From Candidatus Desulfofervidaceae bacterium (GTDB taxonomy: Bacteria > Desulfobacterota > Desulfofervidia > Desulfofervidales > Desulfofervidaceae): 41,776 nucleotides of DNA. The translations under genes were made by a program, and so were the position numbers. Of the stretch, positions 1 to 41,776 are shown piece by piece. The notes under the pieces were generated by a model that did not search any database, was not told the origin of the DNA, and saw only the letters and a list, made by a program, of their open reading frames with translations. The stretch covers positions 1 to 41,776 of the forward strand of contig JAMOPI010000036.1 of assembly GCA_027064585.1 (NCBI GenBank), in the 5' to 3' direction. Position 1 is the first letter of the stretch; each line of letters opens with the position of its first letter.

Positions 1-102
1 TTCAAAAAATGGATGCGGGAGGCGGTAGGATTTTTATTTGCTCTTTTTGTCTTGATCTGGAATGAGCAATATGAAAAGCAATTGGGGCCGGTTGGAAGCT
101 AA
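1..102 (+). CDS. C-terminal fragment of an unknown protein
   Basis: An open frame enters the window at base 1 and ends at TAA 100-102, giving 33 residues. About 15 residues in the middle are hydrophobic (GFLFALFVLIW), followed by a polar tail ending LGPVGS, which suggests a last membrane helix or a hydrophobic C-terminus. The fragment is too short to name a family. It runs on the plus strand and converges with the minus-strand operon that ends at 199; no hairpin terminator is visible in the 96 bases between them. Confidence 0.45.
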   Translation, partial: FKKWMREAVGFLFALFVLIWNEQYEKQLGPVGS

Positions 103-198
103 AACAGAGTTTTTCAGGGACGACTAATTATAATTGGGCCTTGGAAGAAAAAAGGTCTCCACAAATTACATAGAATTATGCGGTTAACTATATTTGAC

Positions 199-1272
199 TC
201 AAAAAAGACAGCTAAGCCGCTTCAGGGCCTTGATTTTTTCTGTATATCCCAATTTGGCTGCATTGACAGCTTCTTTTAACATTTCAATGCTTTGATCATA
301 AAGCCGGCGGTTGAGTGGGTAAGGATGTCCGTCTTTGCCTCCATGGGCAAAGGAAAACCGGGCAGGATCTTTAAAACTAGGTTTAGTCCCAAAGATAATT
401 TCAGCAATGAGGCTTAAGGCCCGCAAGGTTTTTGCCCCAACACCTTTTATCCCTAAAAATCCTTCAAAATTTTTAGGTACATTTTCATGTACCTTGATTA
501 AGGTCTTTTGTAGCCTTTTTAAATTGAGATCTGTTGGAATGAGATAATGTCTCTTGGGCATCTCTAAAGTAACAATCTTTTGCCACTCCTTGGCCAGCTT
601 TGCTGGGTCTTCCTGCACGATTTTTATACAGGCCTTACGGGTACCTTCACTCTCTTTAGCCACTAAGTTTAAAACCTGCCTTTCTCTCTTCATGGCACAG
701 ATGGCTTGATGAGGGTCACAGACAAAGCTCTTTACCTTTTCACCTAGCCAATGATATCGGCGGGCATAGTGTTCGGTAATGTTCATTCCCTGTTGGACGA
801 CACACCAATGACCGTTAATGGTAAAAAACAGGCAGTGGTGATAGAGCTGATATCCGTCTTGTAAGGCGACATTGTCCACTTTGGCCGTTAAACGACTGGC
901 ATAAATTAAGGGAGAAGTGTTAAGGCCGAAAATATTACCATAGTATTCTAATTCCTGCGGTGTTTTTAAGGCTGTTTGGCCTTTGCCCCCAGCGGCAAAG
1001 ACGCCAATTTCTCTACCAATGTCCTTAAGGGCCTCCTTGATTGCTCCACAGACGGTGGTGGTTACCCCACTACTATGCCAATCAAAACCTAGGACGCAAC
1101 CAAAGGCTTGAAACCAGAAGGGATCAGAAAGCCGACGCAGGATTTCTTCCCGCCCATATTCCAGACATAGAATATAAATGATCTCCCTCGCCAGCTTGAC
1201 CATACGTTTAAATAGCCAAGCTGGGGCCTTACCTCCATGCAGAGGTAAATGGGCAATACCTGTCTTTTGCAT
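199..1272 (-). CDS. DUF763 family protein
   Basis: This 357-residue protein matches the DUF763 (COG1415) pattern: an N-terminus beginning MQKTGIAHLPLHGGKAP, a central LGFDWHSSGVTTT motif, and a C-terminal FSFAHGGKDGHPYP block. The family is found mainly in archaea and thermophilic bacteria and has no established function. Near residues 274-286 the sequence GIKGVGAKTLRAL reads like a helix-hairpin-helix element, which usually contacts DNA or RNA backbone; that assignment is an inference. The ATG directly abuts the stop codon of the upstream YjbQ gene (TAG then ATG with no spacer), so translation is probably coupled. It is the last gene of a three-gene minus-strand operon with the phosphatase and YjbQ genes. 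Family assignment is fairly sure; the role is unknown. Confidence 0.85.
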   Translation of the reverse strand: MQKTGIAHLPLHGGKAPAWLFKRMVKLAREIIYILCLEYGREEILRRLSDPFWFQAFGCVLGFDWHSSGVTTTVCGAIKEALKDIGREIGVFAAGGKGQTALKTPQELEYYGNIFGLNTSPLIYASRLTAKVDNVALQDGYQLYHHCLFFTINGHWCVVQQGMNITEHYARRYHWLGEKVKSFVCDPHQAICAMKRERQVLNLVAKESEGTRKACIKIVQEDPAKLAKEWQKIVTLEMPKRHYLIPTDLNLKRLQKTLIKVHENVPKNFEGFLGIKGVGAKTLRALSLIAEIIFGTKPSFKDPARFSFAHGGKDGHPYPLNRRLYDQSIEMLKEAVNAAKLGYTEKIKALKRLSCLF

Positions 1273-1677
1273 CTATTCGCCAATAACGGTAATTTCAATA
1301 TTTACATACCGGCCTGAAAGTCCTGCCTCTATAAAAAACAAACTTTGCCAGGTGCCAGTAATCAACTCCCCCTGTCTTACCGGCAAGGTCCTATCAGGAG
1401 GTAATAGCATAGAACGCAAATGCGAATGGGCGTTGGCTGGATGTCGCCAGCCTGCTCCCTGCGGGGCAATCTCTTCTAAAAGCCGCCTGATATCAGAGGC
1501 AATATTGGGCTCAAGCTCAGTCAATGCAAAAACACCAGTAGCATGGGGAGCAAAGACATGCACAATACCAGTCTGAATACCAGATTCCCTTACTACATCA
1601 GCCACAAGCGGGGTTAAATCTACAATATCGCCTGGAGCCTTAGTCTTAATTTTTAAACTTTTAGTATAAACAGCCAT
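1273..1677 (-). CDS. yjbQ: YjbQ/UPF0047 family protein
   Basis: At 134 residues this has the standard UPF0047 length and its hallmarks: HATGVFALTELEP near residue 46, NAHSHLRSMLLPP near residue 82, and a GELITGTWQSLFFIE strand leading to a GR turn. E. coli YjbQ has been reported to have a promiscuous thiamine-phosphate synthase activity, but the physiological role of the family is unsettled. The fold is a small trimeric beta-barrel with a histidine-rich, probably metal-binding site. A strong AGGAGG ribosome binding site lies at 1684-1689 on the minus strand and overlaps the stop codon of the upstream phosphatase, so the two are translated as a unit. The gene is followed without spacing by the DUF763 gene. 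Confidence 0.88.
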   Translation of the reverse strand: MAVYTKSLKIKTKAPGDIVDLTPLVADVVRESGIQTGIVHVFAPHATGVFALTELEPNIASDIRRLLEEIAPQGAGWRHPANAHSHLRSMLLPPDRTLPVRQGELITGTWQSLFFIEAGLSGRYVNIEITVIGE

Positions 1678-1687
1678 TTTAATCCTC

Positions 1688-2452
1688 CTATATTTGAATT
1701 AAAGTAATTTCATCTACGGTTTTGATCACTGGTCTTTCAAGGTCAACGATGGCAATAGTACGTGTGGGTTTATAGGCCTTGGAAGTAATAATAGTAAGAC
1801 AACGACTGGCAAAAATAACAGATTTAATATGAACCTGATGGGCCCGCACCAGCACCGTGCATTTTAATTGGCGCATCACCCTTTCAAAGTAATCCCGGCC
1901 ATAAACCGGTCTTCCCCAGAAATTACCTAAAAAATCACCATTTTCCTCGGCAAAATCCCCCCACGTAATTTGTTGCCACTGTTCACTCCCAAGTTCAATC
2001 CTCTCAATCTCTTCTAAACTAGTTACATCAGGAGGTACTCCGTGTAAGGCTAGCACTCCATTTGGCGTCACAGCAGCAAAGGGAAAAAGCTTAAAAATGT
2101 CTCCAAATTTAATTTGTTCTTCTATACTTAAATCCTCCCAAAAATCAGCTGGATAAAAGGGTAGAATTGGTTGTCCCTCATGGTTGCCCATTAACAGAAA
2201 TATTTGGTTAGGCCTTTCCAGCTTGGTTTTTAAAAGTAACTCTATATTTTCCCTAGAATGTGGACCTCTGTCTATATAATCCCCTAAAAAGACTAAATAA
2301 TAGCTAGGTTTTAGGTAGACATCCAAAATCTTTTCTGTAGCCTCTAAATCGCCGTGCGTATCCCCGACAAAAACAACCTTCCCCTTGTTGGATAACCTAA
2401 TCAACCTTGGCTCTTGCTTAAAGACAGTCTTGATCCTTTCCCAATCCAGCAT
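1688..2452 (-). CDS. PPP-type metallophosphoesterase
   Basis: This 254-residue calcineurin-like phosphoesterase carries the PPP-family signature in order: GDTHGD at 30-35, GDYIDRG at 57-63, GNHEG at 89-93, a downstream LHGVPP histidine near 137 and RAHQ near 204. These residues bind the two catalytic metal ions and the phosphate. PPP members are mostly serine/threonine phosphatases or Ap4A hydrolases; the GDYIDRG form fits the protein phosphatase branch, but the substrate cannot be read from sequence. No signal peptide is seen, so it is cytoplasmic. It is first in the operon with yjbQ and the DUF763 gene and is transcribed divergently from the Xer recombinase. There is no clear Shine-Dalgarno sequence before its ATG; the upstream region is AT-rich. 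Confidence 0.85.
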   Translation of the reverse strand: MLDWERIKTVFKQEPRLIRLSNKGKVVFVGDTHGDLEATEKILDVYLKPSYYLVFLGDYIDRGPHSRENIELLLKTKLERPNQIFLLMGNHEGQPILPFYPADFWEDLSIEEQIKFGDIFKLFPFAAVTPNGVLALHGVPPDVTSLEEIERIELGSEQWQQITWGDFAEENGDFLGNFWGRPVYGRDYFERVMRQLKCTVLVRAHQVHIKSVIFASRCLTIITSKAYKPTRTIAIVDLERPVIKTVDEITLIQI

Positions 2453-2532
2453 GAAAAATAAAATAACCTAACCTAAAAGAGGTGGCAAGGTGGCATTTCC
2501 TAAACCTTTTTTTTGTGTTAAAAAAAAATTAT

Positions 2533-3423
2533 ATGGATGCTCTGCTGGATGCCTTTTATCAGTTTTTACTTTTAGAGAGAGGGCTTTCCCGAAATACGGT
2601 GGCAGCTTATGCCTCGGATTTGATGAAATTTCAACTATATTTAAAGGGAAAAGGGATTAAAGATGTTCAGGTGGTCACCACTAAAGACATTGAAAATTTT
2701 TTATACACTCTAGCCCAGCAAGGGCTTTCGGCCCGTAGTCGGGCAAGGGCCTTAACGGCAGTAAAGACCTTTTTTCGCTTTCTGATCTATAACGGCAGGC
2801 TAGACAAAAACCCCGCTAGTCTGGTAGAAGCCCCGCGTTTTGGACAAAAACTACCTCAGGTGCTTAGCTTAGAAGAAGTAGAACGGCTTTTGACGGCTCC
2901 AGATATAAGCACACCCAAGGGGTTACGGGACAAGGCCATGCTTGAGTTGCTTTATGCCACGGGTGTAAGGGTCTCGGAACTGGTTCAATTAAGGCTTAAC
3001 CAGGTAAACCTGGAAGTAGGTTATGTTTTGATTGTTGGTAAAGGGGAAAAAGAACGGTTTGTCCCTATAGGCAGGAAGGCACAAGAAGCCTTAGAAATTT
3101 ATCTTCAAAAAGGCCGTCCACACCTTTTAAAGAATAAAACTTCACCCTATCTCTTTTTGGGATATAAAGGACAACCTTTAACAAGACAGGGCTTTTGGGA
3201 AATAATTAAACGCTATGCCCTGGCCGCAGGGATTGCCAAGCCTATTAGTCCGCATACCCTGCGTCACTCCTTTGCTACCCATCTTTTACAGCGAGGGGCA
3301 GACCTGCGTTCGGTCCAAACAATGCTTGGACATGCCTCAGTTATAACTACCCAAATTTATACCCATATTACTAAAGAGCATTTAAAGAAGAGCTATGTCA
3401 AATTTCACCCCAGAGCCAAATAA
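2533..3423 (+). CDS. XerC/XerD-type tyrosine recombinase
   Basis: A 296-residue tyrosine recombinase of the usual XerD length. The N-terminal SAM-like core-binding domain (about 1-90) includes LLLERGLSRNTVAAY. The catalytic domain shows the full set: R146 in TGVRVSEL, K170 in GKGEKERFVP, H241 and R244 in HTLRHSFATH, H267 in LGHASV, and the nucleophile Y276 in QIYTH. Such enzymes resolve chromosome dimers at dif, but this could also be a paralogue. The ATG at 2533 was chosen because MDALLDAF matches the family start; a GTG at 2482 would add 17 residues of unusual sequence. The 3' end overlaps the next gene by 29 bases. No phage or element genes surround it, which fits a housekeeping Xer. Confidence 0.9.
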   Translation: MDALLDAFYQFLLLERGLSRNTVAAYASDLMKFQLYLKGKGIKDVQVVTTKDIENFLYTLAQQGLSARSRARALTAVKTFFRFLIYNGRLDKNPASLVEAPRFGQKLPQVLSLEEVERLLTAPDISTPKGLRDKAMLELLYATGVRVSELVQLRLNQVNLEVGYVLIVGKGEKERFVPIGRKAQEALEIYLQKGRPHLLKNKTSPYLFLGYKGQPLTRQGFWEIIKRYALAAGIAKPISPHTLRHSFATHLLQRGADLRSVQTMLGHASVITTQIYTHITKEHLKKSYVKFHPRAK

Positions 3424-6043
3424 AAAGGGAGGCCTCACGGTTATCGCCACTCATGAGAATGCCGATTTTGACGGTATTGCCTCCATGCTTGGGGTAAAAA
3501 AGCTTTATCCAGATTCCATCCCTATTGCTCCAACTAGTCAGGAAAAGGGGGTAAGGGAGTTTATTTTAACCAGCGCTATGGAATATTTTCGCCTGGTTAA
3601 GCTTAAAGACATTGATTTAGACAAAATTAAACGTGTAGTGCTTGTAGATACCAGCCAGATGAGCCGTGTTGGTAAACTGGCCGAGGTAATTAAACGGCCA
3701 GATGTAGAAGTACATGTGTATGACCATCACTTGCCTCCTGATCCAGGAACTCCTATTGACTTTAGTATCATCAAGCCAGTAGGGGCTACGGTCAGTATCT
3801 TGGTGTCGTTATTAAAAGAACGGGGAATTAAACTTAGACCCGAAGAAGCTACCTTAATGGCCCTTGGACTCTATGAAGACACAGGCGCCTTTACCTTTCG
3901 TTCTACTACCAAAGAGGATTTTGAGGCGGCTGCCTATTTATTGGAATGTGGAGCCAATCTCAATGTCGTAGCTGAACTGATTAATCAACAATTGACTCCA
4001 AGCGACATTGTTCTTTTAAACGAAATGATTACCGCCGCTCAAATGCATAACATTAATGGAGTACCCATCGTTATTACCAAAATTACAACCGACCACTATA
4101 TCAACGACTTTGCCATCTTAGTCCATCGGTTGATGGAAATTGAAAACATGGGCGTCTTGTTTGCCCTTGTGCAGATGGGCAATAAAATTTTTATCATTGC
4201 CCGCAGTAAACTGCCAGAAGTAGATGTGGCGGATATCCTCTCTGTTTTTGGTGGGGGAGGACACAAGGCAGCGGCCTCAGCGAGCGTAAAAAATTTGACC
4301 CTTATTCAATTGGAAGATGAGCTTTTAAAGGTGCTTCAGAAAAAGGTAAAAAGTCCGATTAGGGCCAAGGATTTAATGTCTTATCCAGTGAAGTGGATTT
4401 CTCCAGAAACAACTATAGAGGAGGCCGAATCTATTCTTGTGCGTTATGACATAAATGCTTTACCCATTTTAAAAGACGAAAAACTAGTAGGGATTATTAC
4501 AAGACCAGTAGTTGATCGGGCGCTATTTCATGGGCTCAAAAATCAACCAGTAAGGCGGTTTATGACAACCGAGTTTCCAGTGTTAAGGCCGGATTCTCCC
4601 TTAAATGAAATAAAAGAAGCCTTACTCCAGCACAAACAGCGGCTGGTGCCCATAGTGGAAGAGGGGAGGGTAGTGGGGGTCATTACCCGTAAGGACCTCC
4701 TGCACTACATCCTGACAAATCCCTCTGCCTTCTTAGGAGGCATTGACTTAGAAAGGCAGCCGCAAAAAAGATATGTTGTTTCTCTTTTACAGGAAAGACT
4801 GCCGGAAAAGATTCTTAACCTGCTTAAGGAGATTGGCCAGATAGGAGATGAATTAGGCTACAACGTCTATGTGGTTGGCGGCTTTGTTAGGGATTTACTT
4901 TTACGCCGGGAGAACTTTGACGTTGATATCGTCGTAGAAGGCGATGGCATTAAACTGGCACAAAGACTGGGAGAAAAATTAGGAGGACGAGTACATCCTT
5001 ACCAAAAGTTTGGTACGGCCGTGGTGGTTTTGCCAGATGAGTTTCAGCTTGATGTTGCCACGGCCCGCACCGAATATTATGAGTTCCCTGGGGCCCTGCC
5101 TAAGGTAGAAATAAGCTCCTTAAAACTTGATCTCTACCGCCGTGATTTTACGATCAATACCTTGGCGATCAAGCTCAATAAGCGTGACTTTGGTCTCCTC
5201 ATAGACTTTTTTGGCGGGCAGCGAGACTTAAAGGATGGTATCATCCGTGTTTTACACAATTTAAGCTTTGTAGAAGATCCCACCCGGATTTTGAGGGCTG
5301 TACGCTTTGAAAGAAGGTTTGATTTCAGGATTGGTAAACAAACCCTTGACCTTATGCGGCAGTCTCTGAAATTAAATCTCCTCGTTTATGTCAAGGGAGC
5401 CCGCATTTGGCATGAACTTAAATGTATCTTTTTAGAAAAGGATCCAGCCGCTATTTTACGCCGCTTGGCCGAACTAGATGTGCTTCAACTTATCCATCCG
5501 GCGCTGGTCTGGAATAAGGAGTCAGAAAGACTTTTTACTGAAGTCCAAGCGGTGCTTTCCTGGTTTGATCTCCTTTACTTGGAAGAAAAATACAAAAAAG
5601 AATGGATCTTTCTCTTGGCCCTTCTTGACCAATTGAGCGAACAAACGACTGATAACTGTCTCTTGCGGCTTGAATGGCCAGAAAGCAAGAGAAAAACCTT
5701 TCTCACCTATCGCCAGAGGGTAATCGGCATCTATCACCTGTGGCGGCGTAAGTGTAAAATAAAGCCAAGCGAGGTGTATTTTACCCTGCATGACATTCCC
5801 ATTTGCTTTTTACTCTATCTTATGGCCAAATTACCTTCTTCGCAAAAGCGTTGGATCTCCGAATACTTTACTAAATGGCGGCACACAAAGCCCTTGCTTA
5901 CAGGACATGATCTCAAAGAAATGGGGCTTATTCCTGGTCCAATTTTTAAAAAGATTTTGGATACCTTGCTTAAGGCCCGCCTTGACGGAGAGGTAAAGAC
6001 CTACGAAGATGAAAAAAATCTTGTGGCTAGACTTATAAGATGA
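3395..6043 (+). CDS. DHH-CBS-tRNA nucleotidyltransferase/poly(A) polymerase fusion
   Basis: An 882-residue multidomain protein. Residues 10-315 form a DHH/DHHA1 phosphoesterase: THENADFDG near 19-27, VDTSQ at 84-88, DHH at 110-112 and a GGGGHKAAAS DHHA1 motif near 287-296. Two CBS domains follow (about 320-440), which usually bind adenine nucleotides. From about 475 to the end is a class II nucleotidyltransferase: GGFVRDLLL near 494, the metal-binding DVD shortly after it, RRDFTINTLAI near 582, and an RNA-binding helical part. This architecture is known in Deltaproteobacteria-like lineages and Aquificae, where the transferase half adds CCA, or only A, to tRNA 3' ends. The DHH half may degrade small RNAs or dinucleotides (inference). 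It overlaps the Xer gene by 29 bases and the next gene by an ATGA junction. Confidence 0.92.
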   Translation: MSNFTPEPNKKGGLTVIATHENADFDGIASMLGVKKLYPDSIPIAPTSQEKGVREFILTSAMEYFRLVKLKDIDLDKIKRVVLVDTSQMSRVGKLAEVIKRPDVEVHVYDHHLPPDPGTPIDFSIIKPVGATVSILVSLLKERGIKLRPEEATLMALGLYEDTGAFTFRSTTKEDFEAAAYLLECGANLNVVAELINQQLTPSDIVLLNEMITAAQMHNINGVPIVITKITTDHYINDFAILVHRLMEIENMGVLFALVQMGNKIFIIARSKLPEVDVADILSVFGGGGHKAAASASVKNLTLIQLEDELLKVLQKKVKSPIRAKDLMSYPVKWISPETTIEEAESILVRYDINALPILKDEKLVGIITRPVVDRALFHGLKNQPVRRFMTTEFPVLRPDSPLNEIKEALLQHKQRLVPIVEEGRVVGVITRKDLLHYILTNPSAFLGGIDLERQPQKRYVVSLLQERLPEKILNLLKEIGQIGDELGYNVYVVGGFVRDLLLRRENFDVDIVVEGDGIKLAQRLGEKLGGRVHPYQKFGTAVVVLPDEFQLDVATARTEYYEFPGALPKVEISSLKLDLYRRDFTINTLAIKLNKRDFGLLIDFFGGQRDLKDGIIRVLHNLSFVEDPTRILRAVRFERRFDFRIGKQTLDLMRQSLKLNLLVYVKGARIWHELKCIFLEKDPAAILRRLAELDVLQLIHPALVWNKESERLFTEVQAVLSWFDLLYLEEKYKKEWIFLLALLDQLSEQTTDNCLLRLEWPESKRKTFLTYRQRVIGIYHLWRRKCKIKPSEVYFTLHDIPICFLLYLMAKLPSSQKRWISEYFTKWRHTKPLLTGHDLKEMGLIPGPIFKKILDTLLKARLDGEVKTYEDEKNLVARLIR

Positions 6044-6573
6044 GTGAATGGATGAAGATGAAACTCCTCCTTACTGGTCCGCCTCAAGTAGGCAAGACGA
6101 CGATCATCAAGCGATTTTGCAAACAGGCACGGGCAGAGGGTATACCCATAAAGGGTTTTTATACCGAAGAAATACGGGAAGGAGGTAAGCGGGTAGGGTT
6201 TAAGCTGGTTACCCTTGACGGTCAAGAGGTGGTGTTTAGTCATGTGCGCTTTTATTCACCCTTTAAGGTTGGAAAATACAAAGTAGATATAAAGGCCTTA
6301 GAGGCAGTTTTGCCTTCTATTCTTCCTTCCCATGCGGAACTTATCGTTATTGATGAGATCGGAAAAATGGAGTGTTTTTCAGAACGGTTTAAGCAGACGG
6401 TTTGGAAGATACTCCATGCACCTAATCCCTTCTTAGGCACCATTGCCTTAAAGGGGAGGGGATTTATAGAAAAGGTAAAGCAACTAAAACAGGTAGAAAT
6501 TATTGAAGTGAATTTAGAAAACCGGGATAGTTTGCCTGAGTTTTTGTTGAGAAAATTGCAATTTAATGAATGA
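6040..6573 (+). CDS. THEP1-type nucleoside-triphosphatase
   Basis: A 177-residue P-loop NTPase of the THEP1/COG1618 family, typically 170-180 residues, first described from thermophiles. The Walker A motif is GPPQVGKTT at about 13-21, and Walker B is IVIDEIGKME near 104. KGFYTEEIREGG near 38 is a family hallmark. Characterised members hydrolyse NTPs, and a human relative (NTPCR) does the same; the cellular role is not settled. The start ATG overlaps the previous stop (ATGA at 6040-6043), indicating coupled translation; internal ATGs at 6052 and 6058 are alternatives and would place the start closer to the P-loop. It is the last gene of the Xer-nucleotidyltransferase operon; the following 129 bases are AT-rich and lead into the helicase gene. 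Confidence 0.88.
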   Translation: MSEWMKMKLLLTGPPQVGKTTIIKRFCKQARAEGIPIKGFYTEEIREGGKRVGFKLVTLDGQEVVFSHVRFYSPFKVGKYKVDIKALEAVLPSILPSHAELIVIDEIGKMECFSERFKQTVWKILHAPNPFLGTIALKGRGFIEKVKQLKQVEIIEVNLENRDSLPEFLLRKLQFNE

Positions 6574-6702
6574 TATGTAAATAAAAGGAGGAGGTTAAGC
6601 AATTTTCGCCGAGTTTGTGGATGTAAGATTTCTAAGGTATTAAGAAAAAAGTATTTATTTTTCGCATTGTTGTTTAATAAAGCGATCTAAGAGGTTTTAT
6701 CA

Positions 6703-9700
6703 ATGGGACAACCGTTAGAAAACAGAGCTAAAGTTCTCTTTGATTATTTGCAAGAAGTTATCAAACTTGGTCTTAAAGTTTTTAGGACAGTTGAAGAACA
6801 TAAGGAAGATTTTGTTCTTTTTCAAAACAAGATTCCTAATGCTCAAGGAATTTCTTTATTTACACCTTCGGGTGAAGATTTATACTGGCTTTCCGTTTAT
6901 CGTCAAAGTATACCGGACCCTCCTGAACTTCCCAAAATTCTTGAAGGCTGGATTGAAACTTATGATGATCCCGAGAAGGAACCACAAATAATTAACCAGA
7001 AAGCCGTCATAAAAAATGGAATGCAGAAAATAGTTAAATTCTGTGAAGATAAATCCAGAGAAGATGCATTTATAGAATATCTTGAAAGATGGGAACAATG
7101 GGCAAAAGATGTTAAGGATAAGAAAAAAGTCCAAGCTTTGTTTGATAAGCTATTTAAAATTAATGAGCAGTTAAAATATGATGAGCAACTTGAGTTAATA
7201 TGGGGATATGGTCTTCTTCTTTGGAAAAAGAATGGATATACAATTAAATATCCTTTGGTAACACATAGTCGAGAGAAATTAGAAAAAGCTGTAGCTACTA
7301 TTACAGAAATAGTAACCCAATCACAACCACATATTCTTCAGAAACAAACAAAAAATTTGGAAGATAAGCTTGATCAACTCCGTGAAGAGCTGACAAAAAT
7401 AGAGAACCAAATAAAAGAACTATCTCTTGCTCAGCATAGATATATTAAATTTGATGACGAAATATTCCTTCCTGCTGATATTATAGAAAAGATAAAAAAA
7501 GAACAAAGAAAACATGCTTGGCTTGTAGATAATCTAGAATACAAACTTACAATTGAGAACTCTGGGGAAAAAGAAATTATCCATATAGTAGCTATTCCAC
7601 CACTTTCTACTGAAGAAATTGAAGAGCTTAAAACTTTACGAAATCAATTGCTCGAATATCTAAGCAATTTATCTTATGATTTGCCAAGTACAAATGAATT
7701 AGTTGATAGGATAGGATTTCAAAAAATAGTAGAAGATTTTCAAAAAATTTCTCAAATTGAAAAGACAATAAAGGAATACATACCCAACCTAATTTTAAAA
7801 AATGATAGTGAAGAACTTTTCGATAAGGCACTTAAAATTTTGAAAGACACATTAGATACTTATAAGTTAATCACCGAAAATTGGCAATATTCATTATTAT
7901 CAGAATTTCGAAAAGGGACTTTAGAAATAAATAGAATAAAACTAGCTATTGAAAAATTTAATACTAAAGCTAATGAATTAAACAAACTTAATCAGACTAT
8001 AGATCCTTTTCAAGTTATTACTTTACCAGAAACTTTTAGTTTAGAAGATCAAAAAATTTATGTTGAACAGGCCTTAGATTGTGTAAAAAAAGGAAAGAAA
8101 ATTCTTCGTTTCTTTGAATTTAACAGAAAAAAGAAGGCAGTCTTAAAGTCTATACTCATAAATGGCAGATCCCCGGGTTCTATAAAGGAATGGGAAGATG
8201 TTTTGAAATATATTATGTTTTTGACTATTATTAAGGAGCTTAAACTTCAATGGAATAACTTCGCCAAAAGTATCAATGCTCCTCAGTTATCTGAAAATAA
8301 AACACCAGACCAAGATGCTAAGAAATTGTTATCTTTAATCCAAAAATTGAATGCCCTAATTAATTATGAAACAATCTACTTACCTAAAACTCGACAAATT
8401 CTTAGTCCTTTAATTGTAGATGCTGATAAGATAGTAACTGATACTTCTCTTGAGAAGATATATAATGCACTCAAATTAAAAAAAGAAATAAGAGACTTTC
8501 AAAGTTCAAAATCTTTAAGAGAAGAATTAAAAAGTAATCTGCAAAGGATTATCGCTAAAGGGAAACCTCATCCAATAGTAAAAGAGTTATTAACATGTCT
8601 TGAAGATATTTTTAATAAAGAAAATATTAAAAATTGGGAAAGGGCATATCTACAGATAAAACATTTAGAATCACTTAAACCTCAGTATAATCGATTTAAA
8701 GAGTTGCTAAATAAGTTATCTAAACAAGCTCCAAGATGGACAGAAAAATGGAAAGAAAGAAATATTTCTGAAGGAGAACTTTGTCCTCCTTATTGGCAGA
8801 GGTCGTGGTGGTTTCAAGCGCTTAAAAAATATATCCAAGATATTTCTGATAGCACCAAGAAAATTTATGAATTGGAAGAAAAACAAAAGCAACTTATAGA
8901 TGAAGTAAAACGAACCAAAAGAGAGCTTGTATTAACTAAAGTAAAACTTAGCTTAACTCAGAGTTTAACTGAAGCTCAGTTGATGGCTTTAAAAAGGTGG
9001 TATCTTGCTGTTAGAAAACTTGGTAAAGGGAAAGGCAGGTACACATGGCAAAAAGAACGATTGGTTCAAAAAGAAATGAGGAAAGCAAAAGATGCTGTAC
9101 CTGTATGGATCATGCCATTATACAGAGTGTCAGAGACAATTCCTTCAGAATTTGGTAGCTTTGATGTTGTTATCATAGATGAAGCAAGTCAATGTGATAT
9201 ACGTGCTTTACTTGCTTTAGCTAGAGGTAAAAAAGCTATCATTGTTGGTGATCCAGAACAAATTAGCCCTGAAGGAGTTGGTATTAACCGAGAAGAAATT
9301 CGAAAGCTTATCAAAATATATTTAAGTGAAATTCCTAACAAGGATTATTTTGATCTGGAAACAAGTATATATGATTTGGCTAATATTGTTTTTAGTGGTC
9401 AAGGTGTGTTAATGCTAAAAGAACATTTCCGCTGTGTCCCTGAAATAATCGAGTTTAGTAATAAACTTTGCTATCATGGAGAAATCCTTCCTCTACGTAA
9501 TCCCTCACCAAATGAACGTTTAGATCCAGTTCTTGAAAGTGTCTTTGTTGAGGGAGGATATCGTGAAGGTAGAATGGATGTTAATAAGCCAGAAGCTAGA
9601 GCAATATGTGAAAGAGTTAAGCAAATAGTAAATGATCCTAAATACCAAGGTAAAAGTATTGGGGTAATTTCTCTCTTAGGAAAAGATCAGGCAAAGTATA

Positions 9701-10368
9701 TTTTTAATATTATCAGTGAATATATCACACCCGAACAACAAGAAGAATGTAAGTTTCGTGTGGGAGATTCTTATGACTTTCAAGGAGATGAACGGGATAT
9801 AATACTTCTATCAATGGTGGTAGGAGCTAATGATGAAAAAAGACTGACCACATTATCCGATGATATTAAACGATATAGACAACGTTTCAACGTAGCAGTT
9901 AGTAGGGCAAGAGATAAATTAATCCTTTTTCATTCTATAAGACTTGAGGACTTAAAACCTAATGATTTACGATATCAACTACTTTATTATATCCAAAATA
10001 GAGTATTACCCAATGACATAGAAATAGAAAAAGTAGATACAAAATTTGAGTCACCATTTGAAGAAAAGGTTTATCATTGGCTTACAAGTAGAGGTTACCG
10101 CGTCACTCCACAAGTTAAAGTTGGCCATTATCGTATAGACCTAGTTGTAGAAGGCACTAATTCACGACTTGGTATAGAATGTGATGGTGATAGATGGCAT
10201 CCTCCAGAGAAATGGTGGGCAGGTCAAGTTAGGCAAAGACAACTTGAAAGGATGGGGTGGACAATCTGTAGAATTTGGGGTAGCGATTTTTACCGCGATC
10301 CGGATGTAGCTATGAAATCTATCTTACATGCGCTTGATGAATTAAGAATTACTCCACATAGTTTTTAA
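6703..10368 (+). CDS. SF1 helicase-like protein with C-terminal PD-(D/E)XK nuclease domain; Walker A motif not found
   Basis: A 1221-residue protein. Residues 1-185 are unassigned; 200-700 are rich in charged helices with a coiled coil at about 215-245. The SF1 motifs begin late: an RKLGKGKG region near 770, motif II VVIIDEASQ near 822-830, motif III VGDPEQISP near 848, LKEHFRCVPE in motif IV, YDFQGDERD in motif V near 1024, and FNVAVSRARDK in motif VI near 1061. From about 1115 there is a Vsr/REase_MTES_1575-like nuclease: SPFEEKV, YRIDLVV, IECDGDRWH and GWTICRIWGSDF, giving the E...D...ExD core. No GxxxxGK[ST] Walker A occurs anywhere; the one GKS (near 983) has the wrong context. From memory, relatives carry a GPPGTGKT block between the N-terminal region and the coiled coil, so an in-frame loss near residues 185-190 is likely. 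The gene is markedly AT-rich (16 G+C in 60 at 8041-8100). Ribosome binding site AGAGG 6690-6694. A defence role is plausible but inferred. Confidence 0.8.
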   Translation: MGQPLENRAKVLFDYLQEVIKLGLKVFRTVEEHKEDFVLFQNKIPNAQGISLFTPSGEDLYWLSVYRQSIPDPPELPKILEGWIETYDDPEKEPQIINQKAVIKNGMQKIVKFCEDKSREDAFIEYLERWEQWAKDVKDKKKVQALFDKLFKINEQLKYDEQLELIWGYGLLLWKKNGYTIKYPLVTHSREKLEKAVATITEIVTQSQPHILQKQTKNLEDKLDQLREELTKIENQIKELSLAQHRYIKFDDEIFLPADIIEKIKKEQRKHAWLVDNLEYKLTIENSGEKEIIHIVAIPPLSTEEIEELKTLRNQLLEYLSNLSYDLPSTNELVDRIGFQKIVEDFQKISQIEKTIKEYIPNLILKNDSEELFDKALKILKDTLDTYKLITENWQYSLLSEFRKGTLEINRIKLAIEKFNTKANELNKLNQTIDPFQVITLPETFSLEDQKIYVEQALDCVKKGKKILRFFEFNRKKKAVLKSILINGRSPGSIKEWEDVLKYIMFLTIIKELKLQWNNFAKSINAPQLSENKTPDQDAKKLLSLIQKLNALINYETIYLPKTRQILSPLIVDADKIVTDTSLEKIYNALKLKKEIRDFQSSKSLREELKSNLQRIIAKGKPHPIVKELLTCLEDIFNKENIKNWERAYLQIKHLESLKPQYNRFKELLNKLSKQAPRWTEKWKERNISEGELCPPYWQRSWWFQALKKYIQDISDSTKKIYELEEKQKQLIDEVKRTKRELVLTKVKLSLTQSLTEAQLMALKRWYLAVRKLGKGKGRYTWQKERLVQKEMRKAKDAVPVWIMPLYRVSETIPSEFGSFDVVIIDEASQCDIRALLALARGKKAIIVGDPEQISPEGVGINREEIRKLIKIYLSEIPNKDYFDLETSIYDLANIVFSGQGVLMLKEHFRCVPEIIEFSNKLCYHGEILPLRNPSPNERLDPVLESVFVEGGYREGRMDVNKPEARAICERVKQIVNDPKYQGKSIGVISLLGKDQAKYIFNIISEYITPEQQEECKFRVGDSYDFQGDERDIILLSMVVGANDEKRLTTLSDDIKRYRQRFNVAVSRARDKLILFHSIRLEDLKPNDLRYQLLYYIQNRVLPNDIEIEKVDTKFESPFEEKVYHWLTSRGYRVTPQVKVGHYRIDLVVEGTNSRLGIECDGDRWHPPEKWWAGQVRQRQLERMGWTICRIWGSDFYRDPDVAMKSILHALDELRITPHSF

Positions 10369-10395
10369 GAGTTTAATTTTTTAAGGAGTCCAATC

Positions 10396-11391
10396 ATGAT
10401 AGGAGAAAGAGAAAAGGATGACTTGCAAACCATAAAATGTATGCCCGCAAGGATCAAACTTATCCTTATCAACAGTCAAAATCAAGATTTATTTTTAAAG
10501 CTAGAGGCCTTTTGCGAGGAGTTAAAAAGGTATTTGGCAGAATTAGAGATTGCCTATACCCAAGAGGATTTACCTGCCTATCCGGCCATAAAGATAACGA
10601 GCAGAAATAGGGAAATAAATCTCTATTATTTCGCCTTACCTGAAGGTAGGGAGTGGTCACCTTTTTTCAACGCCCTAAAGGCTATAGCTAAGGAAGAAGT
10701 CTTCTTAGATAAAAACTCTATGGAAAGGGTCAAGAAATTAGCCCACCCGGTGGTAGTTAAGGTCTTTATTACGCCCCATTGTGTCTTTTGCCCCTTGGTG
10801 GTAGATTTAATCAACCAAGTGGCCATTGCCAATGAGTTGATAAAAGTTTTTGTTATTGACGGCACTCTCTATCCTGAACTGGCTAAGCAGTATAAGGTAA
10901 CGGCTTCTCCCACGGTGGTCATCAATGAAGATTACTTTTTGGTGGGTACTGAAGCAAGAGAAAGACTGATTGATTGGTTAGAAAAGGCCGCGCAATCCAT
11001 TTACGATCCCCAAGTGATTAAATCTCTTTTAAAGCAGGCCCAAGCCGAGCGTGTCGTAGAGCTTTGTTTGGAAAACGAGGTATATCTTAAGCCCCTTTTG
11101 GCCCTTTTGACCGACCAAGAACTTTTTCCCCGCATTGGTGCGATGCGGGTGTTGGAAGAATTAAGGGATAAGGCCCCGCAATTAATTGAAAAAGTTTTGC
11201 CGCAACTTCTAAAGATGCTTAACACGCAAGAAGCAAGGGATAAAGGAGATATTCTTTTTCTGTTAGGTCTGATTGGCACCCCTGAAGTGATTGGTTCACT
11301 CAAAGAAATTGCCCAAAGGGAAGAGGGAGAGATCAAAGAGATTACCCTTGAGGCAATAGAAGAAATAAGGCAAAGGTATAAATTCTGCTAA
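10396..11391 (+). CDS. Thioredoxin-like/PDO-type redoxin with HEAT-like C-terminal repeats
   Basis: A 331-residue protein with three parts. Residues 18-105 look like a first thioredoxin-fold domain without a CxxC. Residues 118-215 are a glutaredoxin-like domain with the active site CVFC (C129, C132) after VFITPH, and a cis-proline in TASPTVVIN near 177. Residues 220-331 are helical repeats of HEAT type, such as LFPRIGAMRVLEEL and GLIGTPEVIGSLKEIA. The tandem redoxin layout resembles the protein disulfide oxidoreductases and AhpF N-terminal domains of thermophiles and anaerobes; the repeat tail probably docks a partner protein. No signal peptide is present, so it is cytoplasmic. An AAGGAG ribosome binding site at 10383-10388 sits 7 bases before the ATG. 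It follows the AT-rich helicase gene but has normal base composition, so it probably belonged to the operon upstream of that gene. Confidence 0.82.
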   Translation: MIGEREKDDLQTIKCMPARIKLILINSQNQDLFLKLEAFCEELKRYLAELEIAYTQEDLPAYPAIKITSRNREINLYYFALPEGREWSPFFNALKAIAKEEVFLDKNSMERVKKLAHPVVVKVFITPHCVFCPLVVDLINQVAIANELIKVFVIDGTLYPELAKQYKVTASPTVVINEDYFLVGTEARERLIDWLEKAAQSIYDPQVIKSLLKQAQAERVVELCLENEVYLKPLLALLTDQELFPRIGAMRVLEELRDKAPQLIEKVLPQLLKMLNTQEARDKGDILFLLGLIGTPEVIGSLKEIAQREEGEIKEITLEAIEEIRQRYKFC

Positions 11392-11402
11392 TTTTCTGAT
11401 TG

Positions 11403-12959
11403 TTAATTCTCAATTTTTCCCCACCCCCCACCACCAGGGGTTTCAATGATAACCTGGTCCCCAGGACCCACTTCAAGGTTAACCTTGCCAGGTAAGGCCG
11501 TTTTTTCTCCCTTCTGGATGAGCCAGTTTTGTCCTTTCTTGCCTGATTCTCCTCCTTTAAGTCCGTAAGGAGCATACCTTCTGCGTTCTGAAAGGATAGT
11601 TACCGTGGCTTTAGAGAGAAAGCGGTACTGCCTAATAAGCCCATCTCCACCTTTGTAAAGACCTCTACCTCCAGAACCTTTACGCAAACGATAGGTTTCT
11701 ATAAAAAGTGGATAATCATGTTCCAAGGCCTCTATCGGGGTGTTAAGGGTATTGGTCATATGGGTGTGAATGCCGCTTAAGCCATCAGAAAATGGCCTTG
11801 CGCCCATACCTCCGCCGATGGTTTCATAATAAGCAAAGTCATCCCCGCCAATGGCAATGTTGTTCATAGAACCACAACTGGCCGCTGGGATTACCTCGGG
11901 CAGGGCCTTGGAAAGTGCCCCTAAAAGTGCATCCACGATGCGCTGCGATGTTTCTACATTACCTGCCGCCACGGCTGCCGGATAGACAGCATCAACAACC
12001 GTACCGGGTTTGGTAATTATTTTTAGCGGCCAAAAGCAACCCTGATTGATGGGATATTCACCTAACGTGTGCAAAAGACACAAAAAAACATAATACACTG
12101 CTGCCTGCGTAACGGCCTTAGGGGCATTGACACTACCTTTTACTTGATCGGCACTTTGGGTCAGGTCTATCTCAATTTCGTGTTCTTTTACTTTAAGCTT
12201 TACACAAATAGGAATGTCTTTTGTCCCAAGTCCATCATCGTCCAGATAATCAGTAAAAGAAAATTCACCCTTAGGTATGTTCTTAATCAGAGTTGCCATC
12301 GCCCTCACTGCATACTCTTTTAGGGCCGTAGCCATTTCCCTTAACTTTTTCACGCCGTAGCGTTTATACATCTCCTTTAGGCGCCTTTCTCCTCTCCATA
12401 AAGAGGCCATCTGGGCAGTGAAGTCCCCTTTTCTCTCTAACGGTGAGCGCAGTCTTTCTAGTAAATCATTGAAAAATTCTTCATTTAGCTTACCTCTTCT
12501 AAAAAGGTATCTAGGGATAATCCTTACCCCTTCTTCATCAATGTGAGTAGCCACAGCCATAGAGCCGGCATATTTACCGCCAATGTCAGCATGATGGGCC
12601 CGGTTGATCAGGAAAAAGACAAGTTCTTTTTCAAAGAATACCGGCTTAATTAGAGTTACATCCGGTAGATGTGTTCCCCCACTAAAGGGGTCGTTAGTAA
12701 TGACAACATCTCCAGGCTGCCATTCAAACTTGGGCAGCACCGTTTGCAGGGTTAAAGGCATGGCCCCTAAGTGGACTGGAATATGAGAGGCTTGTGCGAC
12801 CATTTCCCCTTGGGCGTCAAAGACAGCGCAGGAGAAGTCGCACCGCTCCCTTATATTGGGAGAAAAGGCCGAACGCCGCAGTACAATACCCATTTCCTCG
12901 GCCACGGCCGCAAAAAGCTTGTTAAAGATTTCTATTTCAATTGCTTGTGTAGCCTTCAT
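11403..12959 (-). CDS. Hydantoinase B/oxoprolinase family subunit
   Basis: A 518-residue protein of the HyuB/oxoprolinase B family. It opens with IEIEIFNKLFAAVAEEMG, has a conserved NDPFSGGTHLPD segment near 88-99, a HADIGG motif near 122-127, and ends with the glycine-rich PGGGGWG that is typical of the family. HyuB partners HyuA in ATP-dependent opening of hydantoins or 5-oxoproline, and in carboxylases for acetone and acetophenone. The substrate here cannot be told from the sequence. Its start lies inside the 3' end of hyuA (23-base overlap), so the two are translated together. It converges on the redoxin gene with only 11 bases between the two stops; no terminator hairpin is visible there. 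Confidence 0.9.
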   Translation of the reverse strand: MKATQAIEIEIFNKLFAAVAEEMGIVLRRSAFSPNIRERCDFSCAVFDAQGEMVAQASHIPVHLGAMPLTLQTVLPKFEWQPGDVVITNDPFSGGTHLPDVTLIKPVFFEKELVFFLINRAHHADIGGKYAGSMAVATHIDEEGVRIIPRYLFRRGKLNEEFFNDLLERLRSPLERKGDFTAQMASLWRGERRLKEMYKRYGVKKLREMATALKEYAVRAMATLIKNIPKGEFSFTDYLDDDGLGTKDIPICVKLKVKEHEIEIDLTQSADQVKGSVNAPKAVTQAAVYYVFLCLLHTLGEYPINQGCFWPLKIITKPGTVVDAVYPAAVAAGNVETSQRIVDALLGALSKALPEVIPAASCGSMNNIAIGGDDFAYYETIGGGMGARPFSDGLSGIHTHMTNTLNTPIEALEHDYPLFIETYRLRKGSGGRGLYKGGDGLIRQYRFLSKATVTILSERRRYAPYGLKGGESGKKGQNWLIQKGEKTALPGKVNLEVGPGDQVIIETPGGGGWGKIEN

Positions 12960-14895
12960 AATACAAGATAAGGGTATAATTTTCGCCTACTTCTACAAAA
13001 AAGTCAGGTTCTACCCATACCGTGGTAAAGGGTTCTACCACTAGGGCAGGACCTTTAAACTGCTCACCGATCCTTAAACGGTTCCAATCAATTACCGGCA
13101 CCTCTAACCAGCCCTTTTTGGTAAAAACCTTTGTTTGTCTCAAAGGTACTTCTTGACCTTCTGGTCTTATCTGCCAATCAGTATTCTCTCTTTGGCCTCT
13201 TACCCGCAAACGCAGGGTGACAATTTCAATGGGAAAGTCTTGATAAGAATGGCCAAATTGTTTTTTGTGTTCCTCACAAAAGGCAGAGATGTAATCATCC
13301 TGTAAAGGGATACTTAATTCATAACCCTGGCCTTGATAACGCATGTCCAAAAAATATTCATATTCTAATTCACCCTCTACAAGGCCCATCTGTTTCATCT
13401 GAGAGGCCGCCTGTCTTTTTAATTCTAAAAGGACTTCTTTAAGACGGTCTTTAGCCCCTTTGTCTGCCTTTAGCCAGATAGTACGGGAGAAGTCCTTAAG
13501 AGGTGGGGCAAACAAAAGGCCAAAGGCAGAAAGTACACTAGCAAGCTTTGGCACAAGCACACGCCTTACCCCTAATTCTCTGGTCAAGGCACAGGCATGA
13601 AGTCCACTGGCGCCTCCAAAGCAAAACAAAGAAAAGGCCTGGGGATCGTATCCCCGTTCTAGGGAAACCCTTCTTAGGGCCCGAATCATGTTAATATTGG
13701 CTACTTCAATGATACCCAAGGCGGCTTCTTCTATAGAAATCTGCATCCTTTGTGCCAATTTAGAGATGGCCTTTTTAGAACGCTCTGGATATAGCCGAAA
13801 ACGACCGTTTAAGAAATGTTCGGGCAAAATGCGCCCAAGCACAACATTAGCATCGGTAACTGTAGGCAAATCGCCCTTGCCATAACAAGCAGGCCCTGGA
13901 TCGGCCCCAGCACTTTGAGGACCTACCTTTAATACGCCACCTGCGTCCAAGTAGGCAATACAACCACCACCTGCACCCACGGTGTGAATGTCAATTACCG
14001 GTAGGCTTAAAGGAAAACCATCTAAGATATACTCTCGCGTAAAGGGAATACATCCGTCCACCAGGCAGACATCCGTAGAGGTGCCGCCCATATCAAAGGT
14101 AATAATTTTGTCCTCTCCCAATGTCTTAGCCCAGCTAAAGGCCCCACTGACACCACCGGCTGGACCAGAAAGGACCGTATGCGCGGCCAACCGGCCTGCC
14201 TCTTCGGCCTTAAGCCAGCCTCCGTTTGACTGCTGAATGTAAAGGGCAGCCCTAGGTAATTTCTCTTTAAGTCGGGTCAAATAACGACTCATAATGGGGC
14301 TTAAATAGGCATTGATGGCCGTAGTGGATGCTCTTTCAAATTCTCTAAATTCTGGCAAAATTTCTGAAGAAATACTTACAGGCAGATGTAAGGAGGAAAT
14401 GGCTTTTTTTAAAGCCTGTTCGTGCTTTGGATAAAGATAGGCGTGTAAAAGACATATAGCTACGCTTTCTACCGGTCGTTTTTTTAAAGAAGAAAGACAC
14501 CTTTTTTGTTCTTGCCCAGAAAGAGGAATAAGCACCTCTCCCTTAGCCGTAAGACGTTCTTTAACCCCAAAACAATCTTTTTTTAAAACAATGGGAGCAG
14601 GTTTTTCTACATTAAAGTCATAAAGGCTACTTCTGGCCTGGCGTCCGATAAAAAGGATATCTTCAAAGCCAGCGGTGGTGATAAAGGCAGTTCTTGCTCC
14701 CTTACGTTCTAAAAAGGCATTGGTGGCTACAGTAGAGCCGTGGACAAGGGTTGTAACTGGCAAACTTGCTATGCCTTCTAAAACGGCTACAGAAGGATCA
14801 AAGGGGGTAGAAGAGACCTTATTGGCTTTCAGTATTCCATCTTCCACAAATACTATATCTGTAAAAGTACCACCTGTATCTGCTGCTACCCGCAT
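12937..14895 (-). CDS. Hydantoinase A/oxoprolinase family subunit
   Basis: A 652-residue HyuA protein. The actin-like ATPase signature DTGGTFTDI is at 6-14, followed by HGSTVATNAFLERKG near 54 and a second nucleotide-binding motif, FDMGGTSTDVCLVDG, near 268. The C-terminal third carries the usual SGL-type region with GQGYELSIP near 543. In this family the A subunit phosphorylates the substrate and the B subunit completes the reaction. Length and motif order are normal and nothing is missing. It starts at ATG 14893-14895 with a GAAGGG Shine-Dalgarno 7 bases upstream, which forms part of an inverted repeat. No third subunit (such as acetone carboxylase gamma) is next to it, so a hydrolase rather than a carboxylase is more likely. 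Confidence 0.9.
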   Translation of the reverse strand: MRVAADTGGTFTDIVFVEDGILKANKVSSTPFDPSVAVLEGIASLPVTTLVHGSTVATNAFLERKGARTAFITTAGFEDILFIGRQARSSLYDFNVEKPAPIVLKKDCFGVKERLTAKGEVLIPLSGQEQKRCLSSLKKRPVESVAICLLHAYLYPKHEQALKKAISSLHLPVSISSEILPEFREFERASTTAINAYLSPIMSRYLTRLKEKLPRAALYIQQSNGGWLKAEEAGRLAAHTVLSGPAGGVSGAFSWAKTLGEDKIITFDMGGTSTDVCLVDGCIPFTREYILDGFPLSLPVIDIHTVGAGGGCIAYLDAGGVLKVGPQSAGADPGPACYGKGDLPTVTDANVVLGRILPEHFLNGRFRLYPERSKKAISKLAQRMQISIEEAALGIIEVANINMIRALRRVSLERGYDPQAFSLFCFGGASGLHACALTRELGVRRVLVPKLASVLSAFGLLFAPPLKDFSRTIWLKADKGAKDRLKEVLLELKRQAASQMKQMGLVEGELEYEYFLDMRYQGQGYELSIPLQDDYISAFCEEHKKQFGHSYQDFPIEIVTLRLRVRGQRENTDWQIRPEGQEVPLRQTKVFTKKGWLEVPVIDWNRLRIGEQFKGPALVVEPFTTVWVEPDFFVEVGENYTLILYYEGYTSN

Positions 14896-14900
14896 AGATT

Positions 14901-14921
14901 AACCCTTCTTTAACAAGGGTT
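14901..14921 (-). promoter_or_regulatory. Inverted repeat covering the hyuA ribosome binding site
   Basis: AACCCTT at 14901-14907 and AAGGGTT at 14915-14921 form a perfect 7-bp inverted repeat with a 7-base loop. On the hyuA strand the arm nearest the ATG contains the GAAGGG ribosome binding site. The repeat also covers the start of transcription predicted from the nearby promoter. It could be a repressor operator or an RNA hairpin that hides the ribosome binding site; the sequence does not decide between them. Confidence 0.4.
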
Positions 14922-14922
14922 G

Positions 14923-14950
14923 ATATAACGGAAATGAGTGAAAAACGCAA
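14923..14950 (-). promoter_or_regulatory. Candidate promoter for hyuA-hyuB
   Basis: Read on the minus strand, TTGCGT (14945-14950) and TTATAT (14923-14928) are separated by 16 bases, a fair sigma-70-type match. Transcription would start near 14916, about 20 bases before the hyuA ATG. It is a prediction from consensus only. Confidence 0.35.
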
Positions 14951-14975
14951 GAGCGTTTATAGCTTTGTTGCGTTT
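14943..14975. repeat. Nested inverted repeats in the hyuA upstream region
   Basis: AAACGC (14943-14948) can pair with GCGTTT (14953-14958) over a 4-base loop. The longer AAACGCAA (14943-14950) can instead pair with TTGCGTTT (14968-14975) over 17 bases. The two pairings exclude each other. The block overlaps the predicted hyuA -35 box and lies upstream of the promoter of the aldehyde oxidoreductase remnant, which would suit an operator between divergent genes. Confidence 0.4.
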
Positions 14976-15024
14976 GTTGGATTAAATGCAAGAACCCATG
15001 AATGCGGATAAACTCATTTTTTTC

Positions 15025-15052
15025 TTGACATTATTATATTTTTTTCTATTAA
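15025..15052 (+). promoter_or_regulatory. Promoter-like site before the AOR pseudogene
   Basis: A perfect TTGACA at 15025-15030 is followed after 16 bases by TATTAA at 15047-15052 (or TAAAAT at 15050-15055 after 19). The transcript would begin only a few bases before the ATG at 15066, leaving no room for a ribosome binding site, and none is seen. Confidence 0.45.
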
Positions 15053-15065
15053 AATACATCTTAAA

Positions 15066-16049
15066 ATGTACGGATGGTGTGGCTGTATTATACGGGTTGA
15101 TCTGAGTACAAATACTATAGCCAAAGTCCCTCTTTCCCAAGATGTTGCCCGTCAGTTTTTGGGAGGAAGGGGTTTTAATTCTAAAGTGCTGTTTGATGAA
15201 ATTCCTTTAGGGATTGATCCCTTAAGTGCTCAAAATGTTATCTGTTTTGCCCCAGGACTTTTGTCAGGTACACCTTTTCCTCTAACCAGTCGGGTTGAGG
15301 TGAGCACTCTTTCTCCTTACAGTGGTATTTTGGGAGATGGTAATGCTGGTGGGAAGTTTGCTGCCTTTTTAAAAAAGGCAGGTTATGATCAGATCATCAT
15401 TACAGGAAAGGCCTCTTCTCCAAAGTATCTTTTGATTGATAATGAGCAAATTGAGCTTAAAGATGCGACTGATTTATGGGGAAAAACCACATGGGAAACA
15501 ACTGATATTCTTATAGAGCGGCATGGTCACGATATCTCTGTTGCCTGTATTGGACAGGCAGGTGAAAATCTTGTCCGTTTTGCCACCACCATTATAGACA
15601 AATATGCTTCCGCGGCTAGGGGTAGTGGAGCAGTCTTGGGAGCAAAAAGACTAAAGGCTATTGTGGTTAGAGGTAAAAATAACGTCAAAATAGCTGATCC
15701 TGAAACTTTTAAGGCCTTAGTTAAAGCAGACTTAAAGTTTTTAACGACTGATAAATTTCAAACACGGGTGGCGGCTATCTATGGTAGTCACTTTGGTGTG
15801 CTCCATTGGCATCCTGGCTTTAGGCATTACCAAAAATATCTTAAAGCCAAAGAAATTCCCCACAAGCTTCGCCCTAAGGCTTGGGAAAAATATGAAATAT
15901 GAAGATATGGCTGTTATGGTTGTCCTATTCGGTGTAAGAACCTCTTTCGCATCCCTGAGGGACAAAGGGCAGGTGAGATAGGCGGTGCCTTAGAATATGA
16001 ATGTATCTTTTGCTCTGGATATTCGGTGGTTACCTGTGGTAACCATTAA
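15066..16049 (+). pseudogene. Broken aldehyde:ferredoxin oxidoreductase gene
   Basis: The frame starts MYGWCGCIIRVDLSTN and continues through GGRGFNSKVLFDE, SPYSGILGDGNAGGKFA and the ASAARGSGAVLGAKRLKAIVV block. These are the N-terminal domain and cofactor-contact motifs of tungsten aldehyde:ferredoxin oxidoreductases, which are normally about 600 residues. After 278 codons an in-frame TGA (15900-15902) interrupts the sequence just before the iron-sulfur ligand motif. The same frame then continues as RYGCYGCPIRCKNLF with good family similarity and stops at TAA 16047-16049. The second half of the gene, including the last Fe-S ligand and much of the pterin-binding part, is absent. The TGA aligns where relatives have a basic residue, so an AGA-to-TGA change is the simplest explanation. 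The product cannot be an active enzyme. Confidence 0.85.
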
Positions 16050-16346
16050 TTGGATCTACAATTGTGTAGTTTCTCCTCCTTGGAGGCCAGAAGATGAAGA
16101 GATAGTAAAAGTTAAACCTTGATATTCTTTTTAAAGATCATCATCCCTTATATCGTCACAGTTAATTCTATTGTGGATTAGAAAACATGTATAAAATTTT
16201 AGCTCCGGAGGGTTTAAGCAATTTATTATCTTGTACTTTAATTTGGAGCAAAAGGAGTAATTTGTCTTTCCATGAAATGGGTATGGTGTTAAGCACGCTG
16301 GCTTTATGTCTGATAATGTATATTATGTCAAATTTTTTAAGATGGG
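16050..16346. other. Gene-free stretch after the AOR remnant
   Basis: No convincing gene lies between the AOR remnant and the promoter at 16347. A short frame near 16048-16123 without a start codon reads ...SPPWRPEDEEIVKVKP and may be a scrap of a lost gene; I could not match it to a family. A 62-codon plus-strand frame at 16187-16375 has no ribosome binding site and runs through the promoter of the next operon. No RNA gene, repeat or terminator was recognised. Confidence 0.5.
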
Positions 16347-16376
16347 TTGACAAACGTCCCCTTTTCGCCCTATAAG
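16347..16376 (+). promoter_or_regulatory. Strong sigma-70-type promoter of the lipoprotein-aminotransferase-mnmA-mtaB operon
   Basis: TTGACA (16347-16352, perfect) and TATAAG (16371-16376, five of six) are separated by 18 bases. The predicted transcript starts near 16383. A full AGGAGG ribosome binding site at 16399-16404 precedes the ATG at 16411 by 6 bases. Confidence 0.7.
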
Positions 16377-16410
16377 AAAATGGAAGTTTCTTATTTTTAG
16401 GAGGTTAAGA

Positions 16411-16881
16411 ATGAAAGTTAAAAAATTGTGGATACCTGTTGTCCTTATGATATTTTTAGTTACGGCTGCTTGCACGACAACAAAGACCATAATAGTTCCT
16501 CCAACCCTTGCGCAAAAGACAACTGCCTATGATGTGTATGGAGTAGTATTGGATACCTTTCAGGATTTAACTATCCCTGTAGAATTTCAGGATCCTCCTT
16601 ATTCCTTGGAAACGCCTTGGATGTATTGGCCACCTTATCTAGCTAATAAAATTCTGGGCTTTCCATTTACTTGGTGGAAGTACAGGGCCATTGTAACCGA
16701 GAAAACAATTACTCTAGAAGCCGAAGGACGAGGATTGAGTTTGGCCACATTCGGTATCTTTGTTAATTTTATTCCAGCACCGATTAATTGGATAGCAAAG
16801 GCCATTGAAGAAAACCTCAAAACCCTTAATATGAATGTAAAGGTAGAAACAAAGATAGTCTGGTCAAAAGGAGTAGAATAA
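16411..16881 (+). CDS. Small lipoprotein of unknown function
   Basis: A 156-residue protein with a lipoprotein signal: KVKK, a hydrophobic stretch (about 6-18) and the lipobox TAAC with the modified Cys at residue 21. The mature part contains a proline- and tryptophan-rich middle (TPWMYWPPY, FTWWKYRA) and the segment VNFIPAPINWIAKAI near 113-127, which may touch the membrane. I do not recognise a family. The residue after the Cys is threonine, so by the E. coli rule it would go to the outer membrane. The strong promoter and ribosome binding site suggest good expression. It shares the TAATG junction (16879-16883) with the aminotransferase gene, so it is translated in step with an otherwise cytoplasmic operon. 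Confidence 0.75.
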   Translation: MKVKKLWIPVVLMIFLVTAACTTTKTIIVPPTLAQKTTAYDVYGVVLDTFQDLTIPVEFQDPPYSLETPWMYWPPYLANKILGFPFTWWKYRAIVTEKTITLEAEGRGLSLATFGIFVNFIPAPINWIAKAIEENLKTLNMNVKVETKIVWSKGVE

Positions 16882-18065
16882 TGGTTTCTCAAAAAATGGC
16901 CACATTTATTGAACGTGCCTCTTGGATTAGAAGGATGTTTGAAGAAGGGGTAAGGTTAAAGCAAAAATATGGGCCTGATAATGTCTATGACTTTAGTCTA
17001 GGCAATCCTCATTTAGAACCACCTCCGGCCTTTTTTGATGCCCTTCGGGAAGAGGTTGAGTATCCAGCGCCTCATGTGCATGGCTATATGCCTAATGCCG
17101 GTTTTTTAGAAGTAAGACAGGCCGTAGCCGATTATTTAAAAGAAGAACACGGCTTAGACTTTTCGCCAGCCGAAATCATCATGACCTGTGGTGCAGCCGG
17201 GGCCCTAAATGTCATCTTAAAGGCCATATTAAATCCTGGTGAAGAGGTAATAGTCCCTGCTCCTTATTTTGTGGAATATAACTTTTATGTGGACAATCAT
17301 GGTGGCAGGCTAAAGGTTGTGCCTACCAAAGAAGACTTTAATTTAGATATTAATGCCATTGCGTCCACCTTAAATGAAAGCACCAAGGCCATTTTGCTCA
17401 ACTCTCCTAATAACCCTACTGGTCAAATTTATCCTGAAGAGACATTAAGCGAATTGGCTAACCTTCTTGAGATTCATAACAAAAAGTATAATACCCTTCT
17501 TTATATCATCATGGATGAGCCTTACCGCAAGCTGGTTTATGATAACCATCAGGTGCCAAGCATTTTTAAGGTCTATACCAATACCATCTTGGCTACCTCC
17601 TTTTCTAAAGACCTTTCTCTTGCTGGCGAACGTATTGGCTATATCGCCGTTCACCCAGAGATAAAAGGCAAAAATAAGCTTCTTGAAGCCATGATCCTCG
17701 CCAACCGCATTTTGGGTTTTGTTAATGCCCCTGCCCTTATGCAAAGGATAATTAAAAAAATCATAAATTCTTCGGTAGATATAAAGATCTACAAACGCAA
17801 TCGGGATTTACTCTGTGAAGGTCTAAGGCAAATTGGTTTTTCTTTTATTCCTCCCAAAGGTGCCTTTTATGTCTTTCCCAAAAGCCCTATTCCCGACGAT
17901 ACTGCCTTTGTCCAGGCCTTGCAAAAAGAGCGCATCCTGGCTGTGCCAGGCAGTGGTTTTGGCGCCCCAGGTTATTTTCGCCTCGCCTTTTGTGTGGAAG
18001 AAAAGGTCATAAAAAATGCCCTACCCCACTTTGAAAAGATTGCCAAAGAATTTGGGCTTATCTAG
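16881..18065 (+). CDS. Class I/II pyridoxal-phosphate aminotransferase (aspartate aminotransferase-like)
   Basis: A 394-residue fold-type I aminotransferase. Visible motifs: MTCGAAGAL near 101-109 (phosphate binding), NSPNNPTGQIYP near 174-185, MDEPYRKLVYD near 212 with the aspartate and tyrosine that hold the cofactor, the Schiff-base lysine K243 in SFSKDLSLAGERIGY, and a C-terminal arginine in YFRLAFC that binds the substrate carboxylate. Length and motif set are those of aspartate/aromatic/alanine-type aminotransferases; the substrate cannot be fixed from sequence. It begins on the last base of the lipoprotein stop (TAATG), and its own stop overlaps the GTG of mnmA (TAGTG). Confidence 0.9.
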   Translation: MVSQKMATFIERASWIRRMFEEGVRLKQKYGPDNVYDFSLGNPHLEPPPAFFDALREEVEYPAPHVHGYMPNAGFLEVRQAVADYLKEEHGLDFSPAEIIMTCGAAGALNVILKAILNPGEEVIVPAPYFVEYNFYVDNHGGRLKVVPTKEDFNLDINAIASTLNESTKAILLNSPNNPTGQIYPEETLSELANLLEIHNKKYNTLLYIIMDEPYRKLVYDNHQVPSIFKVYTNTILATSFSKDLSLAGERIGYIAVHPEIKGKNKLLEAMILANRILGFVNAPALMQRIIKKIINSSVDIKIYKRNRDLLCEGLRQIGFSFIPPKGAFYVFPKSPIPDDTAFVQALQKERILAVPGSGFGAPGYFRLAFCVEEKVIKNALPHFEKIAKEFGLI

Positions 18066-19099
18066 TGAAAAGGATAGCCGTTGGCCTAAGCGGAGGGATA
18101 GATAGTGCCGTTTGTGCCTACTTATTGAAAAAGCAGGGCTATGCGGTTACAGGGGTATTTTTAAGGCTGGTAGATTTCCTCCCTCCCTTTCCCCCTTCAG
18201 AAATTGCTCGTTTTTTGGAAATTCCTTATTTCGTTCTTGATTTAAGGAAACCATTTAAAGAAAAGATTATTAATTACTTTATCTCTTCCTATCTTAAAGG
18301 AGAAACACCCAATCCCTGCGTGATATGTAATAAGTTGATAAAATTTGGTTTACTTCTGGAAGAAATAAAAAAAAGAGGATTTGACTTCCTGGCTACGGGC
18401 CATTATGCAAGAAAAATTTTTCAAAACGGACGTTATTTGCTCTTAAAAGGAGCCGATAAACAAAAGGAACAATCTTATTTTTTATGTCTTTTGTCCCAAG
18501 GACAATTAAGGCAAATTTTATGGCCATTAGGAGAGTTTTTTAAAGAAAAAGTTAAAGAAATATCTGTAAGTATTGGTTTACCAAATCAAAATGTTAAAGA
18601 GAGTCAGGAAATTTGTTTTATCCCTAATAATGATTACCGGACCTTTTTGGCCCCCTATGTTCCGTCTTACTTGAAAATACCAGGTCAGATCGTAGATACT
18701 AAGGGCAAGGTTTTAGGCGAACATAAAGGCCTTTGGTGCTATACCATTGGGCAGAGACGGGGCATAGGCATTTGTGCGAAAGAACCCTATTATGTCAGGC
18801 GTATTGATGTTGAAAATAATCGGCTTATTGTTGCACCTAGGCGTGAGCTCTTTTTTAAAGAAATGATTGTCGCAAGGGTAAATTTCTTTCCCTTTGAACG
18901 TTTGGGAAAAAAACTTGAGGCAATGGTCAAGGTAAGATATAAACATGAGCCTGCCGCGGCGGTGATAGAGCCATTAGAGGAGGATACGGTAAAAGTCATC
19001 TTTACCACTCCCCAATTTGGCGTAACACCAGGACAAATTGCTGCCTTCTATCAAGGGGAAATTTGCCTTGGCGGAGGGATAATTAAATCAGCACAATGA
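18065..19099 (+). CDS. mnmA: tRNA-specific 2-thiouridylase MnmA
   Basis: A 344-residue MnmA, which places sulfur on C2 of U34 in tRNAs for Lys, Glu and Gln. Motifs: the ATP pyrophosphatase loop GLSGGIDSA at 7-15, the NPCVICNKLIKF block with C85 and C88, ATGHYAR at 110-116, the second catalytic Cys C184 in ESQEICFIP, and the GQRRGIG turn near 227. The catalytic disulfide is expected between the Cys in the NPCVIC block and C184. The segment after GVFLRL (about 35-50) is shorter than usual, lacking most of the insert found between strand two and the next helix. The start codon is GTG at 18065, overlapping the preceding stop. An ATGA junction links it to mtaB, another tRNA sulfur-modification gene. 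Confidence 0.93.
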   Translation: MKRIAVGLSGGIDSAVCAYLLKKQGYAVTGVFLRLVDFLPPFPPSEIARFLEIPYFVLDLRKPFKEKIINYFISSYLKGETPNPCVICNKLIKFGLLLEEIKKRGFDFLATGHYARKIFQNGRYLLLKGADKQKEQSYFLCLLSQGQLRQILWPLGEFFKEKVKEISVSIGLPNQNVKESQEICFIPNNDYRTFLAPYVPSYLKIPGQIVDTKGKVLGEHKGLWCYTIGQRRGIGICAKEPYYVRRIDVENNRLIVAPRRELFFKEMIVARVNFFPFERLGKKLEAMVKVRYKHEPAAAVIEPLEEDTVKVIFTTPQFGVTPGQIAAFYQGEICLGGGIIKSAQ

Positions 19100-20430
19100 G
19101 GGTATTTATCTTTACTGTAGGCTGTAGAGCCAATCAATATGAATCCGATGCTATCGGTTATCTCTTAGAAAAAAAAGGGCATATCCTTGTGCCAAGGATG
19201 GAAGAGGCGGAAATCTGTATTGTGAACACCTGCACCGTTACCCATCGGGCCGATTATGACAGCCGCCGCATCTTAAGAAAAATCATTAAAAATAATCCTT
19301 CTGCCATTTGTGTAGTGACAGGATGCTATGTTCAGGTAGCCTATAAAAGGTTGGCTGAAATAGAGGGGATTGATTATCTAATTGGAAACAAGGAAAAACC
19401 TCTTATCCCAAAGCTTATCTCTACCTTCACAAAGCAAAAAAGGCCCTATATCTTAGTCAGTCCAAATCCGACTGCCGTTGATACCCTTATCTGCTTTCCG
19501 CCCCCTGCTTCTTCAAAACATACCCGTGCTTACTTAAAGATCCAGGATGGTTGTGATAGCTTTTGTTCTTATTGTATCGTACCCTATGCCAGGGGCAGAA
19601 GCCGTAGTCTAAGTCCCGATGAAGTTATAAAGCGCATTATCTTTTTGCAAAACCAAGGTATAAAAGAAGTCGTCCTTACGGGCATTCACTTAGGGGAATA
19701 CGGCAAAGACCTTTCTCCTTCCCTTTCCTTAGTGGAATTATTAAAACACTTAGATAAATCCAACTTATCCCTTCGCATTAGGTTAAGTTCCCTTAATCCT
19801 AGTGAGATTGATGAAGAAATGATTGCCTTAATGGCCCGCTCCCAATGCCTTTGTCCTCATTTACATATCTCTCTCCAGACTGGTTCAGATGAAATTCTCA
19901 AACGCATGCGACGTTCCTATAGCATAAGCCAGTTTAAAAAATTGATTGAAATAATAAGAAGTTATTTCCCCCTTGTTGATGTTCCAACGCCGATGTCAAA
20001 GCCAGTGTTTGCCCTTGGGGTAGATATTATTGTGGGCTTTCCAGGAGAGACTGAAAAAGATTTTCATCAAACATATACGCTGATTAAAAACCTTCCCATA
20101 AGTTATTCTCACATATTTTCCTATTCTGACCGTCCTGGGACAATGGCCTCTAAAATGCCAAACAAGGTGCCACAGGAAGTCATAAAGGCCCGGGTTAAAA
20201 AACTGCGAGCCTTAGATAGAGAAAAACGTCTTGCCTTTTTTCAAGCCAATCTGGGCCGTATAGTGCATGTGCTTACAGAACAAAAGAAAGGACCTTATTT
20301 AGTGGGCCACTCTGAAAATTATCTTCCTGTATGGATAAGGTCTTATAAAGATTTGGACCTTAATCAAATTATGCCTGTCAAACTTGTTCAACTAAAAGAT
20401 AAGGAAGTTTTGGGAGAAATAGTGAATTAA
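19096..20430 (+). CDS. mtaB: tRNA t6A37 methylthiotransferase MtaB
   Basis: A 444-residue radical-SAM methylthiotransferase. The N-terminal UPF0004 domain has three Cys for one iron-sulfur cluster (C10, C46, C77). The radical-SAM triad C153, C157, C160 lies in DGCDSFCSYC and is followed by IVPYARGRSRS. A TRAM-like domain closes the protein. GCRANQYES at the start and NTCTVTHRAD separate MtaB (YqeV, which converts t6A37 to ms2t6A in tRNAs reading ANN) from MiaB and RimO, so the call is good but rests on subfamily motifs. There is an insert at about 292-305 (VDVPTPMSKPVFALG) between conserved blocks. The 3' end overlaps the convergent EAL-HDOD gene by 4 bases. Confidence 0.9.
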   Translation: MRVFIFTVGCRANQYESDAIGYLLEKKGHILVPRMEEAEICIVNTCTVTHRADYDSRRILRKIIKNNPSAICVVTGCYVQVAYKRLAEIEGIDYLIGNKEKPLIPKLISTFTKQKRPYILVSPNPTAVDTLICFPPPASSKHTRAYLKIQDGCDSFCSYCIVPYARGRSRSLSPDEVIKRIIFLQNQGIKEVVLTGIHLGEYGKDLSPSLSLVELLKHLDKSNLSLRIRLSSLNPSEIDEEMIALMARSQCLCPHLHISLQTGSDEILKRMRRSYSISQFKKLIEIIRSYFPLVDVPTPMSKPVFALGVDIIVGFPGETEKDFHQTYTLIKNLPISYSHIFSYSDRPGTMASKMPNKVPQEVIKARVKKLRALDREKRLAFFQANLGRIVHVLTEQKKGPYLVGHSENYLPVWIRSYKDLDLNQIMPVKLVQLKDKEVLGEIVN

Positions 20431-21653
20431 ACAGGAGGAATATTAAAAAGCTTATTTGTCCAAAGGAGGGCTTTTATGTAAAGATTTTCTATTTCTATAA
20501 AAGGAATTTTTATTTTTTCTAAAAGACGAACAAGTCGGTTGAGATCTAGCCTTTCATAACTGGTGACTATTTCCAATATTTCATAAAGAAGTCCACTTTT
20601 TTCTATTAAGGCCTTTTTTATCTCATCTGCCAGGCCAATTTCTTCCAAAACTTCTTCCATAGGTCTTTGAAGAATGACATTAATGAGGGAAAACATTCCT
20701 ACCGTAAAGGCCTCATAACCTAAAGTTTTTCCTCTTAATCTTTGAGCGATAAACTCGCAGAATTTTGCCCTTAAAGTAGATTGGACAATTAACTCAGAAG
20801 GTCTGTCTACACCTATTTCTGAAATTAACACCAACATGAGCCACTTTTTCAATTCCAGCTCCCCTAAGATAGCAGCTGCCCGATGAACCGAAGAAACCCG
20901 AAAGCGCAAAGCAAAAAAGGCTGAGTTAATGTACTTTAAAAGTTTAATGGACAGAGAAAGATCTTGGCTAATTATCTCAGCTATTCTTTCCATCTTGGTG
21001 TCTTTTTGTAACTTTTTCATTAACCTTAATAGATTTATCTTATAAGGTGGAATATCCTTTACGGATATGACCTGAGGCTGGCTGAAGAAAAAACCTTGGA
21101 AGTAATCAAAACCCATTTGAAGGTATCCGTTAAACTCTTCAAGAGTTTCTACCTTTTCGGCAAGGAGGACCTTTTTCTTTTCTTTCAAACAACGAATGAC
21201 TTTCTTAGAAGGAGGGGTTTTTAAGTCAATTTTTATAATATCCGCTATCTCAATAAGAGGCTTTATTTCATCCCTTAAGAAAAAATCGTCTAATGCAAAG
21301 ACAAATCCCTTTTTCTTCGCCCTTTGACAGACTTCAATCACCTTCTCATCCACAAAGATATCTTCTAAAATTTCTATAACTAAGATTTCTTTAGGCAGTA
21401 ATTGAAAATATTTTTCTAAAAGGAGTTCTCTAGGAAAGTTAATAAAACATTTTTTATAACCTGTGATATTGACCAGGCCAATGGAGAGCAGCGAGTTAAT
21501 TACGTTAACAGTAGCTTTTGTTCCATTCATACCTTTGACAAAGGTGGTATCCTTTGGTCTCTCCCGAAAGAGAAGTTCATAGCCAATAGTTATCTGTTTT
21601 CTATTTAAAATAGGCTGTCTGGCAACAACTTTTTCAAAAATCGGTGTTTCCAT
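20427..21653 (-). CDS. EAL-HDOD signalling protein (YuxH family)
   Basis: A 408-residue protein with an N-terminal EAL-type domain (about 7-200) and a C-terminal HDOD domain (about 200-400), the YuxH arrangement. EAL-side motifs: GYELLFRE at the start, VIEILEDI, FALDDFFL, IIKIDLK and LLAEKVET; several metal and base residues remain, but DDFF replaces the usual DDFG, so c-di-GMP hydrolysis is uncertain. HDOD features include SQDLSLSIKLLKYINSA and a VHRAAAILG block; these domains act in signalling and motility or division control but lack phosphohydrolase metal ligands. The stop overlaps mtaB on the other strand. It begins 7 bases after the stop of the SprA-related gene, so the two form an operon. 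Confidence 0.88.
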   Translation of the reverse strand: METPIFEKVVARQPILNRKQITIGYELLFRERPKDTTFVKGMNGTKATVNVINSLLSIGLVNITGYKKCFINFPRELLLEKYFQLLPKEILVIEILEDIFVDEKVIEVCQRAKKKGFVFALDDFFLRDEIKPLIEIADIIKIDLKTPPSKKVIRCLKEKKKVLLAEKVETLEEFNGYLQMGFDYFQGFFFSQPQVISVKDIPPYKINLLRLMKKLQKDTKMERIAEIISQDLSLSIKLLKYINSAFFALRFRVSSVHRAAAILGELELKKWLMLVLISEIGVDRPSELIVQSTLRAKFCEFIAQRLRGKTLGYEAFTVGMFSLINVILQRPMEEVLEEIGLADEIKKALIEKSGLLYEILEIVTSYERLDLNRLVRLLEKIKIPFIEIENLYIKALLWTNKLFNIPPV

Positions 21654-21660
21654 TCTAAAG

Positions 21661-22113
21661 TTAGACTATTACACTTATTCTTTGTGTATCCTCTTGATCC
21701 TTTTCCTCTTGTTCTTTTTCAAGTGTAGCCTTTTGTTTCATCATTTCCGCTTGTTGAGCTACCCGATAATCTTGAGGGGAAGGATTTACAGGAGCCAAGG
21801 CTGCCCTTACAATCTTTTCTGCCTTTTCAATTGTTTTCTCTGGATCTCCAGGTACTGGACTGGTATCTATATTTACCTCTCCCCCTACGGCGTACATTCT
21901 TCCATCTGGTCCTCGCACATACTCATAGTGAGGACCAAAAACAGCTATACCTTGCGCGGCTATAAGGTGGGCCATTTCATGGGCACGTACTTTCATATCT
22001 ATCACACGCAATTTTTGAAGGACTTGTTGTTCTCTTTGCTCTTCCTGCAATTTCTTAAGGCTCATTACCCAAGCATTGGCTGCAGATATCTGATTTACAC
22101 CATTTACAGCCAT
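21661..22113 (-). CDS. SprA-related family protein with an HEMAH metalloprotease-like motif
   Basis: A 150-residue protein matching the SprA-related putative metalloprotease family. The hallmark is VRAHEMAHLIAAQG, an HExxH zinc-binding motif, followed by GPHYEYVRGPDGRMYAVGGEV and PGDPEKTIEKAEKIVRAALAP, which are conserved in the family. The N-terminus is helical and rich in Gln and Glu, and the C-terminus has a highly charged segment with many KE and QE pairs. No signal peptide is visible. Proteolysis has not been firmly shown for this family. The ATG at 22113 (AAAGG upstream) was preferred to a TTG at 22122. It is upstream of, and probably cotranscribed with, the EAL-HDOD gene. Confidence 0.82.
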   Translation of the reverse strand: MAVNGVNQISAANAWVMSLKKLQEEQREQQVLQKLRVIDMKVRAHEMAHLIAAQGIAVFGPHYEYVRGPDGRMYAVGGEVNIDTSPVPGDPEKTIEKAEKIVRAALAPVNPSPQDYRVAQQAEMMKQKATLEKEQEEKDQEDTQRISVIV

Positions 22114-22265
22114 GGCGAACAAACCTTTAGAAAAGTTTCAATTTTAATATTACTGAATTCCTGGCTTTATATCAAGAGAAAATTTTATTCATCCAAGCAT
22201 GGGCTATTTTGTTCTTTTCAATAATATGTTATTTATTTTACAGTCATTGAAAAGATGGTAGGAAT

Positions 22266-22631
22266 ATGTCAGAAGAAGAAAAGGAAAAAAATTTTAAATT
22301 ATTTAAAAAAATTTTTTCAAAGGAATACTTTGTTTTAGAAAGGGAAATAAAAAGAATCTGTTTAAGATGGCCTCTTGTTAAAATGGTCATTCTTTTTGGT
22401 TCCATAGCGCAAGGAAAATTTTCAGAGGATTCTGATTATGATCTGCTTTTTGTTTTAGAAAACATTAAAGATAAAAAAATAGAAATGATCAAAAAAGATA
22501 TTCTAAATACATTATTGGACGCAGAGCTTGACCGTTTTCCAAATGTCCTCGTGTGGTCAGAAGGAAAACTTATGAATCCTTTTTTATTAAAAAATGCTCT
22601 TAGAGAAGGAGTTACTTTATGGTCCCAATAG
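22266..22631 (+). CDS. Minimal nucleotidyltransferase, antitoxin-type (MNT)
   Basis: A 121-residue protein with the GSx10DxD signature of minimal nucleotidyltransferases: G45-S46 in LFGSIAQG and D57, D59 in SDYDLLFV. This fits the MNT half of HEPN/MNT toxin-antitoxin pairs; in the studied Shewanella HepT/MntA pair the MNT protein silences the HEPN ribonuclease by adding AMP to a tyrosine. A ribosome binding site (TAGGA) lies just before the ATG. The 3' end overlaps the HEPN gene by 13 bases. The gene and its upstream region are AT-rich, which fits a mobile cassette. Confidence 0.85.
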   Translation: MSEEEKEKNFKLFKKIFSKEYFVLEREIKRICLRWPLVKMVILFGSIAQGKFSEDSDYDLLFVLENIKDKKIEMIKKDILNTLLDAELDRFPNVLVWSEGKLMNPFLLKNALREGVTLWSQ

Positions 22632-23101
22632 ATTTGTCTTCTATGACTTGGAATGATATTTTTAATTATGGTTTTTTTTGTTTTGAAAAGGCGAAATCTC
22701 AAATAGAAACTGCCTATATTTGTGCTAAAAACAAGCAGTGGGATGCGACAATTACACATGCCTATTACGCCTGTCTGCATGCTGGAAGGGCCTTACTTGT
22801 TTTGAAAAGAAAAAGCCCTACTACCCATCAAGGAGTAAAGACACAGATAGCCCTTGATTTTATTAAAACAGGACAACTTGATAAATCTTATGGTAAAATT
22901 TTAGGAGAACTTTTAAACATGAGAATGGAGGCTGATTATGACCCTCTTTCTGCCTTTTCCGAAAAAGAAGCCTTAAAGGCCCTCAAAGACGCCTGTCTTT
23001 TTTGCTTGGAAGCAGCTAACCTGTTTAACTCCATATCTGAAAAGAAAATAAAGAATAATACAAAACAATTTTTTGCCGATATAGCTAAAGCCTTTTTGTA
23101 A
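22619..23101 (+). CDS. HEPN domain protein, toxin-type partner of MNT
   Basis: A 160-residue all-helical HEPN protein (PF05168/COG1895 type). The helix THAYYACLHAGRALL (46-60) and the loop NMRMEADYDP (100-109) mark the family. The catalytic motif of HEPN ribonucleases is Rx4-6H; here it reads R102-MEA-D106-Y107, with no His at the expected position. This is seen in many members of this subfamily, so RNase activity is uncertain. The tyrosine is a candidate for AMP modification by its MNT partner (inference from HepT/MntA). The ATG at 22619 lies inside the MNT gene, indicating coupled translation. It converges with the methyltransferase gene, with only 5 bases between the stops. Confidence 0.82.
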   Translation: MVPIDLSSMTWNDIFNYGFFCFEKAKSQIETAYICAKNKQWDATITHAYYACLHAGRALLVLKRKSPTTHQGVKTQIALDFIKTGQLDKSYGKILGELLNMRMEADYDPLSAFSEKEALKALKDACLFCLEAANLFNSISEKKIKNNTKQFFADIAKAFL

Positions 23102-23106
23102 GATAA

Positions 23107-24498
23107 CTACACAATCACACTTCTCGTAGGCAGCTGACTGACCAAAAGATTATTTTTGACCCAGCCGTAACCTAAAGGACATTCATGATAGGTTAAAAGC
23201 TGTTGCCCCTCGTGCCCACTTGGAGCAGGAAGGTTGTGTCCTGAGATAAGAGCCCTTAAGGACATTCGGTCTAGCTCAATCCGGTTTTGGGTAATAAAAG
23301 AAGCAAGCCAGGTAATGCCATTAGTGGTCAAACGCCATTTCTTCCCCATAGGTCTGGCAAAGGAAATGCCCTTTTGTAATGGTATAGGCGAAGGGAATGC
23401 GGCCAAGGCCTGGGTAGCCAGACGAATATGATTGTTTAAGAAAAATCGCTTTTGGGTAAATATCTGTGGGTCAAATCCAAAGTGTTCACTAAGGGTTGTT
23501 ATTTCCTTAAATTTTTCATAATGATACCATTCTTCTTTTATTAACTCCTTTGTCTTTAAGGGTGCCCGCAAACTTTCTTTTTTCCTTAGTTTGGCAATAA
23601 AAAAGCCTTCGCCAACATTTTCCAAGGGATAAAGGCGGATGGTTTTTTCCATTTCCGAAGAAAACTTAAAATTTAAAAAGGAAGTAAGGCCAGGGGTAGG
23701 GTTAAAACCCTTGGGAAGGGAAATGGTCTCTATTTCTACTGGATACCTTTCTAAAATGGCTTGAATTACGCCTTCGTTTTCATGGGGGGTAAGGGTACAG
23801 GTAGAATAAACGAGAACCCCACCCGGTTTTAAGGCCTTTAGGCCACTGATTAAAAGTCGCTCTTGGATGCGGGCCAACTTGATAACCTTTCCCTCTTTCC
23901 ACCAGCGTAATATTTCAGGTGATTTATGCAATGTACCCAAGGCCGTGCAGGGTGGATCAACTAGGACCTTATCAAAGGTCTCAAAAAAGAGATTTCCTAC
24001 CTGTTCTCCTAAGATACGCATCCAGCCGGCATTGATGACGCCCCACCTTTCCAGGTTAAAGCTCAAGGCCCGCAGCCTTTTACCTGAATTATCACAGGCC
24101 ACCAGTACGCCTTCATTCTCCATAAGCGTGGCCATAAGGGTTGTTTTTGAGCCAGGGGCGGCGGTAAGATCCAAAACTGTTTCTTGAGGCTTAGGTGAAA
24201 GCACAAGTGCTGGAAGCATAGAAGAAGGATCTTGCAGATAAATCAGCCCCGCAAAATGGGCAAGGGACTTACTTACCGGAAAGGGTTCATATTCTAACTG
24301 ATAGGCATAGGGATAAAAAGATAAGGGAATTAGCTTAAACCCTTCTTCCTCTAAAAGGGAAAGAATATTCTCAGGCCTTGCTTTTAAGGGATTAAGTCGT
24401 ATGACTGTAAGTGTCTTGCGTCCGGCTTGTGCAATATATTCCTTTGCCTTCTCTCCCATAAGTAGGGAGAGAAGATGTTCTGCCTGAAGATAATCCAT
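23107..24498 (-). CDS. NOL1/NOP2/sun-type RNA 5-methylcytosine methyltransferase
   Basis: A 463-residue RNA m5C methyltransferase. After an N-terminal ferredoxin-like part (about 25-75) comes the Rossmann domain: SAM-binding DLTAAPGSKTT (110-120), an acidic ACDNSGKRL strand (134-142), DPPCTALGT with C184, and the catalytic Cys C234 in VYSTCTL. Both conserved cysteines are present, so the enzyme should be active. The C-terminal 160 residues, with RLATQALAAF and HECPLGYGWVKN near the end, look like the RsmF/PUA-like RNA-binding tail rather than the short RsmB form. The target (16S rRNA or tRNA) cannot be told from sequence. It lies 14 bases after the small coiled-coil gene on the same strand. 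Confidence 0.88.
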   Translation of the reverse strand: MDYLQAEHLLSLLMGEKAKEYIAQAGRKTLTVIRLNPLKARPENILSLLEEEGFKLIPLSFYPYAYQLEYEPFPVSKSLAHFAGLIYLQDPSSMLPALVLSPKPQETVLDLTAAPGSKTTLMATLMENEGVLVACDNSGKRLRALSFNLERWGVINAGWMRILGEQVGNLFFETFDKVLVDPPCTALGTLHKSPEILRWWKEGKVIKLARIQERLLISGLKALKPGGVLVYSTCTLTPHENEGVIQAILERYPVEIETISLPKGFNPTPGLTSFLNFKFSSEMEKTIRLYPLENVGEGFFIAKLRKKESLRAPLKTKELIKEEWYHYEKFKEITTLSEHFGFDPQIFTQKRFFLNNHIRLATQALAAFPSPIPLQKGISFARPMGKKWRLTTNGITWLASFITQNRIELDRMSLRALISGHNLPAPSGHEGQQLLTYHECPLGYGWVKNNLLVSQLPTRSVIV

Positions 24499-24512
24499 CG
24501 TTCAAATCCATT

Positions 24513-24704
24513 TTAAATAGGCAAGGGCTTACCTTTTAAATCATTTAATTTCTTTTGCAGGGTAGCCTTTTCCTCTTCTAATTGTTTTAATTCTATCTCC
24601 AGTTCTGCCTTTTTATCTTCACTAGCCTGGGCTATTTGTTTTTTAAGCCCTTCTATCTTTTGCGTAACCTTATATAATTCCTTAGCAATTTCTTTTACCG
24701 CCAT
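24513..24704 (-). CDS. Small coiled-coil protein of unknown function
   Basis: A 63-residue protein that is nearly all heptad-patterned helix (YKVTQKIEGLKKQI, LEIELKQLEEEKATLQKKL), so it probably forms a coiled-coil dimer or oligomer. I know no family for it. The ATG at 24704 (MAVKEIAKEL) is preferred because an AGGAG ribosome binding site precedes it by 7 bases; a start at 24737 would overlap the upstream gene and has no such site. It is 10 bases downstream of the AICAR transformylase gene, so it is most likely cotranscribed with it. Confidence 0.65.
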   Translation of the reverse strand: MAVKEIAKELYKVTQKIEGLKKQIAQASEDKKAELEIELKQLEEEKATLQKKLNDLKGKPLPI

Positions 24705-24714
24705 TGTTTTTCTC

Positions 24715-25989
24715 CTAATGTCTAAATGCGCGTTCACCGGTAAAGACCATAGCTACTGGGGGCTTAGCCTCATTACAGGCCAAGATAGACTCAAAATCCC
24801 GTATAGACCCTCCAGGCTGGGCAATGGCCGTAATGCCTTCTTTTATGGCCACATCTACTCCATCGCGGAAGGGAAAGAAAGCATCTGAAACCATAACCGC
24901 TCCTTTAAGTCCTCCCTTTGCCTCTTTGGTCAAGGCATCTATTTCTTCCTTTTGTTCCTTAGGACGGTTACCTTGGACAATTTCCATTTCCAGAATTTTA
25001 TAGGGTACGCCGTACTTCTTAAAACACAAGGCATCGGCATATTTGGTATAGGCCTTAAAAATGGCAATCTCTACTACTCCTACCCTATCCTGTTCACCCG
25101 TACCAATGGCCACCGTAGCCTCATCTTTAACAAATAAAACAGAATTTGAAGTCACTCCCTGCTCTACATACCAGCCAAAGAGTAAATCATTTAGTTCTTT
25201 CTCTGTAGGCAACCGTTTAATCCGGTAGGTCTCTCCTTTATAGGTAGCCTCAGCAGGCACAAATTCTGTCTTATCTTTTATTTTTGTGTAAGGAGACTGT
25301 TGTAAAATCAACCCTCCATCCATTAAGGCTTTAAAGTCTAACCAGCGTTTGTGGGCATATTCGGCGAGGCGATCCATTTTCTTGATTTCTATAATCCGCA
25401 GGTTCCTCCTCTTTTTAAGGATGTCTACTACACCCTCAGCATAATCCGGTGCTGCCACTACCTCTACATAGTACTGACTAATCATCTCTGCCGTTTCTTT
25501 ATCTACGGTTTGATTAAGGGCCACGCAACCGCCAAAAGCAGCAATCCTGTCAGCAAAATAGGCCCGCTCAAAGGCCTCGGCTAAACTATTGCCATAGGCC
25601 ACTCCACAGGGATTATTATGTTTGATAATGACAACGGCCGGTTTAGCCATTAGATAACGTAGAATCTGTAAGGCCCGGTCTAGGTCAGTCATATTGATCA
25701 TACTGGGATGTTTCCCAAATTGTAAAAAGTCTGCTTCTTTTAAGGCACTGACCAGACCCTCTTTTGCTCCAACAAAACGACAGTCTCCTAAGACTAAGTT
25801 TCCATTTACCAGCTCATAAAGGGCCGCTTCTTGATGAGGATTTTCGCCGTAGCGTAGCCCCCTCTTTTCTCCTTCTACATCCCAAATCCGTTTGCGGTAG
25901 ACAAGCACTTGATCTCCAAACACGATCTTAATTTCTTCGGGAAAATGATCTAACACAATCTCCTTGTAAATTTTCTTTAAGTCCTTCAT
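24715..25989 (-). CDS. purH: Stand-alone AICAR transformylase (PurH C-terminal half)
   Basis: A 424-residue protein covering only the transformylase half of PurH, which moves a formyl group from 10-formyl-tetrahydrofolate to AICAR in purine synthesis. Motifs: LRYGENPHQ at 45-53, the catalytic K123-H124 in KHNNPCGVAYG, AAFGGCVALN near 151, and PGGSIRDFES near the end. The IMP cyclohydrolase (MGS-like) domain that precedes these in ordinary PurH is missing, and the protein starts with its own helical segment, so it is not a recent truncation. Split forms are known in Desulfobacterota-like bacteria; the cyclohydrolase should be encoded elsewhere. It overlaps the upstream lipoprotein gene by 4 bases. 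Confidence 0.9.
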   Translation of the reverse strand: MKDLKKIYKEIVLDHFPEEIKIVFGDQVLVYRKRIWDVEGEKRGLRYGENPHQEAALYELVNGNLVLGDCRFVGAKEGLVSALKEADFLQFGKHPSMINMTDLDRALQILRYLMAKPAVVIIKHNNPCGVAYGNSLAEAFERAYFADRIAAFGGCVALNQTVDKETAEMISQYYVEVVAAPDYAEGVVDILKKRRNLRIIEIKKMDRLAEYAHKRWLDFKALMDGGLILQQSPYTKIKDKTEFVPAEATYKGETYRIKRLPTEKELNDLLFGWYVEQGVTSNSVLFVKDEATVAIGTGEQDRVGVVEIAIFKAYTKYADALCFKKYGVPYKILEMEIVQGNRPKEQKEEIDALTKEAKGGLKGAVMVSDAFFPFRDGVDVAIKEGITAIAQPGGSIRDFESILACNEAKPPVAMVFTGERAFRH

Positions 25990-26822
25990 CGCTCCTCCTC
26001 TAAACGTACAATATCATTGATCTTAAAGTTCTTTCCAGAAAGAATTTTGGCCACAGAGGCATTTTCTCCAAAAAAGGAGATTATCTTAATCTTTCCCTTT
26101 TTTTCGCCTAAATATCCCAAAGAGATACCTGTTACGGGATTAATCACTTCCTTGCCCTGGGCATAGACGCTTAAGATATCTCCCTTTTTCAGTCCTGAAA
26201 GTCTACCTACATTAAGATAGACTTTATCCCCCTCTATATAAGCAATTCTTCCTTCCCAGGTGGTATTTGTAAAAATATAATCGGCAATTTGAACCGCTAT
26301 TTTATTCTGTTCTTTTGGTGTGGTAACCAGGCTAGTTAAAAAATTTCCTGTGATGCCGTCATAGATTTCAATTTTTGTTTTTTCATCACTAGCCAGTCTT
26401 AAAAACAAAAAGGCCTGGAGCCCTAAGAGATTGCCTATTTTCCTCCGTGTGTCTGCCTCTAGAAGCCCATCTTTGTGTAAGTGAAATTTTTTTAAAAGTG
26501 GATCTATTCTCTTATGACCTACAATTAATACCTTTTTTGTGGCTTCTAATTCTATTCCCAGCGCCTGCCATTCTGCACATGATTTGGGTGAAAGAAAACA
26601 ACAAATCAATATTTTCCGCTTTAAATATTGCTTTTTAGAAGGCGACAAAGTTCTTTTTTCTTGCTTTTTCTGTTCCTGTCTAAAATAATCGGCCGTAATT
26701 AGCCAAGGAGATTGATTAATTTTTTCTTCCCATTCATCAGAAGATGTCTCTCTCGTCCTTTGTAAATGATTACATCCTACTAGCAACAAAATACACAGAC
26801 ATAAAAATGCAAATTTTTTCAT
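25986..26822 (-). CDS. Lipoprotein with possible FlgT C-terminal-like domain
   Basis: A 278-residue lipoprotein. The signal is MKKFAFLCLCILLLVGC with the lipobox LVGC and the lipid-bearing Cys at 17. The C-terminal part, EGRIAYIEGDKVYLNVGRLS (about 191-210) followed by LKKGDILSVYAQGKEV, resembles the small beta-barrel domain of FlgT and related envelope proteins; the resemblance is weak. The central part (about 90-180) has an alternating strand-helix pattern with no family I recognise. An AGGAG ribosome binding site lies 8 bases before the ATG. The next gene on this strand, AICAR transformylase, starts inside its stop, an odd pairing of an envelope and a purine gene. Upstream it diverges from mraZ. 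Confidence 0.72.
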   Translation of the reverse strand: MKKFAFLCLCILLLVGCNHLQRTRETSSDEWEEKINQSPWLITADYFRQEQKKQEKRTLSPSKKQYLKRKILICCFLSPKSCAEWQALGIELEATKKVLIVGHKRIDPLLKKFHLHKDGLLEADTRRKIGNLLGLQAFLFLRLASDEKTKIEIYDGITGNFLTSLVTTPKEQNKIAVQIADYIFTNTTWEGRIAYIEGDKVYLNVGRLSGLKKGDILSVYAQGKEVINPVTGISLGYLGEKKGKIKIISFFGENASVAKILSGKNFKINDIVRLEEER

Positions 26823-26850
26823 TTGGCATTCTCCTTATTTCAATTGCCAA
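26823..26850 (-). promoter_or_regulatory. Inverted repeat around the lipoprotein ribosome binding site
   Basis: TTGGCA (26823-26828) and TGCCAA (26845-26850) form a 6-bp inverted repeat with a 16-base loop. On the lipoprotein strand the AGGAG site lies in the loop and the ATG directly follows the stem. It might modulate translation, but a 6-bp stem of this kind can occur by chance. Confidence 0.25.
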
Positions 26851-26910
26851 AAATTTTTTCAAACACTGCCTGTTCGTAAATGGTTGAATACACCTCTCTC
26901 TTTGCATTTA

Positions 26911-26939
26911 AGGATATGCCAAAAAGGGCCTTCTGACAA
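26911..26939 (-). promoter_or_regulatory. Candidate promoter for the lipoprotein operon
   Basis: On the minus strand TTGTCA (26934-26939) and TATCCT (26911-26916) are 17 bases apart. The transcript would start near 26904, giving a leader of about 80 bases. The match is moderate. Confidence 0.35.
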
Positions 26940-26953
26940 GCCTAAATTTTATC

Positions 26954-26983
26954 TTGACAAAGCAGGCTGGCTTAAGGTAATAG
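26954..26983 (+). promoter_or_regulatory. Promoter of the dcw cluster (mraZ promoter)
   Basis: TTGACA (26954-26959, perfect) and TAATAG (26978-26983) are separated by 18 bases. The predicted transcript starts near 26990, about 12 bases before the mraZ ATG, inside the MraZ-box repeats. No second strong promoter was seen within the cluster, where genes overlap or lie close together. Confidence 0.6.
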
Positions 26984-26987
26984 TAAG

Positions 26988-27002
26988 TGGGGAAGAGTGG
27001 GA
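26988..27002 (+). promoter_or_regulatory. MraZ box: two TGGGN repeats
   Basis: TGGGG at 26988-26992 and TGGGA at 26998-27002 are separated by 5 bases, a 10-bp period. MraZ in E. coli and other bacteria is known to bind tandem TGGGN repeats with this spacing. The last base of the second repeat is the A of the mraZ ATG, so bound protein would cover the transcription start and ribosome binding region. A third repeat is not present on either side. Confidence 0.65.
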
Positions 27003-27481
27003 TGGAGGACCAAAATTTCCCAAAAAGAACCAATTTAGTCTTCCGAGGTAGGTATTTGCATGTCTTGGATAAAAAGGGACGCCTAAGCATCCCTAGCATA
27101 TTTAGAGAAATATTGCGGGAAAAATATAAGGAAGAAAGGTTAATGCTTACATGCTTTGGAAAATCCTTAGTGGCTTATCCTGTTCCAGAATGGATCATTA
27201 TTGAAGAAAAGGTAAGCAAACTGCCCCAAATTAGACCAGAAGTAAGGCAGTTTCAATTATTGTTTATCTCGGGAGCCGTAGAATGTGAGTTTGACAAACA
27301 GGGCCGTATTTTAATCCCTCCATCCTTACGGAAAGATGCAGGCCTAAAAAAAGAGGTAGTTATTGCTGGTATGCTTAATAAATTTGAGATTTGGGACAAA
27401 GAGAAGTGGGACAGGGAGATGAAGTCTTTAATTGAAAACTTTGAGGAAATCAGTAAGGTTCTATCAGATTTGGGTATTTAA
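27002..27481 (+). CDS. mraZ: Transcriptional regulator MraZ
   Basis: A 159-residue MraZ with two AbrB-like (SpoVT) half-domains, each with the DxxGR signature: DKKGRLSIP and DKQGRILIPPSLR. MraZ forms a ring that binds the repeats in its own promoter and regulates the dcw cluster. The ATG at 27002 gives MEDQNFPKR; a GTG at 26987 would add five residues but lies inside the first operator repeat. Length is slightly above the usual 140-152 because of a longer C-terminal helix. Its stop is followed within a few bases by the rsmH start. Confidence 0.93.
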   Translation: MEDQNFPKRTNLVFRGRYLHVLDKKGRLSIPSIFREILREKYKEERLMLTCFGKSLVAYPVPEWIIIEEKVSKLPQIRPEVRQFQLLFISGAVECEFDKQGRILIPPSLRKDAGLKKEVVIAGMLNKFEIWDKEKWDREMKSLIENFEEISKVLSDLGI

Positions 27482-27482
27482 G

Positions 27483-28373
27483 TTGAGTGATCCCATTCAC
27501 ATACCTGTATTAAAAGAAGAAGTTGTTTTTTTTCTTAATTGTAAAAAGGGTAAGTTTTTTGTGGACGGTACGGTTGGATGTGGAGGACATGCCAAGGCCA
27601 TATTGGAAGCCAAAGCAGATACCTTTCTCTTGGGCTTAGATGTAGATGAAGAGGCGTTAAAGGAGGCAGAAAGAGTGCTTGTTCCTTATGAAGGAAGGTA
27701 TCACCTAGTAGAGGCCAACTTCGCCAAGATAGGATTGGTGCTAAAGAGCCTTCATCAGGAAAAGGTAGATGGTATCTTGCTTGATTTAGGCATGTCTTCA
27801 CTGCACTTAGCTCAGGCCAAGAGGGGGTTTAGCTTCTTGCGCACCGGCCCGCTGGATATGCGGATGAGTAAAAAGGGTAGTTTGACGGCAGAACTTATCG
27901 TTAACCGCTGGTCTCAGGCACGACTAAAAGAAATTATTCAAAAATATGGCGAAGAGAAGTGGGCCGGGCGCATTGCTAAATGCATTGTAGAAGAGCGAAC
28001 CAAAGCTCCTATCCAAACAACCACCCAGTTGGCTGAAATTGTGGCCAAGGCCATTCCTAGACGCTATTGGCCTCATCATATTCATCCGGCAACACGCACC
28101 TTTCAGGCATTGCGCATTGCTGTCAACAATGAACTAGAAAATTTGAAACAATTCCTTACGCAGGCCTTGGATTGTCTTACTTCAGGAGGGAGATTGGTTA
28201 TCATCTCTTTTCATTCCCTAGAAGACAGGATGGTAAAGAAGACCTTCAGGGAATGGGCCAGGGAAAACAAGGTGAGACCTTTGACAAAAAAACCAGTAGT
28301 CCCAACACAGGAGGAGGTAAAACAGAATCCTAGGGCCAGGAGCGCCAAATTAAGGGCAATAGAGAAAATTTGA
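27483..28373 (+). CDS. rsmH: 16S rRNA m4C1402 methyltransferase RsmH
   Basis: A 296-residue RsmH (MraW), which methylates N4 of C1402 in 16S rRNA. Motifs: HIPVLKEEV at the start, the SAM-binding VDGTVGCGGHAKAIL near 28, DGILLDLGMSS near 98, GPLDMRM near 125, and HPATRTFQALRIAVNNEL near 200 (split in family alignments). The TTG at 27483 is preferred because it gives MSDPIHIPVLKEEV, the family's normal distance to the first motif; a TTG at 27432 would overlap mraZ by 50 bases. Neither TTG has a strong ribosome binding site, so coupling to mraZ translation is likely. Confidence 0.9.
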   Translation: MSDPIHIPVLKEEVVFFLNCKKGKFFVDGTVGCGGHAKAILEAKADTFLLGLDVDEEALKEAERVLVPYEGRYHLVEANFAKIGLVLKSLHQEKVDGILLDLGMSSLHLAQAKRGFSFLRTGPLDMRMSKKGSLTAELIVNRWSQARLKEIIQKYGEEKWAGRIAKCIVEERTKAPIQTTTQLAEIVAKAIPRRYWPHHIHPATRTFQALRIAVNNELENLKQFLTQALDCLTSGGRLVIISFHSLEDRMVKKTFREWARENKVRPLTKKPVVPTQEEVKQNPRARSAKLRAIEKI

Positions 28374-28384
28374 GGGAGGAAAAA

Positions 28385-28687
28385 ATGACAATAGCCGCAT
28401 GGGCAAGAACAAACAAACGGACAAAGATCCGGACATGGGATGTAAAATGGGCTATACTTCATATTCTTATCATTTTCTTAAGTGTCTTTATTTATCTATG
28501 GCTTAGCCTACAGGATCTTCAACTCGGCTATAGAATTGCTGAAGCAATACAAATTCAGAAAAGACTAAAAGAGGAAAACCAGAGGCTCCAATTAGAATGG
28601 ACCCATTTAACCTCTCCTTCTTCTTTACAAAAACAGGCAGAAAAACTAGGGCTGCAGAAACCTACTCAATTTGTAAAACTGCCTTAA
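28385..28687 (+). CDS. ftsL: FtsL-type cell division protein
   Basis: A 100-residue bitopic protein: a basic cytoplasmic N-terminus, a single membrane helix at about 22-41 (WAILHILIIFLSVFIYLWL) and an extracytoplasmic leucine-zipper-like coil (RLKEENQRLQLEW) ending in EKLGLQKPTQFVKLP. This is the FtsL/DivIC layout and the place between rsmH and ftsI is the usual one; sequence identity in FtsL is always low, so position supports the call. FtsL joins FtsB and FtsQ and activates FtsWI. The ATG at 28385 has a GGGAGGA ribosome binding site immediately upstream; the TTG at 28370 is less likely. Confidence 0.85.
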   Translation: MTIAAWARTNKRTKIRTWDVKWAILHILIIFLSVFIYLWLSLQDLQLGYRIAEAIQIQKRLKEENQRLQLEWTHLTSPSSLQKQAEKLGLQKPTQFVKLP

Positions 28688-28694
28688 ATAAACG

Positions 28695-30632
28695 ATGAAA
28701 GGGATAAGGTTTAAGATTGGAGTTATAATATTGTTTTTTCTTTCATGTGGTCTGTGTATTCTAATTCAGTCCTTTCGCTTACAGGTTTTAGATATCTTTA
28801 CTCATCATAAAAAGTTGAAAAAGATAGTTATTCCTTGCAAACGTGGTTTTATTTACGACCGCTACGGAGAACCATTGGCCATTACGACACAGATTCCTTC
28901 TCTTTATGCCTGTCCTGATGTCATTAAAAGACCAGAAGAAGTAGCGAGACGATTGAGCAAAATTTTACATATGGACTATAAAGACCTACTTAACCGCCTC
29001 AAGAGAAAAGGAGAATTTATATGGTTAAAACGCTGGCTTACGCCAAGAGAGGCAAGCTTGGTAGAAAGGTTAGATATTGATGGCCTGAATTTTCGGCCTG
29101 AAAATAAGCGTTCTTATCCGCATGGTTACCTTGCTGGTCAGGTATTGGGATTTGTCGGTGTAGATGGCGTAGGATTAGAAGGGATTGAGAGAAAGTTTGA
29201 CCAATTTCTCCAAGGTATACCTGGTTTTTATTTTGGCATAAAGGATGCGCGCGGTAGAATTATTCTGGCCCCCCGCCAACCGATCAAACCTGCCCAAGAT
29301 GGTCACTCTCTTCGCTTAAGTATAGACGCCAATATCCAATATCGGGCCGAACAGGCCTTAAAAAAAGCCGTGCAAAAGTGGCATGCAAAAAAGGGATGTG
29401 TCATTGTCGTTGTCCCCCAAAGTGGTGAAATTCTAGCCATGGCCAATTATCCCTTTTTTAATCCTAATAATTTTAGGCATTCATCTCCATTCATCTGGCG
29501 TAACCATGCCATTGCCGATAGTTTTGAGCCGGGTTCTACTTTTAAAACCTTTTTGTTAGCCGCAGCCCTTGATAAAAAGATATGGTCTCCCCATGATATT
29601 TTATATGCCGAAAATGGCCGTTATAGACTGGAAGATGTAACCATTCATGATGTTAAACACTTTGGCTGGCTTTCGGTTGAAAATGCAATTGTTTACTCTT
29701 CTAACATTGGGGCGGTGAAGATTGGGCTAAAGGTAGGAAAGGATTCCTTTTATCAATATATCAAAAAATTTGGTTTTTCTGAAAAGACGGGAATTGACCT
29801 TAACGGAGAGTCTCCTGGTTTACTCCAACCAGTATCCCGGTGGACCAAGGTAGATTCTGCCACCATTTGTTTTGGACAGGGAATTGGGGTAACAGCCCTA
29901 CAACTAGCCATGGCCTACAGTGCCATTGCCAATGGTGGCAAGCTTATGCGTCCCCTTTTAGTAGAAAGGATTTACGATGCCAAAGGTAAGGTAGTAAAGG
30001 CATTTGAACCAGAAGTAAAAAGGCAGGTAATCAATCCTACAACTGCGGCCTTGGTGAGAAGGATTTTGCGTAAGGTAGTTGCAAAGGGGACAGGCCAGGA
30101 GGCCGATATTCCTGGGTATGAAGTAGCTGGTAAAACCGGTACTTCGCAAAAGGTCAATCCTAGAACTGGTAAATATCATCACGACAAATATATAGCCTCC
30201 TTTGTTGGTTTTTTCCCGGCTTCACACCCTAGAGTAGTTATCGTAGTTGTTATTGATGAACCCCATCCCTTATATTACGGTGGCATTGTGGCTGCGCCTG
30301 TATTTAAAGAGATTGCCCAACACATTATTTGGCAATGGCAGTTGGCTCCAAGTGCTCCGACTGAATTAAAAATGGCAAAAAGAGAGTCTCAGCCTAATCC
30401 TATACCTGAATCTTCTTCGCCAGATTTTGAAGGGATTGATAAGGCTATTACTAAAGGCATTATGCCAAATTTACAAGGTCTGCCGTTAAGGTTAGCCCTA
30501 CGTATTTTGCAAAAAGTTAACCTTCAGGTTAAAATTGAAGGTACAGGTTGGGTAATAAAGCAGATTCCTGCCCCAGGGACAAAGATTAGGGAGGATACTG
30601 TTTGTCTATTACAGTTAGGAGTAGATGAATGA
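28695..30632 (+). CDS. ftsI: Septal transpeptidase FtsI/PBP3 with a PASTA domain
   Basis: A 645-residue class B penicillin-binding protein. After a signal-anchor helix (about 6-26) there is a pedestal domain (GFIYDRYGEPLA near 50) and the transpeptidase domain with all three active-site motifs: S281-TFK284, S335-S336-N337 and K480-TG. The C-terminus (about 585-645) carries one PASTA-like domain (MPNLQGLPLRLALRIL), common in SpoVD/PBP2x-type enzymes and also found in Desulfobacterota. It cross-links septal peptidoglycan with FtsW. The start follows ftsL by 7 bases with no clear ribosome binding site; its stop overlaps the murE ATG (ATGA). Confidence 0.93.
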   Translation: MKGIRFKIGVIILFFLSCGLCILIQSFRLQVLDIFTHHKKLKKIVIPCKRGFIYDRYGEPLAITTQIPSLYACPDVIKRPEEVARRLSKILHMDYKDLLNRLKRKGEFIWLKRWLTPREASLVERLDIDGLNFRPENKRSYPHGYLAGQVLGFVGVDGVGLEGIERKFDQFLQGIPGFYFGIKDARGRIILAPRQPIKPAQDGHSLRLSIDANIQYRAEQALKKAVQKWHAKKGCVIVVVPQSGEILAMANYPFFNPNNFRHSSPFIWRNHAIADSFEPGSTFKTFLLAAALDKKIWSPHDILYAENGRYRLEDVTIHDVKHFGWLSVENAIVYSSNIGAVKIGLKVGKDSFYQYIKKFGFSEKTGIDLNGESPGLLQPVSRWTKVDSATICFGQGIGVTALQLAMAYSAIANGGKLMRPLLVERIYDAKGKVVKAFEPEVKRQVINPTTAALVRRILRKVVAKGTGQEADIPGYEVAGKTGTSQKVNPRTGKYHHDKYIASFVGFFPASHPRVVIVVVIDEPHPLYYGGIVAAPVFKEIAQHIIWQWQLAPSAPTELKMAKRESQPNPIPESSSPDFEGIDKAITKGIMPNLQGLPLRLALRILQKVNLQVKIEGTGWVIKQIPAPGTKIREDTVCLLQLGVDE

Positions 30633-32086
30633 AATTGTTTATGCTTTTAAAGGACATAGATGTCTTGAGCATCCATGGAGATGTCCATATAGACATCAAG
30701 GGCATTACTGTTAATTCCAAGACTGTTTGCCCAGGCAGTCTTTTTGTCGCCTTAAAGGGCATCCATACGGATGGTTCTCTATATATAAATGAAGCCGTTC
30801 AAAGGGGAGCGGTGGCGGTTGTTACCGAAAAGTTACCGTCGGTTATGAAAAACCAAACCACCTTTGTCCTCGTAAAAGACGCCAGGGAAACGGCAGCTAG
30901 ACTAGCAGCGGCCTTTTATGACTATCCGGCCAAAAGTTTAAACCTCATTGGTATTACCGGAACAAATGGCAAGACGACGGTTAGTTATCTAATGGCTTCT
31001 ATCTTAAAACAGGCTGGCAGAGAACCAGGTATAATTGGTACTATTCGTTATCAATGTGGTGAAAAGACCCTTCCTGCTCCTTTAACTACCCCAGACAGTT
31101 GTGAACTGCAGCGGCTTTTAAGGAAAATGAAAGATTACGGGGTTACAGATGTAGTGATGGAGGTTTCTTCTCATGCCCTGGTCTATAAACGAGTATGGGG
31201 GTGTGTATTTAATGCAGCCATCTTTACCAATCTTTCCCGTGATCATTTGGATTTTCATAGCAGTATGGAAGATTACTTTGAAGCCAAAAAACAGTTGTTT
31301 GTTAAATATTTATCCTCTAAAGGTGTAGCCATCATTAACCGGGACGATAAATGGGGAAAGAAACTAATCACGTCCCCGTTGCCACGGCTTGTCACCTATG
31401 GCCTTTCCTCTCAGGCCGATGTCTTTCCTAAAGATACCCATCTTTCGTTGGATGGAATAGAAACAGTGGTTTACACCCCAGCCGGAAGGCTACGAGTTAA
31501 GTCTTCACTTATTGGTAAGCCCAATCTTTACAATCTTCTGGCCGCTATTGCTGCTGGTGTAGCCTTAGAGATACCGCTTCCAGTAATAAAAACTGGTCTA
31601 GAGACCGTCACTTCCATTTGCGGGCGGTTAGAGCGGTTTAAGGGTAACGGTATAGAGGTCATCATTGATTATGCCCACACCCCAGATGCCTTAGAACAAG
31701 TACTTAAAACCTTGCGTCCCTTTTGTCAGGGCAGACTAATTACCGTCTTTGGCTGCGGAGGGGATAGGGACAAGGGGAAAAGGCCGCTTATGGGAAAGAT
31801 TGCCAGTGAGCTGAGTGACTTGGTGATTATTACCAATGACAACCCCCGTTCTGAGCCCTCGCGGCAGATTATTCAGGATATAGAGATGGGCATTAATAAG
31901 GACAAGGCCTACTGCATTGTCCCTGATCGGCGCCAGGCCATTGCGTGGGCCATTAAACACGCGCAAAAAGGGGACATGATTGTCATTGCCGGCAAAGGGC
32001 ATGAAGACTACCAGATTGTAGGGGACAAGCGATACCATTTTAGCGACCGGGAAGAGGTGTTAAAAATTTTAAAGGTTAGAAGTTAA
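30629..32086 (+). CDS. murE: UDP-MurNAc-tripeptide synthetase MurE (meso-diaminopimelate type)
   Basis: A 485-residue Mur ligase. The ATP loop GITGTNGKTT lies near 110-119, and the third-domain motif D404-NPR407 is the one that selects meso-diaminopimelate rather than lysine. HTPDALEQVL near 350 and GKGHEDYQ near 455 also fit MurE. It adds the third stem residue to UDP-MurNAc-Ala-Glu, so the peptidoglycan is of the Gram-negative A1-gamma type. Start overlaps ftsI (ATGA); 20 bases separate it from murF. Confidence 0.95.
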   Translation: MKLFMLLKDIDVLSIHGDVHIDIKGITVNSKTVCPGSLFVALKGIHTDGSLYINEAVQRGAVAVVTEKLPSVMKNQTTFVLVKDARETAARLAAAFYDYPAKSLNLIGITGTNGKTTVSYLMASILKQAGREPGIIGTIRYQCGEKTLPAPLTTPDSCELQRLLRKMKDYGVTDVVMEVSSHALVYKRVWGCVFNAAIFTNLSRDHLDFHSSMEDYFEAKKQLFVKYLSSKGVAIINRDDKWGKKLITSPLPRLVTYGLSSQADVFPKDTHLSLDGIETVVYTPAGRLRVKSSLIGKPNLYNLLAAIAAGVALEIPLPVIKTGLETVTSICGRLERFKGNGIEVIIDYAHTPDALEQVLKTLRPFCQGRLITVFGCGGDRDKGKRPLMGKIASELSDLVIITNDNPRSEPSRQIIQDIEMGINKDKAYCIVPDRRQAIAWAIKHAQKGDMIVIAGKGHEDYQIVGDKRYHFSDREEVLKILKVRS

Positions 32087-32106
32087 CAAATGAGAAAGTT
32101 TGAGCC

Positions 32107-33495
32107 ATGAGGCAGGTGGGTAATTGGCCATTAATGGACATTTTAGAGGCTACCGGGGGAGAATTACAAGGGAAAAAGGTAGAGGCCTTTACTGGTATTA
32201 CAGACGATACGCGGGTTTTACAACCAGGGGATCTATTTATTGCCCTTAAAGGCGCAAGACACGACGGACATCATTTTATCCCTCAGGCCTTAGAAAGAGG
32301 GGCGAAGGGGATTGTCATCGCAAGAGATTTTTTACCTCAATTATCTTCTGTTTCTGGTAATTATGCGGCCATCGTTGTGTCCAATACCCTTCTTGCCTTG
32401 GGAGATATTGCCCGCTTTTGGCGCAGGCGGTTTTTGAACGTTCCCCTTATTGCCATCACTGGGAGTAGCGGTAAGACTACAACCAAAGAGGCCATTGCCT
32501 GGATGCTAAGTAACCGTTTTAAAGTGCTCAAGAGTGAGGGTAACTATAATAACCAGATTGGCCTTCCCTTTACCCTTTTAGGTATTCGGCCTGAACATGA
32601 GATTATTTGTGTGGAGTTAGGTACCAATGCCGAGGGTGAAATAGATTATTTAGCCTCTATCGCCCTCCCGCAGATAGGTGTGATTACAAGTATTCAGCCA
32701 GCCCACCTTAAAGGACTTAAGTCGCTAAAAGTTATTCAAAAGGAAAAAGGAAGCCTTTTAACCCATACCCAGAAATGTTTTGTTTATAACGCCGATGATC
32801 CGCGGGTAGCTGCTTTGGCTAACGAATTTGACAAAGAAAAGATTGGTTTTGGCTTAAAGAATGGCCTTATTCGGGCTGAAGACATTGAGTGGAGAGACAC
32901 TGGACTTTGGTTTAGCGTGTATACCCCAGATTTTACCTTTGGTGTGCAAACTCAGCTTATAGGCAAACACCAAATCTACGCCCTTTTGGCTGCTGTGGCT
33001 ATAGGGTGGTATCTTGGAATCACAAAAAAAAAGATTGCCCAGGCTTTAGCATCTTTTAAACCCTTATCCGGTCGTCTAACTTGGTTTAAAGATAAACAGG
33101 GAAGAATTATCTTAGATGATACCTACAATGCTAACCCTGGCTCTATGCAAGCTGCCTTAGGAGTCCTGAATTCGTTTAAAAATGGCAAAATAGCCATTTT
33201 GGGAGACATGTTAGAACTTGGAGAACAGGACATCTTTTGGCATGAAGAAATAGGGAAAAAGGCAGGAAGCATTTCCTTAAAGGCCCTCTTGCTTTATGGC
33301 CAATACGCAGAAGATTTTAAAAGGGGTGCCCTTAAGGCAGGTATGGAGGAAAAACACATTTTTATCCTGCAGGAAAAAACAGATGTGCTTCCACTTTTGG
33401 ACAAGATTACTACACCAGGAGATGTCATTCTCTTTAAGGCCTCAAACAAGATAGGTTTTAGTGAACTGGTTAAGAAACTAAAGGAGCAGTTATGA
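32107..33495 (+). CDS. murF: UDP-MurNAc-pentapeptide synthetase MurF
   Basis: A 462-residue Mur ligase that adds D-Ala-D-Ala to UDP-MurNAc-tripeptide. Motifs: [17 protein letters not shown] near 35, the ATP loop [12 protein letters not shown] near 116-127, [11 protein letters not shown] near 143, LGTNAEGEI near 172 and [11 protein letters not shown] near 338. The Mur ligase N, M and C domains are complete. The start ATG has only a weak ribosome binding site; the stop overlaps the mraY ATG. Confidence 0.94.
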
Positions 33496-34571
33496 TTTAT
33501 CACCTTTTATATCCCTTACACAAATACTGGATTGGCTTTAATGTCTTTCGTTACATTACCTTCCGTACAGCCTATGCTATACTCACGGCCCTTCTTTTGG
33601 CCTTGATCTTTGTGCCAATCTTTGTTCAGTTTCTTAAGAAAAAAGGGTGGGCAAAGACTGAAAAGCCATACGAACCTCAAACTCACAACGGCAAAATTGG
33701 CACCCCTACGATGGGAGGGATTCCTATTTTAATCTCAGTGATCATAACTGTCCTCTTGTGGTGCAATTTAACCAATCCATTTATTTGGCTTCTTCTCTTC
33801 ACAGCCATCATGTTTGGTCTTATTGGTTTTGTGGACGATTACCGAAAAATAAAACAAGGCAAGGGAAAGGGTCTTACGGCCAAGCAAAAGTTTGGTTTGC
33901 AAATTCTGTCTGCTTCTATCATCGCGATCTTCTTGATTAAGGGAATTGGTTTTTCCACTAAATTGTACTTTCCTTTTTTTAAAAAGTTTACTCCAGATTT
34001 GGGCATTCTTTATTATTTCTTTATTATTCTTGTCATCGTAGGAGCTTCCAACGCCGTTAATCTTACTGATGGCCTAGATGGGCTTGCTACTGGCCCTTTA
34101 GGCATTTCCTTTGGGAGTTATCTCCTCTTGGCCTACATGGCAGGCCACATTAAAATAGCTACATATCTTCAAATTGCCTATGTGGCTGGAGCCGGTGAGG
34201 TAGCTGTCTTTTGTGGAGCCTTGTTAGGGGCTTGCCTTGGTTTTCTTTGGTATAACGCCTATCCAGCCGAAGTCTTTATGGGAGATGTTGGTTCCCTATC
34301 TTTAGGAGCCCTTTTGGGTACGATTGCAGTTATTGTAAAGCAAGAAATCCTATTGCTTTTAATCGGAGGTCTCTTTGTCATTGAGGCCCTGTCGGTCATT
34401 ATTCAAGTGGGTTATTTCAAAATTACTAGAGGTAAACGTATCTTTAGAATGAGTCCTCTTCATCACCATTTTGAACTCAAGGGATGGAGTGAACCAAAAA
34501 TTATCGTGCGTTTTTGGATTATCGGGATTATATTGGCCTTAATGGCATTGAGCACTTTAAAATTACGTTAA
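33492..34571 (+). CDS. mraY: Phospho-MurNAc-pentapeptide translocase MraY
   Basis: A 359-residue polytopic membrane enzyme with about ten helices, which transfers phospho-MurNAc-pentapeptide to undecaprenyl phosphate (lipid I). Catalytic and binding residues are visible: GFVDDYRK near 112, [13 protein letters not shown] near 189, [11 protein letters not shown] near 262 and the HHHFELKGW signature near 321. TPTMGGIP near 72 is the usual entry loop. It overlaps murF by 4 bases. Confidence 0.95.
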
Positions 34572-34584
34572 TAGGTTGAAAGAA

Positions 34585-35922
34585 ATGTACCAAGGTAAGC
34601 GGTTTGTAGTAGTAGGATTGGGGAAAACAGGTTTTGCCCTTGCCAAGTTTTTATACCAAAAAGGGGCAAAGGTAGTGGTATCTGATCAATCTCCCTTAGA
34701 GCAGTTAACACCAAAGGTAGAAGAGTTAATCTCCTTAGGTATAGAGATAGAGGCAGGGGGCCATAAAGAGGAAACCTTTTTAAAGGCCGATGGTATTGTA
34801 TTAAGTCCTGGGGTAAGTCCTCATTTACCCGTTTTAAAACACGTTATGGCAAAAGGAATTCCTGTTTTGGGTGAATTAGACATCGTTTCTCCTCACTTAC
34901 CATGCCCTGTTATTGCCATTACCGGTACTAATGGCAAAACAACAACCACCACTATCTTAGGTAAGCTCCTTAGGGCAGCTGGGAAAAAAGTTTGGGTAGG
35001 AGGAAATATTGGCACACCTTTAATAGAGGCCTTAAAAGAACAGAATTTGGACTTTATCGTGGCCGAAGTCAGCAGTTTTCAGCTGGAAACAACTACCTAT
35101 TTTCATCCCTTTGTCGCCATCTGTCTGAATGTAACCGAGGATCACTTGGACAGGCATGGTAGCCTAGAGGTCTATCGGCAATGCAAACTTAAAATTGGTC
35201 AAAGGCAAACGGAAAATGACTGGTTTATCTTTGATGGAGACAATCCAGCCTTGACCGAAGCAGCTGTTGTTTTAAAAAGTAAAAAACTACCCTTTGGGGC
35301 TAAAAAGAACTCCTGTTGCCTTAAGGCCTATCTTGAAAAAGAAAAGATCATCATTACTCTAAAGGAAAGATGGGAAATACCAACAGAAGGTCTGAAGCTA
35401 AAGGGAATGCACAACTATAAAAACATCATGGCCGCCTTATTGGTGGCTCAAATCACTGGCTGTAAGTTAGCGCAAATAGAGCAGGCATTAAGGCAATTCC
35501 AAGGCTTGCCTCATCGCCTGGAGTGGGTACGCTCTTTAAATGGAGTAAACTTCTATAATGATTCCAAAGCTACTAATGTCAGTGCCACTCTAGCGGCCTT
35601 AGAGAGTCTTGAACCTCCCATTGTGCTTATTGCTGGGGGTCTGGGTAAGAACCAGGACTTTATTCCCTTAGGACCTGCTTTAAGGCAGAAGACAAAGGCC
35701 GTTGTCCTTTTGGGAGAGGATGCTCCAAAGATAGCTGCTGTAAGTCAGCAGTATATACCTACTTTTATCGTTTCTGACCTAAAAACAGCCGTAAAGAAGG
35801 CTTGGGAACTAGCAAGACCTAAGGGACAGGTATTACTTTCTCCTGCTTGTGCCAGTTTTGACATGTTTAAAGACTATCAAGAGAGAGGAGAACGGTTTAA
35901 AGAGGAAGTATATGCACTCTAA
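34585..35922 (+). CDS. murD: UDP-MurNAc-L-Ala:D-Glu ligase MurD
   Basis: A 445-residue Mur ligase that adds D-glutamate. The N-terminal Rossmann part starts VVVGLGKTGFALAKFL, the ATP loop ITGTNGKTTTT is near 112-122, VTEDHLDRHG near 183-192 and NDSKATNVSATLAAL near 326 match MurD. The ATG at 34585 was preferred to a TTG at 34576 because it leaves normal spacing from the AGGT upstream and still precedes the Rossmann strand. Its 3' end overlaps ftsW. Confidence 0.93.
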   Translation: MYQGKRFVVVGLGKTGFALAKFLYQKGAKVVVSDQSPLEQLTPKVEELISLGIEIEAGGHKEETFLKADGIVLSPGVSPHLPVLKHVMAKGIPVLGELDIVSPHLPCPVIAITGTNGKTTTTTILGKLLRAAGKKVWVGGNIGTPLIEALKEQNLDFIVAEVSSFQLETTTYFHPFVAICLNVTEDHLDRHGSLEVYRQCKLKIGQRQTENDWFIFDGDNPALTEAAVVLKSKKLPFGAKKNSCCLKAYLEKEKIIITLKERWEIPTEGLKLKGMHNYKNIMAALLVAQITGCKLAQIEQALRQFQGLPHRLEWVRSLNGVNFYNDSKATNVSATLAALESLEPPIVLIAGGLGKNQDFIPLGPALRQKTKAVVLLGEDAPKIAAVSQQYIPTFIVSDLKTAVKKAWELARPKGQVLLSPACASFDMFKDYQERGERFKEEVYAL

Positions 35923-37021
35923 AAGTTACCATCCTGACAAATGGGACTGGGGACTTATGCTCTTAGCCTTTAGTTTGTTGGGCATTGGACTAATGATGAT
36001 CTTTAGTAGCAGTTTTGTTCTGGCCCAAAAACAGACAGGGAATCCTTATTATTTCCTTATTCGCCAAAGTGTTTATGCCTTTATCAGTGTACTCTTTATG
36101 CTTACGGTAGTACGATATATTCCCTATCAGTTCTATCGCCGTTTCACCTATCCCTTTCTATTTCTGGCAATTGTAGGACTCACCTTGGTCTTTATTCCAG
36201 GGATTGGCCGCACTATCAACAACGCCACCAGATGGATTGGTCTGGGTAGTATTTCCTTACAACCATCAGAAATGACCAAGCTGGCCTTTATCATTTATCT
36301 TGCGGCTGCCATTTCTAGAGAAGAAAAGATTAAGTCCTTCTCCGTAGGTGTTCTGCCTGTGTTGATTATTTACGGTATTTTGGCAGTTCTACTTTTGGCT
36401 GAACCGGACTTGGGCACAGTGGTGCTTTTAGGGGGACTTATGTTCATGATGCTCTTTTTGGGCGGGGCACGGATGAAACACCTTATCTTGATCACCCTGC
36501 CAGGCTTTGCCCTCTTGGCCTATTTGATATTTGCTGCCCCTTATCGTCTAAAGAGACTTATGGCCTTTCTCCATCCTGAACAGGATCCCTTTGGAGTAGG
36601 CTATGTCATCTTACACTCTAAACTGGCCTTTGCCAGTGGAGGAATGTGGGGACAGGGACTTGGATCAAGTCAGCAAAAGTTGTTTTACCTGCCTGAACCT
36701 TTTACGGACTACATTTTTGCCATCTTAGGGGAAGAATTAGGATTTTGGGGAGTGGCTTTAACTATCTCCCTGTTCGGACTTTTGATCTGGCGAGGCATCA
36801 ATATCGCCCGTAGTGCAAGGGATTTGTTTGGTTTTTATCTGGCCATCGGTCTAACCTTGTGGCTTGGGCTTCAAGCGATTATACACATGGGTGTGTGTCT
36901 TGGTCTCTTGCCGCCCAAGGGGATTACCCTCCCCTTCATTAGCTATGGAGGGAGTGCCCTTTTGACTGATTTTATCGCCATTGGCATTTTACAAAACATT
37001 TATGCCCAAGGGCAGAGGTAA
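35912..37021 (+). CDS. ftsW: Peptidoglycan glycosyltransferase FtsW
   Basis: A 369-residue SEDS-family membrane protein with about ten helices, which polymerises lipid II at the septum together with FtsI. Motifs: FSSSFVLAQ in the first helices, RWIGLGSISLQPSEMTKLAFI near 105, AEPDLGTVVLL near 158, the large loop EQDPFGVGYVILHSKLAFASGG around 220-242 and LPPKGITLPFISYGGSA near 329. The conserved catalytic Asp is expected in the loop around TDYIFAILGEELG. The ATG at 35912 follows GAGGAA and overlaps murD by 11 bases. Confidence 0.93.
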   Translation: MHSKSYHPDKWDWGLMLLAFSLLGIGLMMIFSSSFVLAQKQTGNPYYFLIRQSVYAFISVLFMLTVVRYIPYQFYRRFTYPFLFLAIVGLTLVFIPGIGRTINNATRWIGLGSISLQPSEMTKLAFIIYLAAAISREEKIKSFSVGVLPVLIIYGILAVLLLAEPDLGTVVLLGGLMFMMLFLGGARMKHLILITLPGFALLAYLIFAAPYRLKRLMAFLHPEQDPFGVGYVILHSKLAFASGGMWGQGLGSSQQKLFYLPEPFTDYIFAILGEELGFWGVALTISLFGLLIWRGINIARSARDLFGFYLAIGLTLWLGLQAIIHMGVCLGLLPPKGITLPFISYGGSALLTDFIAIGILQNIYAQGQR

Positions 37022-37052
37022 ATTTGTTTATTGAGTTGGAGAAAGCTTGATA

Positions 37053-38150
37053 ATGATTACAAGAGGTAAATGCAACATTGCCATTGCGGCTGGAGGGACA
37101 GGTGGGCATATCTTTCCTGGCATTGCTGTGGCGCAGGCCTTGGCTGAAAGAGGGATAAAAAAGATTGTGTTTATAGGAAGAAAAGGCGGTTTAGAAGAGG
37201 ATATTATTAGCCGTTATGACTTTTCTTTTTATGGTATTCATACCGCTGGGCTTGTGGGCAAGGGAGTATGGGAGAAAATGAAGGGCCTAAGTAAGATGCT
37301 TGTTGGTTTAAAAGAGGCCTTAAATGTGTTAAAAAGGGAAAAAATTGATCTTCTTTTGGCAATGGGAAGCTATGTAGCCGTTCCAGCCGCCATGGCGGCA
37401 CGGTATCTACATATCCCGGTAGTTTTACACGAACAAAATGCCGTACCAGGAAAGGCCAATCAGGTGTTAAGCCGGTGGGCAGAGGCAATTTGTGTGTCTT
37501 ATGAAAGCTCTAAGCAACATTTTAGAGGGAAAAATTGCGTCTTTACGGGCAATCCCGTGCGCGCAGAAATTTTAAAGGCAAGCTCTTTTTGCAACAATTC
37601 TCACCCAGGTATACCAACAAAGATACTTATCTTAGGAGGAAGTCAAGGAGCAAGGGCCATTAATGAGGCCTTTTGTAAGACCTGGCCGTTTTTAAAGAAG
37701 CATAAGGAGAGATTTTATTTTATCCATCAAGCCGGCCATAAGGACTTTGCTTGGGTAAAGGCATTCTATGACAAGGAGATGATTCCAGGAGAAGTGTACG
37801 CCTTCATTCATGAGATGGAAAAAATCTACCCACAGGTAGATTTAGTCATCGCCAGGGCCGGTGCCACTACCCTAGCTGAATTGATGGTTATGGGGCTACC
37901 TAGTATTCTTATTCCTTTTCCTGGAGCTGCCTATCATCAGCGCTATAACGCCTCAGCTCTTGAGGAAGCAGGGGCCGCTTTGGTAATTACGCAAGATAAA
38001 CTTACCGGTGAACTTTTGGCCAGACAACTATTAGCCCTGCAAAAAGATCCTTTAAAATTACGCCTTATGGCCAAGGCAGCCTTCTCCTTGGGGAGAAGGG
38101 ACGCTGCGCAAAGGATTGCTCAGGTTTGCGTCTCATTAGTGCATCATTAA
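37053..38150 (+). CDS. murG: UDP-GlcNAc transferase MurG
   Basis: A 365-residue GT28 enzyme that makes lipid II from lipid I. The N-terminal loop AAGGTGGHIFPGIAVA starts at about 12, HEQNAVPGKAN is near 127, GGSQGARAINEA near 192, and the acceptor-domain motif ARAGATTLAELM near 263 with FPGAAYHQRYNA near 285 binds UDP-GlcNAc. It acts on the inner face of the membrane. ATG 37053 was chosen over TTG 37047; a GGAG lies at 37038-37041. 10 bases separate it from murC. Confidence 0.93.
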   Translation: MITRGKCNIAIAAGGTGGHIFPGIAVAQALAERGIKKIVFIGRKGGLEEDIISRYDFSFYGIHTAGLVGKGVWEKMKGLSKMLVGLKEALNVLKREKIDLLLAMGSYVAVPAAMAARYLHIPVVLHEQNAVPGKANQVLSRWAEAICVSYESSKQHFRGKNCVFTGNPVRAEILKASSFCNNSHPGIPTKILILGGSQGARAINEAFCKTWPFLKKHKERFYFIHQAGHKDFAWVKAFYDKEMIPGEVYAFIHEMEKIYPQVDLVIARAGATTLAELMVMGLPSILIPFPGAAYHQRYNASALEEAGAALVITQDKLTGELLARQLLALQKDPLKLRLMAKAAFSLGRRDAAQRIAQVCVSLVHH

Positions 38151-38160
38151 GGAGGAAAAC

Positions 38161-39534
38161 ATGCATTTGCCTTGGCATAATTTTCACTTTATCGGTATCG
38201 GAGGCATTGGCATGAGCGGTCTAGCCAGCCTTCTCTTGGAGGCCGGCTATAAGGTAAGTGGGTCTGATCTTAACACCAATGCGTTGATAGAAAGGCTTAA
38301 GGCTAAGGGAGGAAGAGTGTACATAGGCCATCGGGCCGAACAGGTCAACGGGGCGGAGGTGGTAGTGTATTCTTCGGCCGTGAAACCAGACAACCCGGAG
38401 TTAGAAATGGCCAGAAAGAAGAAACTGCCTATCCTTTCTAGAGGAGAGCTCTTGGCTCTTCTTATGGAAGAAAAGAAAGGCATTGCCATTGCTGGCACCC
38501 ATGGCAAAACCACTACCTCGGCCATGATTGCCTGTATTTTAGAAAAGGTAGGTTTAAGCCCAACCGTTATTGTCGGAGGATGTATAAACAATACAGGCAC
38601 AAATGCCTGGTGGGGTAAAGGAGAATTCTTGGTAGCTGAGGCCGACGAAAGCGATGGGAGCTTTTTAAAACTTAATCCCTACATCGCCGTAGTAACCAAC
38701 ATAGAAGCTGATCACTTGGACTATTATCAAAATCTAGAGAGAGTGGTTAATGCCTTTTCGCAATTTTTGCGCAACTTAAGACCAGGGGGATGCGCAATCA
38801 TCTGGGGAGATGACGAGCGCCTAAGACTTTTGGCCAAGAAGCTGAATATCCCTCACCTTTCTTTTGGTCTCACCCCTGGTCAGGATATAGAGGCCAGACA
38901 CCTTTCCCTAAACGGTGCGGGAAATCAGTTTGAGCTTTATGTGCAGGGGGAAAAAGTTTGTGTCGTAAATTTCCCCTTTCCTGGACAGCACAATGTCCTT
39001 AATGCCCTCGCTGCCATAGCTGTAGCTACTGCTTTAAATATAGACTTAGAAATAGCGACGGCGGCCTTAAAGGAATTTAAAGGGGTAGGACGACGGTTGG
39101 AAATAAAAGGCGAACAAAATGGTGTCTTGGTCATAGATGACTACGGACATCATCCTACAGAAATAAAGGCCACTTTAAGGGCGATTAAACACCACTGGCC
39201 CAAAAGGAGACTTATTACGGTCTTTCAGCCTCATCGGTATAGCCGCACCCTGGCCCTTTATCCTGAGTTTTTAGATGCCTTTGCCGAGACCGATGAGTTG
39301 ATATTAACTGAAATCTACGCCGCCTGTGAAAAACCAATTGCCGGCGTAAGTGGTAAATGGTTGGCCAAAGGGGTGGCTAAAAGGCGGTCGGTCTATTACT
39401 GCCCTGACTTTGAAACGGTTTTGAAGAAGTTAAATTCTATGGTAAAAGAAGGAGACATTGTTTTGACTATTGGCGCAGGTAATATTTGGCAAGTAGGAGA
39501 GACCTTTTTGGAACAACGCCTATGCAGAATTTAA
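38161..39534 (+). CDS. murC: UDP-MurNAc:L-alanine ligase MurC
   Basis: A 457-residue Mur ligase for the first stem residue. It starts FHFIGIGGIGMSGLA, has the ATP loop AGTHGKTTTSAM near 111-122, EADESDGSF near 160-168, and DDYGHHPTEIKATL near 325 with FQPHRYSR near 350. These are the ordinary MurC motifs in the ordinary order. An AGGAGG ribosome binding site lies a few bases before the ATG. It overlaps murB by 13 bases. Confidence 0.95.
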   Translation: MHLPWHNFHFIGIGGIGMSGLASLLLEAGYKVSGSDLNTNALIERLKAKGGRVYIGHRAEQVNGAEVVVYSSAVKPDNPELEMARKKKLPILSRGELLALLMEEKKGIAIAGTHGKTTTSAMIACILEKVGLSPTVIVGGCINNTGTNAWWGKGEFLVAEADESDGSFLKLNPYIAVVTNIEADHLDYYQNLERVVNAFSQFLRNLRPGGCAIIWGDDERLRLLAKKLNIPHLSFGLTPGQDIEARHLSLNGAGNQFELYVQGEKVCVVNFPFPGQHNVLNALAAIAVATALNIDLEIATAALKEFKGVGRRLEIKGEQNGVLVIDDYGHHPTEIKATLRAIKHHWPKRRLITVFQPHRYSRTLALYPEFLDAFAETDELILTEIYAACEKPIAGVSGKWLAKGVAKRRSVYYCPDFETVLKKLNSMVKEGDIVLTIGAGNIWQVGETFLEQRLCRI

Positions 39535-40406
39535 AGAGGTTTGGCCAAACGATATATGCTTATTCTCTTTCTGCCCTTACTACCTTTAAAATTGGAGGAC
39601 CAGCTAAGGCAGTGGTATATATAAACCAAGAAGACAACTTATTGGAGCTGATTACCTATTTGGAAGGGATTGGCTGTCCCTATTTTGTCTTAGGAAAGGG
39701 CAGTAACGTCCTAGCACCAGATAAAGGATATGAGGGGGTGATCATAAAGTGGATATCGGCTGACTATAGCTGGGAGGAAAAAGACGACCATGTCATCTTA
39801 AACGTAGGGGCAGGCATGAAGATTGCCAAACTGCTTAACTTATGCTTGCAGCAGGGATGGGAGGGAGTAAGCTTTTTGGCTGGCATTCCAGGCACAATAG
39901 GAGGGGCGGTGGCCGTTAATGCTGGGGCTTTTAGTAAAAGCATAGGGGAAAAAGCAAGGAGAATAAAACTCTTTTTGCCTTCAAAAAATCCAGAATGGCT
40001 TAATTGGGATCAGACAAGATATACCTATCGCCTTGCAGACATTCCCTCACTAGGGATTATTCTAAGGGCAGAGTTAGAGCTTGAACTAAGCGATCCGGCC
40101 ATTGTCCAGGCCCAGATAAAAAAACATTTTTTGCACAAAAAACAAACCCAGCCCCTCTTTTTACCTTCGGCCGGGTGTATTTTTAAAAACCCATCTCAAG
40201 TGAGTGCAGGTTATTTGATTGATAAAGCTGGATTAAAAGGGAAAAAGATTGGTGGGGCGTGCATTTCGTCTAAACATGCCAACTTTATTGTCAATACAGG
40301 ACAGGCCAAAGCCGCGGATGTCTTGGCGCTAATGGAATTTGTGCAAGAAAAGATAGAAAAAGAAACGGGTATCGTTTTAGAACCAGAAATTAAATTTATC
40401 CAATGA
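39522..40406 (+). CDS. murB: UDP-N-acetylenolpyruvoylglucosamine reductase MurB
   Basis: A 294-residue FAD-dependent reductase that makes UDP-MurNAc. Motifs: TTFKIGGPAKAV near 22-33, LGKGSNVLAPDKG near 57 (FAD), GIPGTIGGAVAVNAGA near 114-129 and TRYTYRLADIP near 167. In the catalytic loop LPSAGCIFKNP (about 215-225) the proton-donating serine of E. coli MurB is replaced by cysteine, a change also seen in other lineages. The ATG at 39522 lies within murC; a TTG at 39486 would extend the overlap without adding family sequence. Its stop overlaps the ftsQ ATG. Confidence 0.92.
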   Translation: MQNLKRFGQTIYAYSLSALTTFKIGGPAKAVVYINQEDNLLELITYLEGIGCPYFVLGKGSNVLAPDKGYEGVIIKWISADYSWEEKDDHVILNVGAGMKIAKLLNLCLQQGWEGVSFLAGIPGTIGGAVAVNAGAFSKSIGEKARRIKLFLPSKNPEWLNWDQTRYTYRLADIPSLGIILRAELELELSDPAIVQAQIKKHFLHKKQTQPLFLPSAGCIFKNPSQVSAGYLIDKAGLKGKKIGGACISSKHANFIVNTGQAKAADVLALMEFVQEKIEKETGIVLEPEIKFIQ

Positions 40407-41146
40407 AAAAGAACCGGTACAAAAAAGAAAGAAACTGGAGGGCTATTTTAAGAATAGGAGGAGGTATTTTTATTCTTATCCTTGTAAGCTTCGGCTGTGT
40501 GATAAGCTATGCCTATCTCTGTCAACTGCCCTATTTTACCATTAAAAGGATCGTGGTAGCAGGAAATGAGCAGGTGCCAGAAACAAAGATTGTTAATGTT
40601 GCCCTGAATTGTATAGCACAAAAGAATCTTCTAGCGGTAAATGTGCAAAAGATAAGACATCTACTTCTCAAAGATCCCCTTATAAAAGAAGTGGAAATAA
40701 ACCGTATATGGCCAGATGAGTTAAAAATCACGATCAAAGAAAGGTATATTGTTGCCCTCGCCTACTGTCAAAATTATTGGTGGTGGGTAGATGAAACAGG
40801 CAAATGCCTGTTTGCCGGAAGGAGGTATTTTGATCTACCTATTGTTACCGGCATAAAAACCCCAAATGACCCTCAATTAGAGAGCGTTATCAGACTCTTG
40901 CGTCTTCTCAAGAAGGAAAAAGGAGTGCTTTCGCTAAAAAACATTTCTGAAATTCATCTAGACAAGGACCTAGGTTTTACGGTATTTACCCTTAAAGGAC
41001 AGGAAATTATTTTGGGTAAGGATACATTTTCTGATAAACTAAAAATTTTATATAAGGTATTTGTTTATCTACAAAAGAAACACCTAAGTTTTAAACGCAT
41101 TGACTTGACAGAGCCTAATCGCGTATATGCGAAATTAGCCCATTGA
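40403..41146 (+). CDS. ftsQ: Cell division protein FtsQ
   Basis: A 247-residue bitopic protein: a strongly basic cytoplasmic segment (KKNRYKKERNWR), one membrane helix at about 15-37, a POTRA domain (FTIKRIVVAGNEQVPETKI, about 45-115) and a beta domain to the end. The POTRA edge LLKDPLIKEVEINRIWPDELKITIKER is split over 88-114 and is typical of FtsQ/DivIB. It links FtsA-side and FtsLB-side parts of the divisome. ddl is not present between murB and ftsQ, unlike in enterics. It overlaps murB by an ATGA and is 12 bases before ftsA. Confidence 0.9.
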   Translation: MKKNRYKKERNWRAILRIGGGIFILILVSFGCVISYAYLCQLPYFTIKRIVVAGNEQVPETKIVNVALNCIAQKNLLAVNVQKIRHLLLKDPLIKEVEINRIWPDELKITIKERYIVALAYCQNYWWWVDETGKCLFAGRRYFDLPIVTGIKTPNDPQLESVIRLLRLLKKEKGVLSLKNISEIHLDKDLGFTVFTLKGQEIILGKDTFSDKLKILYKVFVYLQKKHLSFKRIDLTEPNRVYAKLAH

Positions 41147-41158
41147 AGGAGAAAACAG

Positions 41159-41776
41159 ATGGCATATAAAGGAGAACTGATAGTGGGTCTTGATATTGGA
41201 ACGACTAAGGTCTGTGCCGTTGTAGCCGAACCTACAGAGGAAGGGAGCCTGGACATCATCGGGGTAGGCTGTAGCCCTTCCCACGGCCTGCGCAAGGGAA
41301 TGGTAGTGAATGTAGAAGAAACCATTGCTTCTATAAAACGGGCAGTAGAAGAGGCTGAAATGATGGCGGGCTGTGAGATCCACAGTGTTTATACCGGCAT
41401 TGCAGGTAGTCATATTCAGGCAATCAATAGTCAGGGAGTAATTGCCCTTAAACACCGGGAGGTAACAAAAAAAGATATAGAGCGGGTAATTGAAACAGCC
41501 AAGATGATTTCCCTCCCCCCAGAGAGGCAAATTATCCACGTCCTTCCGCAGGAATTCATCGTAGATGATCAAGGAGGAATAAGGGATCCACAGGGGATGG
41601 CCGGGGTAAGACTTGAGGCCAAGGTAAACATCATCACGGCTTCAGTAGCGGCGGTGCAGACCCTGATTCGGTGTATTCAAAAGGCAGGGCTAGATCTCAT
41701 AGAGATCGTTCTTCAGCCTCTGGCGGCGAGTGAGGCCGTGTTAACAGATGAAGAAAAGGCCTTAGGTGTAGCCTTG
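41159..41776 (+). CDS. ftsA: Cell division protein FtsA (cut by window end)
   Basis: The first 206 codons of FtsA, an actin-like ATPase that tethers FtsZ to the membrane. GELIVGLDIGTTKVCAVVAE at 5-24 contains the phosphate-binding loop; GMVVNVEETIASIKRAVEEAE and VYTGIAGSHIQ mark the FtsA-specific 1C domain start. PPERQIIHVLPQEFIVD near 120 is also conserved. GAAGGAG before the ATG serves as ribosome binding site. The ATP-binding second half and the membrane-targeting helix lie outside the window, and ftsZ is expected next. Confidence 0.93.
   Translation, partial: MAYKGELIVGLDIGTTKVCAVVAEPTEEGSLDIIGVGCSPSHGLRKGMVVNVEETIASIKRAVEEAEMMAGCEIHSVYTGIAGSHIQAINSQGVIALKHREVTKKDIERVIETAKMISLPPERQIIHVLPQEFIVDDQGGIRDPQGMAGVRLEAKVNIITASVAAVQTLIRCIQKAGLDLIEIVLQPLAASEAVLTDEEKALGVAL

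Follow-up and report, generated by a model that had tools for sequence, protein, structure and literature searches.

The window, meaning the whole stretch of DNA that was analysed, covers 41,776 nt of contig JAMOPI010000036.1 from the Candidatus Desulfofervidaceae bacterium assembly GCA_027064585.1. In the interior of the contig, 6.7 kb from its start, lies a CDS (P0001) for an SF1 helicase without a P-loop, joined to an MTES_1575 nuclease domain. Its features and the two adjacent genes are listed below, with the basis of each assignment.

6040-6573, + strand: upstream neighbour of P0001, NTPase_1 (THEP1-like) (Pfam)
6703-10368, + strand: P0001, P-loop-less SF1 helicase / MTES_1575 nuclease, 1221 aa (ORF, Pfam)
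6703-7266, + strand: N-terminal region, residues 1-188, colinear with full-length relatives (alignment)
7264-7272, + strand: in-frame deletion junction, H188-S189-R190, with ~245 residues (~740 nt) absent (alignment, tblastn)
7336-8802, + strand: coiled-coil insertion, residues ~212-700 (alignment; homology to the sister gene L005 begins at residue 212)
9178-9192, + strand: motif II, DEASQ, residues 826-830 (motif search, alignment)
9247-9261, + strand: motif III, GDPEQ, residues 849-853 (motif search, alignment)
9400-9927, + strand: AAA_12 (RecA2) with motifs IV-VI (EHFRC, QGDERD, SRARDK) (PF13087, 8.5e-19)
10057-10335, + strand: MTES_1575 / DUF559-like nuclease, residues 1119-1211 (PF18741, 1.1e-31)
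10222-10224, + strand: codon 1174, GGT (Gly), which is GAT in the sister gene L005 (alignment)
10396-11391, + strand: downstream neighbour, thioredoxin/glutaredoxin-fold protein (Pfam)

The reading frame is wholly open across 3.6 kb, with no accumulated stop, as the sequence-only reading had stated, and its description of the helicase motifs was also borne out. DEASQ, GDPEQ, EHFRC, FQGDERD and SRAR were all located by motif search and Pfam, and D826, E827, S829 and Q830 of motif II are invariant in the family alignment. The AAA_12 match spans residues 900-1075, while the AAA_11 match (residues 714-856) begins only at profile position 126 of 257, and a scan of all 1221 aa found no GxxxxGK[ST]. 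Measured against an active Upf1-like SF1 helicase, motif I (Walker A) is absent and motifs II-VI are present. A divergent P-loop was looked for in the alignment and none was seen; the sole other G/K-rich motif, GKGKGR (residues 774-779), corresponds to GKGTGK, a distinct conserved element of the family. AlphaFold2 models, built with five sequences each, gave a mean pLDDT of 49 for a fragment of P0001 and 46 for a P-loop-bearing control (L006), with both helicase cores low.

A search of the genome collection retrieved full-length homologues with GPPGTGKS from Halanaerobacter jeridensis (L006, 40% identity) and Halanaerobium sp. (L008, 41%), and alignment to these and 20 further relatives revealed a clean missing block. 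P0001 is colinear with L006 and L008 up to YPLVTH (residue 188) and then continues, as 'YPLVTH|SREKLEKAV', with a segment whose counterpart lies far 3' of the P-loop, so that residue ~188 abuts the equivalent of full-length residue ~437. When the 1586 aa L008 protein was used in a tblastn search of the source genome, its residues 10-189 matched 6733-7269 (30% identity over the N-terminal region) and residues 437-1474 matched 7273-10383, the two matches abutting with nothing in between. The absent stretch comprises the last part of the N-terminal region together with the Q motif and motifs I and Ia. The earlier reading had placed a P-loop block of 200-400 residues near residues 185-190, where the N-terminal region joins the coiled coil, and the relatives carry about 245 residues exactly there. 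The same L008 search found no match to the missing block on any of the 38 contigs of the source genome (1.92 Mb, 100% complete), and a second genomic site for it was rejected on that result. No direct or inverted repeats that might explain an excision were found framing or spanning the junction.

By its profile matches, the predicted protein belongs to a family of SF1 (Upf1-like) helicases with an MTES_1575 nuclease, and the nearest known type is PDC-S37, a candidate defence protein. PDC-S37 (PDLC05009) was its best PADLOC match (7e-63, residues 409-1215), and the two have the order coiled-coil, helicase and nuclease in common. However, P0001 covers only positions 553-1342 of the 1550 in the profile, the first 552 being unmatched, and neither the P-loop block nor the sequence around it is present; in full-length relatives the match is better and starts further upstream (239-1393). 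The best NCBIfam match was the anti-phage protein ProA (NF058533; 204.8 bits, residues 213-1215), far under the 1500-bit cut-off, with 1221 aa set against 1903 profile positions. The anti-phage DUF4011 helicase-Vsr protein Hhe (NF042953 / PDLC02194) shares SF1 motifs II-VI followed by a Vsr-like nuclease but differs at the N-terminus, and P0001 reached 135 bits where the cut-off is 2000; Pfam detected neither DUF4011 nor DUF3320 in P0001. Within the literature collection searched, no paper on PDC-S37 or ProA was found. P0001 is best called a putative damaged member of a PDC-S37-like candidate defence family.

The family was surveyed in 395 genomes of the source phylum, 390 of the phylum of L005 and 299 of that of L006. 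Of the family ORFs, 38 with a length of at least about 1290 aa are intact and were read from end to end; all of them carry GPPGTGK[ST] at the same place and none shares the clean deletion. Single-sequence searches gave no close viral relative; profile searches of a viral collection gave distant full-length ones, and a P-loop is present in every viral-contig relative in which that region is covered. About ten further loci are visibly broken, and roughly one in five loci of the family is disrupted. The damage takes many forms, including several frameshifts (L067), split genes (L053, L054), a C-terminal piece only (L115), small remnants (L116, L117), a single in-frame stop (L136) and an N-terminal piece cut just after the P-loop (L145). 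L114 (2786-6336) is broken into three: an N-terminal ORF that has the P-loop, a central piece in inverted orientation, and a C-terminal ORF. In Halanaerobium congolense the copy is split by an insertion sequence, and the terminal sequence ATTTCGTGGTTGCTATGAATAATTCAGG is found on both contig ends (L142 1-83 and L143 1-90).

The nuclease domain matches MTES_1575 above the gathering score (109 bits against 38.2) and has a weak sequence match to 3hrl, a DUF559 protein. It had been described as having an intact core, and this holds for E1120, D1146 and E1159, which are retained, but not for residue 1174, which is Gly in P0001 and D/E in 80 of the 83 nuclease domains compared, leaving the conserved set incomplete. 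D1174 lies in the D..R element of the domain and aligns with an Asp of 3hrl. The two further domains with a non-acidic residue here, L140 and L153, also lack the equivalent of E1159, which fits an active-site role for D1174 as predicted from the alignment. Two full-length relatives, L139 (1476-6056) and L140 (2554-7149), keep GPPGTGKT and have D1146 and E1159 replaced (P; V/S), and are predicted to be naturally occurring forms in which the nuclease is dead and the ATPase intact.

The nearest homologue, L005, is from the MAG Candidatus Thermoplasmatota S9B9_HD70 and is 85% identical over P0001 residues 212-1221; its contig has a G+C content of ~30%, matching that of the gene. L005 also lacks the P-loop, although here the N-terminal region is wholly absent, unlike the internal deletion of P0001. 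Its ATG lies 188 bp from the contig end and opens a stretch of about 31 unrelated residues, so that the odd N-terminus is less than 300 bp from that end, and there is no other lesion, D1174 being kept. Within L005 1-281, a short repeat of 12-17 bp, GAAGATAAGCTT, is found at the N-terminal join. The 31 residues and the upstream DNA had no match in genomes G000, G001 or G002, or elsewhere in G039, and the parts missing from L005 are absent from the rest of its genome. The N-terminus of L005 may be genuine as a gene start, may result from an independent rearrangement, or may be a chimera formed at the contig end.

Comparison of the two genes gave a dN/dS of 0.16 overall, falling to 0.068 within the helicase core. 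Among 77 columns of the family alignment with at least 95% conservation, a single private change is found in P0001 (D1174G, GAT to GGT) and none in L005. Drift was simulated under a simple mutation model with the branch length taken as half of dS, and the figures are accordingly approximate. With 15% of the P0001 branch evolving neutrally, about five changes would be expected at these columns (P(<=1) 0.035), and with as little as 5% a stop codon appeared in 90% of runs, so that any inactivation of P0001 must be recent. P0001 and L005 agree at all 13 ATP-site residues of motifs II-VI, where drift along one branch would be expected to change 4.9 of them (P(0) = 0.002), making an ancient loss followed by an ATP-independent function unlikely. 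The ATP site was important in both lineages until the very recent past, unless it is completed in trans. With no further lesions in P0001, the deletion is very young, or is an assembly error, or the shortened gene is still fully constrained.

P0001 has a G+C content of 28-35%, compared with ~43-45% in its flanks, and a GC3 of 0.21 compared with 0.40-0.44 in its immediate neighbours. No homologue was found in four genomes of the same family, and in the same-genus genome G001 the thioredoxin-fold gene directly follows a DHH-CCA gene, with no helicase between. As an AT-rich gene that is absent from relatives and stands alone between two housekeeping genes, P0001 is a solo horizontal acquisition. 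The THEP1-like neighbour was considered as a dedicated ATPase partner and rejected, since it is also present in a relative without the helicase. The full-length homologues of Halanaerobiales (L006 and L008, 40-41% identical and colinear on either side of the gap) differ from P0001 in having GPPGTGKS and also a DUF4145 / UvrD-like helicase gene upstream, immediately so in L008 (4950-7946; 1410-4001 in L006), and the pair is possibly a two-gene defence system in these bacteria. No relative of this UvrD-like gene was found in the source genome or in that of L005.

SF1 helicase-nucleases are expected to couple ATP-driven translocation to DNA cleavage, and by analogy the full-length parent of P0001 presumably did so. 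We favour the explanation, with a probability of roughly 0.58, that P0001 represents a horizontally acquired, PDC-S37-like candidate defence gene in an allele that was damaged recently and probably no longer functions. One internal deletion of ~740 bp, in frame by chance or tolerated because it is in frame, would have taken out the tail of the N-terminal region along with the Q motif and motifs I and Ia, leaving the first RecA domain without most of its ATP-binding half. Such a protein should be incapable of normal ATP binding and hydrolysis, and of translocation. ATPase and helicase activity would then be lost, nuclease activity probably lost, and phage defence, itself a candidate role, lost as well. 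This explanation draws on the clean loss of the block, the P-loop in 38 of 38 intact relatives and D1174G, on the frequency with which loci of the family are broken, and on the foreign composition of the gene, its absence from the four same-family genomes and the missing UvrD-like gene, as well as on the simulated drift, by which any inactivation is recent. Against it stand the frame that is open over 3.6 kb, a deletion that is exactly in frame (one in three by chance), and the uncomfortable coincidence of two very recent, independent P-loop losses in the two closest known genes.

The absence of further lesions would fit an assembly deletion as well as a very recent loss, and it is conceivable, though unlikely, that the chromosome carries a full-length gene (or a mixture of strains was sequenced) and the assembler dropped ~740 bp. 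The perfectly kept ATP-site residues agree with this, as does the position of the odd N-terminus of L005 so close to a contig end, but P0001 itself is well inside its contig, no repeat crosses the junction, the block is missing from all other contigs of an assembly that is 100% complete, and D1174G is an independent lesion. The sequence-only reading had proposed that the protein may have become an ATP-independent nuclease, a DNA-binding or sensor protein or a partner-dependent ATPase. A selected form would be a pseudo-helicase that binds or senses DNA and presents the nuclease, ATP-free or with a borrowed ATPase. RecC is a pseudo-helicase and a model for such a form, and the open frame, the low dN/dS and the lack of a P-loop in both of the closest known homologues speak for it; nevertheless, we consider it improbable, since after an ancestral loss the 13 ATP-site residues should have drifted, motifs II-VI show no relaxation in either gene, the UvrD-like partner is absent from both genomes, and D1174 of the nuclease is lost in P0001. 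Selection could continue to act on motifs II-VI in a chain that has no P-loop if the ATP site were completed in trans or the N-terminus switched by recombination, and a stable, selected, P-loop-less helicase-nuclease of this kind in an AT-rich thermophile lineage (P0001 and L005) seems to us a long shot. Hardly to be expected at all is a reversible or recombining N-terminus, with some cells of the population having the P-loop block cut out or exchanged and the gene thereby turned off and on. The differing N-terminal arrangements of P0001 and L005 (one ending at a contig edge), the repeat at the L005 junction and the inverted segment in L114 would suit it, yet no inverted or direct repeats frame the P0001 junction, an alternative block is nowhere in G000 or G039, and no dedicated recombinase was seen beside P0001.

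If P0001 is only broken, it is another solo defence gene that was acquired and then lost, and a caution against inferring new enzymology from a missing motif. Should the P-loop-less form prove to be selected, it would represent a helicase that needs no ATP site or has it completed elsewhere, and would help in asking which parts of this large family do the defending.

Elsewhere in the window, an aldehyde ferredoxin oxidoreductase gene (15066-~16050, + strand) is decayed. It has only AFOR_N, and its frame is interrupted by a TGA at 15900-15902; beyond this stop the C-terminal part begins without a change of frame (RYGCYGCPIRCKN...) but does not continue.
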